A stretch of DNA of 64,000 nucleotides. Source: Actinopolymorpha cephalotaxi (GTDB taxonomy: Bacteria > Actinomycetota > Actinomycetes > Propionibacteriales > Actinopolymorphaceae). Under the pieces are notes generated by a model. The model was given only the letters and a program-made list of their open reading frames with translations. It was not told the origin of the DNA and ran no database searches. The position numbers were made by a program, and so were the translations under genes. The stretch spans positions 186,001 through 250,000 of the forward strand of contig NZ_JACBZA010000001.1 of NCBI RefSeq assembly GCF_013408535.1. Reading direction: 5' to 3'. Position 1 is the first letter of the stretch, and each line of letters starts with the position of its first letter. This document shows positions 1 through 64,000 of this stretch, piece by piece.

Positions 1-93
1 AACCCCGCCTTGCGCTGTCCGAGTTCGGCCAGCCAGGCGACCGGTAGCGGCTCGGCGCGAAGGTTGGGCGAACAGCCTGGAAGGCTTGGCCTC

Positions 94-2103
94 ATGGCAC
101 CAGACATCACACGTGCGGACGGAAAGCTGGGCTGGGGAATTCTCGGCCCGGGCAACATCGCCCGCCGCTTTGCAGGAGACCTCCCGGCGTCGAGCACCGG
201 CGTGCTCGTGGCCGTGGGCAGCCGCGACCTCGACAAGGCGAAGGCGTTCGCCGCGGAGTTCGGCGGCGCCCGCGGCTACGGCAGCTACGAGGAACTACTC
301 GCCGACGACGAGGTCGACGCGGTCTACATCTCGACCCCGCACCCGCAGCACGCCCAGTGGGCGATCAGGGCGGCCGAGGCGGGCAAGCACATCCTGTGCG
401 AGAAGCCCCTGACCGTGAACCACGCCGAGACGATGGCCGTGATCGAGGCGGCCCGCGAGCATGACGTCTTCTTGATGGAGGCGTTCATGTACCGCTGCGT
501 GCCGCAGACCGCGGCGCTGCTGGACCTGTTGCGCGAGGGCGCGATCGGGAAGATCCACCAGATCGAGGCGTCGTTCGCGTTCGGTGGCTCCCCGAACCCG
601 GGCAGCCGGCTGTGGGACCCCGAGCTCGCCGGCGGCGGCATCCTCGACGTGGGCGGCTATCCCGTCTCGATGGCCCGGCTGATCGCCGGCGTCGCGGCCG
701 GGCAGCCGTTCGCCGACCCGGAGTCGGTCAGCGCGGTCGGCCGGGTCGGCGAGACCGGTGTCGACGAGTGGACCGCGGCGACCCTCACGTTCCCCGGTGG
801 AGTGTCCGCCCACGTGGTGACCGGCATCCGCAAGGGCGCGGAGAACGTCGTCCGGGTGGTCGGCAGCGAGGGCTACCTCGTGGTGCCCAACCCGTGGCTG
901 CCGGCCCGGGACGGAAGCAGCGCGGGCATCGAGGTGCACCGCGTCGGTGAGGACGACCGGCACGTCGAGGTGGAGACGGTTCCGCTGTACGCCGCCGAGG
1001 CCGACACGGTGGCCGCGCACCTGGCCGACCGCCAGGCGCCGGCGATGGCCTGGGCGGACTCCCTCGGCCAGGCGGCCACCCTGGACGCCTGGCGGGCCGC
1101 CATCGGGCTGGAGTACCCCTCGGAGCGGCTGGACGCGAACCGGCCGACCGTGCACCGTCGGCCGCTGCGCCGGCGCGACGACCACACCATGAAGTACGGC
1201 CAGATCGTGGGCGTGGACAAGCAGGTCTCCCGCCTGGTGATGGGCGTGGACAACCAGATGAACCTCTCGCACGGCACCGCGATGTTCGACGACTTCTTCG
1301 AGCGCGGCGGGACCACCTTCGACACCGGCTACATCTACGGCCGGGGACAGTGCGAACGCGTTCTGGGGCAGTGGATCCACAACCGCGGTGTCCGCGACGA
1401 CGTGGTGGTCATCGGCAAGGGAGCGCACACCCCGCACTGCGACCCGGAGTCGATCACCCGGCAGCTGCACGAGTCGCTGGAACGCCTGCAGACCGACTAC
1501 GTCGACGTGTACTTCATGCACCGGGACAACACCGACTACCCGGTGGGCGAGTTCGTCGACGTGCTGGACGAGCACTACCGTGCCGGCCGGATCAAGGCGT
1601 TCGGTGGTTCGAACTGGACCCTGGAGCGCCTCGCCGAGGCGAACGCCTACGCCGAGGCCAACGGCCGTCAACCCATGGTTGCGGTGAGCAACAACTTCAG
1701 CCTGGCAAGGGCGCTGGACGTTCCCTGGGCCGGCTGCCTGGCGATCAGCGACGACGAGTCCCGGCAGTGGCTGGAGAAGAACCAGCTGGCGCTGATGCCC
1801 TGGTCGAGCCAGGCGCGGGGCTTCTTCACCGGACGTGCAAAGCCCGAGGACCGTTCCGACGCGGAACTGGTGCGGTGCTGGTACAGCGACGACAACTTCG
1901 AGCGCCTGGCCCGGGCCACGTCGCTGGCGCGCAAGCGGGGTGTGCACCCGACCGCGATCGCGCTGGCGTACGTCCTGCACCAGGACTTCCCGACGTTCCC
2001 GCTGATCGGCCCGCGCGCTCTGTCGGAGACGCACAGCTCGCTGCCCGGCCTGCAGGTGGACCTGACGCCGGACGAGGTGCGCTGGCTGGACCTGCGCGAC
2101 TGA
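94..2103 (+). CDS. Gfo/Idh/MocA oxidoreductase fused to an aldo/keto reductase
   Basis: A 669-residue two-domain NAD(P)-dependent oxidoreductase. Residues 13-340 form a Gfo/Idh/MocA domain: a Rossmann glycine motif GILGPGNIA near residue 15 and the family EKP triad at E103-K104-P105. From about residue 366 (MKYGQIVG) an aldo/keto reductase barrel follows with its catalytic tetrad visible: D410 (DTGYIYG), Y415, K442 (IGKGAH) and H476 (FMHRDN). Both halves look intact, so the protein may carry out two successive redox steps on a sugar or polyol; the substrate is unknown. The frame is open further upstream, but the ATG at 94 follows GGAAGG with a 9-nt gap and directly precedes the Rossmann fold. 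The upstream 93 bp show nothing else. It converges on the next gene and ends at a strong hairpin. Family assignment is firm; function is inferred. Confidence 0.88.
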   Translation: MAPDITRADGKLGWGILGPGNIARRFAGDLPASSTGVLVAVGSRDLDKAKAFAAEFGGARGYGSYEELLADDEVDAVYISTPHPQHAQWAIRAAEAGKHILCEKPLTVNHAETMAVIEAAREHDVFLMEAFMYRCVPQTAALLDLLREGAIGKIHQIEASFAFGGSPNPGSRLWDPELAGGGILDVGGYPVSMARLIAGVAAGQPFADPESVSAVGRVGETGVDEWTAATLTFPGGVSAHVVTGIRKGAENVVRVVGSEGYLVVPNPWLPARDGSSAGIEVHRVGEDDRHVEVETVPLYAAEADTVAAHLADRQAPAMAWADSLGQAATLDAWRAAIGLEYPSERLDANRPTVHRRPLRRRDDHTMKYGQIVGVDKQVSRLVMGVDNQMNLSHGTAMFDDFFERGGTTFDTGYIYGRGQCERVLGQWIHNRGVRDDVVVIGKGAHTPHCDPESITRQLHESLERLQTDYVDVYFMHRDNTDYPVGEFVDVLDEHYRAGRIKAFGGSNWTLERLAEANAYAEANGRQPMVAVSNNFSLARALDVPWAGCLAISDDESRQWLEKNQLALMPWSSQARGFFTGRAKPEDRSDAELVRCWYSDDNFERLARATSLARKRGVHPTAIALAYVLHQDFPTFPLIGPRALSETHSSLPGLQVDLTPDEVRWLDLRD

Positions 2104-2138
2104 GTTCCGCCTTGTCCGGTTGGTGATCCGACCGGGGT

Positions 2139-2175
2139 TTCGGGCCCCGCATCGCTCGTCGGTGCGGGGCCCGAA
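2139..2175. terminator. Perfect 13-bp hairpin between convergent genes
   Basis: The arms ttcgggccccgca and its exact complement enclose an 11-nt loop. It lies 35 bp after the fusion reductase stop and 13 bp from the stop of the convergent minus-strand gene, so it probably terminates both. There is no clear T-tract. Confidence 0.7.
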
Positions 2176-2187
2176 CGCGTTCTGGGC

Positions 2188-3978
2188 TCAGCGTTCGACG
2201 GTGACGGTGAAGCGCACCGTGTCGTGCACGCCGGTCAGGTCGAGGCGGACCAGGCCGCACAGTCCGCGGCGGTTCTCGAATCCGTACGGCAGGTGCACCA
2301 TCGCCTCCACGGGAACCTCGACGTTCACGTCGAGGACCTCCTCGCCGTGCACGAGGCGCACACCGTGGGGAGTGCGTTCGACCTGGGTGTGCACGCCGGT
2401 GCCGGGGTCGCGAAGGTAGGGCACCAGCAGGGTTCGCTCGCCGGCCACGCCGGGCGTTGCCTCGTCCACGTGGACGCCGTCGTCGTGCACGGTGACCTCG
2501 AGCCGGTACGGCATCGCGTCGGCCCCGCCGTCTGCGTCGGACCGCCCCCGCACCCTCAGGCCGGCCAGTGCGCCTGCTCGGCTCTCGGCGCCGTCCAGAT
2601 GAACTGCATCGAACGCATCGGCCGCCTGGATCGCCTCGATCGGCGCGTCCAGGGCGAAGGTGCGCTGGGCCAGGACATCCAGGTCGCCGCGTACGCCTCC
2701 GGAGCGCAGAGCCGTGCCCAGGTTGAGGAAACGCCCGCTCTCCAGGTGCCGCACGCTGGACGCGAACTGCAGGTGGCGGTCCGGTCCGACGGTGAGGTCG
2801 GTGATCCCGAACCCGTCGTAAGCCGGTGCGGGGTCCGCGTTCACCGCGACCGAGTAGCGGCCGGCGCTCGCAACGCCGCGGAAGGTCGGGTCGTGCTCCA
2901 CCCGCGTCGCCGGCGTACGCTCCGCGGGCAGCGGGGCGGTGCCGGTGAACCCTGCCCGGACCGCGGTGGCCAGGAACGCCAGCGCGAGGTTGGCGTAGTG
3001 GCCGTCGGCGGTGTAGGCCTCGTACCCCACCCGCCAGCCCTCGGGCAGCACGTTCTCCACCGGACTGAACGTCGCGCCGGGCCGCTGCCAACGCCGCATT
3101 GACACGAACGCGCGCGTGGCGGCCTCCGCGGCCCGGTCCGCACGCTCGGTGTCCTGGCGCTCGGTGAAGTACGCGCGTGCGTGGGTGAAGTACGCGACCT
3201 GCGCGCCCAGCGTCCACGTCTGCCCGGCGCTGCGGTGCGCGGAGGCCAGCGACCCGTCGGACAGTTGCACGGCGAGGCTGCGCTCCAGGCCGGTCGCCAT
3301 CAGCCGTTCCAGGGCGGGACGGTGCCGGCCGTCGTACCCCTCCACCAGCAGGTCCGCCACGTGCAGCCGGGTGAACAGGTCGTAGGAGTTCGGCTTGCCC
3401 GGTTCGAAATAGAAGCCGGTCTCGGGCCGGAGGAGGTCGGCGAGGAAGACCGCCAGCCACTCGTCTACGTCGGCGACGGAGTACGGCGAGAGCCCTTCCC
3501 GGATGCGGATCCACTCACCGGACAGCCACACCGACGCCCAGTTCGACGGCGGCCGGGAGCGGAAGGAACGCATGAGGTCCACGGCGGCGATCCGGCCGGC
3601 GAACTCGGCCGTACGCCCGTCACCGGCGTCCCGCAGAACGCGGAACGTCTTGAGGATCGGCGGCCAGGTGAAGTCGCGATGGTTGGACCGGCGAACCGAC
3701 CCGTCGGCGCGGGAGAAGGAGGCGCCGGTCGGCGGGAGGTCGGGATTCTCGGTGTGCGCGAGGGCCGCGTCCAGCCCCCGACCGGCTCGGGCCAGCCGGT
3801 CGGCGCGGTGCGCGGCCGGCCCTGTCTCGGCAAGGACGGCTTGACAGTAGGCGTGGTAGGCGGTGCCGTACTGCGTGGGTTCGTCGAACACCGGGTCGTG
3901 CAACTCGCCGGACTCCTGCACGTACGGCAAGAAGCTGTCCACGCCGGTGGTGAGGACGGCGACGGAATCAGTGGTCAT
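2188..3978 (-). CDS. Unknown protein, alpha/alpha-barrel-like, linked to a GH2 gene
   Basis: A 596-residue protein that I cannot place in a named family. The first 350 residues are helical and rich in W, Y and R (for example NHRDFTWPPILKTFRVLRDAG and PSNWASVWLSGEWIRIREG), which suggests an alpha/alpha-toroid; the last 230 residues look beta-rich. That order is known from polysaccharide lyases and some glycoside hydrolases, but the comparison is by composition only. No signal peptide is visible, so it is probably cytoplasmic. The frame extends up to 4065, but the hairpin that ends the upstream gene sits at 4029-4063 and the extra residues look non-coding, so the ATG at 3978 is preferred; no clear Shine-Dalgarno sequence precedes it. 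It follows the GH2 gene on the same strand and may act on the same glycan. Confidence 0.65.
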   Translation of the reverse strand: MTTDSVAVLTTGVDSFLPYVQESGELHDPVFDEPTQYGTAYHAYCQAVLAETGPAAHRADRLARAGRGLDAALAHTENPDLPPTGASFSRADGSVRRSNHRDFTWPPILKTFRVLRDAGDGRTAEFAGRIAAVDLMRSFRSRPPSNWASVWLSGEWIRIREGLSPYSVADVDEWLAVFLADLLRPETGFYFEPGKPNSYDLFTRLHVADLLVEGYDGRHRPALERLMATGLERSLAVQLSDGSLASAHRSAGQTWTLGAQVAYFTHARAYFTERQDTERADRAAEAATRAFVSMRRWQRPGATFSPVENVLPEGWRVGYEAYTADGHYANLALAFLATAVRAGFTGTAPLPAERTPATRVEHDPTFRGVASAGRYSVAVNADPAPAYDGFGITDLTVGPDRHLQFASSVRHLESGRFLNLGTALRSGGVRGDLDVLAQRTFALDAPIEAIQAADAFDAVHLDGAESRAGALAGLRVRGRSDADGGADAMPYRLEVTVHDDGVHVDEATPGVAGERTLLVPYLRDPGTGVHTQVERTPHGVRLVHGEEVLDVNVEVPVEAMVHLPYGFENRRGLCGLVRLDLTGVHDTVRFTVTVER

Positions 3979-4028
3979 GGCAGTGGGACGCGCACCGGCC
4001 GGCAGGGGTTCGCGGCGGGGGAGCGGCT

Positions 4029-4063
4029 GACCGGGGCCGGACGGTTTTCGCCCGGCCCCGGTC
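4029..4063 (-). terminator. Perfect 12-bp hairpin after the GH2 gene
   Basis: The arms gaccggggccgg and ccggccccggtc are separated by an 11-nt loop, starting 24 bp after the GH2 stop codon. Read on the minus strand it would end or attenuate the GH2 transcript before the next gene. It also argues against a start at 4065 for that gene. Confidence 0.6.
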
Positions 4064-4086
4064 ATCGCGTTGGTCGTGGCCGGGTC

Positions 4087-5892
4087 TCAGCCGTGCGCCT
4101 TCTCGATCGCCGCCGTACGAGTCTGGGCGGCGCGGACGCGTTCGAGGTCGAACTTCTCCGAGCGGTCGAAGCGGTAGACGCCGTTCTGCTCCTGGAAGAC
4201 GTCGGTCAACTGCGTGTAGCAGTAACCGAACATGTCCGGGTCGTCCAGCAGCACCGCGACCAGCCCCTCGAAGCGGTCGTAGAACTCCTCCAGCGTGCGG
4301 CAGCGTTCGCCGTACCCCCAGGAGTCCTCGTCCGGTCGTGCGTCGGGGTTCCACCAGATCCCGCCGAACTCGCTGCAGAAGTAGGGCTGTCCGGCGTAGG
4401 CGACCGAGAAGGGCTTGTCCTGCCCGCCGTCGTTGACGTACGGCCTGCCCTCGGCGAGACCCTTCATCGCCTCGGCGAACTTCGCCGGGTTCTGTTCGTA
4501 GTTGTGCGAGTCGTAGATGTCGGTCTCGGGCACCCGGTGGGAGTAGCCGGAGGTGTCCAGTACCGGCCGGGACTGGTCGGCGGCCTTGGTGGCAAGGAAC
4601 ATCCCGCGCATCACGTCGTCCAGAACGGTGATCCGGTCGTGCAGCCGCTGCCAGGTCTCGTTCAGCGGGCACCAGCCGACGATCGAGGGGTGGGAGTAGT
4701 CGCGCTCGACCGCCTCCAGCCACTGCGTGACGTACGTCGCGGTGGGCTGCTGGTTGTCGCCGTCCTTCCCGACGTTGCACCCCCAGTCGGGGAACTCGCC
4801 CCACACGAGGTAGCCGAGCCGGTCGGCGTGGTAGAGGAAGCGCTCCTCGAACACCTTCTGGTGCAGTCGCGCGCCGTTGAAGCCGGCGGCGAGGGAGAGC
4901 TCGATGTCGGCGACGAGGGCGGCGTCGTCGGGCGCGGTGAGCAGCCCGTCGGCGTAGTAGCCCTGGTCCAGTACGAGCCGCTGGAAGACGGGTTCGCCGT
5001 TCAGCAGGACGGCCTTGCCGTCGATGCTGACCGAACGCAGTCCGGCGTAGCTCGTCGCCTGGTCGACCACGGCGCCGTCGGCGCCGACCAGCTCGAACGC
5101 CAGGTCGTACAGGTGGCCAGCACCCACCGACCACAGCGTGCGGCGGTCGTCCGGCACGGCGAGGGTGAGCCGGACGGCGAGGTCGAGGTCGGCGCGCACC
5201 TGCGCGGTGGCCACCACGCCGGCGTCGTCTGACAAGGTCGCCTTGACACTGAGCCCGCGACGCGGCCCGGCCAGCGGGACCTCCACGTGGAACGCGCTGC
5301 CGGCGACGTCCGGCGTGATCCGCGGCCGGTTCAGGTGCGACGTGGGCACCGGCTCCAGCCACACGGTCTGCCAGATGCCGGTGGTCCGGGTGTAGTGACA
5401 GTCGTGGTTGCCGTACTGGTCGGACTGCTTGCCGCGAGCCTGCGGGCCCGCCCGGTGGTCGCGGGCACGGACGACGAGCGTCACCTCGCGGCCGGCGACG
5501 TCGCCGAGGTTCGCGCTGAACGGCGTCGAGCCGCCGCGGTGCCTGGCCACCTCGGCGCCGTCCGCCCACACCGTGGTGTCGTGGTCGACGGCCTGGAAGT
5601 GGACCAGCACGTCGCGTCCGCGCCACTGCTCGGGGACCGCGAACGTACGGCGGTACCAGACCGCCTCCATGAAGTCGACGTCGCCGATCCCGGAGAGCTC
5701 CGACTCCGGGCAGAACGGCACCAGGATCTCACCGCCGAGGTCGCGTTCGAGCACGCCGCGCTCGAGGCCTGAGTCGCCCCGGTCGGTCTCGAACTGCCAG
5801 CGTCCGTTGAGGTTGAGCCAGTCGGGACGGACGAACTGCGGTCGCGGGTACTCCGGGCGGGGCTGGTCGGTCGAGGTCGCGGTCGAGGTCAT
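4087..5892 (-). CDS. Glycoside hydrolase family 2 (beta-galactosidase/glucuronidase type)
   Basis: A 601-residue retaining exo-glycosidase of the GH2 family, probably cytoplasmic because no signal peptide is present. The order is a jelly-roll sugar-binding domain (about residues 20-190, with WQFETD, YRRTF and GIWQTVWLE), an immunoglobulin-like domain and a TIM barrel from about 280. The acid/base glutamate is E412 in PLNETWQ and the nucleophile is E508 in CSEFGG. The length matches beta-glucuronidases, but substrate specificity cannot be read from the sequence. The ATG at 5892 has GAGGAG 9 nt upstream; a GTG at 5913 with AGGAG is also possible. A near-palindrome with a central CG lies about 90 bp upstream and could be the operator of a LacI-family repressor encoded elsewhere. 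Confidence 0.9.
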   Translation of the reverse strand: MTSTATSTDQPRPEYPRPQFVRPDWLNLNGRWQFETDRGDSGLERGVLERDLGGEILVPFCPESELSGIGDVDFMEAVWYRRTFAVPEQWRGRDVLVHFQAVDHDTTVWADGAEVARHRGGSTPFSANLGDVAGREVTLVVRARDHRAGPQARGKQSDQYGNHDCHYTRTTGIWQTVWLEPVPTSHLNRPRITPDVAGSAFHVEVPLAGPRRGLSVKATLSDDAGVVATAQVRADLDLAVRLTLAVPDDRRTLWSVGAGHLYDLAFELVGADGAVVDQATSYAGLRSVSIDGKAVLLNGEPVFQRLVLDQGYYADGLLTAPDDAALVADIELSLAAGFNGARLHQKVFEERFLYHADRLGYLVWGEFPDWGCNVGKDGDNQQPTATYVTQWLEAVERDYSHPSIVGWCPLNETWQRLHDRITVLDDVMRGMFLATKAADQSRPVLDTSGYSHRVPETDIYDSHNYEQNPAKFAEAMKGLAEGRPYVNDGGQDKPFSVAYAGQPYFCSEFGGIWWNPDARPDEDSWGYGERCRTLEEFYDRFEGLVAVLLDDPDMFGYCYTQLTDVFQEQNGVYRFDRSEKFDLERVRAAQTRTAAIEKAHG

Positions 5893-6334
5893 GGTGGTGG
5901 GCTCCTCGGGCACGGGGGCTCCTGCGTCGGGGGCGGTACGTATGGTGCTCGGCCGACGTCGTCAGCGTCGTCGGCGTCGATCATTACATCGCTGTAAACG
6001 GGATCCTCCCAGAAGCCCACCGCCAGGACCAGAGTGCGTTCCACAAACTGGCATCCGGCAGCGGCGTTCCGCCACCTGATCGGAACGCTCGCCGCCCGTG
6101 GAGTCGCCAAGGTGCGGGCCCGTTCCCAGGGGCAGGTTCTCGATGCCGACTGGACGATGAGGGCCTACGTCGTGGGCCGGAATCTGACCTGTCGCAGTGA
6201 ATGCCGGCCCCTTTGAAACGTGTACGGTGACGAGCCGGATCGTCGATCGGCACGGAGATTGCTCTTTACATGCAAGGGGAATCCCGCCTTGTGGGCTAAC
6301 CGGGCTTGTCGGTGGTGGCCGGTACGATTCGATC
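5893..6334. other. Divergent intergenic region between the GH2 and HNH genes
   Basis: About 440 bp with no convincing gene. It holds the GH2 ribosome-binding site and the LacI-type operator candidate at 5984-5997 on one side. On the other side TACGAT (6323-6328) ends 6 nt before the ATG of the HNH gene, which has no Shine-Dalgarno sequence; this fits a leaderless promoter. The middle part shows no other structure I can interpret. Confidence 0.5.
5984..5997. promoter_or_regulatory. LacI-family operator candidate upstream of the GH2 gene
   Basis: The sequence ttacatcgctgtaa is a 14-bp inverted repeat with one mismatched pair and a central CG. This is the usual form of LacI-family operators in actinobacteria that control glycosidase genes. 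The surrounding A/T content stands out from the GC-rich background. No LacI gene lies in the window. Confidence 0.45.
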
Positions 6335-8029
6335 ATGTCTTCGAGTGAGTGGGGTGCCTGGACCGGTGGTGATGCCGCCGGCCGGATCCTGGCTGCGCTC
6401 GACCGGGTCGACGCTCCGCTGGACGAGGCGTGGGTGGCGCCGAAGGGTGGCCTGAAGCCGGAGGACATGGGGGCGGTGATCGCTGCGGCGCGGGCGAAGA
6501 AGGCCCGCTTCGAAGCATTGGAGCTGGACCTGGTGGCTCTGGCGGAGGCCAGTGACATCGGCAAGCTGACCGGCTCCCCCAACGCCACCGTCTACCTGCG
6601 CACCGCGCAGCGGCTCGCGCAGCGGGAGGCGTCCGCGGTCGTGGGGCTGGCCCGCGACCTGGGCAAGGTGGCGCGGCTGACGTTGGAGGCGATGGCCGCC
6701 GGGGCGGTGTCGGCGATGCAGGCGAAGGTGATCGCCGAGGCACTGAAGAAACTCCCGGAGTACGTCGGGGCCGATGAACGGCACCGGGCGGAGGAGTTCC
6801 TGATCGAGAAGGCCGGCTTCGCCAACCCCGACGAACTCCGCGGAATGGGCGAATCGCTGCTGGAACGCATCGCGCCCGAAGAGGCCGAACGGCTGGAAGG
6901 GGAAGAACTGGCCAAGAAGGACCGCAAGGCCGAACAGAAACGGTCCCTGCGCTACCTGCCCAACGGCATCCCCCAGTCCGAGACGGTGCGGATCACTTTG
7001 CCGTCGTGGGAGATGGAACTCCTCCGCAAGATCATCGAACCGTTGGCCGAACCGAAGAAGGGCGCAGAACCCGACACCCGCCCCATCGAACAGCGGCGCG
7101 GGGACGCGTTCGCCGAAACCCTCGGCCTGCTCGCCGCCGCCACCACCACACCCGTACGCGGCGGCCGACCACCCCAGGTCGCGGTCACCATCCCCATCGA
7201 CGTTCTGCTGAAGGGCCTGGGTGCCGGGACGATCGACGACACCGCCACCCCCGAACGCCCCCGGCCGTGCACCTGCCCCTGCACCGACCCCAAGTACGGC
7301 ACCAGCAAGGACACAGGCAACGCCAAGAACGCGAAGAATGCGGCCAAGGACCCCGACCAGGCGGGTGAGCCGACCCCGCATGAGGCAGAAGGTCAGGACG
7401 AGGGCCAGGAATCCCAGCCAGGTAAGCAGAAACGGCCGCCACCCGGCGCCGGCTCACTAGCGGACGGGATACCACCACCGCGAACACCCGGCCAACCCCC
7501 ACAACCGAACACCGATTCCGAGGTCGCCGACCGCGCCCAGGGTGCAGAAGGGTCGAAGGCTGCCACCGACCTCATAGACCCGCACGACGGGTGCCCGAAG
7601 TGCGGTGGCGGTGGGTCGGCCCGCTACCTCTGGGTCGACGGGAAACCGATCTCCGCCGCCACCGTGCGCCGGTTGGCGTGCGAGGCCGACCTGATCCCGG
7701 TCGTCCTCGCAGGAGACGGGCAGGTGCTCGACCTCGGCCGCTCAGACCGCTTCTTCAGGGAACACCAGCGACGTGCACTGGCGATCCGCGACGGCAGCCA
7801 CTGCCACTTCCCCGGCTGCAACATCCCCGAACCGCGCTGCATCACGCACCACATGACCGCCTGGGACCACGGCGGGCCGACCGACCTGAACAACGGCGTA
7901 CTCCTATGCCGCTTCCACCACGTCACCGTCCACCACAAAGGCTGGCTGGTCCGCATGGGCGCACACGGCCACCCCGAGTACGTACCCCCGGAATGGGTGG
8001 ACCCACAGCAGCGAACCCTCCGCCCATGA
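6335..8029 (+). CDS. DUF222 domain HNH endonuclease family protein
   Basis: A 564-residue member of the 13E12/DUF222-HNH family that is multicopy in actinobacteria; the biological role of the family is unclear. An N-terminal helical DUF222 domain (about residues 20-300) is followed by a hydrophilic low-complexity insert (about 310-430, rich in K, N, A, E, Q and P), then the HNH nuclease domain (about 485-545) with THHMTAWDHGG, NNGVLLCRFHH and the metal-binding cysteines CHFPGC. Two further cysteine clusters, CTCPC in the insert and CPKCGG before the HNH domain, may bind zinc. The ATG at 6335 has no Shine-Dalgarno sequence but follows TACGAT by 6 nt, which suggests leaderless translation. The gene stands alone and converges on the S9 peptidase. 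Confidence 0.88.
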   Translation: MSSSEWGAWTGGDAAGRILAALDRVDAPLDEAWVAPKGGLKPEDMGAVIAAARAKKARFEALELDLVALAEASDIGKLTGSPNATVYLRTAQRLAQREASAVVGLARDLGKVARLTLEAMAAGAVSAMQAKVIAEALKKLPEYVGADERHRAEEFLIEKAGFANPDELRGMGESLLERIAPEEAERLEGEELAKKDRKAEQKRSLRYLPNGIPQSETVRITLPSWEMELLRKIIEPLAEPKKGAEPDTRPIEQRRGDAFAETLGLLAAATTTPVRGGRPPQVAVTIPIDVLLKGLGAGTIDDTATPERPRPCTCPCTDPKYGTSKDTGNAKNAKNAAKDPDQAGEPTPHEAEGQDEGQESQPGKQKRPPPGAGSLADGIPPPRTPGQPPQPNTDSEVADRAQGAEGSKAATDLIDPHDGCPKCGGGGSARYLWVDGKPISAATVRRLACEADLIPVVLAGDGQVLDLGRSDRFFREHQRRALAIRDGSHCHFPGCNIPEPRCITHHMTAWDHGGPTDLNNGVLLCRFHHVTVHHKGWLVRMGAHGHPEYVPPEWVDPQQRTLRP

Positions 8030-8049
8030 CGGGGCAGGCGTACGGGCGA

Positions 8050-10026
8050 CTAACTCGTCCGCAGGTGGCGTTCCCACCAGTCGAGGATCGCGTCGAACCG
8101 GGCGATCCGGTGGCTGGGCAGGCCCGACCGGGACAGCTCGTGCCCCTCACCGGGGAAGAGCAGCAACTCCGTCTCCACGCCCCGCAGCTTCAGCGCCACG
8201 AACAGGCGCTGTGCCTGCTCGACCGGGCACCGCCAGTCGTGCTCGGAGTGGATGATCAGCATCGGGATGGCGATGTCGCCGGCGGCCGCCAGCGGGGACA
8301 TCCAGGCGCGCCGGTCGGCGTCGCCGTAGTAGCCCTCGGCGAAGTACCACCCGATGTCGCTGGAGCCGGTGAAGCTGTCCGCCGCGTTCACGGCGCGTTC
8401 GCTGATCGCCGCTCGGAACCGGTCGGAGTGCCCGGCCAGCCAGGTGGTCATGAAGCCGCCGTGCGACCCACCCATCACTCCCGTGCGGTCCGCGTCCAGC
8501 TCCGGGTGGGTGGCCAGGGCGTGGTCCAGCAGGGCGTGCAGGTCGGCCGCCGAGCGTTCGCCGACGTCGTACCGGATGGCGGCTCCGTGCGCCTGTCCGT
8601 AGCCGGAGGAGCCGCGCGGGTTGCCCATCACCACCGCGTAGCCCGCACCCGCGTAGACCTGCGCCTCGTCCAGCAGAGTCCAGCCGTACTGCGCGAACGG
8701 GCCGCCGTGGATCAGCAGCAGGACCGGGTGTGGGCCGGGGCCCTCGGGTCGGACGAGCCAGCCGTGCACGGGGTAGCCGTCCGGTGCGGTGGTGTCGAGC
8801 TCCTCGGGCGCGCGGACCCGGCCGGTCCTCGCCAGGTCCGCCCCGAACGCGGTGAGGACCCGCTCGGTGCCGTCCCGGACCGCGACGAGTTCCCCGGCGC
8901 TGTCGCCGGTGGTGACGGTGGCCACCAGCACACCGGCGGCCGCGTCGAAGCCGACGGTCTGTCGCTGCCCGGTCAGCACCGGGCGGGGCTCGCCGCCGTC
9001 GAACGGGACCAGCGCCAGGTCGACCGCGCCGCGGTTCTCGTGGCCGAACAGCACGCCGTCCGCGGTGACGACGGTACGGCCGGTGCTGTCTCCGTGCTGC
9101 AGGGTCTCGGCGGCAGTGAGCCGGCTCGGCGTGCCCTCGGCCGCGTCGGCGGGCACCGCGTACAACCCGGTGTGACGGGCCACGAAGTCCAGCCCGCTCG
9201 GGCCGACCTCGCTGCCGAGGAAGTACACCGTCCGCCCGTCCGGCCCGAACGCCGGCTGCCCCACGCTGAGCGTGGTGTCGGTGACCTGGCGTGGATCCTT
9301 GCCGTCCGGCGTACAGACGAACACGTCGCTGCGCAGGTCGCGGTCCCGGCCGGCGTGGCGGGCGCTGGTGAACGCCAGCAGGTCGGAGCCGGGGCTCCAT
9401 GCGACGTCGGCGTGGTCGAAGTCGCCCGAGGTCACCTGCAGTGACGCCGGCTCGGCGTGGAACGGGTCGACGACGAAGACGTGCGGCCGCCGGTCGAGGA
9501 CGAAGCCCACCCCGTCCAGGCGGTAACGCAGGCTGGTGATCCGGCGCGGCGGCTCCTGCTCGGGCGCGACGTCCTCGCGGGTGCCGTAGCGGCCCTCGTC
9601 GGGAACCCTGGCGACGTAGGCGAGCCGGGTCGAGTCCGGGCTCCAGACCGGGGCGCCAGCGCCGAGCGGGTGCTGGTCGACCGTGGTGACCTGCCGCGCG
9701 TCGCCGCCACCGGTGGGCAGGACGTACAGCTGCGGCCTGGCCTCCTTGCCGCTCTTGCCGGCCGCGCGCAGGAACGCCAGCCACCGCCCGTCCGGGGAGA
9801 ACGCCGGCGCCTGGTCGTTCCAGCCGTGGGTGAGCGGCCGGGCGGTTTCGGCGCCGTCGGTCGGCCCGGTCGGCCCAGTCGGCTCGGTCGGTACCGTCCA
9901 CAGCTGGCCGCGGTAGGCGTCGGCTTCCAGGTCGAGCCGGGTGACGGCGACGACGGCGGTGCGCCCGTCCGGAGACACGGTGGGCGTACCAGGAGTCCGC
10001 AGCAGTCCAAGATCAGCAGGCTTCAT
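8050..10026 (-). CDS. S9 family peptidase (acylaminoacyl-peptidase/oligopeptidase type)
   Basis: A 658-residue cytoplasmic serine peptidase that would cleave short peptides or N-acylated residues. The N-terminal 400 residues form a TolB/WD40-like beta-propeller with repeated SPDG and WSPD motifs; this part gates entry to the active site in the family. The C-terminal alpha/beta-hydrolase carries GGSHGGFMT with the nucleophile at S521, the aspartate in HSEHDWRCP and the histidine in GEGHEL. There is no signal peptide. The ATG at 10026 lacks a Shine-Dalgarno sequence, but TACAGT lies 8 nt upstream, so the mRNA may be leaderless. The gene is monocistronic and 20 bp from the convergent HNH gene. 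Confidence 0.9.
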   Translation of the reverse strand: MKPADLGLLRTPGTPTVSPDGRTAVVAVTRLDLEADAYRGQLWTVPTEPTGPTGPTDGAETARPLTHGWNDQAPAFSPDGRWLAFLRAAGKSGKEARPQLYVLPTGGGDARQVTTVDQHPLGAGAPVWSPDSTRLAYVARVPDEGRYGTREDVAPEQEPPRRITSLRYRLDGVGFVLDRRPHVFVVDPFHAEPASLQVTSGDFDHADVAWSPGSDLLAFTSARHAGRDRDLRSDVFVCTPDGKDPRQVTDTTLSVGQPAFGPDGRTVYFLGSEVGPSGLDFVARHTGLYAVPADAAEGTPSRLTAAETLQHGDSTGRTVVTADGVLFGHENRGAVDLALVPFDGGEPRPVLTGQRQTVGFDAAAGVLVATVTTGDSAGELVAVRDGTERVLTAFGADLARTGRVRAPEELDTTAPDGYPVHGWLVRPEGPGPHPVLLLIHGGPFAQYGWTLLDEAQVYAGAGYAVVMGNPRGSSGYGQAHGAAIRYDVGERSAADLHALLDHALATHPELDADRTGVMGGSHGGFMTTWLAGHSDRFRAAISERAVNAADSFTGSSDIGWYFAEGYYGDADRRAWMSPLAAAGDIAIPMLIIHSEHDWRCPVEQAQRLFVALKLRGVETELLLFPGEGHELSRSGLPSHRIARFDAILDWWERHLRTS

Positions 10027-10137
10027 GCCGCCGGACTGTAGTAGCCGCCGTGGTGCTGGTCGAGGCTCCGCCCTGAACCCGCCTCGGGCGGCGTGCGGGC
10101 CGGTCGTGGTTCTTCCCGGCGGGACCGGGACGGAGTG

Positions 10138-11445
10138 TCAGCCCGCGGTGACGGACGGGACGTCGACCCGCTCGACGGTGCCGGCGTGCCGGGCGCGCTC
10201 GGCGGCGAAGACCGCGAGGTGGGTCTCCAGCGACTCGAGGCCGCCGGACCTGATCAGCGACGGGTCGCCCGCGGCCACCGCGGCGGTGAAGGAGTCCACC
10301 AGGCCGGCGTCGCCGCCGCCGTGACCCGACCCCGCGTCGTGCCCGGTGGCCGGCACCGACAGCACCTCGGTCCGGTCGGTGAGGAAGTCGAAGACCGTCA
10401 CGTGCTCGCCGTCGCAGTCGACGGTGCCCTGGGTGCCGAAGATCTGCGTACGCCGGTGGCCCTTCTCGGCGAACCCGACCATGGTGAACGTCCCGGTGGC
10501 CCCGCCGGCGAACTCCATCGAGACCACCTGGTGGTCGACCACGTCGTTGTCGCAGGCCCACACGCACCGGCCGTACGGCCCCTCGGCCAGCGCCTTGGTG
10601 ACGCCCTCCTCGGTGATGTCGTTGGTGATGGTGTGCAGCGGCCACCCGGTCTCGCCGCGCTGGATCATGCCGAGGTACAGCTTCTTCGCGGAGTAGGCGC
10701 AGCCGGGTTCCACCGCACAGTCCAGGCAGCGGTCGGAGGCGCCGGCGGGCTGGTTCTCCCGCGTGAAGTACGACAGCCGGCCGAAGCTCGACACCTTGTC
10801 GATCTGCGCGCCGACGACGTAGCGGATCCAGTCGATGTCGTGGCAGGACTTCGCCAGCAGCATCGACGACGACTCGTCCTCGCGCCGCCAGTTGCCGCGT
10901 ACGTAGGAGTGCGCCTGGTGCCAGTAGCCGACCGGCTCCAGGTGCTGGATGCTGATGATGTCGCCGATCCGGCCGGAGTCCAGCACCTCCTTGAGCAGCT
11001 GGGTGTACGGCGTGTAGCGGAGCACGTGGCAGACGCCGAACATCACGCCGGTGCGCTGGACCGCGTCCAGCAGCGCCCGGCAGCCCTCCTCGGTCGGCGC
11101 CATCGGCTTCTCCACCAGCAGGTGGTAGCCCTGCTCGGCGAGCTGGGTGGCGGGCTCCACGTGGTCGTGGTCCTGGGTGGCGACGACGGCGGCGTCGGCG
11201 AGCTTGCCGCCGTGGCCGGCGGCCACCAGGTCGGTCCAGGAGGAGAACGTGCGCTCGGGGGGTACGCCGTGCAGCTCGGCGAGGGTCTTGCGCTGGTAGT
11301 CACGCGGCTCCGCGACCGCCACCACCCTGGCCCGGTCGGGGTGGGCCGCCACCCACCTGGAGTAGACCGAGCCGCGGTTGCCGGCACCCAGGATGGCGAT
11401 CGTCACCGGACGCCCGGTCGTGGGAAGGGTTTCCTCGGTCACCAT
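10138..11445 (-). CDS. Gfo/Idh/MocA oxidoreductase with a cysteine motif
   Basis: A 435-residue NAD(P)-dependent sugar oxidoreductase. An N-terminal Rossmann fold (AILGAGNRGSVYS near residue 16) and the EKP triad (LLVEKPMAP) are clear, followed by the family's beta-sheet domain with an SCHDIDW motif. An unusual feature is CLDCAVEPGC at about residue 235, followed by CVWACDND, which could form a metal site. The ATG at 11445 has GGAG just upstream; longer reading upstream runs into the rhamnose promoter and is not coding. It is divergent from the rhamnose operon across 343 bp, so a role in deoxysugar or aldose metabolism is plausible, but the substrate is unknown. The divergent position may also mean shared regulation. 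Confidence 0.85.
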   Translation of the reverse strand: MVTEETLPTTGRPVTIAILGAGNRGSVYSRWVAAHPDRARVVAVAEPRDYQRKTLAELHGVPPERTFSSWTDLVAAGHGGKLADAAVVATQDHDHVEPATQLAEQGYHLLVEKPMAPTEEGCRALLDAVQRTGVMFGVCHVLRYTPYTQLLKEVLDSGRIGDIISIQHLEPVGYWHQAHSYVRGNWRREDESSSMLLAKSCHDIDWIRYVVGAQIDKVSSFGRLSYFTRENQPAGASDRCLDCAVEPGCAYSAKKLYLGMIQRGETGWPLHTITNDITEEGVTKALAEGPYGRCVWACDNDVVDHQVVSMEFAGGATGTFTMVGFAEKGHRRTQIFGTQGTVDCDGEHVTVFDFLTDRTEVLSVPATGHDAGSGHGGGDAGLVDSFTAAVAAGDPSLIRSGGLESLETHLAVFAAERARHAGTVERVDVPSVTAG

Positions 11446-11788
11446 GTGCTCCAGGTGTCGCGCGTGGGTTGTCAGTGGTCCGCTCCCGATGGTGCCAGGT
11501 GAATGCGTTTTGTTGCGCACTAGCTCGCCAGTTGGAGCACTCACGTCCAGATCGGCGACCGGTCGTACACGGTTGGTGGGCCTGCGGCAGCGGACCGCAG
11601 TGGTCCCGCGACGGCCCGCGACCGGGAGCCGGTCGGGCCCGCCAGGCCCTCGCGCCGAGCCGATTCCCGGTGTTCCGGAACCGGCCTGTCCGGCCCGGGA
11701 CCCGGTCGTTGACCGCGTTCCCGGCAGGTCCCTACCATCCGTGAAACGATTCAGTCGATCACGCGAGCGATCGACGGGAGGCGGTGCC
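11446..11788. other. Divergent promoter region of the rhamnose cluster
   Basis: A 343-bp region without a gene. It carries the predicted rhaM promoter and operator near its right end (11709-11753). The rest is GC-rich with a short gttccggaac palindrome around 11675 whose meaning is unclear. The promoter of the divergent Gfo/Idh gene must lie at the left end, but I cannot identify it. Confidence 0.5.
11709..11753 (+). promoter_or_regulatory. rhaM promoter with a LacI-type operator at the transcription start
   Basis: TTGACC (11709-11714) and TACCAT (11733-11738) are spaced by 18 bp and resemble a sigma-70 promoter. Immediately downstream, tgaaacgattca (11742-11753) is a 12-bp inverted repeat with one mismatched pair and central CG. 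It would overlap the start of transcription, a usual place for a LacI-family repressor that releases DNA on sugar binding. Confidence 0.5.
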
Positions 11789-12109
11789 GTGCGACGGGTG
11801 TGTTTTCTGCTGCGGGTCAGGCCTGACCGCCTGGACGAGTACCGGCAACGCCACCGCGCCGTCTGGCCGGAGATGCAGCAGGCGCTGCGCGAGACCGGAT
11901 GGCACAACTACTCGCTCTTCCTGACCGACGACGGGCTGCTGGTCGGCTATCTCGAGACCGAGGACTTCGAGGCGGCCAAGGCGGGCATGGCGGAGCGGGA
12001 GATCAACCGCCGCTGGCAAAGTGAGATGGCGGAGTTCTTCGAGGACCTGGAGTCGGGCAGCGCCGACACCGACATGCGACCGCTCACCGAGGTCTTCCAC
12101 CTCGACTGA
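11789..12109 (+). CDS. rhaM: L-rhamnose mutarotase
   Basis: A 106-residue cytoplasmic enzyme that interconverts the alpha and beta anomers of L-rhamnose before isomerisation. The length and the ferredoxin-like pattern match the RhaM family; the active-site Y18 and H22 are seen in [13 protein letters not shown], and the family ending EVFHLD is present. The GTG start at 11789 follows GGGAGG by 7 nt; upstream sequence in frame crosses the promoter and is excluded. It is the first gene of the rhamnose operon, 25 bp before rhaI, which supports the assignment. Confidence 0.93.
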
Positions 12110-12134
12110 GCATGCTGAACGGGAGATGAAGGGC

Positions 12135-13307
12135 ATGGCCGCCACCACGATCGAGACTGTCAAGTCCGCCCTGCGCGCGCAGCAGATCGAGACACCGTCC
12201 TGGGCGTACGGCAACTCCGGCACCAGGTTCAAGGTGTTCGCGCAGGAAGGCATTCCGCGCAACGCCTACGAGAAGGTCGACGACGCCGCGCTGGTCCACA
12301 AGCTCACCGGAGTCGCGCCGAGCGTGGCGCTGCACATCCCGTGGGACAAGGTGGACGACTACGCCGACCTCGCCGCGCACGCGAAGAACGCCGGCATCCG
12401 GCTCGGGGCGATCAACCCGAACGTCTTCCAGGACGACGACTACCGGCTCGGCAGCGTCTGCAACCCCGACCCGGCCGTACGCAAAAAGGCGCTCGCGCAC
12501 CTGCTGGAGTGCGTCGACATCATGGACGCCACCGGCTCCTCGATCCTCAGCCTGTGGTTCGCCGACGGGATCAACTACCCCGGGCAGGACTCGCTGCGCG
12601 CCCGCCAGGACCGGCTCGCCGAGGCGCTGTCCGCGGCGTACGACCGGCTGGGTGCGGACCAGCGGATGCTGGTGGAGTACAAGTTCTTCGAGCCGGCGTT
12701 CTACGCCACCGACATCCCCGACTGGGGCACGTCGTACGCGCACTGCGTCACCCTCGGCGAGCGGGCGCAGGTGCTGGTCGACACCGGCCACCACGCACCG
12801 GGCACGAACATCGAGTTCATCGTGGCGTTCCTGCTGCGGCAGGGAAAGCTCGGCGGCTTCCACTTCAACAGCAGGTTCTACGCCGACGACGACCTGATGG
12901 TCGGTGCCGCGGACCCGTTCCAGCTGTTCCGGATCATGCTCGAGATCGTGCAGGCCGGAGCGCTGGAGGAGTCGGCGAACATCGCGTTCATGCTCGACCA
13001 GTGCCACAACCTCGAGCCGAAGGTGCCGGCCATGGTCCGGTCCATCATGAACGTCCAGGAGGCCACCGCCAAGGCGCTGCTGGTGGACGCCGGCGCGCTC
13101 GCCGCCGCGCAGCGCGAGGGCGACGTGCTCGGCGCGAACGCCGTGGTGATGGACGCCTACAACAACGACGTCCGGCCGCTGCTCGCGGAGGTTCGCGCGG
13201 ACCTCGGTGTCGATCCCGACCCGATCGCCGCCTACCGTCGAACCGGCCACGCCGAGCGGGTACGCGAGGAACGCCGCGGCGGCCAGGCCGCCGGCTGGGG
13301 CGCGTGA
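12135..13307 (+). CDS. rhaI: L-rhamnose isomerase (TIM-barrel type)
   Basis: A 390-residue sugar isomerase that converts L-rhamnose to L-rhamnulose in the cytoplasm. It belongs to the xylose-isomerase-like barrel family (Pseudomonas stutzeri RhaI type) rather than the E. coli RhaA type. Metal-ligand motifs are visible: a glutamate in LVEYKFFEP, the aspartate and histidines in VDTGHHAPG, histidine in GGFHFNSR and the aspartates in FYADDD. The ATG at 12135 has GGGAG 9 nt upstream; another ATG 9 nt earlier overlaps that site and is less likely. It sits between the mutarotase and the aldolase/dehydrogenase in one operon, and would be induced by rhamnose through the upstream operator. Confidence 0.93.
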
Positions 13308-13361
13308 CCCGCACGGTCGCGAGCACCGCACACCCACAGAGGTTGAGGAGAGGCCAGCATC

Positions 13362-15395
13362 ATGCACCCTGAGGTCGCCCAGCTGATCGAGCGCAGCCAC
13401 CGGCTCGGCGCCGACCCGACGTACACCAACTACGCCGGCGGCAACGCCTCCTGCAAGGGTGCCGAACCCGATCCGGTGACCGGGGCCGACGTCGAACTGC
13501 TGTGGGTGAAGGGATCCGGCGGCGACCTCGGCACCCTCACCGAGGCCGGGCTGGCCGTGCTGCGGCTGGACCGGATGCGGGCGCTGGCCGACGTCTACCC
13601 CGGTGTCGAACGCGAGGACGAGATGGTGGCCGCGTTCGACTTCTGCCTGCATGGCAAGGGCGGAGCGGCTCCCTCCATCGACACCGCGATGCACGGGCTG
13701 GTGGACGCGCCGCACGTGGACCACCTGCATCCCGACGCCGGGATCGCCTTCGCCGCCGCGGCCGACGGGGAGGCGCTCACCAAGGAGTGCTTCGGCGACC
13801 GGGTGGCGTGGGTGCCGTGGCGGCGGCCGGGATTCCAGCTGGGGCTGGACATCGCCCGGATCCACGCCGAGCACCCGGAGGCGATCGGGGTGGTGCTCGG
13901 CGGGCACGGCATCACCGCGTGGGGCGCGACGTCGCAGGAGTGCGAGGAGCACTCGCTGGAGATCATCACGGCCTGCCAGGCGTACATCGAACGCAACGGG
14001 AAGCCGGATCCGTTCGGGCCGGTGATCGAGGGGTACGAGCCGCTGCCTCCCGCGCAGCGGCGGGCCCGGGCCGCGGCCCTCGCACCGCTGATCCGCGGCC
14101 TCGCCTCCACCGACCGCCCGCAGGTCGGCCACTACAACGACAGCGACGCGGTGCTCGACTTCGTGGCCCGCGAGCACCACCCGCGCCTGGCCGCGCTCGG
14201 CACCTCCTGCCCCGACCACTTCCTGCGGACGAAGGTGCGCCCGCTGGTGCTCGACCTGCCGGCGACGGCGCCGCTGGCGGAGGTCGAGGAGCGGCTGCGT
14301 GCGCTGCACGCGGCCTACCGCGAGGACTACCGCGCCTACTACGAGCGGTACGCCGACGACGCGACGCCGGCCCTGCGCGGCGCGGACCCGGCCGTCGTGC
14401 TGGTGCCCGGCGTCGGGATGTTCACCTTCGGCAAGGACAAGCAGACCGCCCGGGTGGCGGGGGAGTTCTACGTCAACGCCATCAACGTGATGCGCGGCGC
14501 GGAGGCGATCTCCAGCTACCGCCCGATCGAGGAACGCGAGAAGTTCCGGATCGAGTACTGGGCACTGGAGGAGGCCAAGCTGGCCCGGATGCCCAAGCCG
14601 AAGCCGCTGGCCACTCGGGTCGCGTTCGTCACCGGCGCGGGATCCGGCATCGGCCGGGCGATCGCCGAACGTCTCGCCGCCGAAGGCGCCTGCGTCGTGG
14701 TCGCCGACCTGAACACCGAGGCCGCCGCGGAGGTCGCGACGGCCATCGGCAGCACCGACGTGGCCGTACCCGTCACCGTGGACGTCACCGACGAGGAGCA
14801 GGTGCAAGCAGCGCTTGACGAGGCGGCGCTCGCGTTCGGCGGCGTGGACCTGGTGGTCAACAACGCCGGCCTGTCGATCTCCAAGCCACTGCTGGAGACC
14901 ACCACCGCCGACTGGGACCTGCAGCACCGGGTGATGGCCCGCGGGTCGTTCCTGGTGGCCCGGGCGGCCGCGGCGGCGATGGTCGCCCAGGGACTCGGCG
15001 GCGACATCGTCTACATCTCCAGCAAGAACGGCGTCTTCGCCGGCCCGAACAACGTCGCCTACGGCGCCGCCAAGGCCGACCAGGCCCACCAGGTGCGGCT
15101 GCTCGCGGCCGAGCTCGGCGAGCACGGCATCCGGGTCAACGGCATCAACCCCGACGGTGTGGTGCGCGGCTCGGGCATCTTCGCCTCCGGGTGGGGCGCG
15201 CAGCGGGCCGCGGTGTACGGCGTACCGGAGGAGAAGCTCGGCGAGTACTACGCCCAGCGCACGCTGCTGAAGAAGGAGGTGCTGCCCGAGCACGTCGCCG
15301 CGGCGGTGGTCGCGCTCACCTCCGGCGACCTGGCCCAGACCACCGGCCTGCACATTCCGGTGGACAGCGGCGTGGCCGCGGCCTTCCTGCGCTGA
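13362..15395 (+). CDS. rhaEW: Bifunctional rhamnulose-1-phosphate aldolase / lactaldehyde dehydrogenase
   Basis: A 677-residue fusion that cleaves L-rhamnulose 1-phosphate to dihydroxyacetone phosphate and L-lactaldehyde and then oxidises the lactaldehyde. The N-terminal half is a class II (zinc) aldolase: HLHPDAG supplies the paired histidines and GGHGITAWG a third. From about residue 420 a short-chain dehydrogenase follows with TGAGSGIGRAIAERLAAEG for NAD binding, NNAGLS, the serine in ISSKNG and the YGAAK active site. The ATG at 13362 has GAGGAGAGG 8 nt upstream. The fusion channels a reactive aldehyde, and is known from RhaEW-type enzymes in Gram-positive bacteria. A hairpin follows directly after the stop. 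Confidence 0.93.
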   Translation: MHPEVAQLIERSHRLGADPTYTNYAGGNASCKGAEPDPVTGADVELLWVKGSGGDLGTLTEAGLAVLRLDRMRALADVYPGVEREDEMVAAFDFCLHGKGGAAPSIDTAMHGLVDAPHVDHLHPDAGIAFAAAADGEALTKECFGDRVAWVPWRRPGFQLGLDIARIHAEHPEAIGVVLGGHGITAWGATSQECEEHSLEIITACQAYIERNGKPDPFGPVIEGYEPLPPAQRRARAAALAPLIRGLASTDRPQVGHYNDSDAVLDFVAREHHPRLAALGTSCPDHFLRTKVRPLVLDLPATAPLAEVEERLRALHAAYREDYRAYYERYADDATPALRGADPAVVLVPGVGMFTFGKDKQTARVAGEFYVNAINVMRGAEAISSYRPIEEREKFRIEYWALEEAKLARMPKPKPLATRVAFVTGAGSGIGRAIAERLAAEGACVVVADLNTEAAAEVATAIGSTDVAVPVTVDVTDEEQVQAALDEAALAFGGVDLVVNNAGLSISKPLLETTTADWDLQHRVMARGSFLVARAAAAAMVAQGLGGDIVYISSKNGVFAGPNNVAYGAAKADQAHQVRLLAAELGEHGIRVNGINPDGVVRGSGIFASGWGAQRAAVYGVPEEKLGEYYAQRTLLKKEVLPEHVAAAVVALTSGDLAQTTGLHIPVDSGVAAAFLR

Positions 15396-15421
15396 CGGCC
15401 CGGCCGGCTGCCGGCGGGCCG
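15396..15421 (+). terminator. Intra-operon hairpin after rhaEW
   Basis: A stem of 11 bp with one bulged base and a 3-nt loop begins right after the rhaEW stop codon. There is no T-tract. It may stabilise the upstream mRNA or reduce transcription into rhaB rather than end it. Confidence 0.4.
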
Positions 15422-15439
15422 GCTTGGTCGGCAACAGGG

Positions 15440-15479
15440 CTGTACGACGGGGTTGTACGTAGGGGCTGTACGAAGGGGG
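15440..15479 (+). repeat. Three 13-bp tandem repeats in the rhaB leader
   Basis: Three adjacent units (ctgtacgacgggg, ttgtacgtagggg and ctgtacgaaggggg) differ at one to three positions. Each ends in a G-run that could serve as a Shine-Dalgarno-like site; the last lies 7 nt before the preferred rhaB start. Confidence 0.75.
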
Positions 15480-15486
15480 CATGCGG

Positions 15487-16978
<1,492 letters not shown>

Positions 16979-17112
16979 GGGGACGCCGGCCGGCCCGCCG
17001 ACCGGTTCAGGACTCCTGCCCGGCGGAAGATGTCAGCCCGCTGACGCGGCGGTGCCATCGCCGTGGTCGCGTGAGTAGGGTGCGGGAGTCGTTCAACCTG
17101 GGGAGGCGTCCG

Positions 17113-18156
17113 GTGCGTGCACTCGTTTTTCGTGGCCCGTGGGATCTCGCGGTCGAGGAGCGGCCCGACCCGGTGGCCGGTCCGGGCGAGGTCCTGGTCG
17201 GGGTGGTGTCCACCGGCATCTGCGGCTCGGACCTGCACGGCTACACCGGTGAGAACGGCCGGAGGTTTCCGGGCCAGGTGATGGGCCACGAGACGGTCGG
17301 CCGGGTGGTCGCGGTCGGTCCCGACGTGCCGGCGTCCGCGGAGCTGACCGAGGGCGCGCTGGTGACCGTGCACCCGGTGCTCGCCTGCGGCACCTGCGAC
17401 GCCTGCCGGGCCGGGCAGGACCACCGCTGCCCGACCAAGCAGATCATCGGGGTGGCTCCCGCGATCAGCGCGGCGTTCGCCGACCTGATGGTGGTGCCGG
17501 CCGCGAACGCCGTCGCGCTGCCGGAGAGCATGCCGGAGGAGTACGGCGCGCTGGTGGAACCCCTCACGGTCGGCTACCACGCCATGGCCCGCGGCCGGTG
17601 CGGACCCGACGACAACGTGCTGGTGGTCGGCGGCGGCCCGATCGGGCAGGCCTGCGCGCTGGCCGCCCGGCGCTTCGGCGCCGGCCGGGTCACCGTGTCC
17701 GAGCCGCACCCGGGACGGCGGGCGCTGCTCGCCGACATCGGCCTGACGGCGGTGGACCCGGCGGCCGCGCCGCTGGCCGACACCCTCGCCGGGGCAGGTG
17801 TCGCCAACCCCAGCCTGGTCGTGGACGCGGTGGGATCCTCGCGCTCGCTGGGCGACGCGCTGGCGGTGGCCGCCGAGGGCGAGCGGGTGGTGCTGGTGGG
17901 CATGCACGAGCCGCAGGTCAGCCTGTCGGCGTACGCCGTCAGCATCGCCGAGCGCAGCGTCGTGGGCAGCTACTGCTACACCCGGGAGGACTTCACCAGC
18001 ACCGCCGCCTGGGTCGCCGACGGGCCGGCCGAGCTGGCCCGCCTGGTCGAGGGGCGGGTCGGCCTGGCCGACGCGCCGTCGGCGTTCCGGGCGCTGGCCG
18101 AGGGCAGGGACGGCTCCAGCAAGGTGCTCGTCTTCCCATCCGGCGCCGGCGGCTGA
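17113..18156 (+). CDS. Zinc-dependent alcohol dehydrogenase, MDR superfamily
   Basis: A 347-residue NAD(P)-dependent dehydrogenase of the sorbitol/threonine dehydrogenase group. Catalytic-zinc ligands lie in CGSDLHGY, GHETVG and EPLTVGYH; the structural zinc is bound by four cysteines in CGTCDACRAGQDHRC. The cofactor motif is VVGGGPIGQACALAARRFGA at about residue 177. The GTG at 17113 has GGGGAGG 6 nt upstream; a start 42 bp earlier lacks this. It follows rhaB on the same strand after about 170 bp, so it could oxidise a polyol or handle a rhamnose-derived product such as propanediol, but this is inferred from position only. A strong convergent terminator follows. Confidence 0.88.
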   Translation: MRALVFRGPWDLAVEERPDPVAGPGEVLVGVVSTGICGSDLHGYTGENGRRFPGQVMGHETVGRVVAVGPDVPASAELTEGALVTVHPVLACGTCDACRAGQDHRCPTKQIIGVAPAISAAFADLMVVPAANAVALPESMPEEYGALVEPLTVGYHAMARGRCGPDDNVLVVGGGPIGQACALAARRFGAGRVTVSEPHPGRRALLADIGLTAVDPAAAPLADTLAGAGVANPSLVVDAVGSSRSLGDALAVAAEGERVVLVGMHEPQVSLSAYAVSIAERSVVGSYCYTREDFTSTAAWVADGPAELARLVEGRVGLADAPSAFRALAEGRDGSSKVLVFPSGAGG

Positions 18157-18178
18157 ACCACCGGGATTCGCGCGCGAG

Positions 18179-18214
18179 AACGACGCCCGGTCGGGATGCC
18201 GACCGGGCGTCGTT
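18179..18214. terminator. Perfect 16-bp hairpin between convergent genes
   Basis: The arms aacgacgcccggtcgg and the exact complement enclose a 4-nt loop (gatg). It lies 22 bp after the dehydrogenase stop and 14 bp before the stop of the convergent lactonase gene. The A/T ends of the arms make it a good bidirectional terminator. Confidence 0.85.
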
Positions 18215-18228
18215 GTCGTACGGACCGC

Positions 18229-19275
18229 CTACTGCGGGGCGGGCAGAACGCAGGCGGGGCTGGGAATCTCCAGCACGTCGGCGGCCTGCTCCGGCACGCC
18301 GGTCGCGGCGTCGAGCACGAAGTGCGTGACCTGGTGGGAGCGCTCGTTGGCGACGTAGAGGTGCTGACCGGCCACCACCAGGTGCCGCGGCCAGGCCCCA
18401 CCGGTCGGCACGTCGGCGACCGGCGTCACCCGGCCACCCTGGACCGACAGCGCGCCGATGACGTCCAGCCCGCGGTTGGCGACGTAGAGCATGCGCCCGT
18501 CGTCGCTGATCCCGATCTCCGACGGGTAGTTGTCGTCCGGCGCCTCGGCCAGGGTCGAGGGCGCCACGCCCTGGTGGGTCAGCGCGCCGGTCGACGGGTC
18601 GAGTACGTACGTCGTGACGGTCGAGTCGAGCTCACCGGCCACGTGCACGAGGTTGTCGGGACCGAACGCGAGGTGCCGCGGACCCGCACCCGGTGCGGTC
18701 TCGGCCACCGGTCCCGGTGCGAGCGTCCCGTCGTCGAGGTCGAGGGTGTAGGTCAGCACCGCGTCCAGGCCGAGGTCGACGGCCAGCACGTGCCCACCGG
18801 TCGGGTCGACCCGGATGTGGTGGGCGTGCGGGCCCTCCTGCCGGTCGGCGCGCGGACCGGACCCCTCGTGCTGGATCAGGTCGGAGCGTTCGGCGACCGA
18901 GCCGTCGGGCCGGATCGGGTGCACCGACAGGTGGCCGCTGCCGTAGTTGGCGGTGAGCAGGAACCGCCCGGACGGGTGCACGGTCAGGTGACATGCGCCG
19001 TTGCCGCCGGTGGGCTCGGTGCTGAGCTCGCGCAGGCCGCCGTCCGGACGGACGGCGTAGGCGGTGACGGAGGCGTCGCCGCGTTCGTTCACGGCGTACA
19101 GGTGGGTGCCGTCGGGATGCCAGGCCAGGAAGGCCGGGGACGTCGTCTGCGCCACCACGTCGACGAGACTGAGCGCCCCGGTCGAGGCGTCCTGGTGGGC
19201 CAGGCTGATGCCGGTGCCCTCCCCGCCCGCGTCCTTGGTGAACGAGCCGATGTAGACCCTGCGGATGCCGTCCAC
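18229..19275 (-). CDS. Lactonase family beta-propeller protein (6-phosphogluconolactonase-like)
   Basis: A 348-residue protein of the YbhE/carboxy-cis,cis-muconate cyclase-like lactonase family, a seven-bladed propeller. Typical blade motifs recur: AWHPDGTHLYAVNE, CHLTVHPSGRFLLTANYG, HHIRVDPTGGHVLAVDLG, RHLAFGPDNLVHVAGE and IGISDDGRMLYVANRG. It would hydrolyse a sugar lactone such as 6-phosphogluconolactone, or the lactone made by a sugar dehydrogenase. The GTG at 19275 has GGAGG 5 nt upstream; the longer frame lacks a plausible site. No secretion signal is visible. It stands next to sugar oxidoreductases, which fits aldonolactone hydrolysis. Confidence 0.85.
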   Translation of the reverse strand: MDGIRRVYIGSFTKDAGGEGTGISLAHQDASTGALSLVDVVAQTTSPAFLAWHPDGTHLYAVNERGDASVTAYAVRPDGGLRELSTEPTGGNGACHLTVHPSGRFLLTANYGSGHLSVHPIRPDGSVAERSDLIQHEGSGPRADRQEGPHAHHIRVDPTGGHVLAVDLGLDAVLTYTLDLDDGTLAPGPVAETAPGAGPRHLAFGPDNLVHVAGELDSTVTTYVLDPSTGALTHQGVAPSTLAEAPDDNYPSEIGISDDGRMLYVANRGLDVIGALSVQGGRVTPVADVPTGGAWPRHLVVAGQHLYVANERSHQVTHFVLDAATGVPEQAADVLEIPSPACVLPAPQ

Positions 19276-19380
19276 GATTACCTCCGAAGTGACTGCGCTG
19301 TCGAGGTGGGGCGAACCGTGCTCGAACCTACCGGTAGTCGCCGACAGTGCCGATCCGTGTGCCACATCGTGGTCGAGTGG

Positions 19381-20526
19381 TCACCGGCGCAGCGGATCGT
19401 ACGCCGACAGGTCCAGGCCCGGGCGCTCACCGACCGCGAGCGCGGCGGCGACCGCACCGGTATAAGGGCCCGCGGTGAGGCCGGTGGCGCCGAGCCCGGT
19501 GGCGAGCACCAGCCCCTCGATCCCGGGGACGCACCCCAGCAGCGGCAGCCCGTCCTCGCTGCTGGGCCGGAACCCGACCCGGGTCTCCAGCACCCGCGCG
19601 TCGGCGAGGCCGGGCGCGACCGTCAGCGCCGCGTTCAGCACCTCGTGCATGCCGGCGGCGGTGACCCGGTGGTCGTACCCCGAACCTGTCTCCCGGGTCG
19701 CGCCGACCACCACCCGGCCCTCCGGGAACGCCAGCAGGTAGTGCCCGCCGGGCGGCTGGACGACCGGCCACCCGGTCGTGTCGGCGCCGGTCAGCGACAG
19801 GTGGACGATCTGGCCCTTCTGCGGTGCGAGGGCGAGCTTGACGCCCGCGGGTTCGAGGAGTTCGCCGCACCAGGCGCCGGCGGCGACCACCACCGCGTCG
19901 GAGCCGATGATCGTGCCGGCCTCGCCGTTGCCGCCGTTCTCGCTCGCGCCGTTGTCCAGGTGCACCCCACCGACGCGTCCGTCGACCAGCAACAGCTTGG
20001 CCGACCCGGTGACGAACCGGACGCCACGGCGGGCGCCCGCACGGGTCAGCGCGTCGCGCATCCGGGCGCCGTCGACCCGGCCGCCGCCGCTCACGTGAAC
20101 CGCCGACAGGTCCGGGTGCAGCGGAGGGAACAACCTGCGCACCTCCGCGGGAGTCAGCCGGGTGACCGTCCCCACCTGCGGGATCCGGGCGGCGCGCTCG
20201 CGGGTGAGTTCGTACGTCGCGGCCAGGTTGTCCTCGTCGGCGTCGACCTGCACGCCGCCGACCGGTTCGTAGCCGGTGTCGGTTTCGCCGTCGGCGGCCA
20301 GTCGGTCGAGGAGCTCGGGGTAGTAGCAGGCGCCCGCGACGTACAGCCGGAACGCGTCCGGGTCCGCGGCCGAACGCGACAGCCACGGGCTGACGATCCC
20401 GGCGCCGGCGTCGGTGGCCCGGCCGGGGTCCGCCCGGTCGACCAGGACGACCTCGACGTCACGCGTGGCGAGGTGGTACGCCGCGCTCGCCCCGACGATG
20501 CCCCCGCCGATCACCACCACCCGCAT
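19381..20526 (-). CDS. FAD-dependent oxidoreductase, DadA/glycine-oxidase type
   Basis: A 381-residue flavoprotein of the D-amino-acid oxidase superfamily. The FAD-binding motif is at the extreme N-terminus (VVVIGGGIVGASAAYHLA), followed by DRADPGRATDAGAGIVSPW. The C-terminal part has GYDHRVTAAG, VGFRPSSEDGLPLLG and the second FAD contact ATGLGATGLTAGP. It probably oxidises an amine or amino acid, but the substrate cannot be read. The ATG at 20526 begins the flavin motif directly. It is separate from the lactonase (105 bp) on the same strand. Confidence 0.85.
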   Translation of the reverse strand: MRVVVIGGGIVGASAAYHLATRDVEVVLVDRADPGRATDAGAGIVSPWLSRSAADPDAFRLYVAGACYYPELLDRLAADGETDTGYEPVGGVQVDADEDNLAATYELTRERAARIPQVGTVTRLTPAEVRRLFPPLHPDLSAVHVSGGGRVDGARMRDALTRAGARRGVRFVTGSAKLLLVDGRVGGVHLDNGASENGGNGEAGTIIGSDAVVVAAGAWCGELLEPAGVKLALAPQKGQIVHLSLTGADTTGWPVVQPPGGHYLLAFPEGRVVVGATRETGSGYDHRVTAAGMHEVLNAALTVAPGLADARVLETRVGFRPSSEDGLPLLGCVPGIEGLVLATGLGATGLTAGPYTGAVAAALAVGERPGLDLSAYDPLRR

Positions 20527-20600
20527 GAGAATTCACTCTGGCACAGGGCCCCGCGCTTATCCCCGGCTTGGACAACCTGGCTGGGTTCGGCCACCGTGAC

Positions 20601-20729
20601 CGGCCGGTCGGCCCCGAACGCGCGGCCGGTCGGCCCGGAAAGCGCCGTCGGTTGACCGCAAAGCGCCGCTGGTCGGCCCGCGAAGTGCCGCCGGTGGTCC
20701 CGAGGAATCGCTGGTCAGCCGAAGTCGCG
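20601..20729. repeat. Degenerate 22-bp tandem repeats at the 3' end of ogt
   Basis: About five and a half units of 21-23 bp based on cggccggtcggcccggaaagcg. The first two are nearly identical; later ones diverge. The last unit includes the ogt stop codon at 20715-20717 and the final codons. The array fills most of the gap to the next gene. Confidence 0.75.
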
Positions 20730-21218
20730 TTCGAGCCGGACCTTCGCCTCCCGCTCCAGCAGGACGACCTTGCGCTCGACCCCGCCGCCGAAACCGACCA
20801 GCTTGCCGTTGGCGCCCACCACGCGGTGGCAGGGCACGACGATCGCGATCGGGTTCTGGCCGTTCGCCGCGCCGACCGCGCGGGAGCCGGTGGGCGAGCC
20901 GATCCGCCGGGCCAGCTCGCCGTAGGTCTCGGTCTCGGCGTACGGGATCTCCGTCAGCGCCTTCCACACCCGGCGCTGGAACGGCGTACCGCCCCCGTCC
21001 AGCGGCAGGTCGAACTCGGTGCGTTCGCCGGCGAAGTACTCCGCCAGCTGCTCGACCGCGGCGGCCAGCACCGGGTCGTCGTCCAGGTCGCCGCGGTCAA
21101 GGGGTGCGTCGCCGGTGAAGTGCAGCTGGGTCAGGTGGGTGCCGTTCGACCGGAGGGTGAGCGCGCCGACGGGGGAGTCGATCGTGCAGGTGTTGGCCGT
21201 GCTGGTCGCGGAGGTCAT
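20715..21218 (-). CDS. ogt: Methylated-DNA--protein-cysteine S-methyltransferase
   Basis: A 167-residue suicide DNA-repair protein that removes methyl groups from O6-methylguanine and O4-methylthymine onto its own cysteine. The acceptor site IVVPCHRVV is intact, with the helix-turn-helix region TPFQRRVWKALTEIPYAET and GSRAVGAANGQNP before it and GFGGGVERKVVLLERE after it. The ATG at 21218 has GGAAGGA 8 nt upstream, and the start overlaps the stop of the upstream Ada-AlkA gene as ATGA, so translation is probably coupled. Alkylation repair is thus organised as one operon. Its stop codon sits in a 22-bp tandem repeat array. Confidence 0.95.
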   Translation of the reverse strand: MTSATSTANTCTIDSPVGALTLRSNGTHLTQLHFTGDAPLDRGDLDDDPVLAAAVEQLAEYFAGERTEFDLPLDGGGTPFQRRVWKALTEIPYAETETYGELARRIGSPTGSRAVGAANGQNPIAIVVPCHRVVGANGKLVGFGGGVERKVVLLEREAKVRLERDFG

Positions 21219-22708
21219 GCGGCTCGTCCTTCCGTGCTTGCATCCGGGCGGGTGGCGCCGGACGCCGTGCGGGTGAGCGGCGGGGCGGCGGTCCACAGGT
21301 GCTGTGCGGCATAACTGCGCAGCGGCCGCCACCGGTCGGCGACGGCGGCGATCTCCGCCGGCCGGTCGGGTACGCCGAGGGAGACCAGCGAGCGGCGGAT
21401 GCCGAGGTCGGTGCCGGGGAACGCGTCCGGGTCGCCGAGCCCGCGCAGCGCGACGTACGCGGCGGTCCAGGGCCCCACCCCCGGCAGGGCGAGGAGTCCG
21501 GCCTCCACCTCGGCCCGGTCCGCGCCCGGCGCGAGGTCGAGGTCGCCGCCCGCGACCGCGCCGGCCAGTGCGGTCACGGTGCGGGTCCGGGCGGTCGGCA
21601 TCGGCAGCGTGCCCGCCTCCGCCAGGGCGCCGGGTGCGGGGAAGCTGTGGGTCAGGGTGCCGACGGGGTGGGGCAGCGGTTCGGCGTACGTCGCGACCAT
21701 CCGGCCGACGACCGTACGCGCCGCGGCCACCGACACCTGCTGGCCGACGACCGCGCGGACGGCGGTCTCGAACGCGTCCACACTCCCCGGCACCCGCAGC
21801 CCAGGGCGGGCGCGGACCAGCGGGCCGATCAGCGGGTCCTCGCCGAGCGCGTCGGTGATCCCGGCCGGGTCGGCGTCCAGGTGCAGCAGCCGCCGGCACC
21901 GGGCCGCGGCCGGGCCGAGGTCGCGCAGGTCCTCCAGGTGGAGCTCGCAGCGGACGTAGCCGTCGGCGGGAGTGAGCGACAGAACTCCGGTGCCGTGGTG
22001 CAGCCGGACCGCCCGGCGGTAGGTGGCGCCGTCGAGTTCCTCCAGGCCGGGCACGAGCCGGTCGGCGAGGTAGCGCCAGCCGGCCTCGGCGTCGTACGGC
22101 GGGCGGTAGGGGAGCCGCAGCGTGACCGCGCCGTTGGTGGGTTCCTGCCTCCGGCCGGCGCGGCGGACGTCACCGGGCGTGGCCGCGAACACCGCGCGGA
22201 TCGTGTCGTTGAACTGGCGTACGCTGCCGAACCCCGCGGCGAACGCGACGTCGGTGATCGGCAGGTCGGTGGTCTCCAGCAGCAGCCGGGCGGTGTGTGC
22301 CCGGCGGGCGCGGGCCAGCGCGAGCGGGCCGGCCCCGAGCTCGGCGGACAGCAGCCGGCCGAGGTGGCGGGTGGTGTAGCCGAGCCGGGCGGCCAGGCCC
22401 GCGACGCCCTCGCGTTCGACCAGCCCGTCGTCGACCAGCCGCATGGCCCGGGCGGCCACGTCGGCCCGCAGGTCCCAGTCCGGCGAGCCCGGGACGGCGT
22501 CGGGTCGGCACCGCCGGCAGGCGCGGAACCCCGCGTCCTGGGCGGCCGCGGCGGTCGGGAAGAACCGCGCGTTCTGCCGTTTCGGGGTGGTCGCGGGACA
22601 ACTCGGGCGGCAGTAGATCCCGGTGGAGGCGACGGCTATGTAGATCCAGCCGTCGAAGCGGGGATCGCGTGACTCCACGGCTCGGTAGCACTGCTCGAAG
22701 GACGGCAT
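21215..22708 (-). CDS. Ada-AlkA fusion: alkylation-sensing regulator and 3-methyladenine glycosylase
   Basis: A 497-residue multidomain repair protein. Residues 1-75 are the Ada zinc domain with four cysteines (YCRPSC and CRRC); the first would accept a methyl from DNA phosphotriesters. An AraC-type helix-turn-helix domain follows (about 85-185). From about 195 an AlkA N-terminal domain and a HhH-GPD glycosylase domain follow, with VGQQVSVAAART, the hairpin LPGVGPWTAAYVALR and the catalytic aspartate in FPGTDLGIRR. It would both sense methylation damage and excise alkylated bases, activating its own operon with ogt. The ATG at 22708 directly follows a GTG; no strong Shine-Dalgarno sequence is visible. 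Confidence 0.92.
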   Translation of the reverse strand: MPSFEQCYRAVESRDPRFDGWIYIAVASTGIYCRPSCPATTPKRQNARFFPTAAAAQDAGFRACRRCRPDAVPGSPDWDLRADVAARAMRLVDDGLVEREGVAGLAARLGYTTRHLGRLLSAELGAGPLALARARRAHTARLLLETTDLPITDVAFAAGFGSVRQFNDTIRAVFAATPGDVRRAGRRQEPTNGAVTLRLPYRPPYDAEAGWRYLADRLVPGLEELDGATYRRAVRLHHGTGVLSLTPADGYVRCELHLEDLRDLGPAAARCRRLLHLDADPAGITDALGEDPLIGPLVRARPGLRVPGSVDAFETAVRAVVGQQVSVAAARTVVGRMVATYAEPLPHPVGTLTHSFPAPGALAEAGTLPMPTARTRTVTALAGAVAGGDLDLAPGADRAEVEAGLLALPGVGPWTAAYVALRGLGDPDAFPGTDLGIRRSLVSLGVPDRPAEIAAVADRWRPLRSYAAQHLWTAAPPLTRTASGATRPDASTEGRAA

Positions 22709-22782
22709 CACGGGTACGACACTGGCACGGATCCCCGGCCCGGGCTAGCGGGAATCGGACCTGGGCGTGGCGCCGGGCCTGG

Positions 22783-24015
22783 TCAGGGCCTGCCCTCGTG
22801 GTCGGGGTTCGCCCACCGGTCGTTCGGCACCAGCGGGTACCAGTCCGGCCGGCCCGGGTCGCGGTCGTAGGGATAGTCGCCGAGCTCGCGGTACAGCTCG
22901 GCGTACCGCTCCAGCCGGTCGCGGTCGAGGGTGACGCCGAGGCCCGGCCCGTCCGGCACCGCGATCGAGCCGCCGGCGTACGGCAGCTTCCCGCCGGTCA
23001 GCACGTCGTCGGTGAGGTGGTGGTAGTGGGCGTCGGCGGCCAGCGTCAGCGCGGGGAGTACGGCACCGAGGTGCAGCATCGTGGCCAGCTGGATGCCGAG
23101 CTCGCCGGAGGAGTGCACGGCCACCGACTGCTGGAACGTCTCGCACACGTTCGCCGCCTTCACACACGCCCGGATCCCGCCCCAGAACGTCGTGTCCAGC
23201 AGGATCGTGTCGACCGCGGGGTCGCGCAGGTTGGTGGCGAGCTGTTCGGGGCTGACCACGACGGTGTTGGTGGCCAGCGGGATGCGGACCGCCTCGCGCA
23301 CCCGGCGCATGCCGTTCAACCCCCAGGTCGGGTCCTCGTAGTAGTCGTTGTCGAGGTCCTCGATCGCCCGGCCGAACCGGATCGCCTCCTCCACCGAGAG
23401 CGCGCAGTTGGGGTCGTGGCGGAACCGGTCGCCGAGCAGCGCCGCCGCCAGTGCGCGGTAGCACTCCAGCTCGTACGCCGGCGGGTAGACGCCGCCCTTC
23501 AGCTTGTGGGTGGTGAAGCCGTGTTCGGCCTTCAGGGCGAGGGCGTGCTCGACCAGCTGGTCCGGTGTGCGCACCTCGCCGAGCCCGCTGCCGCCGTCGG
23601 CGTACCGGAAGAACAGGTAACTCGCGAACGGCACCCGGTCACGCACCTTGCCGCCGAGCAGGTTGTAGACCGGAGTGCCGAGCGCCTTGCCCACGATGTC
23701 CAGGCAGGCGAACTCGATCGCCGCCAGCAGCTGGGTTCTGTTGTTGTAGAGGGACGCGGTGGGGTTGGCGATCCTGAACCGCAGCTCCTCCAGCGCGAAC
23801 GGGTCGTGCCCGAGGAGGTACGGCCGCAGGCCCGCGAACGCCAGCGCGGCGCCCTGTCCGCCGCCGCCCATCTCGCCCAGGCCGGTGATGCCCTCGTCGG
23901 TGTCCACCTCGACGACCGTGCGGACGAACCGGCCCCAGTGCGCGCCGTTGGAGTGCCGCAGCGGCGCCTCCAGCGGGACGGTCACGGTGGTGGCACGGAG
24001 GTCGATGATCCTCAT
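22783..24015 (-). CDS. Enolase-superfamily sugar acid dehydratase, glucarate dehydratase-like
   Basis: A 410-residue enzyme of the mandelate racemase/enolase superfamily. The KxK-like base is in HKLKGGVY, the magnesium ligands are D in RHDPNCA, E in YYEDPTW and N in ATNTVV, and the His-Asp dyad is formed by LLDTTFWGG and [10 protein letters not shown]. The asparagine as third metal ligand and the HSSGELG motif are typical of glucarate dehydratases, so dehydration of D-glucarate or a related aldarate to a keto-deoxy acid is the likely reaction. The ATG at 24015 has GGGAG 10 nt upstream. It lies 31 bp after an SDR gene on the same strand, forming a small sugar-acid operon. Confidence 0.85.
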
Positions 24016-24046
24016 CGCGGGCTGCTCCCTGCGTCAGGTCCGGGGC

Positions 24047-24844
24047 TCACGTCTGGGGCAGGACGACGGGCGCCTTCGCCAGCAGGCCGCCGTCGACGCG
24101 GTAGTCGGCGCCGGTGACGAACGACGACCGGTCGCCGGCGAGGAACGCCACCACCTCGGCCACCTCGGCCGGAGTGGCGATCCGGCCGATCGGGTGGCTG
24201 CGGCCCCAGTCGGCGAGCACGTCCTCGGTGTCCCGGTCACCGCTGAACAGCCCGGCCGACCAGCGCAGCATGGGGGTGTCCACCGAGCCGGGGCAGACCG
24301 CGTTGACCCGGATGCCGTCGCGGGCGTGGTCGACGGCCATCGCCCGGGTCAGTGCGAGGATGCCGCCCTTGGAGGCGGCGTAGGCGGCCACCCGGTCCTG
24401 GGTGACGTACGCCTGCACCGACGCGACGTTCACGATCGACCCGCCGCCACGGGCGCGCAGGTGGGGTACGGCGTACTTCGCGGTGAGGTACATCGCCTTG
24501 AGGTTGACCGCGAGCACCTCGTCCCACAGTTCCTCCGACGTCTCCTCGACGGTGCCGTACCGCTGGACACCGGCGGAGTTGACCAGAACGTCGATCCCGT
24601 CGTACCGCTGGGCCGTCTCGTCGACGAACCCGCGCACCTCGTCGGCACGGGTGCAGTCGGCGACCACCGCATCGACCTGGCCGGGGGTTTCGGAGAGCTC
24701 CTCGCGCAGGGCGCGAACGTGGTCCTCGACGTTCGTGGCGACGGCGACGGTGGCGCCTTCGGCGGCGAGGAGCCCGACCACCGCGCGGCCGATGCCGGAG
24801 CCGCCGCCCGCGACCAGGGCCACCTTGCCCGTGAACTCACCCAT
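24047..24844 (-). CDS. Short-chain dehydrogenase/reductase
   Basis: A 265-residue classical SDR that reduces or oxidises a carbonyl/hydroxyl with NAD(P). Seen motifs: VAGGGSGIGRAVVGLLAAEGA for the cofactor, VNSAGVQRYG, the catalytic serine in NVASVQ and YAASKGG (YxxxK), then CPGSVDTPM. The alanine and asparagine residues after the first strand (VATNVED) do not settle NAD or NADP use. The ATG at 24844 has GGGAGGA 8 nt upstream. It is the first gene of a pair with the glucarate dehydratase-like enzyme, so a role in sugar acid or polyol conversion is likely but inferred. Confidence 0.88.
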   Translation of the reverse strand: MGEFTGKVALVAGGGSGIGRAVVGLLAAEGATVAVATNVEDHVRALREELSETPGQVDAVVADCTRADEVRGFVDETAQRYDGIDVLVNSAGVQRYGTVEETSEELWDEVLAVNLKAMYLTAKYAVPHLRARGGGSIVNVASVQAYVTQDRVAAYAASKGGILALTRAMAVDHARDGIRVNAVCPGSVDTPMLRWSAGLFSGDRDTEDVLADWGRSHPIGRIATPAEVAEVVAFLAGDRSSFVTGADYRVDGGLLAKAPVVLPQT

Positions 24845-24934
24845 GCAGCACGTCCTCCCGGCGCCGGAACATCCGTCCGCGCCGACCCTAGCCTCGCCGG
24901 GACGGACGGAACGGGTGCGGCGGAGCCCGCGGGC

Positions 24935-26173
24935 TCAGTCCGGCCGGGTCCGGACGTGTTCGGGTCGTACGCCGAGACCGACGAACCGGCTCATCGGCCG
25001 GCGGATCACCGGCGCCAGCCAGGCCGGCACGGGCGCCGCCGGGGAGGCGCCGGGGTCCGCGCGCAGCGCACGGTTGAGCCCGAACGTCTGCACCGCCCGC
25101 TGGAACGCCTGGGTGACGGCGGTCGGCAGCTGCCGGCGGCGCTGGACGGCGGCCAGTGCGCGGTCGGGCACCGGCACACCGGACCGCTGGGCCTCGCGTA
25201 ACGACGGGACGAGCAGGTTGGCGGCGGCCACGGCGTCCTGGACGGCGAGGTTGATGCCCACCCCGGCCACCGGCGACATCGCGTGGGCGGCGTCGCCGAT
25301 CGCCAGCAGGCCGGGGCGGTACCACCGCCGCAGCCGGTCCATCCGGACCTCGAGCACGCTGGTGTCGTCGAAGCTCCGCAGCTCACCCACCCGGTCGGCG
25401 AGGAACGGCACCGTCTGCGCCACGCCTTGGCGCAGCGCGTCGATGCCCTGGCCGCGCAGATCCTCGAAGCCGCCCTTGCGGATGAGGTAGGCGATCTGCC
25501 AGTACGTCCGCCGGGGAATGGTGACCGCCGCCCGTCCGGGCCCGAAGCGGAACGTCAGCGCCTGCGCGGCGGAGTCGCTCTCGGCCCAGGGCAGCCGGAA
25601 CCACACCACGTCGATGGGTGCGCCGAACGCGCGGGAGGTCAGGCCCGCCGCCCGCCGCAGCGTCGAGTGCCGGCCGTCGGCGGCCACCGTGAGCGCCGCG
25701 CGCAGGACGTGACCGTCCCCGGGGTCACCGCCCCGGTCGCGGAAACGTACGCCCACCACCCGGCCGCTCTCGACCACCAGGTCGTACGCCTCCGCCTCGC
25801 GGCGCAGCTCGAACTCCGGGTAGGCCGAGGCCGCGGCGGCCAGGAGCTCCAGGAAGTCCCACTGCGGTACCAGCGCGATGTAGGGGTGCCGCACCCGCAG
25901 TCGCCGCAGGTCGAGGATGTCGACCCGGCGGCCGGCGCCCTCGAAACCGGCACGCTCGACGCGCTGGTGCGGTATCTCCTCCAGGCGGTCGGCCAGCCCG
26001 AGTTCGGCGAGCACCTCGAGCGTGGACGGATGGACGGTGTCGCCGCGGAAGTCACGAAGGAAGTCGGCGTGCTTCTCCAGCACCGTCACCCGGATGCCGG
26101 CCCTGGCCAGCAACAACCCCAGCATCACCCCGGCGGGCCCGCCGCCGGCGACGCAGACAGTCGGTTCCGGCAT
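24935..26173 (-). CDS. FAD-dependent monooxygenase, PHBH/UbiH type
   Basis: A 412-residue flavoprotein monooxygenase of the aromatic-hydroxylase fold. The FAD motif VAGGGPAGVMLGLLLARAGI is at residue 7, the conserved DG-type motif appears as TVAADGRHSTLRRAAG, and the second FAD contact is IGDAAHAMSPVAGVGINLAVQDA. It would hydroxylate an aromatic or polyketide-like substrate, or act in quinone synthesis; the substrate is unknown. The ATG at 26173 begins the FAD fold and has GGAG about 11 nt upstream. A gene for a small membrane protein lies 21 bp upstream on the same strand and is probably co-transcribed. Confidence 0.85.
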   Translation of the reverse strand: MPEPTVCVAGGGPAGVMLGLLLARAGIRVTVLEKHADFLRDFRGDTVHPSTLEVLAELGLADRLEEIPHQRVERAGFEGAGRRVDILDLRRLRVRHPYIALVPQWDFLELLAAAASAYPEFELRREAEAYDLVVESGRVVGVRFRDRGGDPGDGHVLRAALTVAADGRHSTLRRAAGLTSRAFGAPIDVVWFRLPWAESDSAAQALTFRFGPGRAAVTIPRRTYWQIAYLIRKGGFEDLRGQGIDALRQGVAQTVPFLADRVGELRSFDDTSVLEVRMDRLRRWYRPGLLAIGDAAHAMSPVAGVGINLAVQDAVAAANLLVPSLREAQRSGVPVPDRALAAVQRRRQLPTAVTQAFQRAVQTFGLNRALRADPGASPAAPVPAWLAPVIRRPMSRFVGLGVRPEHVRTRPD

Positions 26174-26194
26174 GGGTCGCTCGCTCCGGTCTCG

Positions 26195-26359
26195 TCAGTC
26201 GTCGCGGTTGTGTTCGTCCCACGGACGGAAGCCGCTGTCGGCGGTGTGGTCCCAGTCGAGACCGCCGCGGGTGCTGCGTACAGCCCCGACGATCATGAAC
26301 AGGATCATCAGGCAGACGAACCCGGCGACGGCTATCGCCACGACCACTTTCCAGTCCAT
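26195..26359 (-). CDS. Small single-pass membrane protein
   Basis: A 54-residue protein of unknown function. After MDWK there is one hydrophobic segment (about residues 5-26, VVVAIAVAGFVCLMILFMIVGAV) followed by a short hydrophilic tail rich in D, H and R. The ATG at 26359 has GGGGA close upstream; longer reading runs into sequence without coding character. It is the first gene before the FAD monooxygenase (21 bp gap) and may anchor or assist it, although this is only positional. Its leader holds a duplicated 15-16 bp unit at 26369-26399. Confidence 0.65.
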   Translation of the reverse strand: MDWKVVVAIAVAGFVCLMILFMIVGAVRSTRGGLDWDHTADSGFRPWDEHNRDD

Positions 26360-26712
26360 GCTGTCCCCGATCGCCGCCGGTTCTGATCGCGCCGGTTCTC
26401 GACAAGAAACGATGCCAGCAATGCGATGACTGCGCAGGACGTTACCAAAAGCGCAGTCTCCGGTCACTGATCCGAGATTGCCACCCGCCGGGACCTACAC
26501 ACTGTCAAGGTATTGTTGCGTTGAGTGGCCGACGATTGATCATTGGGTCGTCGTTGAGTGGTCGAGGCCTTCAACTTCCTACGACGCGGTGGTGGCGAAC
26601 GTGTCCGCTCGCCACCACCGCGTCCGTCCGGCAACCGCTCCTCGCGACGTGTGCAGTCGCGGGTTTGACGGCTACCGCGTGCCGGCTAGTGCGTGCCGCT
26701 ACTGCGTTCCGC
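26360..26712. other. Intergenic region with a terminator and two repeat tracts
   Basis: About 350 bp without a gene, between the binding-protein stop and the start of the small membrane gene, both on the minus strand. It holds a two-copy 15-16 bp repeat (26369-26399, agaaccggcgcgatc on the minus strand), a strong hairpin at 26583-26624 and the tandem repeats at the end of the binding-protein gene. The central part (26490-26580) is more A/T-rich and probably carries the promoter of the small membrane gene. Confidence 0.5.
26583..26624 (-). terminator. Perfect 16-bp hairpin downstream of the binding-protein gene
   Basis: The arms gacgcggtggtggcga and the exact complement flank a 10-nt loop, about 90 bp after the stop codon of the binding protein. 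This is the strongest hairpin in the region and should end that transcript. Confidence 0.75.
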
Positions 26713-26725
26713 CTACTGCTTGACG
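26671..26725. repeat. Four 13-14 bp tandem repeats running through a stop codon
   Basis: Four units (gctaccgcgtgccg, gctagtgcgtgccg, ctactgcgttccg and cctactgcttgacg on the plus strand). On the minus strand each contains a TAG; the fourth holds the actual stop codon (26713-26715) and last sense codons of the binding-protein gene. The pattern looks like serial duplication of the gene end. Confidence 0.75.
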
Positions 26726-28506
26726 AACAGCTTGGTGAAGTCGGGCCCGCCGCTGAACGGGTCGAGGACGACGCCACCGAGCTTGGAGCCGTACAGGAAG
26801 TTCGTCTTGGAGTACGACACCGGAATCACCGGGGCGTACTTCTGCATCATCATCTTGTCGAGCTTGGGCCACTCGGCCTGCTGTTCCTTCAGCGGCAGGG
26901 CGGAGATCCGGTCGATCTCGGCGTTGATGTCCTTGGCGTTGAGGAACGACTTGACTGGCGCCGAGGCCGGGTTGAGCGCGATCAGCCGGCCGTCGAAGAT
27001 GGCCGGGAACACGGTGCTGCCCGACGGCCAGTCCAGGCACCAGCCCGACGGACGGATGTTGATCTTCGACCTCGAGTTCTCGAGTTCCGCCCGCACCTGG
27101 TCGCGCGGCATCGGGATCGCGGTGGTCCTGAAGCCCGCGGCCTTCAGCTTCTGCGAGCGGACGGCCGAGACCTGCGCGGAGATGTCGTTGTCGTTGGAGT
27201 AGGCCCACACGATGTCGAAGCCGAGCTTCCCGGCCTTCTCCAGCATCTTCTTGGCCTTGGTGGGGTTTCCGTCCCCCTTGCTGCCGTTGCCGAACAGGTC
27301 GTAGTTGACGAAGCCCGGTGTCACCTTCGGCAGGATCGTGGTCGCCGGGGTGTAGGTGAACGGGTTGTCGCCGCCGGACTTGTGCAGCGAGTCGTACGGC
27401 CAGGCGGTGATCAGCGCCCTGCGCACCTCGAGCGGAATCCGCCGGGTGTCCATGAAGATGAAGCTGGTGCAGGTGCCGTCACCGGTCATCATCCGCTTCT
27501 CCGGCTCCTTGCCCTGGATCTTGGGCAGCAGTGAGGAGTCGACACTGTCGTAGGTGATCGCGGTCTGGTCCGGGCCGTTGTCCGCGATCAGCTGCTCCTG
27601 CAACTTGATCGGGTTCTGGCCGTACTTGAAGTCGTACTTGTCGACGTACTGGTGCCGGGCGGCGTCGGTCTTCGGGTCCCACTGGTCGTTCTTGACCAGC
27701 ACGAGCCGCTTGCCCTTCTGGTAGCTGTCGAACTTGTACGGCCCGGTGGCCAGCGGGTGGTTGCCGTAGGCGTCCCTGGTGTCCTTGGCCTGCGGGATCG
27801 GCGTGAACACCGGGAACGTCGTGTAGTACGGCAGGTCCGGGAACGGCTTGGCCATCTTCATCACGACGGTCTTGTCGTCGGGAGTGGACACGCCCGGGTA
27901 GTCGAGTCCGCCGCCCTGCGCCTTGGTCTTGAACGGGCCCTTGTACTTTCCGCCGTCCAGGAAGTAGCTCTGCTGGTACACCGGGCCGCCGGGGAGTTCC
28001 TCGGTGGCGAAGGAACGCTTCACCGAGTAGGCGAGGTCCTGCGCGGTCACCGCGGAGCCGTCCTCGTACTTCAGCCCGTCCTTGAGGTGGAACGTCCACT
28101 CGGTGTAGTCCGCGTTGTGCCGGCCCAGGTCGGTGGCCAGGTCCGGGATCAGGTAGTACTTCCCGTCCGGGCGGAGCTCCAGCGCGGTGAGGGTGCGCGC
28201 CGTCAGGCGGAGCACCGAACCGGTGTCGATGTAGTACGAACGGGTGGGGTCGAACGTCTCCGGTGCCTGCACCGTGAGGATCGTCGCCGTGCCGCCCTTC
28301 TGCGCACCGGCGAGGTCCTTGGCCGGTCCCTTGGCGTTGGCGTCCTGCACCACCTGGAACCCCGCGCCCTGTGGAGTCGCCGGCGACTCGTTCTGCTGCT
28401 GCTTGTCCTGCTGGGCCGCTTCCTGGGATGGAGTCTTGCCCCCACCGCAGGCGGTCAGGCCGAGAGCGAGTGCCCCGACGACCGCCACCAACCTCCTGTA
28501 TCGCAT
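26713..28506 (-). CDS. ABC transporter substrate-binding lipoprotein, SBP_bac_5 family
   Basis: A 597-residue extracytoplasmic binding protein for oligopeptides, nickel or other solutes. The signal peptide ends in the lipobox LTAC with the modified cysteine at residue 20, followed by a linker rich in Q, E and P. Family features include YTEWTFHLKDGLKYEDGSAV (SBP_bac_5 signature), NHPLATGPYKFDSYQKG and RRALITAWPYDSLHKSGG. The ATG at 28506 follows GGGAG about 9 nt upstream. No permease or ATPase genes lie next to it; it is an orphan, and the rest of its transporter must be encoded elsewhere. The 3' end runs into tandem repeats. Confidence 0.9.
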   Translation of the reverse strand: MRYRRLVAVVGALALGLTACGGGKTPSQEAAQQDKQQQNESPATPQGAGFQVVQDANAKGPAKDLAGAQKGGTATILTVQAPETFDPTRSYYIDTGSVLRLTARTLTALELRPDGKYYLIPDLATDLGRHNADYTEWTFHLKDGLKYEDGSAVTAQDLAYSVKRSFATEELPGGPVYQQSYFLDGGKYKGPFKTKAQGGGLDYPGVSTPDDKTVVMKMAKPFPDLPYYTTFPVFTPIPQAKDTRDAYGNHPLATGPYKFDSYQKGKRLVLVKNDQWDPKTDAARHQYVDKYDFKYGQNPIKLQEQLIADNGPDQTAITYDSVDSSLLPKIQGKEPEKRMMTGDGTCTSFIFMDTRRIPLEVRRALITAWPYDSLHKSGGDNPFTYTPATTILPKVTPGFVNYDLFGNGSKGDGNPTKAKKMLEKAGKLGFDIVWAYSNDNDISAQVSAVRSQKLKAAGFRTTAIPMPRDQVRAELENSRSKINIRPSGWCLDWPSGSTVFPAIFDGRLIALNPASAPVKSFLNAKDINAEIDRISALPLKEQQAEWPKLDKMMMQKYAPVIPVSYSKTNFLYGSKLGGVVLDPFSGGPDFTKLFVKQ

Positions 28507-28867
28507 GCCAACCCACTCCCTGTCCGCGGCCCCTGCTCACCCGTGCCGGCCGCGCACGTCGCTCACCCGTCGATGTGGAGATGCCGATGCTGTGTTCCTT
28601 GCCGGCTTGGTTGGTTGCCGGCTTGCTTGCCTGCGATGCGTTCGCGATGCCGCCGGCGCTGACGTCCGGGCCGACGCTGTCGATCAAGCCGGTTGGAACG
28701 ATAGGCGGCAAGCGGGCGGTCGGCGGTCACGAATCGGGCACGCTTGTTCATCGATGTGATGGCGTGTGAGGGCGGGTGAGGACGTACGGGAAACCGCGGC
28801 GGGTGTCAGGACGTCAAGCCGCGTTCGGGTTGTGGAGGCCGCGAGGCCCGCGGTGTCTGTCGAACGT
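28507..28867. other. Intergenic region upstream of the binding-protein gene
   Basis: A 361-bp stretch between two minus-strand genes. It must carry the promoter of the binding-protein gene. On the minus strand there are imperfect short repeats around 28595-28630 (caagcaagccgg then caaccaaccaagccgg). I see no gene, clear promoter hexamers or hairpin in it. Confidence 0.4.
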
Positions 28868-29812
28868 TCAGAGAATGACGTCGGCGAGCTCGTCGGCCCG
28901 CGGCGGATCCGCGCCCGGGCGGGTGCAGGTGAGCGCCGCGGCGGTGGCGGCCCGGGTGAGCAGGCCGTGCAGCGTTTCCTCCGGCAGCGTCGGCCGCGGC
29001 TGCCGCAGAGCGGGCAGCAGGTCGTGGTCGTGCAGCCCCGCGAGCAGTGCGGCGCTGAACGCGTCGCCGGCGCCGACCGCGTCCACCACCGACACCACCG
29101 GGGCGGTGACGTCCACCCGCGGCTGTGCCGGGCCGGCGGCGAACGCGCCGTCCGGGCCGAGGGTCACCACCACCAGCGCCGGGCCGCGCTCGCACCACCG
29201 GCGTACGACGTCGGCCGGATCGGTGCCGGGATACAGGTAGCCGAGGTCGTCCGCGCTGACCTTCACCAGGTGTGCGGAACCGAGCTGGGCCTCGACCCGA
29301 TCGCGGGCGGCGTCCCGGTCCGGCTGCAGGTGCGGGCGGATGTTGGGGTCGAGGCTGATCGTCACCGCGCCGCGGTCGCGTTCGCGGGCGAGCCGCTTCT
29401 CCAGCACGCTCGCGCCGGGCTCCAGCGCGAGGGCGAGCGACCCGGTGTGCACCGCGGTCACCTCCGCGGGGAACGGGTCGGGGAGTTCCTGCGCGGTCCA
29501 CTGCCAGTCGGCGGTGCCGTTGCAGTAGAACTCGAACCGCGGCGAGCCGTGCGGGTCCAGGAACACGAACGCGAGCGTGGTCGGCTCGCTCGCGGTCACG
29601 GCGTACCGCGTCGACACGTCGTTGGCGGCGAGGTGCGCGCGCAGCCGGGCGCCGAAGGCGTCCTCCGACAGCCGGGCCAGCAGGGCCGTGGGAACGCCGA
29701 GCCGGGCCAGGCCGACCGCGACGTTGAACGGGGCGCCGCCGGGCCTGGCGCGGAAGACGCCCTGGTCGTCGCCCTCGAGGTCGATGAGCGCCTCGCCGAT
29801 CACCGTGATCAC
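28868..29812 (-). CDS. PfkB family carbohydrate kinase (fructokinase-like)
   Basis: A 314-residue ribokinase-fold kinase. The substrate motif PGGAPFNVAVGLARLG is at about residue 24 and the ATP/anion-hole motif DAVGAGDAFSAALLAGL at about 248, with the catalytic aspartate in GAGDA. GEALIDL at the N-terminus and SLDPNIRP are typical of fructokinases, so phosphorylation of fructose or a similar ketose is likely. The GTG at 29812 has AGGAG 7 nt upstream. It is monocistronic and diverges from the MoxR operon. Confidence 0.88.
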   Translation of the reverse strand: MITVIGEALIDLEGDDQGVFRARPGGAPFNVAVGLARLGVPTALLARLSEDAFGARLRAHLAANDVSTRYAVTASEPTTLAFVFLDPHGSPRFEFYCNGTADWQWTAQELPDPFPAEVTAVHTGSLALALEPGASVLEKRLARERDRGAVTISLDPNIRPHLQPDRDAARDRVEAQLGSAHLVKVSADDLGYLYPGTDPADVVRRWCERGPALVVVTLGPDGAFAAGPAQPRVDVTAPVVSVVDAVGAGDAFSAALLAGLHDHDLLPALRQPRPTLPEETLHGLLTRAATAAALTCTRPGADPPRADELADVIL

Positions 29813-29931
29813 GTGTCGTCTCCTGCGGTTCGGGGGAGTGCCAGCATCTCGCAGGGTCCCACGCCGGGCCAGCGGCGGCCGATGGCGGACCCGGCACGCG
29901 GGCGCTCCTCGTCCCTGCTGCGTTCAGAGCC

Positions 29932-29937
29932 TAGGGT
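29932..29937 (+). promoter_or_regulatory. Putative -10 element of the MoxR operon
   Basis: TAGGGT ends 7 nt before the ATG at 29945, the spacing expected if transcription begins at or near that ATG. A convincing -35 element is not seen. Confidence 0.4.
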
Positions 29938-29944
29938 CATCGGG

Positions 29945-30004
29945 ATGAGCAGCCTCCGGTGCGACGGAGGGCCGGGCCGGAAGGGACGAGGCGATCGGTG
30001 GTGA
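29945..30004 (+). CDS. Possible 19-codon leaderless leader peptide
   Basis: An ATG placed 7 nt after TAGGGT opens a 19-codon frame (MSSLRCDGGPGRKGRGDRW) whose TGA overlaps the GTG of the DUF4129 gene as GTGA. The same coupling is used between later genes of this operon. It could be a translated leader that delivers ribosomes to the next start. Such a short frame can arise by chance, so this stays tentative. Confidence 0.3.
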   Translation: MSSLRCDGGPGRKGRGDRW

Positions 30005-30738
30005 GCGACGTCGGCGCGGCCGTACGCCGTGTCCTGCCGGTGGTCGCCGTCGCCGGGTTGCTCGGCCTGCTGGTCGTGGTGGCCGCGATGTCCGGACCGG
30101 AGGTCACCGGACTGCCGCTGCCCGGTCGCGGGCAGCGGGTGGTGACCCCGCCGCCACCCCCGACCGCGGGACCCACCGCGGCCCCGACGCCGACGGTGAG
30201 CACCGCGCCGCCGTCGGTGTCCGCTCCGGGATGGCTGGCCTGGGTCCCGGCGGTCTTCGGCGTACTCCTGCTGGCCGCGCTGGTCGTGCTGGTGGTCCAC
30301 CTCGTCCGGCTCTACCTGCGCAACCGGACCCCGCGAGACCGCGAGGACGTGGACGTCGCCCCGCTGCCGGTGGAGATCGAGGACGAGACCGGGCAGCGGT
30401 TGCGGGCCGCCGTGGACGCCGGCATCGAGGAACTGGACGACGACGGAACCGACCCGCGCCGGGCGGTGATCGCCTGCTGGCTGCGGCTGGAGGCGGCGGC
30501 CGCAGAGGCCGGCACACCGCGCGCGCCGGCCGACACCCCCGGTGACCTGGTGGCCAGGATGCTGGCCTCGCACCGGGTCAGCGCGCCGGTGCTGCGCGGG
30601 TGCGCGGACCTGTACCGCCGGGCGCGGTACGCACCGGGCGAGGTCGAGGAGTCGATGCGTACCCAGGCGCGGGAGGCGCTCGGCCGGCTGCGGACCGAAC
30701 TCGCCGCCGGCCAGGAGTCGCGGGGCGTGGTCCGGTGA
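30001..30738 (+). CDS. DUF4129 membrane protein
   Basis: A 245-residue protein with two transmembrane segments, one near the N-terminus (VLPVVAVAGLLGLLVVVAAM) and one at about residues 78-100 (WVPAVFGVLLLAALVVLVVHLVRLY), separated by an extracytoplasmic Pro/Thr-rich stretch. The C-terminal cytoplasmic part is the DUF4129 domain (RRAVIACWLRLEAAAAEAG, TPGDLVARMLA, LYRRARYAPGE). In actinobacteria this domain is typically encoded beside MoxR and DUF58 genes, as here. A GTG at 30001 is chosen because it overlaps a short upstream frame as GTGA; the GTG at 29998 is equally in frame. Function is unknown but probably tied to MoxR-driven assembly of envelope proteins. Confidence 0.82.
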   Translation: MSDVGAAVRRVLPVVAVAGLLGLLVVVAAMSGPEVTGLPLPGRGQRVVTPPPPPTAGPTAAPTPTVSTAPPSVSAPGWLAWVPAVFGVLLLAALVVLVVHLVRLYLRNRTPRDREDVDVAPLPVEIEDETGQRLRAAVDAGIEELDDDGTDPRRAVIACWLRLEAAAAEAGTPRAPADTPGDLVARMLASHRVSAPVLRGCADLYRRARYAPGEVEESMRTQAREALGRLRTELAAGQESRGVVR

Positions 30739-31249
30739 ACGGGTGGGCGCGCCGGGTGCCGGGCGTGCTGCGCGGCCTCGTCGTCACCGCGGCGGCGGCC
30801 GGACTGGCGTACGCCCTGCTGGTGCTCGTCTTCCACGCCCGGGTTCCGTACCCGCTGTGTCTCGCCGTGGTGCTCGTCGTCGTGCTCGGCCGGCTGCTCG
30901 TCCGCGCGTTCACCCCGCCGCCGGCCGGGCGGGCGCTGGTGCGCGAGGACACCTCCGGGACGGTGTACGGCGTACCGGACCGGCCGTTCGCCGACGTCCG
31001 CCGCTGGGAGGAACGACTGGACCTGATGCGCGGCGACCGCGACTACTACGAGCGCGTCGTCCGGCCCGCGATCGCCGCGGTGGTCGACGAGCGGCTGCGC
31101 GTCGGGCACGGTGTGACCCGAGACGGCCAACCCGACCGCAGCCGGGAGTTGGTGGGCGCCCGGATGTGGGATCTGCTCACCACCACCCAGTCCCGCCGGC
31201 CGCCCTCGCCGGGTGAGCTGGCCGACGTCATCGCCGAGGTGGAGGACCT

Positions 31250-31253
<4 letters not shown>
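30735..31253 (+). CDS. Membrane protein of the MoxR operon
   Basis: A 172-residue protein with two N-terminal transmembrane segments (about 8-30 and 36-54) and a charged cytoplasmic domain of about 110 residues (RRWEERLDLMRGDRDYYERVVRPAIAAVVDERL). I recognise no named domain. The GTG start overlaps the stop of the previous gene as GTGA, and its own stop overlaps the MoxR start the same way, so it belongs to the operon and is probably translated in fixed ratio to its neighbours. Confidence 0.8.
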
Positions 31254-32236
<983 letters not shown>

Positions 32237-32246
32237 ACGGGCCGGC

Positions 32247-33616
32247 GTGCGCATCCCCCTTCCGGAGCTCCTCCGGGTTCGTCTTCGGGATCGTCTCCGG
32301 CCGTCGGGCGGCGACTCCCCGGGCTGGTCGCCGACGCCGGCGTTGCGCCGCGCGCTGGTGGTCACCCTCGCGCTGCTGGTCGCCGCCGTCCTCACCGGCC
32401 GGGCGGACCTGGTGGTGCTCGCCACGCCGTTCGCGGTGGGTACGTCGGCGGCGCTGCTGCGCCGGCCGCGCGGGCTGCCCGTCGTCGGGGTGAGCGCCGC
32501 CGAGGGCGCGGACCCGGCGGTCGCGGGCGACCTGGTGGAGGGCGCCGACCTGCACGTCCTGGTCGACGTGCGGGCTCGCGGGGCCGCCTTCGACGTCGCA
32601 CTGGTGCAACGCGAGCAGCCGCCCTGGCTGCGCGACCGGACCCGCGCCCGCACCCACGCGGGCGCGGTGCCGGCCGACGCGGGCACACGGTTCACCCTCA
32701 CCGGACAGCTCGCGCGCTGGGGCCGCTACGTCGTTCCTCCCGTGCGGGTGCGCGCGGCGGCCTGTGACGGGCTGCTGACCTGCGCCCCGGTGACCTCGGA
32801 CTCCCTTGCGGTACGCGTGTTCCCGCGCACCGAGCCGTTCGCCGCCGACGAGGCGATGCCGAACGCCGCCGGCCTGGTGGGTGTGCACCGGTCCCGGCGG
32901 TTCGGCGAGGGCGGCGAGCTGGCCGGCATCCGGCAGTTCGCACCCGGTGACCGGCTGCGGCGGATCGACTGGCGCGCCTCCCTGCGTACCGGCGAACTCC
33001 ACGTCGCACAAACCCTGTCCGACCGGGACGCCGAGCTCGTGCTGGTTCTCGACGTACTCCACGAGGCCGGCCGCTCGGAGGGCATCGACGGCGCGCCGAG
33101 CGTGCTCGACACGACGGTGCGGGCCGCCGCCGGGATCGCCCAGCACTACCTCGGCCGCGGCGACCGGGTGCGGCTGCTGGAGTACGGCGGCCGCAACCGC
33201 GCCCTGCGGGTCGGCTCCGGCCGCCGGCACTTCGTCGCCGCGCTGGAGTGGCTGCTCGCCATCCGGGCGGGAGAGGGTCCGCACGATCCGTCGGCCGGCA
33301 TCTTCGCCCGGCAGATCCTGCCGCAGCAGGCGCTGCTGGTGGTCCTCACGCCGTTGCTCGACCACCGCAGTGTGGCGCTGCTGGCCCGGCTCGCACGCAG
33401 CGGCCGGACCGTGCTCGCCGTCGACACGCTGCCCGACTCTGCCCGGCCGGACCGGGAGAACCCCTGGACGCCGGTGGCGTTCGGGCTGTGGCGGCTGGAA
33501 CGGCGCAACACCGTCGCCCAGCTGCTCGAACACGGCGTACCCACCGTCACCTGGGCCGGCGCCGGCTCCCTCGACCAGGCGCTGCGCGACGTCTCCCGGC
33601 GAGCGGCGGCCCCGCG

Positions 33617-33620
<4 letters not shown>
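32247..33620 (+). CDS. DUF58 domain protein (VWA-like)
   Basis: A 457-residue membrane-anchored protein. One hydrophobic hairpin (about residues 35-75) is followed by a beta-rich region and the DUF58/VWA-like domain. The family signature GGELAGIRQFAPGDRLRRIDWRAS is at about residue 220; ELVLVLDVLHE and LLVVLTPLL supply the VWA-like strands. It is the usual partner of MoxR, but its biochemical role is not known. The GTG at 32247 lies 10 bp after the MoxR stop with no strong Shine-Dalgarno sequence. Its stop overlaps the start of the next gene as ATGA. Confidence 0.9.
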
Positions 33621-35346
<1,726 letters not shown>

Positions 35347-35502
35347 GCCTTCTGGGCCCGCCTTCGGGCGATCCGCCCGGAACGCCCGTCCTCCGTCCGG
35401 GGTGACGGTTCGCGTTCCGGGCATGGGGATTCCCTCTCGGTGCGACGCTGGTGGTGGCCGCACGCCCGTGCCGGCCACCACGGGCCGGCCGAGGGGGAGA
35501 CC

Positions 35503-36258
35503 GTGATCAAGCCGAGCAGCTTCGCCGTCGGCAGCCCCTGCTGGGTGGACGCGACGGTGCCCGACCTGGAGGTGGCGCGCCGCTTCTACGGTTCGGTCTT
35601 CGGCTGGGCGTTCGCCGACCAGGGCCGCGACTACGGCCACTACACGATGTGCCTGCTGAACGACATTCCGGTCGCGGCGCTGATGCCTCCGCAGCCGGGC
35701 GACGGCGCACACCCGATGTGGAACGTCTACCTCGCCACGCCGGACGTCGACGCCGCGGCCCGGGTGGCCGCCCAGCACGACGGCAAGCTGATCGTGCAGC
35801 CGGTCGACGTGGCCGACAGCGGGCGGATGGCGTTCGTCGCCGACCCGACCGGTGCGACGTTCGGCATGTGGCACGGGCGCGGCCACACCGGCGCCGGGCT
35901 GTGGGGCGACCCGGGCGCGGTGACCTGGAACGAGCTCGCCACCCCTGACGGCGCGGTCGCCGACGCCTTCTACCGGGCGATCTTCGACTACGACGCGCAG
36001 GCGCCGGCCGACCCGGGCGTCACCGTCTGGAAGGCCGGCGGGCACGACGTGTGCAGCCGGCGGGAGACCACCGAGGTGGAGCCGCAGTGGATCACGTACT
36101 TCGCGGTGGCCGACACCGACCAGGCGGTCGGGAAGGTACGCCGGCAGGGCGGGCGGGTCGAACGCGAACCCTGGGACAGCCCGCACGGACGGCTGGCCTG
36201 CGTGGCCGATCCGGCCGGCATCTCGTTCCGGCTGGCCGGCCCGCTGTCCGCGGCCTGA
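35503..36258 (+). CDS. Glyoxalase/VOC superfamily protein, two domains
   Basis: A 251-residue protein made of two VOC domains, about residues 8-120 (SPCWVDATVPDLEVARRFYGSVFGW to FVADPTGATFGMW) and 130-248 (VTWNELATPDGAVADAFYRAIFDYD to CVADPAGISFRLA). This tandem type is common in actinobacteria and usually lacks a proven substrate; candidates are small-molecule lyases or antibiotic-binding proteins. The GTG at 35503 has GAGGGGG 5 nt upstream. It stands alone between asd and a convergent membrane-protein gene. Confidence 0.85.
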   Translation: MIKPSSFAVGSPCWVDATVPDLEVARRFYGSVFGWAFADQGRDYGHYTMCLLNDIPVAALMPPQPGDGAHPMWNVYLATPDVDAAARVAAQHDGKLIVQPVDVADSGRMAFVADPTGATFGMWHGRGHTGAGLWGDPGAVTWNELATPDGAVADAFYRAIFDYDAQAPADPGVTVWKAGGHDVCSRRETTEVEPQWITYFAVADTDQAVGKVRRQGGRVEREPWDSPHGRLACVADPAGISFRLAGPLSAA

Positions 36259-36267
36259 TCCTCGCTG

Positions 36268-36744
36268 TCACCGGGTCGGGGGCGCGGCGGGAGCGGAGTG
36301 GTCGGCCGTGCTGGTCGTGCTGGTCGTGCTGGTCGTGCTGGTCGGGTCGGGGGACGGCAGGACGTGGGCCAGTACGGCGGTGAGGACGACCACGCCCGCG
36401 AACGCCACGCCGAGCGGTCGGTGGCCGGTGAGAACCAGCCCGATCGCGGCGCTCCCGAACACCAGCACCTTCACCGCGACCATGACGGCCGGGTTGCCGA
36501 ACGGCGCCTTCGGCGCCGCGAACAGGCCCCACAACACAGCGGCGATGAGGGGTACGCCGATGCCGAGGGCGATCCGCACCGCCAGCGGGGCCGTCCCGCG
36601 CGATGCCGCGTAGCCGAGGGCGCCGAGTGCGGCGAGTTCGAGCGCGAAGATGGCGGCGAAGTTGACCCGGGCGACCGCCGTGGTGATGCCGTTCGCTGCG
36701 ATGTCGTTCGTGGCGATGCTGTTCGTCGTGATGCCGCCGGCCAT
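36268..36744 (-). CDS. DUF2568-like four-helix membrane protein
   Basis: A 158-residue membrane protein with four hydrophobic helices (FAAIFALELAALGALGYAA, ALGIGVPLIAAVLWGLFAAP, AVMVAVKVLVFGSAAIGLVL and VAFAGVVVLTAVLAHVL). The motif WGLFAAPKAPFGNP is typical of DUF2568/YrdB proteins, whose function is unknown. The C-terminus is a run of S and T from a 9-bp tandem repeat (36308-36343). The ATG at 36744 has GAGGA 5 nt upstream. It diverges from a TetR gene over a region full of operator-like half-sites, so it is probably the repressor's target. Confidence 0.8.
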   Translation of the reverse strand: MAGGITTNSIATNDIAANGITTAVARVNFAAIFALELAALGALGYAASRGTAPLAVRIALGIGVPLIAAVLWGLFAAPKAPFGNPAVMVAVKVLVFGSAAIGLVLTGHRPLGVAFAGVVVLTAVLAHVLPSPDPTSTTSTTSTTSTADHSAPAAPPTR

Positions 36745-36781
36745 GGTAGTCCTCGTCTCTCGTACCAACCGGATCAGAAAA

Positions 36782-36850
36782 CGAGAGCAGTGCTCTCGCC
36801 TGAGAGCACTGTCCTCTGCCGAGGGGGGAACTGTCAAGAGCGGTGCTCTC
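36782..36850. promoter_or_regulatory. Cluster of GAGAGCA/TGCTCTC operator sites
   Basis: A perfect 17-bp palindrome cgagagcagtgctctcg at 36782-36798 is followed by two degraded copies at 36802-36816 (gagagcactgtcctc) and about 36837-36850 (agagcggtgctctc). They fill the gap between the divergent DUF2568-like and TetR genes, as expected for an autoregulating TetR repressor. Confidence 0.7.
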
Positions 36851-36889
36851 GAAAGAGAGCGACGCTCACGGTTGTGGCAGACTGCGCCC

Positions 36890-37693
36890 GTGCCCACGCC
36901 CAGGAGTGCCGCGCCGAAGAACCCCACGCCCAGGAGCGCCACCAGGAAGGCCCCCGGTCCGCGAGAGCGTGCCCGGGCCGCGTTCATCCGCGACATCCTG
37001 GACATCTCCGGCCGGCAGATCGCCGAGTCGGGCGCCGCGGCCCTGTCCATGCGCGCGGTCGCCCGTGAGCTCGAGGTGGCGTCGTCGGCGCTGTACCGCT
37101 ACTTCCCCAGCCGGGACGCGCTGCTGACGGCGCTGATCATCGACGCGTACGCCGCACTCGCCGACCGGGCCGAGGCGGCGCAGGCGAAGGTGCCGGCCGG
37201 GGACTTCCTCGGCCGGTGGCGGGCGATCTGCCACGCCGTGAGGGGCTGGGCGCACGAAAGCCCGCACGAGTACGCCCTGGTCTACGGCTGGCCCGTACCC
37301 GGATACGCCGCGCCCGAGGAGACGATCGAGGCGGGCACCCGGCTGCCGTACCTTCTGCTGGGGGTCGTCCGCGACGCGTGGGCGGCCGGTGCCCTGAGGG
37401 AGACCGGTGCACCGGAAGGGGCCGGGGCGCTCGGGGATCCCGCCGGTGCCGAGGCGCCGGCCCTGTCCGCGCAGATGGCCGCGCAGGCCGCGCACCTCGC
37501 CGCGGCGACCGGGCTGGAGGACCTGCCGGACACGATCCTCATACGGTCCGTGATCGCCTGGACCCAGGTCTTCGGCGCGGTCAGCCTCGAGCTCTTCGGC
37601 CATCTGAAGGGGGCGTTCACCGACGACGCGCCGTTCTTCGCCACGTCCGTGGACCTCATGGCCCACGTGGTGGGGCTCGACGCCCGGACATAA
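36890..37693 (+). CDS. TetR/AcrR family transcriptional regulator
   Basis: A 267-residue repressor with an N-terminal basic Pro/Arg tail (PRSAAPKNPTPRSATRK), a TetR helix-turn-helix at about residues 50-73 (AALSMRAVARELEVASSALYRYFPSRDALL) and a C-terminal ligand/dimer domain with WHG-type features (VIAWTQVFGAVSLELFG). The GTG at 36890 is the first start after the operator cluster; no Shine-Dalgarno sequence precedes it, so earlier in-frame starts were discounted as promoter sequence. It likely represses itself and the divergent membrane-protein gene. The stop overlaps the ATG of the following peptidase (TAATG). Confidence 0.85.
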   Translation: MPTPRSAAPKNPTPRSATRKAPGPRERARAAFIRDILDISGRQIAESGAAALSMRAVARELEVASSALYRYFPSRDALLTALIIDAYAALADRAEAAQAKVPAGDFLGRWRAICHAVRGWAHESPHEYALVYGWPVPGYAAPEETIEAGTRLPYLLLGVVRDAWAAGALRETGAPEGAGALGDPAGAEAPALSAQMAAQAAHLAAATGLEDLPDTILIRSVIAWTQVFGAVSLELFGHLKGAFTDDAPFFATSVDLMAHVVGLDART

Positions 37694-39873
37694 TGGCCGG
37701 TATGACTGACGCCGCCCGGCCCGCCGACGACCAGCAGCCCGCGACCTCCGCGTCCCCCGAAACCTCCGGGTCAGGGGAGGAGGCCGCCGACCCGTACCTC
37801 TGGCTGGAGGACGTCACCGGCGAGGAGGCGCTGGCCTGGGTGCGCGAGCGCAACGACGAGACCCTTGCCGGCCTCGCCACCGGGCAGCGGTTCGAGGAGT
37901 TGCGTACGCAGATCCGGGAGGTGCTCGACTCCGACGACCGGATCCCCTACGTCGCCCGCCGCGGCGGCCTGCTCTACAACTTCTGGCAGGACGCCGAACA
38001 CCCGCGCGGCCTGTGGCGTCGGACCACCCTGGAGTCCTACCGCACCGACCACCCCGAGTGGGAGGTGCTCCTCGACGTCGACCGGCTCGCCGCCGACGAG
38101 GGCGAGAGCTGGGTGTGGAAGGGTGCGCCGGTGCTGCGCCCCGAGCTGCGGCTGGCGCTGGTGGAGCTGTCCCGTGGCGGCGCGGACGCGACCGTCGTCC
38201 GCGAGTACGACCTGCAGACCCGCACGTTCGTCGAGGGCGGGTTCGAGCTGCCCGAGGCGAAGAGCTTCGTCGGCTGGATCGACGCCGACCGCATCTACGT
38301 CGGCACCGACTTCGGGCCGGGTTCGCTGACCTCGTCCGGCTATCCCCGCGTCGTGAAGGAATGGCGGCGCGGCACCCCGCTGGCGGAGGCGGAGACCGTC
38401 TTCGAGGGCAAGCCCGACGACGTGCTGGCCTACGCCGGGCACGACTTTACGGAGGGGTACGAACGCGACTTCGTCCGGCGCCGGATCGAGTTCTACAGCG
38501 GCGAGACCTATCTGCGCACCGGCACCGGCACCGGCGCTGCTGGCGCTGCCGACGCTGCCGACCTGGAGCGGATCGACGTACCCAACGACGCCGAGGTCGA
38601 CGTCGAGCGTGACTGGCTGATGGTCGTCACCCGCACGCCGTGGACGGTCGACGGGACGACCTATCCCGCGGGCGCCCTGCTGGCCGCGCCGTTCGAGGAG
38701 TTCCGGGCGGGCAAGCGCACGTTGACAGTGCTGTTCGAGCCGGACGAGCACACGTCGCTGGTCGGGTCCGCGTGGACCCGCCACCACCTGATCCTCAACA
38801 CGCTCTCGGACGTCAAGAGCCGGCTGGAGGTGCTCACCCCGCCGGCGGCGACCGGTGACGCGGGTGGCGGCGCCGAGACTCAGGGTGTCAACTCCGGCTG
38901 GACACGGCAGCCGCTGTCCGGCGTACCCGAGTTCGGCAGCGTCGGGCAGGTGGGCACCGACCCGCACGACGACGACGAGTTCTTCCTGCAGACCAGCGGC
39001 TACACCGAGCCGGCGACGCTGCGGTACGGCACGGTCGACGGTGACCTCGAACCCGTCAAGCAGGCCCCGGCGATGTTCGGCACCGAAGGCCTTCTGGTGC
39101 GGCAGTTGTTCGCGACCTCCGACGACGGCACCCAGGTGCCGTACTTCGTGGTCGGCCCGGAGCGGCCCGCAGCCGACTCGCCGACCCTGCTCGGCGGCTA
39201 CGGCGGCTTCGAGATCTCCAACCTGCCCGGCTACCAGGCCGCCACCGGGCGGGCCTGGCTGGCCCGCGGTGGTACCTACGTCGTCGCCAACATCCGCGGC
39301 GGCGGGGAGTACGGCCCGCGCTGGCACTGTGCCGCGCTGCGGGAGAACCGCCCGCGTGCCTACGAGGACTTCGCCGCCGTCGCCCGCGACCTGGTGACCC
39401 GCGGCATCACCGAGCCCGCCCGGCTGGGCACCCAGGGCGGCAGCAACGGCGGCCTGCTGATGGGCGTCATGCTCACCCGCTATCCCGAGCTGTTCGGCGC
39501 GATCGTGTGCCAGGTTCCGCTGCTGGACATGAAGCGCTACCACCGGCTGCTGGCCGGGGCCTCGTGGATGGCGGAGTACGGCGACCCCGACGACGAGGGC
39601 GACTGGGCCTTCCTCTCGAAGTACTCGCCCTACCAGAACGTCCGTGCCGGCAAGCCGTACCCGCCCACGCTGTTCATGACCTCGACCCGCGACGACCGGG
39701 TGCACCCCGGGCACGCCCGCAAGATGGTCGCCCGGATGCGCGACCTCGGTTACGACGTGGCGTCGTACGAGAACATCGAGGGCGGCCACGGTGCGGCGGC
39801 CGACAACGAGCAGCTGGCGTTCCGCAACGCACTCTCCTACGAGTTCCTGTGGCGGCAGCTCACGAAGTCCTGA
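37693..39873 (+). CDS. Prolyl oligopeptidase family serine peptidase (S9A)
   Basis: A 726-residue cytoplasmic peptidase cleaving after proline in short peptides. The N-terminal beta-propeller region (about 30-430) starts with DPYLWLEDVTGEEALAWVRERN, a prolyl oligopeptidase signature. The hydrolase domain has S584 in GGSNGGLLMG, the aspartate in TSTRDDRVHP and the histidine in GGHGAAADNEQ. The ATG at 37693 overlaps the TetR stop; an ATG at 37702 is equally possible. It may be read with the TetR gene, though no functional link is evident. A hairpin follows the stop. Confidence 0.9.
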   Translation: MAGMTDAARPADDQQPATSASPETSGSGEEAADPYLWLEDVTGEEALAWVRERNDETLAGLATGQRFEELRTQIREVLDSDDRIPYVARRGGLLYNFWQDAEHPRGLWRRTTLESYRTDHPEWEVLLDVDRLAADEGESWVWKGAPVLRPELRLALVELSRGGADATVVREYDLQTRTFVEGGFELPEAKSFVGWIDADRIYVGTDFGPGSLTSSGYPRVVKEWRRGTPLAEAETVFEGKPDDVLAYAGHDFTEGYERDFVRRRIEFYSGETYLRTGTGTGAAGAADAADLERIDVPNDAEVDVERDWLMVVTRTPWTVDGTTYPAGALLAAPFEEFRAGKRTLTVLFEPDEHTSLVGSAWTRHHLILNTLSDVKSRLEVLTPPAATGDAGGGAETQGVNSGWTRQPLSGVPEFGSVGQVGTDPHDDDEFFLQTSGYTEPATLRYGTVDGDLEPVKQAPAMFGTEGLLVRQLFATSDDGTQVPYFVVGPERPAADSPTLLGGYGGFEISNLPGYQAATGRAWLARGGTYVVANIRGGGEYGPRWHCAALRENRPRAYEDFAAVARDLVTRGITEPARLGTQGGSNGGLLMGVMLTRYPELFGAIVCQVPLLDMKRYHRLLAGASWMAEYGDPDDEGDWAFLSKYSPYQNVRAGKPYPPTLFMTSTRDDRVHPGHARKMVARMRDLGYDVASYENIEGGHGAAADNEQLAFRNALSYEFLWRQLTKS

Positions 39874-39879
39874 CCGGAT

Positions 39880-39918
39880 CGCCGGCGCAAGCTTGGGTTG
39901 ACAGCCACTGCGCCGGCG
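39880..39918. terminator. 10-bp hairpin between convergent genes
   Basis: The arms cgccggcgca and tgcgccggcg are exact complements with a 19-nt loop. It begins 7 bp after the peptidase stop and ends 8 bp before the stop of the convergent LGFP gene, so it may serve both. Confidence 0.6.
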
Positions 39919-39925
39919 CCGTACG

Positions 39926-41311
39926 TCAGCGGCCGTTGGAGGAGAAGTGCTGGTAGTCGGGGTAGGCCCAGCGCGCGCCCCACGGCCAGCCCAGCCCGCG
40001 GAAGGTGCGTTCCACCGGGTCGCCGCGCACGATCATTCCCGGCCGCACGTTGCCACGGTCGAGATAGGTGGCCGAGCCCGGCGGGTAGACCTGGCTCGCC
40101 GTGACGTAGGGGTTCTCGAACGTGTTGAGGTCGATCGCGTTCCCGTAGGAGTGCTGGGACAGCTTGTACGGGTTGCCGGTCACCTTGCGGCAGTTGAACG
40201 CCGAGGTGTTGTCGGCGGCCATCGAGGCCTCGTCGCTGCCGCGGTACTTGTCGACCGGGTAGACCTTGCGGATCACCCACCCGTTGGCGTGGGCGTACCT
40301 GAACACGGTCCGGATCGCGCTCACCACGTCGGCGCGGAGGACGATCCGGCCGAGGTGGTCGTCACCGTTGAAGCTGCGGAACGGCACCGTCATGATGCGC
40401 AGCCCGGACGGCGGCACCGGGCAACCGCTGCGGTAGGTGTAGGGAATGTCCCTCGCTCGAGGGGTGCGTACCGAGGTGGCGAACGACACCCGGATGAAGA
40501 CCCCTCTGCTCCTGTGGATGGCCTGCAGGGACGCGTGCTGGAAGTCCTGCCGGTAGCCGTACGACGTGCCCCGCATGTAGCCGGTGGGTATGCCGATCCA
40601 GGACGCCTCGGCGCCGAGCCGGAGGTACTTCGCCAGGATCGAGCCGCGTACCTCGCGGGCGCCGGTGCTCGGGGAGTACCAGATCTGGCCGCTGGAGAAG
40701 CCGGTCACGCGTACTCCCGGCCGCTTGCCGGCGTGTTCGGAGACGGTCGGAACTCCCATCGAGCCGGCCGAGCCACCCAGGGCGAGATACCGCGCGAGCG
40801 TCGGCCCGTAGACGCTCTGTGCGCCGGTCGCGGAGGTCCAGTAAACCCTGCTGTGGTAGAAGTTCTGCACCCTGGCGCCACGTCCTGAGGTGTACGCCGT
40901 ACTGGTCGGCAGGCCGAGGGCACCGGCCGAGGCGCCGAGGCCGAGGTAGTAGGCGAGGAAGGGCTGGAGCACCTCCCACGCCCCGGTGGCCGGGGAGTAG
41001 TAGATGTGGCCGTTGGCGTAGACGCGGTGGTACCCCTTCGGGACCGCCTCCACCGGCGACGTGGCCGGGCCGAGCACGCCGGCCGGGCCGCCGAGCTGTT
41101 GGTAGCGGGCCTCGATCGCGGCTTCCGGGGTCACCGCCGGACCAGGCGCACTCGCTGCGAGCGCCGAACCCGGCGGCAGGAACAGACCCAGCACACAGGT
41201 GAGGAGCACCAGCAGGATCGGGAGCGTTCCGCGGACCGCCGCCGGACGCCGGCGTTCCGGACGTCTGCTCTCCGCACGTCTGCCGACGGCACGCGTTGTT
41301 TCCTCGTTCAT
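39926..41311 (-). CDS. Secreted LGFP-repeat protein with M15 D,D-carboxypeptidase-like domain
   Basis: A 461-residue exported protein. A basic N-terminus and hydrophobic segment (about 25-52) form a signal peptide or anchor. Four LGFP repeats follow (about 65-270; for example GALGLPTSTAY, GSMGVPTVSEH, WIGIPTGYM), a module that binds cell-wall arabinogalactan or peptidoglycan in mycolata and relatives. The C-terminal domain (about 330-461) is an M15/VanY-like metallopeptidase fold: zinc ligands are expected in SQHSYGNAIDLN and in PDYQHF. It would trim peptidoglycan stem peptides. The ATG at 41311 follows a G-run by 7 nt. A close paralogue lies 970 bp upstream, and a lipoprotein gene lies between them. 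Confidence 0.88.
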   Translation of the reverse strand: MNEETTRAVGRRAESRRPERRRPAAVRGTLPILLVLLTCVLGLFLPPGSALAASAPGPAVTPEAAIEARYQQLGGPAGVLGPATSPVEAVPKGYHRVYANGHIYYSPATGAWEVLQPFLAYYLGLGASAGALGLPTSTAYTSGRGARVQNFYHSRVYWTSATGAQSVYGPTLARYLALGGSAGSMGVPTVSEHAGKRPGVRVTGFSSGQIWYSPSTGAREVRGSILAKYLRLGAEASWIGIPTGYMRGTSYGYRQDFQHASLQAIHRSRGVFIRVSFATSVRTPRARDIPYTYRSGCPVPPSGLRIMTVPFRSFNGDDHLGRIVLRADVVSAIRTVFRYAHANGWVIRKVYPVDKYRGSDEASMAADNTSAFNCRKVTGNPYKLSQHSYGNAIDLNTFENPYVTASQVYPPGSATYLDRGNVRPGMIVRGDPVERTFRGLGWPWGARWAYPDYQHFSSNGR

Positions 41312-41355
41312 CGCCAGTCCCCCCGACGTGCGATGCGGCACCTGGTGTCAGGTGC

Positions 41356-41376
41356 GTGTCATGCGGAGATTGACAC
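41356..41376. promoter_or_regulatory. Operator-like inverted repeat upstream of the LGFP gene
   Basis: GTGTCA and TGACAC are separated by 9 bp, and a third GTGTCA copy lies at 41345-41350. The sites are 34-65 bp before the LGFP gene start, where a regulator could act. Confidence 0.35.
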
Positions 41377-41414
41377 GCCCTGAGCAGGTCGTGCGGCCAA
41401 AGGAGGAAACGCAA

Positions 41415-41454
41415 ACGCGGCGCCGCGACCGGGGTTACTGTCGCGACGCCGCGT
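41415..41454 (-). terminator. Rho-independent terminator after the lipoprotein gene
   Basis: Two 14-bp arms with one mismatch (acgcggcgccgcga and tcgcgacgccgcgt) and a 12-nt loop. On the minus strand the stem is followed by tttgcgttt, a T-rich tail, which is rare in this GC-rich window and supports true termination. Confidence 0.7.
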
Positions 41455-41456
41455 CA

Positions 41457-41507
41457 GGTTGCAGGTCGGCGGGTGTGGCGGGTCAGCGGATGTGGTGGGT
41501 CAGCGGG
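41457..41507. repeat. Three 17-bp tandem repeats over the lipoprotein gene stop
   Basis: Units tgtggtgggtcagcggg, tgtggcgggtcagcgga and a more diverged third. The first holds the true stop codon (41500-41502); the second carries the same tca triplet, so the gene end looks duplicated. Confidence 0.65.
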
Positions 41508-42276
41508 TGAGGAGCGACCTCAGGTAACCGGCGAGGGCGGTGTGGTCGATCTTCGCCTCGCGGGTTCCGCGCTGGACGATGGCCAGGCCGACTCGACGCC
41601 CTTCCTGTACGACGGTCTCGTCCCACCAGCCCGGGGTGGCGCGGGGGCCCTCGTCGTGCCGGGAGTCGAACAGCGTCCGGGCGTCCGGCCGGTCCAGCTT
41701 GGCGACCGTCCTCGCGGTGAGGAGCTTGGCCTTGGCCGACGGTGGGGTGCACTTGGCGAGGATGTCCGCCAGCCCGTCGACGAACCGCGCCGCCGACGCC
41801 TCCGAGCGGTAGTCGAGGACCAGCGCCACCGCGGCCTGGCGCCCGGGAACGCGGTAGGTCTGCTCCAGTGCGTTCGCCGGGACCGGCAGCGGCGGCAGCT
41901 GGTCGACGCCGGGACATCCCAGCGGCACGATCGACGCCGCGACCTCCTTCGGGTCACGCTGGCGGACCGGCTGACCGTTGGAGACGAACCCCTCCTCGGG
42001 AGCGTCCGGCTCGGTGTAGGGCTTGAAGCCCGACCCGAGCCGGTCGGCAGCGGGGAGGTTCTTTCGGGTGAGCGGCCCGGCCGTGGTGGCGGGCGGCGTG
42101 GGCATGGGCGGATCGGCGGCCTTGGCGCGCGCCTGGTCCGCGGCCGCGGTGGGCTTGGCCGTCCTGGTGCCCTCGGCGGCGTTGGTGGTGTCCGTCGCCG
42201 GGGACCCGCAGGCGGCGCAGGCCAGGGCGAGTCCGCCGATGGCCAGGCCGGCGAGGAGTTGTCGGGTTCGCTGCAC
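41500..42276 (-). CDS. Lipoprotein of unknown function
   Basis: A 258-residue exported lipoprotein. The signal peptide LLAGLAIGGLALACAACGSP contains two cysteines that could be the lipidation site. A linker rich in T, A, K and P (about 25-75) leads to a globular domain with two cysteines (LGCPGVDQLPPLP and AKCTPPSAK), which might pair as in extracellular sensor domains; this likeness is weak. The GTG at 42276 lies 3 bp after the stop of the upstream LGFP gene, so it is co-transcribed and probably works at the cell surface with it. It ends in a tandem repeat and a terminator. Confidence 0.75.
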   Translation of the reverse strand: MQRTRQLLAGLAIGGLALACAACGSPATDTTNAAEGTRTAKPTAAADQARAKAADPPMPTPPATTAGPLTRKNLPAADRLGSGFKPYTEPDAPEEGFVSNGQPVRQRDPKEVAASIVPLGCPGVDQLPPLPVPANALEQTYRVPGRQAAVALVLDYRSEASAARFVDGLADILAKCTPPSAKAKLLTARTVAKLDRPDARTLFDSRHDEGPRATPGWWDETVVQEGRRVGLAIVQRGTREAKIDHTALAGYLRSLLTR

Positions 42277-42279
42277 TGC

Positions 42280-44085
42280 TCAGCCGCCGTTCTCGGAGAA
42301 GTGCTGGTAGTCGGGGTAGCTCCAGCGGGCGCCCCACGGCCAGCCCCGGCTTCGCAGCGTGGACTCGACCGGGTCACCGCGAAGGATCATTCCCTTGCGC
42401 TTGTTGCCACGGTTGAGATACGTGTCCGAACCCTCAGGGTAGACGTTGGACGCGGTGACGTACGGATTCTCGTAGGTGTTGATGTCGATGGCATTTCCGT
42501 AAGAATGCTGGGAAAGCTTGTACGGGTTGCCGGTCACCTTGCGGCAGTTGAAGGCCGAGGTGTTGTCGGCGGCCATCGCCTTGATGTCGTCACCCTGGTA
42601 GACGTCGACCGGGTTGACCCGGCGGAACGGCCAGCCGTTGTCGTAGGCCGCGCGGTACATCGCGGTGATGTCGCCGACGACGGTCGAACGCACCACGATC
42701 GTGCCGTACTGGTCGTCGTTGGAGAAGTTCCGGAAGGTCACCTTCAGCATCCGCAGCGACGACGGCCCGACCGGGCAGCCGCTGCGGTAGGTGTAGGGGA
42801 TGTCGGAGGCGCTCGGCGTCCTCGACGTCACCGTGAACGGCATCCGGACATAGGCCTTCTTCGTCGAGGAGTAGTACTTCATCGCGGCGTACTCGAAGCC
42901 CTGCCAGTCGCCGTACGACGTCGGCTTGTGGTAGGTGTTCGGCAGGCCGATCCGAGACGCCTCGGCGCCGATCGAGAGGTAGCGCGCGAGGGTGACGCCG
43001 CGAACCTCACGGGCACCGGTCGTGCTGGAGTACCAGATTCGGCCATTCCTGAAAACGGTGACCCGGGAGCCCGCCTTCTTGCCGGCCTTCTCGGCCACGG
43101 TGGGCAGGCCGAGGACGCCGCTCGATCCGCCGAGCTGGAGGTAGCGGGTGAGGGTCGCGCCGTAGACGCCCTGCGCGCCGGTGGTCCCGGAGTGGTAGAC
43201 CCGGCCCTTGACGAAGTTCTGCACGGTGACGCCGCCCGGCGCCGAGTAGGCCGCGCCGGTGGGCAGACCCAGCGGGCTTCCCGAACCGCCGAGCTTGACG
43301 AAGTAGGCCTCCATCACGCCGGTCAGGTCCCATGCGCCGGTCGACGACGACCAGTAGATGCGGCCGTGTTCGAACGCGCTGAGCCGGGCGCCGGCGGGCT
43401 GCGCCGACCCCTCGCCGTGGGTGGGCAGGCCGAGCTTGCCGGCCTCGCCGCCGAGGGCGAGGTAGCGCGCCAGCAGCGGGCCGTAGACGCCGCGTGCGCC
43501 GGTGGCCGCGGAGTAGTAGATGCGTCCGCCGGTGAAGCGCTGGACCAGGGCTCCCGCCGTCGCACCGGCATACTGCGCGCCGGTCGGGAAGCCGAGCTTG
43601 CTCTGCTGGGCGCCCAGGTAGTCGTAGTAGTTCTGCATCGGGCCGGTGCGGACGTCCCAGGCGCCGGTCGAGTCGGAGTAGTAGATGCTGCCGTGCTCGA
43701 ACCTGCGGACGTAGCCACCGGTGACGGCGGTGACCGCCGAGGTGGCGGCGCCAAGGACGCCGGTGCTCCCGCCGAGTGTCTGGTAGCGGGCCTCGATCGC
43801 GGCGGCGGCGTCGGCCGCGGTCGCGGTCGCGGGATCCTTCGGCGCGGGCTGCTTGTCGGCGGTGGGGGTGGGCGTGGGCGTCGGGGTGGCGGTGCCGGTG
43901 GGGTCCGGCGTCGGGGCGGCGGTCGGTGTCGGCGATGCGGTGGGGGTTGCGGTCGGCGTCGGTGTCGGCGCGACGGGTGTCGCGCCTGCCGACGGCGCGA
44001 GTACGCCTGCTCCGACCAGGACCGCACCGGTGAGTGCGGCCACCGCCTTGGCGTGCAGCCGCGCTCGGACGCGAACGGCGTTCAT
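42280..44085 (-). CDS. Secreted LGFP-repeat protein with M15 D,D-carboxypeptidase-like domain, long form
   Basis: A 601-residue paralogue of the protein encoded at 39926-41311. A signal peptide (about 1-35) is followed by a Thr-Pro linker of about 50 residues, six LGFP repeats (about 100-420; KLGFPTGAQ, KLGLPTHGE, PLGLPTGAA, GVLGLPTVAE and others) and an M15-like domain. The segment DNTSAFNCRKVTGNPYKLSQ and the following HSYGNAID is identical in both proteins, and the ends are near-identical, which shows recent duplication of the catalytic part with two extra wall-binding repeats here. The ATG at 44085 has AAGGGGAG close upstream. It is the first gene of an operon with the lipoprotein. Confidence 0.9.
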   Translation of the reverse strand: MNAVRVRARLHAKAVAALTGAVLVGAGVLAPSAGATPVAPTPTPTATPTASPTPTAAPTPDPTGTATPTPTPTPTADKQPAPKDPATATAADAAAAIEARYQTLGGSTGVLGAATSAVTAVTGGYVRRFEHGSIYYSDSTGAWDVRTGPMQNYYDYLGAQQSKLGFPTGAQYAGATAGALVQRFTGGRIYYSAATGARGVYGPLLARYLALGGEAGKLGLPTHGEGSAQPAGARLSAFEHGRIYWSSSTGAWDLTGVMEAYFVKLGGSGSPLGLPTGAAYSAPGGVTVQNFVKGRVYHSGTTGAQGVYGATLTRYLQLGGSSGVLGLPTVAEKAGKKAGSRVTVFRNGRIWYSSTTGAREVRGVTLARYLSIGAEASRIGLPNTYHKPTSYGDWQGFEYAAMKYYSSTKKAYVRMPFTVTSRTPSASDIPYTYRSGCPVGPSSLRMLKVTFRNFSNDDQYGTIVVRSTVVGDITAMYRAAYDNGWPFRRVNPVDVYQGDDIKAMAADNTSAFNCRKVTGNPYKLSQHSYGNAIDINTYENPYVTASNVYPEGSDTYLNRGNKRKGMILRGDPVESTLRSRGWPWGARWSYPDYQHFSENGG

Positions 44086-44285
44086 GTGCTCCCCTTCACC
44101 AGATCTCGTCAGGCCGCGCCCGAAACCGGCGGACCCCAGGAGGGCAGGTGCGCACACCGGCCCGGTCGTGCAAGGTAGTACTCCCGGGCCGCGAAGATCG
44201 TTGCGTGCGAGTGGCGTTCTCCGGTGGAAGAACTCGCGGCGGCTTGGGGGATGTGGAGTCTAGCGCCCAGGTCCGACACGTGCCG

Positions 44286-44305
44286 GATTCTTCCGCGGAA
44301 GAATC
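44286..44305. promoter_or_regulatory. Perfect 20-bp palindrome before the DUF402 gene
   Basis: The sequence gattcttccgcggaagaatc is a perfect palindrome ending just before the ribosome-binding site of the DUF402 gene. A degraded copy (13 of 16 bases of its core) lies at 44218-44233, about 70 bp upstream. The two are in the divergent region shared with the LGFP operon and may bind a dimeric regulator. Confidence 0.55.
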
Positions 44306-44319
44306 GGAGGACTGATCCG

Positions 44320-45018
44320 ATGCCTTTCCAGCACACCTCTGACACCTCTGACTCCCCTGACGCCTGGCGGCCGGGAACACCGCTGGTCGTCGAGGAACGC
44401 TGGCGCGACCAGCTGTGGAGTGCCGTGCCGCACGTGGTCGTCGAGGACGGCGACTGGTGCGTCACCCACGTTCCCGCCGGTACGACCGCGACCTACGCGA
44501 GCAGTGTCGGCGTCCCCGGGCGCGAGGACGTCTCGCGTTCGGAGTGCAAGCTGCTCGCGATGGAAACCCTTGTGTACAAGGTCGTCGAGCGATCGATCGA
44601 CCTGAGCACACTGCACTTCTTCGCACCGGACACCTGGGCGCGGGTCATCCTCGTGTGGACCGCGACGGGGGAGTTTCGCGGGTGGTACGTCAACCTGGAG
44701 CTCCCGCCGACGCGGACGGCCGACGGCATCCAGACGATGGACCTCGTGCTCGACGTGCAGGTACGCCCGGACGGCTCGTGGGCCTGGAAAGACCGCGAGG
44801 ACTTCGACGAGGCGGTCCGCCGGGGTGTGCTCGACCGCGAACTGCTCGGCACCCTGGAAGACCACGCGCACGCCGTGCTGGCGCATGCGAAGGCTCGCAC
44901 CGGTCCGTTCGAGGCGAGGTGGCTGCACTGGCGACCGGACCCGGCGTGGCCATTCCCGGCCCTCCCGCCTGCCTACCGGCCGGACGGATCGGCGTGGTCC
45001 GCCCGGCCACCGGTCTGA
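44320..45018 (+). CDS. DUF402 domain protein (FomD/YgaC-like)
   Basis: A 232-residue cytoplasmic protein. The core (about 90-190) has DUF402 hallmarks: FRGWYVNLELPPTRTADGIQTMDLVLDVQVRPDGSWAWKDREDFDEA, with the acidic residues D-D-E that bind a metal in FomD-like nucleotide phosphohydrolases. The reaction is therefore probably hydrolysis of a nucleoside di- or triphosphate or a nucleotidyl intermediate; the substrate is unknown. The ATG at 44320 has GGAGG 9 nt upstream. A 20-bp palindrome lies in the promoter region, and the gene is divergent from the LGFP operon. Confidence 0.82.
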   Translation: MPFQHTSDTSDSPDAWRPGTPLVVEERWRDQLWSAVPHVVVEDGDWCVTHVPAGTTATYASSVGVPGREDVSRSECKLLAMETLVYKVVERSIDLSTLHFFAPDTWARVILVWTATGEFRGWYVNLELPPTRTADGIQTMDLVLDVQVRPDGSWAWKDREDFDEAVRRGVLDRELLGTLEDHAHAVLAHAKARTGPFEARWLHWRPDPAWPFPALPPAYRPDGSAWSARPPV

Positions 45019-45031
45019 GGGAGCCCCGGAG

Positions 45032-47677
45032 CTACCGCTTCTTCCCGCGCTGGTCGTTGTCGACCAGGCCCGCACGCCGCAGGGCATCCGCCAGTGCGGT
45101 GTCGGTGCCGCCGCGCTGGCCGGAGTCGTCGCGCCGACCCGAGCCGCGGTCGTCCCGCCGCCCGCGGTCCGAACGCGCTTCCCCGCCCGGCTTCGATCCA
45201 CCGGACCGCGGCGCACCCGATCGCGGCGTACCGGATCTCGAACCACCAGACCTCGAGCCACCAGACCTCGAACCGCCGGGCTTCGACGCACCAGACCTCG
45301 AACCACCCGGCCGCGTGCCGCCGGAAGCTTCGCCGCCGACCTCGTCGTCGAGCCGCAGGGTGAGCGACACCCGCTTGCGGGCGACGTCGACCTCGAGCAC
45401 CTTGACCTTCACGATGTCGCCGGGCTTGGCGACCTCGCGCGGATCCTTGACGTAGTTCTTCGACATCGCCGACACGTGCACCAGGCCGTCCTGGTGGACG
45501 CCCACGTCGACGAACGCGCCGAACGCCGCGACGTTGGTCACCACTCCTTCGAGCACCATCCCGGGCACGAGGTCGGTGAGCTCCTCCACCCCTTCGGCGA
45601 ACGTCGCGGTGCGGAAGGCCGGCCGCGGGTCCCGGCCCGGCTTCTCCAGTTCGGCGAGGATGTCGGTGACGGTCGGCAGGCCGAACGTCTCGTCCACGAA
45701 GTCCGACGGCTTCAGCCCGCGCAGGGTCGAGGTGTTGCCGATCAGGCCCCGCAGGTCGCCGCCGACCGAGGCCAGGATCCGGCGTACGACGGGGTAGGAC
45801 TCCGGGTGCACGCTGGAGGAGTCGATCGGGTCGTCGCCCTGCGGGATGCGCAGGAAGCCCGCGCACTGCTCGAACGCCTTCGGCCCGAGCCGGGGAACGT
45901 CCTTCAGCGCCCGCCGGGATCGGAACGGCCCCTGCGCGTCGCGGTGTGCCACGACGTTGGCGGCGAGCGCCTCGGTGATGCCGGACACCCGGGTGAGCAA
46001 CGGTGCGGACGCGGTGTTGACGTCGACGCCGACCGCGTTGACGCAGTCCTCGACCACCGCGTCGAGGGAGCGGGACAGCTTGGTCTCGGACACGTCGTGT
46101 TGGTACTGCCCGACGCCGATCGACTTCGGGTCGATCTTCACCAGCTCCGCGAGGGGGTCCTGCAGCCGGCGGGCGATGGACACCGCGCCGCGCAGGGAGA
46201 CGTCCATTCCGGGCAGCTCGGCGGAGGCGTACGCGGAGGCGGAGTAGACGGACGCACCGGCCTCGGACACCACCGCCTTGGTGAGCGTGAGCTCCGGCTG
46301 CCGGCGGATGAGGTCCTCGGCCAGTTTGTCGGTCTCCCGGGAGGCGGTGCCGTTGCCGATCGCGATCAGCTCGACGTGGTGCTCACGCGCCAGCCGGGCG
46401 AGCGTGGCCAGTGACTCGTCCCAGCGCCGGGCGGGCACGTGCGGGTAGATGGTGTCGGTCGCCACCACCTTGCCGGTGCCGTCGACGACCGCGACCTTCA
46501 CGCCGGTGCGCAGGCCCGGGTCGAGACCCATGGTCGGCCGGGTGCCGGCCGGAGCGGCGAGCAACAGGTCGCGCAGGTTGGCCGCGAACACCCGGACCGC
46601 CTCGTCCTCGGCGGCCTGGCGCAGCCGCATCCGCAGGTCGATGCCGATGTGCACCAGGATTCGCGTACGCCAGGCCCACCGCACGGTGTCGGCCAGCCAG
46701 CTGTCGCCGGGCCGGCCCTGGTCGACGATGGAGTAGCGGTCGGCGATCCGGGCCTCGAACGCGGTGCGGCCCGCCGCGGCGAGCTCGGGCGCCCCCGGCC
46801 CGTCACCGGTCGACGCGGTCGGCTCGTCCGGCTCCAGCGTGAGGTCGAGAACCTCCTCCTTCTCGCCGCGGAACGCGGCCAGCACCCGGTGGGACGGCAG
46901 CGAGGTGAACCGTTCGGCGAAGTCGAAGTAGTCGGCGAACTTCGCTCCGGCCTCCTCCTTGCCGGCGCGTACCTTCGTCACCAGCCCGCCGCGCGACCAC
47001 ACCAGCTCGCGGAGCTCGCCGATCAGGTCGGCGTCCTCGGCGAACCGCTCGACCAGGATCGACCGGGCGCCGTCCAGCGCGGCACCGGCGTCGGCCACAC
47101 CCCGGTCGGCGTCGACGTAGCCGGCAGCGGTCTCCCGCGGATCCAGCGACGGGTCGGCCAGCAGCGCGTCGGCGAGCGGCTCGAGCCCGGCCTCGCGGGC
47201 GATCTGCGCCTTGGTCCGCCGCTTGGGCCGGTAGGGGAGGTAGATGTCCTCCAGCCGCGCCTTGGACTCGGCCGCCAGGATCCGCGCCTCCAGCTCCGGG
47301 TCCAGCTTGCCCTGCTCGCGGATCGAGTCGAGGACGGCGGCGCGGCGTTCCTCCAGCTCACGGAGGTAACGCAGACGCTCCTCCAGCGTGCGCAGCTGCG
47401 CGTCGTCGAGGGTGCCGGTCACCTCCTTGCGGTATCTCGCGATGAACGGCACGGTGGCCCCGCCGTCGAGCAGCTCCACCGCGGCCCGCACCTGCCCCTC
47501 GCGGACACCGAGCTCCTCGGCGATCCGCTGGTTGAGGGCGGTGGCCAACTGGGCCGGGGACTGTCCCGGCTGTCCCGGCGTCCGGGCCGGCTGAGCCGAC
47601 GGCTGTGCCGACGTCTCGGTCGGCGTCTCGGTCGGCGGCTGGGCCGGGTTGGGGGCTGCCTCGGAGGCTTCGGTCAC
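45032..47677 (-). CDS. tex: Tex family RNA-binding transcription accessory protein
   Basis: An 881-residue cytoplasmic nucleic-acid-binding protein. The Tex architecture is complete: N-terminal helical region, YqgF/RNase H-like domain ([24 protein letters not shown]), helix-hairpin-helix segments ([21 protein letters not shown]) and an S1 domain at about 703-775 ([28 protein letters not shown]). The first 40 residues are a Thr/Gln/Pro-rich extension and the last 105 a low-complexity tail of SGG/RSG repeats that may add RNA contacts. The GTG at 47677 has GGAG 6 nt upstream; reading further upstream overlaps the gltD 3' region. Role: RNA polymerase elongation or RNA metabolism. Confidence 0.93.
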
Positions 47678-47828
47678 GTGTAGCTCCACTTCGCGTGCAC
47701 GACGTTCGTACGGCCGCACCGGGCTGTTGGTCAGCGGTGCCGGCCTGGGGCGGGCGTGTTCAGAGCATCGTGCCAGGCGCCACCCCCAGCCGCGGCCGGC
47801 CGTCCACAGCCCGGCCCGACGTACCTGC

Positions 47829-49301
47829 TCAGAGGGGCCGGCTGGACGGCGCCACCGGTTCGGGCAGCACACCGCGTCCGGTGAGGGCGCGGTCCACCCG
47901 TGCCGCGCAGGCCCGGCCCTCCGCGATCGCCCACACCACCAGGCTCGCGCCTCGCTGGGCGTCCCCGCAGCTGTAGACACCCGGCGCGGTCGTCTCCCAC
48001 TCGTCGTCGACCAGGACCGTGCCGGTACGCGGGTCGAGCTGGACCTCCAGCTGGTCCAGCAGCGGTACCGTGTCGGGCCCGACGAACCCGGCGGCCAGCA
48101 GCACGAGCTCGGCGGGCAGGTCCTCCTCGCTGTCGCGTACGACGTGGAACCACCGGTGACCGTGCGCGTCGAACCGGCGCTCCACCACCGCCGTCCGCAC
48201 CCGGCGTACGTGACCCTGCTCGTCACCGGCGAAGGCGACCACCTCGCGGGACCAGTCCTCCACCACGCCCTCCTCGTGCGCGGGGGAGACCCGGTGCACC
48301 CTGGGCCACTGCGGCCAGGGGTTGGTGTCGTCGTCGCGGAGTTCGGGTGGCCGCGGATTGTGGTCGAGCTGGCGGACCTCCACCGCGCCCTGCCGGTTCG
48401 CCGTACCCAGGCAGTCGGCCCCGGTGTCCCCACCGCCGATGATGACGACGTGGCGGCCGTACGCGTCGATGGTGGGCGTACGCAGGTCGCCGGCCGCGAC
48501 CCGGTTGGCCTGCGGCAGGTAGTCCATCGCCTGGTGGACCCCGGCGAGTCCGCGTCCGGGCAGGTCCACCTCGCGTGGCCGCAGCGCTCCGACCGCGAGG
48601 ACGACGGCGTCGTAGCGTGCCCGCAGCCACTCACCGGACACGTCGGTTCCGGCGTCGACGCCGGGCCGGAACCGCACGCCCTCCGCGGCGAGCTGGCCGA
48701 GCCGCCGGTCGACGACCCGCTTCTCCAGCTTGAAGTCCGGGATGCCGTACCGCAGCAGGCCGCCGATCCGATCGTCGCGTTCGAACACGTGGACGTCGTG
48801 GCCCGCGCGGGCCAGTTGCTGCGCGGCGGCCAGGCCCGCCGGACCCGAACCCACCACCGCGACCCGCCGACCGGTTCGGATCGGCGCCGGGCACGGGCGC
48901 ACCCAGTCCCGCGCCCAGGCGTGTTCGATGATCGCCAGCTCGACCTGTTTGATGCTGACCGGGCTCGCGTTGATGGCGAGGACGCAGGCGGGTTCGCAGG
49001 GCGCGGGGCACAGCCAGCCGGTGAACTCGGGGAAGTTGTTGGTGGAGTGCAGGGAGTCCAGGGCGCGGTGCCACTCCCCGCGCGCGACGTACTCGTTCCA
49101 CTCCGGTATGAGGTTGCCGAGCGGGCAGCCGGCGTGGCAGAACGGCACCCCGCAGTCCATGCACCGCGCCGCCTGGGTGCGTGCGGTCTCGGTCAGCGGC
49201 AGTTGGAGCACGGCCCGCCAGTCCCGCAGGCGTTCGGCGATCGGCCGCTTGCGGAACTCCACGCGTGCGTGGTGCAGGAATCCCCAGGGTTCGGCAGGCA
49301 T
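47829..49301 (-). CDS. gltD: Glutamate synthase small subunit
   Basis: A 490-residue NADPH-dependent flavoprotein that feeds electrons to the large subunit for glutamate formation. N-terminal iron-sulfur cysteines are seen in [17 protein letters not shown] and CPAPCEPAC; the FAD motif is [20 protein letters not shown] and the NADPH motif [37 protein letters not shown] closes the FAD site. The ATG at 49301 has no visible Shine-Dalgarno sequence. No gltB large-subunit gene adjoins it, which is unusual; either gltB lies elsewhere or the protein serves another partner, as related diaphorase-like subunits do. Confidence 0.9.
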
Positions 49302-49470
49302 GATCTGGGCTGGGTCCGGACTGGTTCCAGGCTGGGTCTGGGCTCGCGCAAGCCGGCGTTGACAGTGCGTACGTCCTGTCGATGCTAGCGCGGGAGCTTG
49401 CGGCCGGTCCGTTCCGCGACGCTCGTACGAATCGGTCCGGGTTCGCGGATTCGCTTCCCTACAAGGGCTT

Positions 49471-50066
49471 TCAGCCGGTACGCGCCGACCGTCTCTGGCG
49501 AAGGTCGCGCACCAGGCCGAGGGCCACCACCGCGACGGCGGCGCTCACCTGCAGCACCGGGGCGAGCCGGTGCGCATGGGTCAGCAGCACCGACTCCCCG
49601 GCCGCGCCGGCCACCACCGCCAGCAGCAGGGCTACCCGGCGGTGACCAGCCAGCCGGTGAGTACGCAGCCCTGGGCGACCGCCGTGATCGCCAGCGCCAC
49701 GGTGATCCGCGGCGGCCACGGGTCCTGCGGGCCGGACCGCGCGGCGCGCAGCAGGCGGGACACGAGGAACACGCCGGTGACGAACGCGGCGATGGCGAGG
49801 ATCGACGGCAGCAGATCCCCTGCCGGCTTGGCCTTTCCGGCGGCGAGTCCGGTGAGTACGAGGTTGCCGGTCATCACGCTGGTGAAGGCGCCACCGAGGG
49901 CTGCGAAGCTGAGCGCGTCGGTCGCACCCGACCCCAGGGCCAGCAGGGTGAGCGCCGGCGTCGGCGGAGGCGGTGGGCGGTGCGGAGGCGGTGGGCGGTG
50001 CGGAGGCGGGGGCGTTCGCGCGGGCAAGGCCGGTGGCGGCCCGGGCGGTCGGGGAGGTTCGGTCAT
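49471..50066 (-). pseudogene. Decayed DUF1275 (YoaK-like) membrane protein gene
   Basis: From an ATG at 50066 the minus strand encodes a Pro/His-rich N-terminus and then DUF1275 features (ALTLLALGSGATDALSFAALGG, VMTGNLVLTGLA), but the frame stops at 49632. Further transmembrane-like coding sequence (VALLLAVVAGAAGESVLLTH) continues in another frame to 49471. Compared with the usual 220-230 residue family, the central segment with its NA..R motif appears missing. A deletion with frameshift explains this best; a sequencing error alone would not restore the missing segment. Confidence 0.6.
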
Positions 50067-50258
50067 GTCGCCACCGACGATTCCACAACCCGGTCGGGTG
50101 CGGGGCATACCGGGAGAGGCCGCCGCCCGAGTCCGCATCGTTGCCGTTCGGTCGTTGCGGCACCGGCCGGCCACTATGTACGTTCCCCATGGACACCGCC
50201 GCCGTGGTCGACGGTACGGGGCCGTACGCCGGGGCGATGTCCGAGTGGGAGGTCCGCC

Positions 50259-51707
50259 ATGCGGATCGCGGTGGTCGGCGGCAGCCTGGCCGGGCTGGTC
50301 GCGGCGATGCTTCTCGGCAGGCGCGGGCACGAGGTGGTCGTGCTCGACCGCGACGACCTGACGCCGGCCGGCGACCCGGAGGCCGCCGCGGCGACGGCGT
50401 TCCGCGCCGGTGCGCCCCAGATCGTCCAGTTGCACGTGATCCGGCCGTTGGGGTGGTTGCCCGTACGCCGGCATCTTCCCGACGTGTACGCGGGCTGGCT
50501 GGACGCCGGTGTCGTGGAGTATCCCCTCGCCCAGCAGATGCCACCGACCCTGGCCGACCGGTCGCCGCGGCCGGGCGACGACGAGCTCACGATGTTGTTG
50601 TTCCGGCGTTCGACGATCGACTGGGTGATCCGGCGTTCGGTCGCCGCGGAGCCGGGCGTCGACGTGCGGTCGGATGTCCGGGTCACCGGCCTGACGGCGG
50701 CCGCCGGTGACCCGCCGCGGGTCACCGGGGTGACCACCGACGCCGGGATCGTCGAGGCGGACCTGGTGGTGGACGCGTCCGGCCGGCGTACCCGCATCGA
50801 CCAGTGGTTGCGCGGGATCGGCGCGCGCCCCACCGAGCTCACCGCCGCCGAGTGCGGCGTCGCCTACTACACCCGCTACTACCGGCTGCGGCCCGGCGCC
50901 ACGCTGCCCGGTTCACCGGCGATGATGGTGAACCTCCCGATGCGCAGGTTCATGCTGGCGATGTTCGGCTGCGACCACGACACGGTGGGGATGTGCCTCG
51001 TGCCGCCGGCGGAGGACCGTGCGTTCAAGGCGGTACGGGATCCCGCGGTCTTCACCGCCGTCGCGCGCACCGTGCCGCAGGCCGCCGCCTGGCTGGACGT
51101 GATGGAGCCGGAGACAGGCGTCTACCCGATGGGGGATCTGCACAACACGCTGCGCCGGCTCGTGGTGGACGGCGTACCCGTCGCGACCGGGATCCTCGCC
51201 GTCGGCGACTCGCTGTGCACCACCAACCCGACGTTCGCCCGCGGGATCGCGTTCGCCCTGCAGCAGGTGATCCACCTGGCGGACGCCGTGGGGGAGTATC
51301 CGGTCGAGGAGCTCACCAAGGTGATGGACGAGTTGACGTCCACCCGGATCGAGCCGTGGTTCGCCGACCAGGCCGCGATCGACGCCGCCCGGCTGGCCGC
51401 GCTGCGGAGGGAACTCCGGCGTACGCCTGCGGAGCCGGGTGGTTCGGCTGGGCCGGGTGGTTCGGGTGGTTCGGGTGGTTCGGCGGACGGGCGGGTCGAT
51501 CTGGCCTCGCTGCGTCAGGCGGCCGGCTTCGACCCCGACCTGTTCCGCGCCCAGGTCCGGCTGCTCGGCATGCTCACCCCGGCCGAGGAGATCCTGGCTG
51601 ACCCGGCGGTCGTGCGCCGGGTGCGGGAGATCCTGGCGAGCGTCGAACGGCCTCCGTTGCCCGACCCGTCCGACGAGGAGCTCGCCGCCGCGCTGGCGGC
51701 GCGATAG
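50259..51707 (+). CDS. FAD-dependent monooxygenase
   Basis: A 482-residue flavoprotein with the FAD fold at the N-terminus (IAVVGGSLAGLVAAMLLGRRGHEVVVLDRD) and the second FAD contact ILAVGDSLCTTNPTFARGIAFALQQ at about residue 315, typical of tryptophan-halogenase/geranylgeranyl-reductase-like or aromatic monooxygenases. The substrate is unknown. Near residue 395 a Gly/Ser run (PGGSAGPGGSGGSGGS) separates a C-terminal helical segment. The ATG at 50259 has GGAGG 6 nt upstream. It is 110 bp from the convergent TetR gene and close to a P450 gene, so an oxidative pathway is possible. Its stop codon starts a long 10/11-bp repeat tract. Confidence 0.82.
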   Translation: MRIAVVGGSLAGLVAAMLLGRRGHEVVVLDRDDLTPAGDPEAAAATAFRAGAPQIVQLHVIRPLGWLPVRRHLPDVYAGWLDAGVVEYPLAQQMPPTLADRSPRPGDDELTMLLFRRSTIDWVIRRSVAAEPGVDVRSDVRVTGLTAAAGDPPRVTGVTTDAGIVEADLVVDASGRRTRIDQWLRGIGARPTELTAAECGVAYYTRYYRLRPGATLPGSPAMMVNLPMRRFMLAMFGCDHDTVGMCLVPPAEDRAFKAVRDPAVFTAVARTVPQAAAWLDVMEPETGVYPMGDLHNTLRRLVVDGVPVATGILAVGDSLCTTNPTFARGIAFALQQVIHLADAVGEYPVEELTKVMDELTSTRIEPWFADQAAIDAARLAALRRELRRTPAEPGGSAGPGGSGGSGGSADGRVDLASLRQAAGFDPDLFRAQVRLLGMLTPAEEILADPAVVRRVREILASVERPPLPDPSDEELAAALAAR

Positions 51708-51801
51708 CCCAGGTCAGCCCAGGTCAGCCCGGGTCAGCCTGGATCAGCTCGCGAGCAGCTCGCGAGCAGCTCGCGTTCAGCTCGCCTTCGGCTCGCGCCG
51801 G
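51707..51801. repeat. Tandem repeats of 10 and 11 bp after the monooxygenase stop
   Basis: Four 10-bp units (gcccaggtca twice, gcccgggtca, gcctggatca) run directly into five 11-bp units (gctcgcgagca twice, gctcgcgttca, gctcgccttcg, gctcgcgccgg). The first base of the array is the last base of the TAG stop codon. The array fills nearly the whole gap to the convergent TetR gene. Confidence 0.85.
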
Positions 51802-51818
51802 GCCGGGTCGGTCCCGCG

Positions 51819-52508
51819 TCAGGTCGCGGGCGAGGCGCCGTGCGCGGCCAGGCCGGCGACGAGGATGTCCAGCCCGGCCTCGAAGCCGCGGTCGATCTCC
51901 GCCGCGTCGCCGGAGTCGAGCAGGTCACCCAGTGAGCCGTTGATCTCGGCAAGGACGAAGCCGGAGACGAACGTCAACAGCACGTTGCCGATCCGGCCTA
52001 CCTCGGCGTCGGGAAGACCGGCGCGCCGCAACGTGTGACACAGCGCCCCCCACAGCGGTCCCTCGCGCTGGATGAACCCCGGGTGCGCCAGCAGGTAGAC
52101 GATCAGGTTGCTGTGCTGGTGGGCGAGCGCGCGGAAGCTGTGCCCGATCTGGCGCAGCTGCCGCGGCCAGGGCGTGTCGTCCCGCGCCGGCGCGATCCGC
52201 AGGTCGGCAACGGCCAGCTGGGAGATGCCCAGCAGCAGCGCCGCCTTGTTCGGCACGTGGTGGTAGAGCGACATCGGGTTGACGTCCAGCGCGGCGGCGA
52301 GCTTGCGCATGCTCAGGCCCTCGATGCCGTCGGCGTCGACCATCGCGAGCGCCGTGGCGTGGATGAGCTCGGGCGTGAGGTGGGGCGGTTCCTTCCGAAC
52401 CGCCCGCGCCGCCTTGGTCTCCCGGCTCTCCGGCGACTTCGCCTGCTCGGGCTCCCGCGCCTGCTCGCGCTCCCGCGCCTGCCGGGGCCGGCCTGACCTG
52501 ATGACCAT
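51819..52508 (-). CDS. TetR family repressor divergent from CYP102
   Basis: A 229-residue TetR-type repressor. A basic N-terminal tail (RPRQAREREQAREPEQAKSPE) precedes the helix-turn-helix (about 55-78, EGLSMRKLAAALDVNPMSLYHHVPNKAALL) and a TetR_C-like effector domain (FVSGFVLAEINGS). The ATG at 52508 is preferred over one at 52529, which lies inside the operator; TACGGT ends 7 nt upstream and no Shine-Dalgarno sequence is seen, so the mRNA may be leaderless. It most likely represses itself and the P450 fusion gene, as BM3R1 does for CYP102A1, with a fatty acid or lipophilic compound as inducer (inferred). Confidence 0.87.
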   Translation of the reverse strand: MVIRSGRPRQAREREQAREPEQAKSPESRETKAARAVRKEPPHLTPELIHATALAMVDADGIEGLSMRKLAAALDVNPMSLYHHVPNKAALLLGISQLAVADLRIAPARDDTPWPRQLRQIGHSFRALAHQHSNLIVYLLAHPGFIQREGPLWGALCHTLRRAGLPDAEVGRIGNVLLTFVSGFVLAEINGSLGDLLDSGDAAEIDRGFEAGLDILVAGLAAHGASPAT

Positions 52509-52525
52509 GGCTCGTACCGTATCAG

Positions 52526-52563
52526 CCATACGGTGTATGGTAAGACGATCATACGGTGTATGG
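52526..52563. promoter_or_regulatory. Two CATACGGTGTATG operators between TetR and CYP102 genes
   Basis: Palindromes ccatacggtgtatgg (52526-52540) and catacggtgtatg (52550-52562) lie 23 bp apart, about two helical turns. Both have a GGT centre with arms of 5-6 bp. They sit between the divergent start codons and would block both promoters. Confidence 0.8.
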
Positions 52564-52606
52564 CTGTCCGTCCGGGCGGCCCGAACCCGACGAGGAAGTG
52601 ACGATC

Positions 52607-55600
52607 ATGGCCGACCTGCTCCCCATTCCCGGCCCGCGTGGCGTCCCGGTGCTCGGCAACACCTTCCAGGTGCCCGCCGACGGGCCGAGCGCCCACTTCG
52701 CCGCCCTGGCGCGGGAGTATCCCGAGGGGATCTTCCGGCTGGAGCTCGCCGGCCGGCAGGTGATCTTCGTCCACGACCCCGACCTGGTGGCCGAGGTGTG
52801 TGACGAGTCCCGCTTCCACAAGCCGATCGACCCGCCGCTCAGCCACGTCCGGGACTTCGCCGGTGACGGGCTGTTCACCGCCCGGTCTGACGAGCCGTCG
52901 TGGGGCCAGGCGCACCGGATCCTGATGCCGGCCTTCGGTCAGCGCTCGATGAAGGCGTACTTCCCGCAGATGCTCGAGGTCGCCGAGCAACTCGTCGGCA
53001 AGTGGCAGCACCGGCAGGGCGCCGACCTCAACATGGCCGAGGACATGACCCGGCTCGCCCTGGACACGATCTCCCTCACCGGGTTCGGCCACCGCTTCAA
53101 CTCCTTCGACGCCGAGGAGTTGCACCCGTTCCTGCAGGCGATGGGCAACGCGCTGGTCGAGGCGATGACGCGGATGCGCCAGCTGCCGTTCGTCACCAGC
53201 ATGCGCCGCGGGCAGGACCGTGCGTACCGCGACGACATCCAGACCATGCAGAACCTCGTCGACGAGGTGATCCGCGAACGCCGCGCCGAGGGACGCACCG
53301 GTGGCAGCGACCTGCTCGGCCTGATGCTGGACGCCGCGGACCCCGTCACCGGCGAGCGTCTGAGTGACGAGAACATCCGCAACCAGGTGTTGACGTTCCT
53401 CATCGCCGGCCACGAGACCACCAGCGGACTGTTGTCGTTCGCGCTGTACCTGCTGCTGCGCAACCCGCACGTGCTCGCCCAGGCCTACGCCGAGGTCGAC
53501 CGGCTGCTGCCGGGTGACAGCCTTCCCACGTACGAGACCGTGATGAAGCTGGACGTCATCCCGCGCATCCTCGATGAGACGCTGCGCCTGTGGTCGCCGA
53601 TTCCGGGCATCGGGCTCACGGCGTACGAGGACACCGTGCTCGGCGGGCGGTATCCGGTCGCGAAGGGGCAGAAGATCAGCGTCCTGCTCGCCCCGCTGCA
53701 CACGCACCCGGGTGCGTGGGAGCGGCCGGAGGAGTTCGACATCGACAGGTGGCTGCCCGAGCGCAAGGCCGAGCACCACCCACACGCGTACAAGCCGTTC
53801 GGCAACGGCGAGCGGGCGTGCATCGGCCGGCAGTTCGCGCTCACCGAGGCCCGGCTGGCGCTCGCCCTGCTGCTGCGGAGGTTCGCGCTGTCCGACCCGC
53901 ACTCCTACCGGATGCATGTCAAGCAGACGTTGACGATCAAGCCGGAGGGTTTCACCGTACGGGTGCGTGAGCGCCGTCCGCACGAGCGGGCGGTCCCGGT
54001 CGCGGCTGCGGAGGACTCGGGCGAGGCCGGTGCCGCGGCGGCCTCGTCCACGTTGGACGTGCGGGCGGTGGGGGTTTCGCTGCGGGTGGCGTACGGCTCC
54101 AATCTCGGCAGCACCGAGGATCTCGCGCACGTGGTGGCCGAGCGGGCCCGCCAGTCCGGGTTCGAGACCACGCTGTGCACGCTGGACGAACTCGCCGGGG
54201 ACGTACCCGCCGACGGCCTGCTGGTCGCTGTCACCGCGAGCTACAACGGCAAGGCGCCCGACAACGCGCAGCGCTTCGACCACCTGCTGGACGGCGGTGG
54301 GCTGGCGCCCGGATCCCTTGCGGGGTTGAAGTTCGCGGTGCTGGGCGCCGGCAACACCCAGTGGGCGACCTACCAGGCCTTTCCCAGAAGGGTGGAGGCC
54401 GGGCTGCTCGCCGCCGGCGCGACCGCGGTGGTGCCGCGCGGTGAGGCCGACGCGGCCGGTGACTTCGACGGCATGGCGGAGGCCTGGCTGGGTGAGCTGT
54501 GGACCGCGCTGGCACGGGAGTACGGCGCGGACACCAGTGCCGCGGCAGGCCCGCGCTACCGCCTGGAGGTGCTCACCGAGGCCGACATCCGGCCCTCCGT
54601 GGTGTCCGAGCAGGCCGTCCCGCTCACGGTCGTGAGCAGCGAGGATCTGGTCGCCGACGCGACCGGCCTGTGGGACTTCGCCCTGGAGGCGCCCCGACCG
54701 GCGGCCCGCTCGGTGGTGCTCGAACTCCCCGAGGGAGTGACGTACCGGACCGGCAACCACCTCGCGGTGTTCGCGAAGAACGATCCGGAGCTGGTGGCCT
54801 GGGCGATGCGGCAGCTGCGGGTGCGACCCGACCAGGTGGTCCGGCTGTCCCAGGAGGACGGCCGGCGCACCCACCTGCCGGTCGGGGTTCCGGTGCCGGT
54901 GGAGCTGCTGCTCACGGAGTTCGTCGAACTGCAGGAGGTGGCCACCAGGGCGCAGCTGCGCACGCTGCTCGGACACACCGGCTGCCCGTGGACCACGCGC
55001 GAGATCGAGGGGCTGTGCGGTGAGGAGCCGGAGGCGCAGCAGCGGTACGCCGACGAGATCCTGGCCAAGCGGGTGTCGGTGCTCGGCCTGCTGGAACGCT
55101 TCCCGGCGGTGGAGTTGCCGCTCGCGGCGTTCCTGGAGCTGGCCGGTCCGATCCGGCCGCGGTTCTACTCCATCTCCTCCTCGCCCGCGGTCGACCCGCG
55201 CAGGCCGCGGTTGACGGTCGGCCTGGTGGAGGGTCCGGCCTGGGCGGGCACGGGGGAGTACCGCGGGCTGTGCTCGCAGTACCTCGCGCGGTTGGAGCCC
55301 GGCGACGTGGTCTACGGCTACGTGCGGACGCCGGCCCCGGCGTTCGAGCCGCCGGCCGACCCGGCCACGCCGATGGTGCTGGTGGGCCCGGGGACCGGCA
55401 TCGCGCCGCTGCGTGGCTTCGTCGAGGAACGGGCCACCTTGTCGGCCGCGGGAGAGCGGGTCGGCCCGGCGTTGTTGTTCTACGGTTGCCGGCACCCCGA
55501 GCACGACTGGCTCTACGGCGCGGAGTTCGCGGAGTGGGAGCGGTCCGGCGTGGTGACCGTGCACGCGGCGTACTCGGCGGTGCCCGGCCATCCGTACCGA

Positions 55601-55825
55601 TTCGTGCAGGACGCGGTGCTGGCGCAGGGCGACGCGGTGTGGGCGGCCCTCGCCGACGGCGGTCATTTCTACGTGTGCGGCGACGGCGCGCGGATGGCGC
55701 CGGCGGTGCGTGCGGCCCTGCTGGAGATCTTCCGCAGGAACGCGGGCGGGTCCGGTGTGGACGCCGAGGAGTGGCTGGCCGGACTCGAGCGGGACGGCCG
55801 CTACCAGCAGGACGTCTTCGCCTGA
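52607..55825 (+). CDS. CYP102-type self-sufficient cytochrome P450/NADPH reductase
   Basis: A 1072-residue single-chain monooxygenase like P450 BM3. Residues 1-470 are the heme domain: AGHETTS in the I helix, ExxR in DETLR, and the heme ligand C405 in FGNGERACIGRQF. F90 matches BM3 F87 and R50 matches R47, while Y51 is replaced by phenylalanine (F54). An FMN flavodoxin domain starts near 480 (VAYGSNLGSTEDLA), followed by the FAD domain (RPRFYSISSSP) and NADPH site (GPGTGIAPLRGF, CGDGARMAPAV), ending GRYQQDVFA like BM3. Expected reaction: subterminal hydroxylation of fatty acids. The ATG at 52607 has GAGGAAG about 9 nt upstream. A divergent TetR gene and two operators control it. Confidence 0.96.
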   Translation: MADLLPIPGPRGVPVLGNTFQVPADGPSAHFAALAREYPEGIFRLELAGRQVIFVHDPDLVAEVCDESRFHKPIDPPLSHVRDFAGDGLFTARSDEPSWGQAHRILMPAFGQRSMKAYFPQMLEVAEQLVGKWQHRQGADLNMAEDMTRLALDTISLTGFGHRFNSFDAEELHPFLQAMGNALVEAMTRMRQLPFVTSMRRGQDRAYRDDIQTMQNLVDEVIRERRAEGRTGGSDLLGLMLDAADPVTGERLSDENIRNQVLTFLIAGHETTSGLLSFALYLLLRNPHVLAQAYAEVDRLLPGDSLPTYETVMKLDVIPRILDETLRLWSPIPGIGLTAYEDTVLGGRYPVAKGQKISVLLAPLHTHPGAWERPEEFDIDRWLPERKAEHHPHAYKPFGNGERACIGRQFALTEARLALALLLRRFALSDPHSYRMHVKQTLTIKPEGFTVRVRERRPHERAVPVAAAEDSGEAGAAAASSTLDVRAVGVSLRVAYGSNLGSTEDLAHVVAERARQSGFETTLCTLDELAGDVPADGLLVAVTASYNGKAPDNAQRFDHLLDGGGLAPGSLAGLKFAVLGAGNTQWATYQAFPRRVEAGLLAAGATAVVPRGEADAAGDFDGMAEAWLGELWTALAREYGADTSAAAGPRYRLEVLTEADIRPSVVSEQAVPLTVVSSEDLVADATGLWDFALEAPRPAARSVVLELPEGVTYRTGNHLAVFAKNDPELVAWAMRQLRVRPDQVVRLSQEDGRRTHLPVGVPVPVELLLTEFVELQEVATRAQLRTLLGHTGCPWTTREIEGLCGEEPEAQQRYADEILAKRVSVLGLLERFPAVELPLAAFLELAGPIRPRFYSISSSPAVDPRRPRLTVGLVEGPAWAGTGEYRGLCSQYLARLEPGDVVYGYVRTPAPAFEPPADPATPMVLVGPGTGIAPLRGFVEERATLSAAGERVGPALLFYGCRHPEHDWLYGAEFAEWERSGVVTVHAAYSAVPGHPYRFVQDAVLAQGDAVWAALADGGHFYVCGDGARMAPAVRAALLEIFRRNAGGSGVDAEEWLAGLERDGRYQQDVFA

Positions 55826-55872
55826 CGGGTCCGGCCGTCTCGCCGGGTGCCGGCACGTCAGGCGTTCGTGCG

Positions 55873-56808
55873 TCAGGCCGGATGCTCGCGCAGCCAGTCG
55901 TCGATGAGGAAGTGCTCGATCGAGTCGGGCGGGTGGTCACGCGTGCTCGCCGCCTGCTGGTCGCGCACCTGCGCGGGGGTGAACCACCGGGCCTCGACCA
56001 CCTCGGTGCCGTCGACCGCGACCGTCTCGGCCGAGGCCCGGGCGCGGTATCCGAGCATCAGGCCGGCGGGGAACGGCCAGGCCTGGGAAGCCAGGTAGCG
56101 CAGCTCGGCCAACCGCAGGCCGACCTCCTCGCCCACCTCACGGTGCACGGCGTCCTCCAGGCTCTCGCCGACCTCGACGAAGCCCGCCAGCGTGGAGAAG
56201 CTCCCGGGGGCGGCGTGCCGATGGCGGAGCAGCAGGCACCGCGTGCGATCGGGTGCCTCGACGAGCACGATCACGGCCGGCTCGATCCGGGGGAACCAGA
56301 GCCGGTCGCATCCCGGACACCGCCGGGCGTGCCCGGCTTCGCAGGCAGTGGTCTGCTCTCCGCAGGTGCCGCAGAACCGCTGGTTGCGGTGCCAGTGGTG
56401 GAGCCCCCGGGCGTAGGCGAGGGTGCTCGCCTCGTGGGCCGGCAGGGTCCAGGCGAACGACCGCAGGTCGAGAGTCGCCGTCGCGCCGACCGCGGTGACG
56501 GCCTCCTCCTCCGTACGAACGGAAAGGTCGCCGGCGAACACCCCCGTCCCGGAGTCCAGGCCCAGCAGGACCGGCTCGTCGCAGAGGTCGAGCAGGGATC
56601 GGGCCGACGCACCCTGTCGCCACGCGGGCCGGACCGAGGTGCCGTCGACCAGGAAGCGGTCCCGCCAGGTCGTGATCAGCCGGGTCTCGGGCCGCCCGAG
56701 GAGGTCGCGCACCCAGTCGGGGTCCGTGCGGAGTTCGGCCGCCCGGTCGAGCCGCCCGCCGCTGTAGGGCAGGACCACGGGCGGCGCGGTCCCTGTCAGC
56801 GATGCCAT
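55873..56808 (-). CDS. nudC: NAD(+) diphosphatase (NADH pyrophosphatase)
   Basis: A 311-residue Nudix hydrolase that splits NADH/NAD to NMN(H) and AMP and may decap NAD-RNA. It has an N-terminal domain, a four-cysteine zinc ribbon (CGTCGEQTTACEAGHARRCPGC, about 150-172), the Nudix box GFVEVGESLEDAVHREVGEEVG and the NADH-pyrophosphatase motif SQAWPFP. The ATG at 56808 has GAGGAGG 4 nt upstream, inside the end of the Lrp gene; the two genes overlap by 13 bp and are probably coupled. The stop lies within a weak two-copy 15-bp repeat. Confidence 0.93.
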   Translation of the reverse strand: MASLTGTAPPVVLPYSGGRLDRAAELRTDPDWVRDLLGRPETRLITTWRDRFLVDGTSVRPAWRQGASARSLLDLCDEPVLLGLDSGTGVFAGDLSVRTEEEAVTAVGATATLDLRSFAWTLPAHEASTLAYARGLHHWHRNQRFCGTCGEQTTACEAGHARRCPGCDRLWFPRIEPAVIVLVEAPDRTRCLLLRHRHAAPGSFSTLAGFVEVGESLEDAVHREVGEEVGLRLAELRYLASQAWPFPAGLMLGYRARASAETVAVDGTEVVEARWFTPAQVRDQQAASTRDHPPDSIEHFLIDDWLREHPA

Positions 56809-57278
56809 GCGCCCTCCTCGTCCACCGCGATCGTCGGATCGGGATGCACCGGACGCTCGAAGAAGGTCTCCAGCACCACGATCGTCTGCGTACCCGTCAC
56901 CCCGTCGATGTCGTAGATGCGGCGCAGCACCTCCTGGAGCTCCTTGGTCGTGGCGGCCCTGACCTTCACGAACAACGACGCGCTCCCGGCCACGATGTGC
57001 GCCTCCTCGATCCACGGGAGCGCGCGCAGGGCCTCTCCGGTCTCGGCGCCGCCCAGCCAGGAGGTGGCCTCGACCATCGCGAACGCGAGGACGCCTCGGT
57101 CGAGGGCGGTCGGATCGAGCTCGATGGTCGTCCGCCTGATCACTCCTCGCTCCCGGAGCTTGCGCACCCGCTCGTGCGTCGCAGCGCTCGACAGGCCGAC
57201 CGCCTCGGCCAGGGCCGCGTAGGGCTGACTGGCGTCCTCCTGCAGGCGGGAGAGCAACGTGGTGTCGATCGAGTCCAT
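56796..57278 (-). CDS. Lrp/AsnC family transcriptional regulator
   Basis: A 160-residue regulator with an N-terminal winged helix-turn-helix (PYAALAEAVGLSSAATHERVRKLRERGVI, about 19-48) and a C-terminal RAM ligand/oligomer domain (residues 62-150, AFAMVEATSW to VVLETFFERP). It would sense an amino acid or small metabolite. The ATG at 57278 has GAGGT 6 nt upstream. It overlaps nudC, so NAD turnover and this regulator are expressed together. A 19-bp inverted repeat upstream may be its own site. Confidence 0.92.
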   Translation of the reverse strand: MDSIDTTLLSRLQEDASQPYAALAEAVGLSSAATHERVRKLRERGVIRRTTIELDPTALDRGVLAFAMVEATSWLGGAETGEALRALPWIEEAHIVAGSASLFVKVRAATTKELQEVLRRIYDIDGVTGTQTIVVLETFFERPVHPDPTIAVDEEGAWHR

Positions 57279-57326
57279 GGATCACCTCGGGCATCGGTGT
57301 TCGTTCGGCCATATTAGATCACGACC

Positions 57327-57345
57327 GATCTGCAGTCGGCAGATC
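57327..57345. promoter_or_regulatory. 19-bp inverted repeat upstream of the Lrp gene
   Basis: The arms gatctgc and gcagatc are exact complements with a 5-bp spacer, about 50 bp upstream of the Lrp start. On the minus strand, taatat (about 57311-57316) between it and the start could be a -10 element. The position and size fit Lrp autoregulation. It overlaps the last codons of the convergently placed membrane gene. Confidence 0.5.
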
Positions 57346-58381
57346 ACCCGACTGGCGAAATCTCGTTCGGTGGATCATGATAGATGCCGAACGAAGCCGA
57401 CGACTGCCGGGTGCGGCGGGCCGCGACCAGGATGGCCACCACCGCCGCCGCGCCGAAGACCACGTCGCCCACGTGGTCGATCGTGGTCGACACCGGAAGG
57501 ACCGGAGTCTCGATGAAGGCGTGCAGGGCGTACGCGAGCGCCGCTCCGGCGACCAGTGCGAGCTGGTGCCGCGGCGCCCAGCCGGGCCGGCGGGACCAGT
57601 ACGCCACGGCCGCCACGGCGACGCCCGCGATGGCCGTCATCATGACGACCGGGACCCACGCCGCCGAGTGGCCGGGCGCCAGCCGGTACGCCGAACCGCA
57701 CACCAGGGCGAGCCCGCCGACCAGCCACGCCGAGGGCCCGCGCCGACCGGCCTCCTCCGCGGGAGCCTCCACGTGAGCCTCGACGGTCGTGACGGTCCGG
57801 GACGGACGGACGAGGAAGGCCGCGACCACCGTGGCCACGACGACGACCGCGACTCCGGCGAACTGCGGAACCGAGGCCACGAACGGATCCCGGGCGATCT
57901 GCATCACCGTGGTCGCCAACGAGCCGAAGGCGAACAGCACTCCGGTCACTGTCAATCCGACCTTGCCCAGCCAGGGTGTGGTGCGCCGTTCCGGCACCAT
58001 CGCCTCGACCAGCCCGATGGGCACGCTGATGCTCCACACGGTGTGCAGTGCCAGGACCGCCAGCGTCCAGGGGACGGCGATGCCCAGCGCCGGGACGTAG
58101 CCGACGTCGAGCAGGTGCGCGCCGACGTAGTTGCGGTTGAACAGCGACTGGGTGGTGACGCCCTCCTCGAAGACGCCGTACGCCAGACCGAGCAGCAGGA
58201 TGCTCGGCCAGCCACGGCCGGTACGCCGGACGAACTCCCTGATCAGCAACGCACCACCGCCGTAGAGCGGTGCCAGGAGGACCAGGCCGACGAGCAGGGT
58301 GATGGGGAGGTTCCCCAAGAGGAACTCCGCGACCAGCGGGGCGGTCAGGAACAGTCCGACGGCAGGTGCGACGCGGCGCAT
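57344..58381 (-). CDS. Multi-pass membrane protein of unknown function
   Basis: A 345-residue integral membrane protein with about ten hydrophobic segments (for example APAVGLFLTAPLVAEFLLG, LGIAVPWTLAVLALHTVW, FAGVAVVVVATVVAAFLV). A motif GLAYGVFEEGVTTQSLFNRNY resembles the paired glutamates of intramembrane CAAX-like proteases, but the remaining signature is not seen, so no function is assigned. The ATG at 58381 has AGGAGG 6 nt upstream. It lies upstream of, and reads toward, the Lrp-nudC genes on the same strand. Confidence 0.75.
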   Translation of the reverse strand: MRRVAPAVGLFLTAPLVAEFLLGNLPITLLVGLVLLAPLYGGGALLIREFVRRTGRGWPSILLLGLAYGVFEEGVTTQSLFNRNYVGAHLLDVGYVPALGIAVPWTLAVLALHTVWSISVPIGLVEAMVPERRTTPWLGKVGLTVTGVLFAFGSLATTVMQIARDPFVASVPQFAGVAVVVVATVVAAFLVRPSRTVTTVEAHVEAPAEEAGRRGPSAWLVGGLALVCGSAYRLAPGHSAAWVPVVMMTAIAGVAVAAVAYWSRRPGWAPRHQLALVAGAALAYALHAFIETPVLPVSTTIDHVGDVVFGAAAVVAILVAARRTRQSSASFGIYHDPPNEISPVG

Positions 58382-58601
58382 GGAAGGCCTCCTGGTTCGT
58401 GCGCGCGATCCGACCATCCCAGCGTCGCCCCGAGCGCGGACCCGGTCCGATGTCATCCGGTCGCCCGCGGCCATGACATCTGTCCTGCCCCGGCCACTGC
58501 GGAACAGTCACGACAGACCGGCCGACCGCGACTGTTGGCAGGAGACAGGAGAACTGCCGAAGCGACCGGGCGACCGGGGGCGCAGGCAGTCGAGACGACC
58601 C

Positions 58602-58661
58602 GACGACGAATACGACGACGAATCCGACGACGAATCCGACGACGAATCCGACGAGGAATGA
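58602..58661. repeat. Five 12-bp tandem repeats before the methyltransferase gene
   Basis: Five units of gacgacgaatcc (variants in the first and last), ending 10 bp before the methyltransferase ATG. Read in the plus frame they encode DDE/SDD acidic repeats ending in a TGA. The repeat therefore also looks like the 3' end of a frame, though no gene is supported upstream. Confidence 0.8.
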
Positions 58662-58671
58662 GGACGGCGCG

Positions 58672-59265
58672 ATGGCGGACACCGACATCCGGCACCTGCT
58701 CGAAGGTCTCCACCAGGACGGGCTCACCCACGATGCGGCGCAGGAGGACCGGCTGCTCCGCCGCCGCAACCTGGAGCCCGAGGCGGCCGCTCTGCTGTCG
58801 GTCGTACTCCAGGCGATGGGTGCCACCACGATGGTGGAGATCGGCACCTCCAACGGGTACTCCGCGATCTGGTTCGCGGCCGCGCTGGCCCGGCGAGCCG
58901 GGCGGCTGGTGAGCGTGGACGTCGACGCCTCCGTGCAGGTGCAGGCGCGGACCAACCTGGAGGCCGCGGGGCTGGCGGCGACCGTCGAGCTCCGGACCGG
59001 GGACGGTGGCGCGGTGCTGGCCGACCTGCCCGACGCGGGCCTGGACGTGTTGTTCCTCGACTCCGAGCGCCCGGAGTATCCGCGGTGGTGGCCGCATCCG
59101 GTGCGGGCGCTGCGCGTCGGTGGCCTCCTCGCCGTCGACAACGTGCTCTCCCACCCGGACGAGGTGGCGGAGTTCCGTGCGCTGGTGGAAGGCTCCGCCG
59201 ACCTGGAGTCGACCGTCGTGCCGGTGGGCAAGGGGCTGCTGCTCGCCACCCGGCTTGCGACGTAG
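58672..59265 (+). CDS. O-methyltransferase family protein
   Basis: A 197-residue SAM-dependent methyltransferase of the catechol O-methyltransferase-like family 3. Motif I is TMVEIGTSNGYSAIWFAAAL (about residues 53-72), followed by VSVDVDASVQVQAR, GDGGAVLADLPDAGLDVLFLDSERPEYPRWW with the metal-type aspartate, and LLAVDNVLSH. The acceptor is unknown. The ATG at 58672 has GAGG about 9 nt upstream. It is framed by tandem repeats: 12-bp units in the leader and 9-bp units through the stop codon. Confidence 0.88.
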   Translation: MADTDIRHLLEGLHQDGLTHDAAQEDRLLRRRNLEPEAAALLSVVLQAMGATTMVEIGTSNGYSAIWFAAALARRAGRLVSVDVDASVQVQARTNLEAAGLAATVELRTGDGGAVLADLPDAGLDVLFLDSERPEYPRWWPHPVRALRVGGLLAVDNVLSHPDEVAEFRALVEGSADLESTVVPVGKGLLLATRLAT

Positions 59266-59304
59266 CCGACGTAGCCGACGTAACCGACGGAACCGACGAA
59301 GCCG
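59260..59304. repeat. Five 9-bp tandem repeats through the methyltransferase stop
   Basis: Units acgtagccg (twice), acgtaaccg, acggaaccg and acgaagccg. The first contains the actual stop codon TAG (59263-59265); the next two also contain TAG and TAA in the same frame, giving back-up stops. Confidence 0.85.
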
Positions 59305-59342
59305 AGATGCGACGTCGCCGGCGTACGACCTGGCTGCCGGCG

Positions 59343-61148
59343 TCAGTTGTTCAGCTGGTCGAGGATCGGCCAGAGGCTCTCGTGGCCGGTCATCGTGGCG
59401 TAGTCGTACTGGCTGCCGCCCACCGCGCCGCCGTCGCGGACCGCGTTCACGAACGCCTGCACGCGGTCGGCCGTGACCGGCGTACTTCCTTCGCCGATCA
59501 CCCCGCCCTCGACGTGCACCCGGCGCCCGGTGAGCGACCTCGCCCGCGTCGTCTGGTCCTTCACCCAGGTGTAGACCTGCGCCGCGGAGAAGTTCGACCG
59601 GAACGACCACAACGCCATGGGTACGACGGCCTCGCTGTTCGGTCCGATCGACGCCCAGGGGAAGCCCTCCCAGCGGTTGCCGGGATCGGTCCCGAACGGC
59701 GAGGGCACGATCGCCCCGATCACCGCCGGGGTACGGGTGCGCACCTGCTGCAGGTGGGTCACCAGCCGCTGGTTGAACTGGGCATGGGTGACCTCGCCGT
59801 CGGAGCCGAACCGTTCGATGTCCACCCCCACCGCGTCGAACCGCTGCCCTGCCGGGCTGACGTAGGAGCCGATCGCCACGGTGCGGCGCACGTCGCGCTC
59901 GAGGTCGCCGTAGCCGGGCACGTACCACCCGACGACCCGGATCCCGGCAGCGTGCGCGGCGTCCAGCCACTGCCCCATCCTGGTCTCGTCGAAGAAGTCC
60001 TGTGCGCTGTTGAACCGCGCGGTGCCGAGGTAGAGCGTGCGTACGTCCCGCGCGCGCATGTCGGCCACCGAGGACACCGGTTCGAGGGTGGCGTAGTCCA
60101 AGGTGTCCACCCAGGTGCCGAGCCGGCGGAAGGCGACGTAGGCGTCGACGGCCGTCCATGGGCTCCAGGTACCGGCCGGGGTCGACCGCACCGACTCGTA
60201 CTGGAAGCCGGTCGACGACCATCCGACGACCCGCACCGCTGCGTCGCCGTCGCTCGCGGTCGGGCCGGAGGAGAACGTGCCGCCCAGCGAGGCCCACGAC
60301 GTCCACGCCGATCCCGTCCACCGCAGCAGCCGCATGCTGTTGCCACTGCCGCGCGCGACCACGTCCAGCAGGCCGACGCCCGGGGAGGCCACGGCGGGCT
60401 GGGAGTTGAGCAGGGTGGTGGCGCCGCCGACCCGCACCCACGAGCGCCAGCGCCCGTCGCCGAACCACTTCTGCGACAGGGTGTTGTCGGCGTTGCGTAC
60501 GAAGACGTCCAGCCGCCCCGGACCCCACGACGTCGCCGCCGGGCTGGAGGAGAGCACGCCGCCCAGGCGTTCCCAGGCCGACCAGCTTCCGGACGCGAAC
60601 GCCTTGTGGGACAGGCCGTTGTCGACGTTGCGGACGAAGACGTCCAGCAGGCCTGGTCCCTGGGACGCGACCGCCGGCGCCGAGGTGAGGACGCCGCCCA
60701 GGCGCTCCCAGCTCTGCCAGCCGCCGGCGGCGTAGGCCCGGTGCCACAGGGCGTTGTCCGTGCCGCGGGCGAAGACGTCCATCCGTCCGGGTGCCCAGGA
60801 GACGGCCGCCGGCTGCGAGGCGAGGTCGCCGCCGAGGTTGAGCGTGCGGGTCCAGGAGCCGCCCGGATAGCGGATCTGCTGCAGCAGGTCGCCGCCGGAG
60901 GAGGTGTTGAACAGGTCCGTACGGCCGGGCCCGTAGGACGTGACCGCCGGGCTGGTGCGTTCCGCCGAGGGCAGCGGGATCGCCGCCGCCGGGGTGGGCG
61001 CCCGCACAGCCGGGGCCGGGCCGGCCGCCGCGGCGGGCGCACCCGTGGCGCCCAGGCTCAGCGCTCCCGCGACCAGCAGGGCGGCCGCACCGGCGACCCG
61101 TGCCCGGCTGCCCGGCCGCGGGCGGTTTCGACGTACCGCATCCACCAT
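59343..61148 (-). CDS. Secreted beta-propeller protein with a glycosidase-like C-terminal domain
   Basis: A 601-residue exported protein. A twin-arginine-poor signal peptide (about 1-42, RVAGAAALLVAGALSLGATGAPAAAA) precedes five or so PLL-like lectin propeller repeats (about 60-310), each with a core such as GPGLLDVFVRN, NGLSHKAF and WSAWERLGG. The C-terminal 280 residues look like a TIM-barrel: TWVDTLDYATL, AAGIRVVGWYVPGYGD, FDAVGVDIERFGSDG with a possible acidic catalytic pair, and MALWSFRSNF. It may bind and act on cell-surface or environmental glycans. The ATG at 61148 lacks a strong Shine-Dalgarno sequence. Monocistronic. Confidence 0.8.
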   Translation of the reverse strand: MVDAVRRNRPRPGSRARVAGAAALLVAGALSLGATGAPAAAAGPAPAVRAPTPAAAIPLPSAERTSPAVTSYGPGRTDLFNTSSGGDLLQQIRYPGGSWTRTLNLGGDLASQPAAVSWAPGRMDVFARGTDNALWHRAYAAGGWQSWERLGGVLTSAPAVASQGPGLLDVFVRNVDNGLSHKAFASGSWSAWERLGGVLSSSPAATSWGPGRLDVFVRNADNTLSQKWFGDGRWRSWVRVGGATTLLNSQPAVASPGVGLLDVVARGSGNSMRLLRWTGSAWTSWASLGGTFSSGPTASDGDAAVRVVGWSSTGFQYESVRSTPAGTWSPWTAVDAYVAFRRLGTWVDTLDYATLEPVSSVADMRARDVRTLYLGTARFNSAQDFFDETRMGQWLDAAHAAGIRVVGWYVPGYGDLERDVRRTVAIGSYVSPAGQRFDAVGVDIERFGSDGEVTHAQFNQRLVTHLQQVRTRTPAVIGAIVPSPFGTDPGNRWEGFPWASIGPNSEAVVPMALWSFRSNFSAAQVYTWVKDQTTRARSLTGRRVHVEGGVIGEGSTPVTADRVQAFVNAVRDGGAVGGSQYDYATMTGHESLWPILDQLNN

Positions 61149-61419
61149 CGCCACGCACCGACTTCCCGACACCACCGCGCCCACGCCGGACCGCGGCGAA
61201 ACCGAACGTCCGTGAACTGTCCGATCCCGGACAGTGGTGACGGTACGCCGTGCACGGGCGCAAAGGCGGCGGAACGGCCGAACCGGCGAAACCGGCGCAC
61301 CGCAGACCCGGCTCGGCCCGGGCCGCCGATGGCGAAGTCGGACAACCCGCGACCGGACCACCCGGCGGCGCGCCCGCAAGTACGGGAGGCGGGCGACGTC
61401 TGCTTCCTAGGGTCGGAGC

Positions 61420-61938
61420 ATGGCGTACTTCACGTTCACCATGGCCACGCTCGTGGTGGGTGCGCTCGTGCACACGTTCGTCGACAAGACCCCGCAGCGG
61501 CGGACCCGGCCCCGGGTGATCGAACTGTGGCTGCTGTGGTTCGTGGTGGGTGGCGGCGTGTGGGCGATCTTCGGCGGGCTCAGCCACCTCGGGCCCAACT
61601 CCAGCGAGGTCGCGGCCTCGATCGGATATCACCAGAGCTTCTTCCAGTGGGAGGTGGGCTGGGCCGACATCGCGGTCGGCGTGCTCGGCGTGGTCTGCGT
61701 ACGGAAGCGGGACAGCTGGCTCACCGCGGCGGTCGTCGCGCTCGCGATCCTGTTCTGGGGCGACGCGGTGGGACACGTCATGCAGTTGATCGCGCACGAC
61801 AACACCGCGACGGCGAATGTGGGAGCGATCCCGGTCGACGTGCTGCAGCCGCTGGTCGCGGTGGTCCTGCTGGTGGAGTACCGCCGGCACCAACCCGCCG
61901 TCGGCCGGGCCACCACCGGAACCAAGGCCGCCGACTGA
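61420..61938 (+). CDS. Four-helix membrane protein (DUF6790-like)
   Basis: A 172-residue membrane protein with four hydrophobic segments (TMATLVVGALVHTF, WLLWFVVGGGVWAIFGGL, IAVGVLGVVCV and VPLVAVVLLVEY-like end). Conserved-looking residues include GYHQSFFQWEVGWAD and WGDAVGHVMQL. The family resemblance to DUF6790 is from memory and uncertain. The ATG at 61420 has no spaced Shine-Dalgarno sequence, but TAGGGT ends 6 nt upstream, which fits a leaderless mRNA. Function unknown. Confidence 0.75.
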   Translation: MAYFTFTMATLVVGALVHTFVDKTPQRRTRPRVIELWLLWFVVGGGVWAIFGGLSHLGPNSSEVAASIGYHQSFFQWEVGWADIAVGVLGVVCVRKRDSWLTAAVVALAILFWGDAVGHVMQLIAHDNTATANVGAIPVDVLQPLVAVVLLVEYRRHQPAVGRATTGTKAAD

Positions 61939-62033
61939 CGCCGGCGCGTGGCAGACTCGGGCGGGCGACCGGTTCGCGGGCCGTCGGTGTCCGCGGGCCC
62001 CGCGGAAGAGCTGCCCACCGCCGGAAGGAAGCC

Positions 62034-62813
62034 ATGCGCCAGTTGCGCTACGACGAACTCACCGTGTCCGTCGCACCGTCCGCGGAGGCGGCCGGAGCCG
62101 CGGCCGCGGAACGCTTCGCGGCGGCCGTCCGCGCCGAACTCGCCACCGTCGACACCGGCGACGCGGTGGCGGTGATCCTGGCCACCGGCAACTCCCAGTT
62201 CGGCTTCGTGCGGGCCGTGCGCGAACGCGACGACATCGACTGGTCGCGGCTGGTCGTGCTGCACATGGACGAGTACGCCGGCATGACGGCGGACCACTCG
62301 GCGAGTTTCCGCCGGTGGTTCGCCGACCAGTTGCTGCCGTACGTCACGCCGCGGGAGTTCCACGGCATCCGCGGCGACCACGAGCCGGTCGAGGAGGAGC
62401 TGGCGAGGTACTCGAAGCTGCTGGCCGACCTCGACCCGGCGGTGTGCGTTATGGGCATCGGCGAGAACGGCCACCTGGCGTTCAACGACCCGCCCGCCGA
62501 CTTCGACACCACCGCGCTGGTCCACCTGGTGGACCTGGACGACGCGTGCCGGCGCCAGCAGGTCGGCGAGGGCCACTTCCCGTCGCTGGCGCAGACGCCG
62601 ACGCAGGCGCTGTCGCTGACGGTGCCGGCCCTGATCCGGCCGCGGACGGTGCTGGTGGTGACGCCCGAGGCCCGCAAGGCGGAGGCGGTCCGCGCCGCGC
62701 TGGAGGGCCCGGTCACCCCGGACTGCCCGGCGTCGGTCCTGCGCACCGTCGGCCACGCGCAGCTGTTCCTCGACGAGGAGTCCGCCGGAACACTGCGCGA
62801 CCAGGTGGCCTGA
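62034..62813 (+). CDS. nagB: Glucosamine-6-phosphate deaminase family protein
   Basis: A 259-residue sugar-phosphate isomerase/deaminase that would convert glucosamine 6-phosphate to fructose 6-phosphate and ammonia. Family motifs: VILATGNSQFGFVRAV (phosphate loop), VVLHMDEYAGM with the proton-transfer aspartate, and GIGENGHLAFNDP with the catalytic histidine. SLTVPALIRPRTVLVVTPEARKAEAV closes the fold. The ATG at 62034 follows GGAAGGAA. No nagA, nagK or transporter gene is near, so assignment to N-acetylglucosamine use rather than a related 6-phosphogluconolactonase-like role rests on motifs. Confidence 0.88.
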   Translation: MRQLRYDELTVSVAPSAEAAGAAAAERFAAAVRAELATVDTGDAVAVILATGNSQFGFVRAVRERDDIDWSRLVVLHMDEYAGMTADHSASFRRWFADQLLPYVTPREFHGIRGDHEPVEEELARYSKLLADLDPAVCVMGIGENGHLAFNDPPADFDTTALVHLVDLDDACRRQQVGEGHFPSLAQTPTQALSLTVPALIRPRTVLVVTPEARKAEAVRAALEGPVTPDCPASVLRTVGHAQLFLDEESAGTLRDQVA

Positions 62814-62847
62814 GCCGCGGGCCGGGACGCAGGGGCTGGTACGCCGG

Positions 62848-64000
62848 TCAGTCGCGCAGGGCGGTGGCGGGACCGACGGCGGTCACGATGACCACGGCCG
62901 TGCCCGCCTCGTCGGAGGCGGCCAGGTCGACCTCGGCGGTGATGCCCCAGTCGCGGTCGCCGTTGGGGTCGTCGAAGATCTGCCGGACCAGCCACCGGCC
63001 GGGCTCGGTCGTGGTGTCCACCACCAGGAACGCCGGGCCGCGCGCGTCCGGGCCGGTGCCGATCGAGTCGTACTCGGAGAAGTACTCCGCCAGGGCCTGC
63101 GCCCAGGCGTCCGCGTCGAAGCCGGCCTCGGCGTCCAGCTCACCGAGTTCGCCGGAGCGGCGCAGCGCGGCCAGCTCGACCCTGCGGAACAACGCGTTGC
63201 GGACCAGCACCCGGAACGCCCGCGCGTTCGAGGTCACTGTCAACGGCTCCTTGACACCGATGCCCGGAGCGCCGGCCGACAGCGCCTCCTCGGACGGGTT
63301 GCGCAGACGTTCCCACTCGTCCAGCAGGCTGGAGTCGACCTGGCGGACCAGCTCGCCCAGCCACTCGATCAGGTCGGTCAGCTCCTCGGTCCGCGCGTCC
63401 TCGGGCACGGTCTGGCGCAGCGCCCTGAACGCGTCGGCGAGGTAGCGCAGCACCAGCCCCTCCGAGCGGGTCAGGCCGTACAGGCCGACGTACTCCACGA
63501 ACGTCATCGCCTGCTCGTACATGTCGCGGACGACCGACTTCGGGGAGAGCTCGTGGTCGGCGACCCAGGGATGCCCGCGCCGGTACATGTCGTACGCCGC
63601 GTCGAGCAGGTCGACCAGTGGCCGCGGATGGGTGACGTCCTCCAGCAGCTCCATGCGTTCGTCGTACTCGATGCCCTCCGCCTTCATCGCCGCGACCGCC
63701 TCGCCCCGCGCCTTGTTCCGCTGGGCGGACAGCACCTGCCGCGGGTCGTCCAGCGTGGACTCGATCACCGACACCACGTCCAGGGCGTACGTCGGCGACT
63801 CCTTGTCCAGCAGCTCGATCGCGGCCAAGGCGAACGGCGACAGCGGCTGGTTGAGGGCGAAGTCCCACTGCAGGTCGACGGTGAGCCGGATCCGGCGCCC
63901 GGTCTCGTCGGGTTCGTCCAGCCGCTCCACCACGCCGCCGGCGAGCAACGCGCGGTAGATCGCGATCGCCCGACGGATGTGCCGGCGCCGCGCGGCCGGC
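62848..64000 (-). CDS. C-terminal part of a DEAD/DEAH helicase (DUF3516)
   Basis: About 383 codons remain open to the window edge at 64000, so the N-terminal helicase part is missing here. The sequence matches the DUF3516 C-terminal region of actinobacterial DEAD/DEAH-box helicases: VDLQWDFALNQPLSPFALAAIELLD, YALDVVSVIESTLDDPRQVLSAQ, YDERMELLEDVTHPRPL, AYDMYRRGHPWVAD and FVEYVGLYGLTRSEGLVLRYLADAFR. It probably acts on RNA. It converges on nagB. The helicase motifs themselves are not in this window. Confidence 0.87.
   Translation of the reverse strand, partial: PAARRRHIRRAIAIYRALLAGGVVERLDEPDETGRRIRLTVDLQWDFALNQPLSPFALAAIELLDKESPTYALDVVSVIESTLDDPRQVLSAQRNKARGEAVAAMKAEGIEYDERMELLEDVTHPRPLVDLLDAAYDMYRRGHPWVADHELSPKSVVRDMYEQAMTFVEYVGLYGLTRSEGLVLRYLADAFRALRQTVPEDARTEELTDLIEWLGELVRQVDSSLLDEWERLRNPSEEALSAGAPGIGVKEPLTVTSNARAFRVLVRNALFRRVELAALRRSGELGELDAEAGFDADAWAQALAEYFSEYDSIGTGPDARGPAFLVVDTTTEPGRWLVRQIFDDPNGDRDWGITAEVDLAASDEAGTAVVIVTAVGPATALRD

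Follow-up and report, generated by a model that had tools for sequence, protein, structure and literature searches.

A conserved gene pair of an M15 peptidase and a lipoprotein, with variable LGFP repeats, in Actinopolymorpha cephalotaxi and other actinobacteria

MytA (PS1) of Corynebacterium glutamicum joins a mycoloyltransferase catalytic part to five LGFP repeats, which the excerpted description calls a stalk (PMC11299179). LGFP is also joined to a wall hydrolase in the LysA endolysins of Gordonia phages, as far as the excerpted text goes (PMC9671378). Here we describe a locus that combines LGFP repeats with a peptidase domain, within a window of 64,000 nucleotides from Actinopolymorpha cephalotaxi (contig NZ_JACBZA010000001.1, positions 186,001 to 250,000). 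Two paralogous genes, A and C, both encoding LGFP and M15 domains, bracket gene B, which encodes a probable lipoprotein (Table 1). The initial annotation had described this three-gene arrangement, and it was recovered at those positions on the minus strand.

Table 1. Positions in the window of the genes, domains and intergenic elements of the locus
Feature	Positions	Strand	Remarks
Gene C	42280..44085	-	601 aa; signal peptide (by eye), Pro/Thr linker, six LGFP, M15
M15 domain of C	42283..42843	-	residues 415-601; zinc ligands H527, D534, H595; acid D592
LGFP x6 of C	42844..43800	-	residues 96-414; repeat six degenerate; Pfam, own profile and fold match
Gene B	41500..42276	-	lipoprotein (probable), 258 aa, GTG start
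Terminator-like hairpin, B-A gap	41410..41460 (approximate)	-	G+C-rich long stem, T-rich tail
Palindrome GTGTCA-N9-TGACAC, upstream of A	41356..41376	.	arms exact in A-carrying genomes
Gene A	39926..41311	-	461 aa, paralogous to C; signal peptide (by eye), four LGFP, M15
LGFP x4 of A	40490..41119	-	residues 65-274; own profile
M15 domain of A	39929..40489	-	zinc ligands H387, D394, H455; acid D452

The M15 catalytic domains

Both A and C match the Pfam family Peptidase_M15_4 (E 1.6e-17 each), with PF13539 scoring 64 bits against a curated cut-off of 25 in either protein. The two M15 domains share 65% identity over 206 residues and are not near-identical, as the initial annotation had described them; they do have a fully identical core, 31 residues long, in which the first two zinc ligands lie. 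The ligands themselves, whose absence on alignment had been named as a reason to abandon the proposal, are in place: H133, D140 and H201, together with the acid D198 (alignment numbering), are invariant in 60 of 60 M15 domains, including A and C. R121 is likewise invariant in all 60, and the alignment holds two invariant cysteines, C43 and C120 (same numbering). Of the 84 viral M15 relatives found, 80 were kept, and six viral relatives served solely to deepen the structure alignment.

In a profile search the phage endolysins Ply500 and LysB4 rank first (E 5e-6 and 8e-5), and the same two lead the fold matches to the model of C (2vo9, Z 6.4; 6akv, Z 6.3), ahead of the first unrelated row at 4.7. 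These are the nearest solved relatives of the A and C domains. The Pfam label of PF13539, together with the third PDB match, the putative carboxypeptidase YodJ (E 0.06), would instead make A and C D,D-carboxypeptidases that trim stem peptides and do not cut. We regard this as rather unlikely, given the Asp-Tyr-x-His-Phe signature, the best fold matches to Ply500 and LysB4, and the entry name of Ply500, L-alanyl-D-glutamate peptidase.

The lipoprotein and its linkage to one M15 clade

Only 3 nt separate the stop codon of C from the start of gene B. Its product matches no Pfam family; it has a signal peptide and a lipobox-like cysteine, both judged by eye. This residue, C23, is invariant in all 29 aligned lipoproteins and is likely the lipidation site, and the only other invariant cysteines, C121 and C176, might form a disulphide, although this pairing is a guess. 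The alignment is too variable for a viral pattern scan.

In an order sample of 57 genomes, the lipoprotein was found in 28 by search and in one more (G055) by position and a leave-one-out profile (E 6e-12). It lies directly 3′ of a same-strand M15 gene in 28 of these 29 genomes, the exception being G003, where the lipoprotein gene precedes the M15 gene, and of the 27 pairs for which the spacing was measured, 17 show an overlap of exactly 4 nt. The profile was built from start-trimmed sequences and then checked by leave-one-out; two members missed by the lipobox pattern (L077, L081) were included by homology. A weak second match in G005 was left out, and six genes with a lipobox-like motif beside f4 M15 genes (L106, L108, L110, L113, L114, L124) were excluded by hand, two of which (L113, L124) appear on reading to be unrelated proteins.

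The linkage extends across the class. Among 197 genomes, 13 gave strong lipoprotein matches (E < 1e-21), 12 of them directly after an M15 gene and the thirteenth at a contig end that hides its neighbour. Thirty of 43 genomes, which had weak matches only, were dropped (best E 4e-6); nearly all of these matches begin in the signal peptide, while a single G149 match spans positions 163-250 of the model. Lipidation is best called putative class-wide, because our own pattern found a start with a lipobox in 5 of 11 genes and none in the remaining 6. M15 is present in 86 of the 197 genomes, whereas strong lipoprotein matches occur in 13, and none of 20 further class-wide M15 genes has a lipoprotein neighbour. 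A tree of 91 M15 domains, in which A copies were counted as linked and which was built by quick searches with SH-aLRT support only, places all 44 linked rows in one clade of 46 (SH-aLRT 93). One clade member, L251, the second M15 copy in G122, has no adjoining lipoprotein.

The lipoprotein gene is a conserved companion of one M15 type in many actinobacteria; the initial annotation had named a lipoprotein not conserved with the peptidases as grounds for rejecting its reading, and this outcome did not arise. It is widespread beside an M15 gene that has no second adjoining paralogue, and the conserved unit is C-B and not A-B-C. No description of the M15-lipoprotein pair was found in the titles and abstract openings of the literature searched, and our claim reaches no further. 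That many M15 genes lack the lipoprotein would suit a passive neighbour, some general lipoprotein of the envelope with no more than a shared location, but all 12 testable class-wide cases are adjacent in a single orientation, the 4-nt overlap recurs in the order sample, the linked rows fall in one M15 clade, and ten family handles are represented; we consider so passive a neighbour quite improbable.

A further question is whether B belongs to a known type of sensor. According to the excerpted account (PMC4118811), PknH-like domains occur in lipoproteins, and the domain of PknH itself contains two disulphides and has a V-shaped cleft as the presumed binding site of a small ligand. Were B to have the PknH_C fold, it might bind a small ligand, such as a wall fragment, and so gate the enzyme. 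With E values allowed up to 10, five of 29 lipoprotein members match PknH_C, the best at E 0.0023, with the match in L107 spanning residues 168-206, and a profile-profile comparison (hhalign) gave a probability of 59% over 66 columns, compared with 0.4% and 0.1% for two control profiles. Against this, every sequence score falls under the curated cut-off (17.3 bits versus 27 for the one member whose match was shown in full), only 1 of 10 members scanned singly matched at E up to 1, and the B of the window has no PknH_C match even at E 10. A PF14032 search of 60 genomes found none in the genome of the window, and only two invariant cysteines stand besides C23. The AlphaFold model of B, made from two sequences, is too poor for fold comparison (pLDDT 46.8); searches with it gave a best E of 0.88 (Foldseek) and a best Z of 3.0 (VIA), and the absence of PknH from the matches listed is uninformative either way. 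The PknH-like lipoproteins LpqQ, LprH, LppH and LpqA resemble the B family in being lipoproteins with a weakly similar strand-helix-Cys segment (excerpt of PMC4118811), although the similarity scores lie below thresholds. We treat a PknH_C-type sensor as a doubtful possibility.

LGFP repeats and the origin of gene A

Eight matches over cut-off to PF08310, a repeat of about 54 aa, occur in the whole genome, all within A and C, where Pfam detects LGFP in three stretches of A (E 5e-35) and five of C (E 5e-56). Our own profile adds one degenerate terminal repeat to each protein. The repeat numbers of four and six in the initial annotation are therefore right provided that this degenerate last repeat is included, and Pfam alone would give three and five. 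The difference in linker length stood as described, the long Pro/Thr linker being found only in C. In the model of C the first LGFP repeat is fairly good and repeats 2-6 fall below pLDDT 50; the model matches the LGFP domain of MytA (6swz) with Z 10.7. The repeats of A most likely correspond to positions C1, C4, C5 and C6.

The initial annotation had proposed that repeat number sets reach or wall layer. On this reading A and C act at different wall depths and B serves both, which agrees with the constancy of four and six repeats in all four genomes with both copies, with the low dN/dS of both copies (0.12-0.45 for A, B and C among four genomes), and with the stalk-like LGFP domains of MytA noted above. 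However, repeat number does not track the paralogue, since G005 has a single M15 protein with four LGFP repeats and the lipoprotein gene directly after it, and G003 has an A-type M15 with six. Moreover, among the 34 linked M15 proteins from other genera, our own profile detects LGFP in 3 and none in the other 31. LGFP is the variable part of the linked M15 proteins, and a fixed division of labour by repeat count does not fit these cases.

The hairpin between A and B speaks against this reading as well. An 81-nt stretch folds at -39.4 kcal/mol (z -4.2), a value matched by 1 of 200 shuffles, and the hairpin arms are mostly kept in 4 genomes; a search of 39800-44400 for promoter and terminator consensus sequences found nothing and left the hairpin unflagged. 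With A behind the hairpin and B lying downstream of, and next to, a single M15 gene, the lipoprotein does not look like a part shared between two paralogues, and we hold the reach model to be unlikely.

Upstream of A, the arms of the GTGTCA-N9-TGACAC palindrome are exact in 4 of 4 A-carrying genomes, and the element looks operator-like. Five sites occur genome-wide compared with 0 for a reversed control; within the window, at up to 2 mismatches, there are 6 compared with a shuffle mean of 2.3, and 5 of 100 shuffles reach 6. A palindrome regulon was considered and rejected: the other four sites show no coherent gene set in a crude codon-bias screen, and at least two lie inside candidate reading frames.

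A proposed role and comparison with known systems

Secreted wall-cutting enzymes need restraint, and to our knowledge few of them have a known dedicated partner. The reading that we favour, with some confidence, is a secreted wall endopeptidase with an LGFP stalk that is produced together with a membrane-anchored lipoprotein partner, A being a shorter duplicate. Low dN/dS of A, B and C alike among the four genomes compared counts in favour of this reading. C would be a zinc endopeptidase like Ply500 and LysB4, but secreted, most likely cutting peptidoglycan stem peptides at an L-Ala-D-Glu type bond, and its N-terminal LGFP stalk would probably anchor it to the wall. B, probably made from one message with C, would sit at the outer face of the membrane and most likely bind either C or the substrate of C, through which it may restrain, place or activate the enzyme. 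A and C appear to be duplicates of one ancestor, the duplication dating from the origin of the genus or close to it; A would have come to its two fewer repeats probably by loss, and probably has its own transcript behind the hairpin.

More tentatively, and with the odds against it, the pair could represent an undescribed actinobacterial wall-hydrolase control system, in which the lipoprotein, possibly a PknH_C-like sensor, gates the M15 endopeptidase, and the neck (LGFP, Ig/cadherin-like or bare linker) is freely exchanged to suit the wall. A lipoprotein family that matches nothing in Pfam and lies beside one M15 clade in every testable strong class case is a concrete partner candidate, and the exchange of necks between relatives opens the idea of a ruler to a domain-swap experiment.

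The phage endolysins Ply500 and LysB4 (2vo9, 6akv) share with A and C the M15 fold and the His...Asp plus Asp-Tyr-x-His zinc and acid signature. Unlike these, A and C are chromosomal and predicted to be secreted, and they carry an N-terminal LGFP stalk and have a lipoprotein neighbour. MytA/PS1 (6swz, 6sx4) has the same LGFP repeat (phmmer E 1e-27, beside the fold match given above), but the repeats here precede a peptidase; mycolates are, as far as we know, not expected in the host organism. The Gordonia phage LysA endolysins come close in joining LGFP to a wall hydrolase, although there, in the excerpted description, LGFP follows an amidase and M15 is found in other LysA proteins (PMC9671378).

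Pairing of M15 and lipoprotein genes

On the minus strand the gene order is C, B, A, with a lipoprotein gene (B) lying between two paralogous peptidase genes. The initial annotation described two wall peptidases bracketing a lipoprotein; this module is real and survived both refutation checks proposed for it, on the zinc ligands and on conservation of the lipoprotein, but the emphasis was misplaced, as the unusual feature is the pairing of M15 gene and lipoprotein gene, which is tight and old, while the LGFP stalk is only one neck among several.

Genes of the locus, with positions in the window
Gene	Position	Strand	Product
C	42280-44085	minus	LGFP and C-terminal M15, secreted (signal peptide by eye)
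B	41500-42276	minus	lipoprotein; no family match in a Pfam search
A	39926-41311	minus	LGFP and C-terminal M15, secreted (signal peptide by eye)

Among 57 genomes of the order, a B-type lipoprotein was found by search in 28, and that of one more genome, G055, was added by position and profile (leave-one-out profile E 6e-12, the remaining 28 members scoring 2.2e-27 or better). Of the 29 genomes, 28 have the lipoprotein gene immediately 3′ of a co-oriented M15 gene, the exception being G003, where it is upstream of one. Exactly 4 nt are shared by the two genes in 17 of 27 measured pairs and a 3-nt gap separates them in four, the window's C-B among them, while the remaining pairs, at the extremes, overlap by 40 nt (with an uncertain start) or lie 84 nt apart. 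In family f4 (presumably resembling Nocardioidaceae; f3 presumably resembles Kribbella), none of 26 M15 genes was seen to adjoin a B-type lipoprotein gene, a count for which six lipobox-like neighbours were excluded by hand (L106, L108, L110, L113, L114, and L124, of which the two that were read, L113 and L124, looked unrelated). Pfam detects a PGA_cap domain in both lipoprotein-free M15 proteins that were scanned, L104 (f4) and L105 (f2); these M15-PGA_cap (CapA-like) fusions, with a third, L102, recognized by eye, combine a capsule-type domain and a wall peptidase in one protein. Neither M15 nor lipoprotein was matched in G048 and G050, two genomes of a genus (g5) shared with 16 pair-bearing genomes, and this joint absence fits a functional pair.

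Across 197 genomes of the class, strong lipoprotein matches (E below 1e-21) occur in 13, with 12 of them immediately 3′ of a co-oriented M15 gene and the thirteenth (G097) at a contig end. Conservation of the lipoprotein beside the M15 gene is thus borne out in both samples. The pairs span ten families (f1, f2, f3, f5, f12, f16, f28, f30, f36, and f41), while M15 is commoner than the lipoprotein, at 86 of 197 genomes. Our own lipobox pattern recognized a start in 5 of 11 strong class-wide lipoprotein genes from outside the window's genome and missed it in 6. Two M15 trees were built, both by quick search. In the first, with 71 domains, linked domains (those whose gene adjoins a B-type lipoprotein gene) and A copies fall together on one side of a branch with SH-aLRT 98. 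The second added 20 more class-wide domains that lack a lipoprotein match, chosen as the strongest of a larger set; 18 fall outside the linked clade and two inside. For one of the two, L250, the contig ends 105 nt 3′ of the gene, so its neighbour is not visible; the other, L251, a second copy in G122, is a true exception.

Lipoprotein B and transcription of the locus

As a lead only, B could be a PknH_C-like protein: sub-threshold PknH_C matches occur in 5 of 29 family members, and a profile-profile comparison of B with 15 PF14032 relatives gave a probability of 59% across 66 columns, where two unrelated control profiles reached 0.4% and 0.1%. However, the window's B itself has no PknH_C match, members scanned singly gave one in 1 of 10, a PF14032 search returned zero matches in the window's genome, and structure prediction of B gave no usable model. 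One report describes the PknH extracellular domain as a probable ligand binder and the PknH-type domain as also present in lipoproteins (PMC4118811). From the M15-lipoprotein linkage, we infer that B serves the enzyme as a partner or a regulator.

The gap between B and A holds a strong hairpin with a T-rich tail and arms largely kept in four genomes; an 81-nt stretch folds at -39.4 kcal/mol (z -4.2), a value equalled by 1 of 200 shuffled sequences. A palindrome 5′ of A, GTGTCA-N9-TGACAC (41356-41376), has exact arms in all four genomes with A and five copies genome-wide, against 0 for the reversed control. A promoter and terminator consensus scan detected neither type. Hairpin and palindrome together suggest that C-B and A are probably on separate transcripts. 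With dN/dS at 0.12-0.45 for A, B, and C across four genomes, neither peptidase copy looks to be decaying.

Variable necks and LGFP repeats

In Pfam, A and C carry PF08310 (LGFP) and PF13539 (M15). The repeat counts first proposed, six in C and four in A, hold by our own profile with the degenerate last copy included, while Pfam alone scores five and three; in this 6.86 Mb genome, over-cut-off LGFP repeats are confined to A and C. By the same profile, LGFP is present in 10 of 10 linked-clade M15 proteins of the window's genus (to which G004 also belongs) and in 3 of 34 linked proteins outside it, where Pfam agrees for all three: two from f12 with five repeats each and, weakly, that of G038 (f2). 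In the named subset of linked proteins covered by the Pfam neck scan, L214, L215, and L218 have a Big_9/cadherin-like neck and no LGFP, while L082, L085, L099, L101, L103, L216, L217, L220, and L222 show M15 alone above cut-off. Judged from these sequences, the neck is the variable part, with the LGFP stalk one of several necks.

The A-type protein of G003 retains six LGFP repeats, and in likeness repeat 2 of A corresponds to its repeat 4 (75%) and repeat 3 to its repeat 5 (77%), which would make repeats 2-3 the ones missing from A; when only C is used for comparison, A's second repeat cannot be placed clearly (47-50%). Repeats 2-3 are most likely also the ones missing in G005, whose second repeat is 51% like C4 and at most 42% like the others. 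The repeats of C, its degenerate sixth excluded, loosely alternate (C1-C3-C5 46-50%, C2-C4 52%, odd versus even 39-46%), so that dropping two would preserve the alternation. Motifs of the MytA LGFP stalk are reported to lie on alternating sides (PMC11299179), and by analogy loss in pairs would make structural sense.

The M15 enzyme

The M15 domains of A and C are 65% identical, with an identical 31-residue core spanning the first two zinc ligands. Zinc ligands H, D, and H, the acid D, and one Arg are invariant across 60 M15 domains (from 46 of the 57 genomes searched), so the ligands of the supposed wall peptidases are kept. In the structure model of C, pLDDT averaged over ten residues is high for the M15 domain (82-97, falling to 63 in the last block), fair for the first LGFP repeat (64-81), and below 50 for repeats 2-6. 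Viral contigs (L132-L140) encode M15 domains 32-39% identical to that of C. A profile search gave Ply500 (2vo9, E 5e-6) and LysB4 (6akv, E 8e-5) as the nearest solved structures, and fold comparison scored them at Z 6.4 and 6.3, with the next row at 4.7. This likeness favours, without proving, an L-Ala-D-Glu-type endopeptidase over the D-Ala-D-Ala carboxypeptidase of Pfam's label, Ply500 and LysB4 being the closest solved relatives of the M15 domain by profile and by fold.
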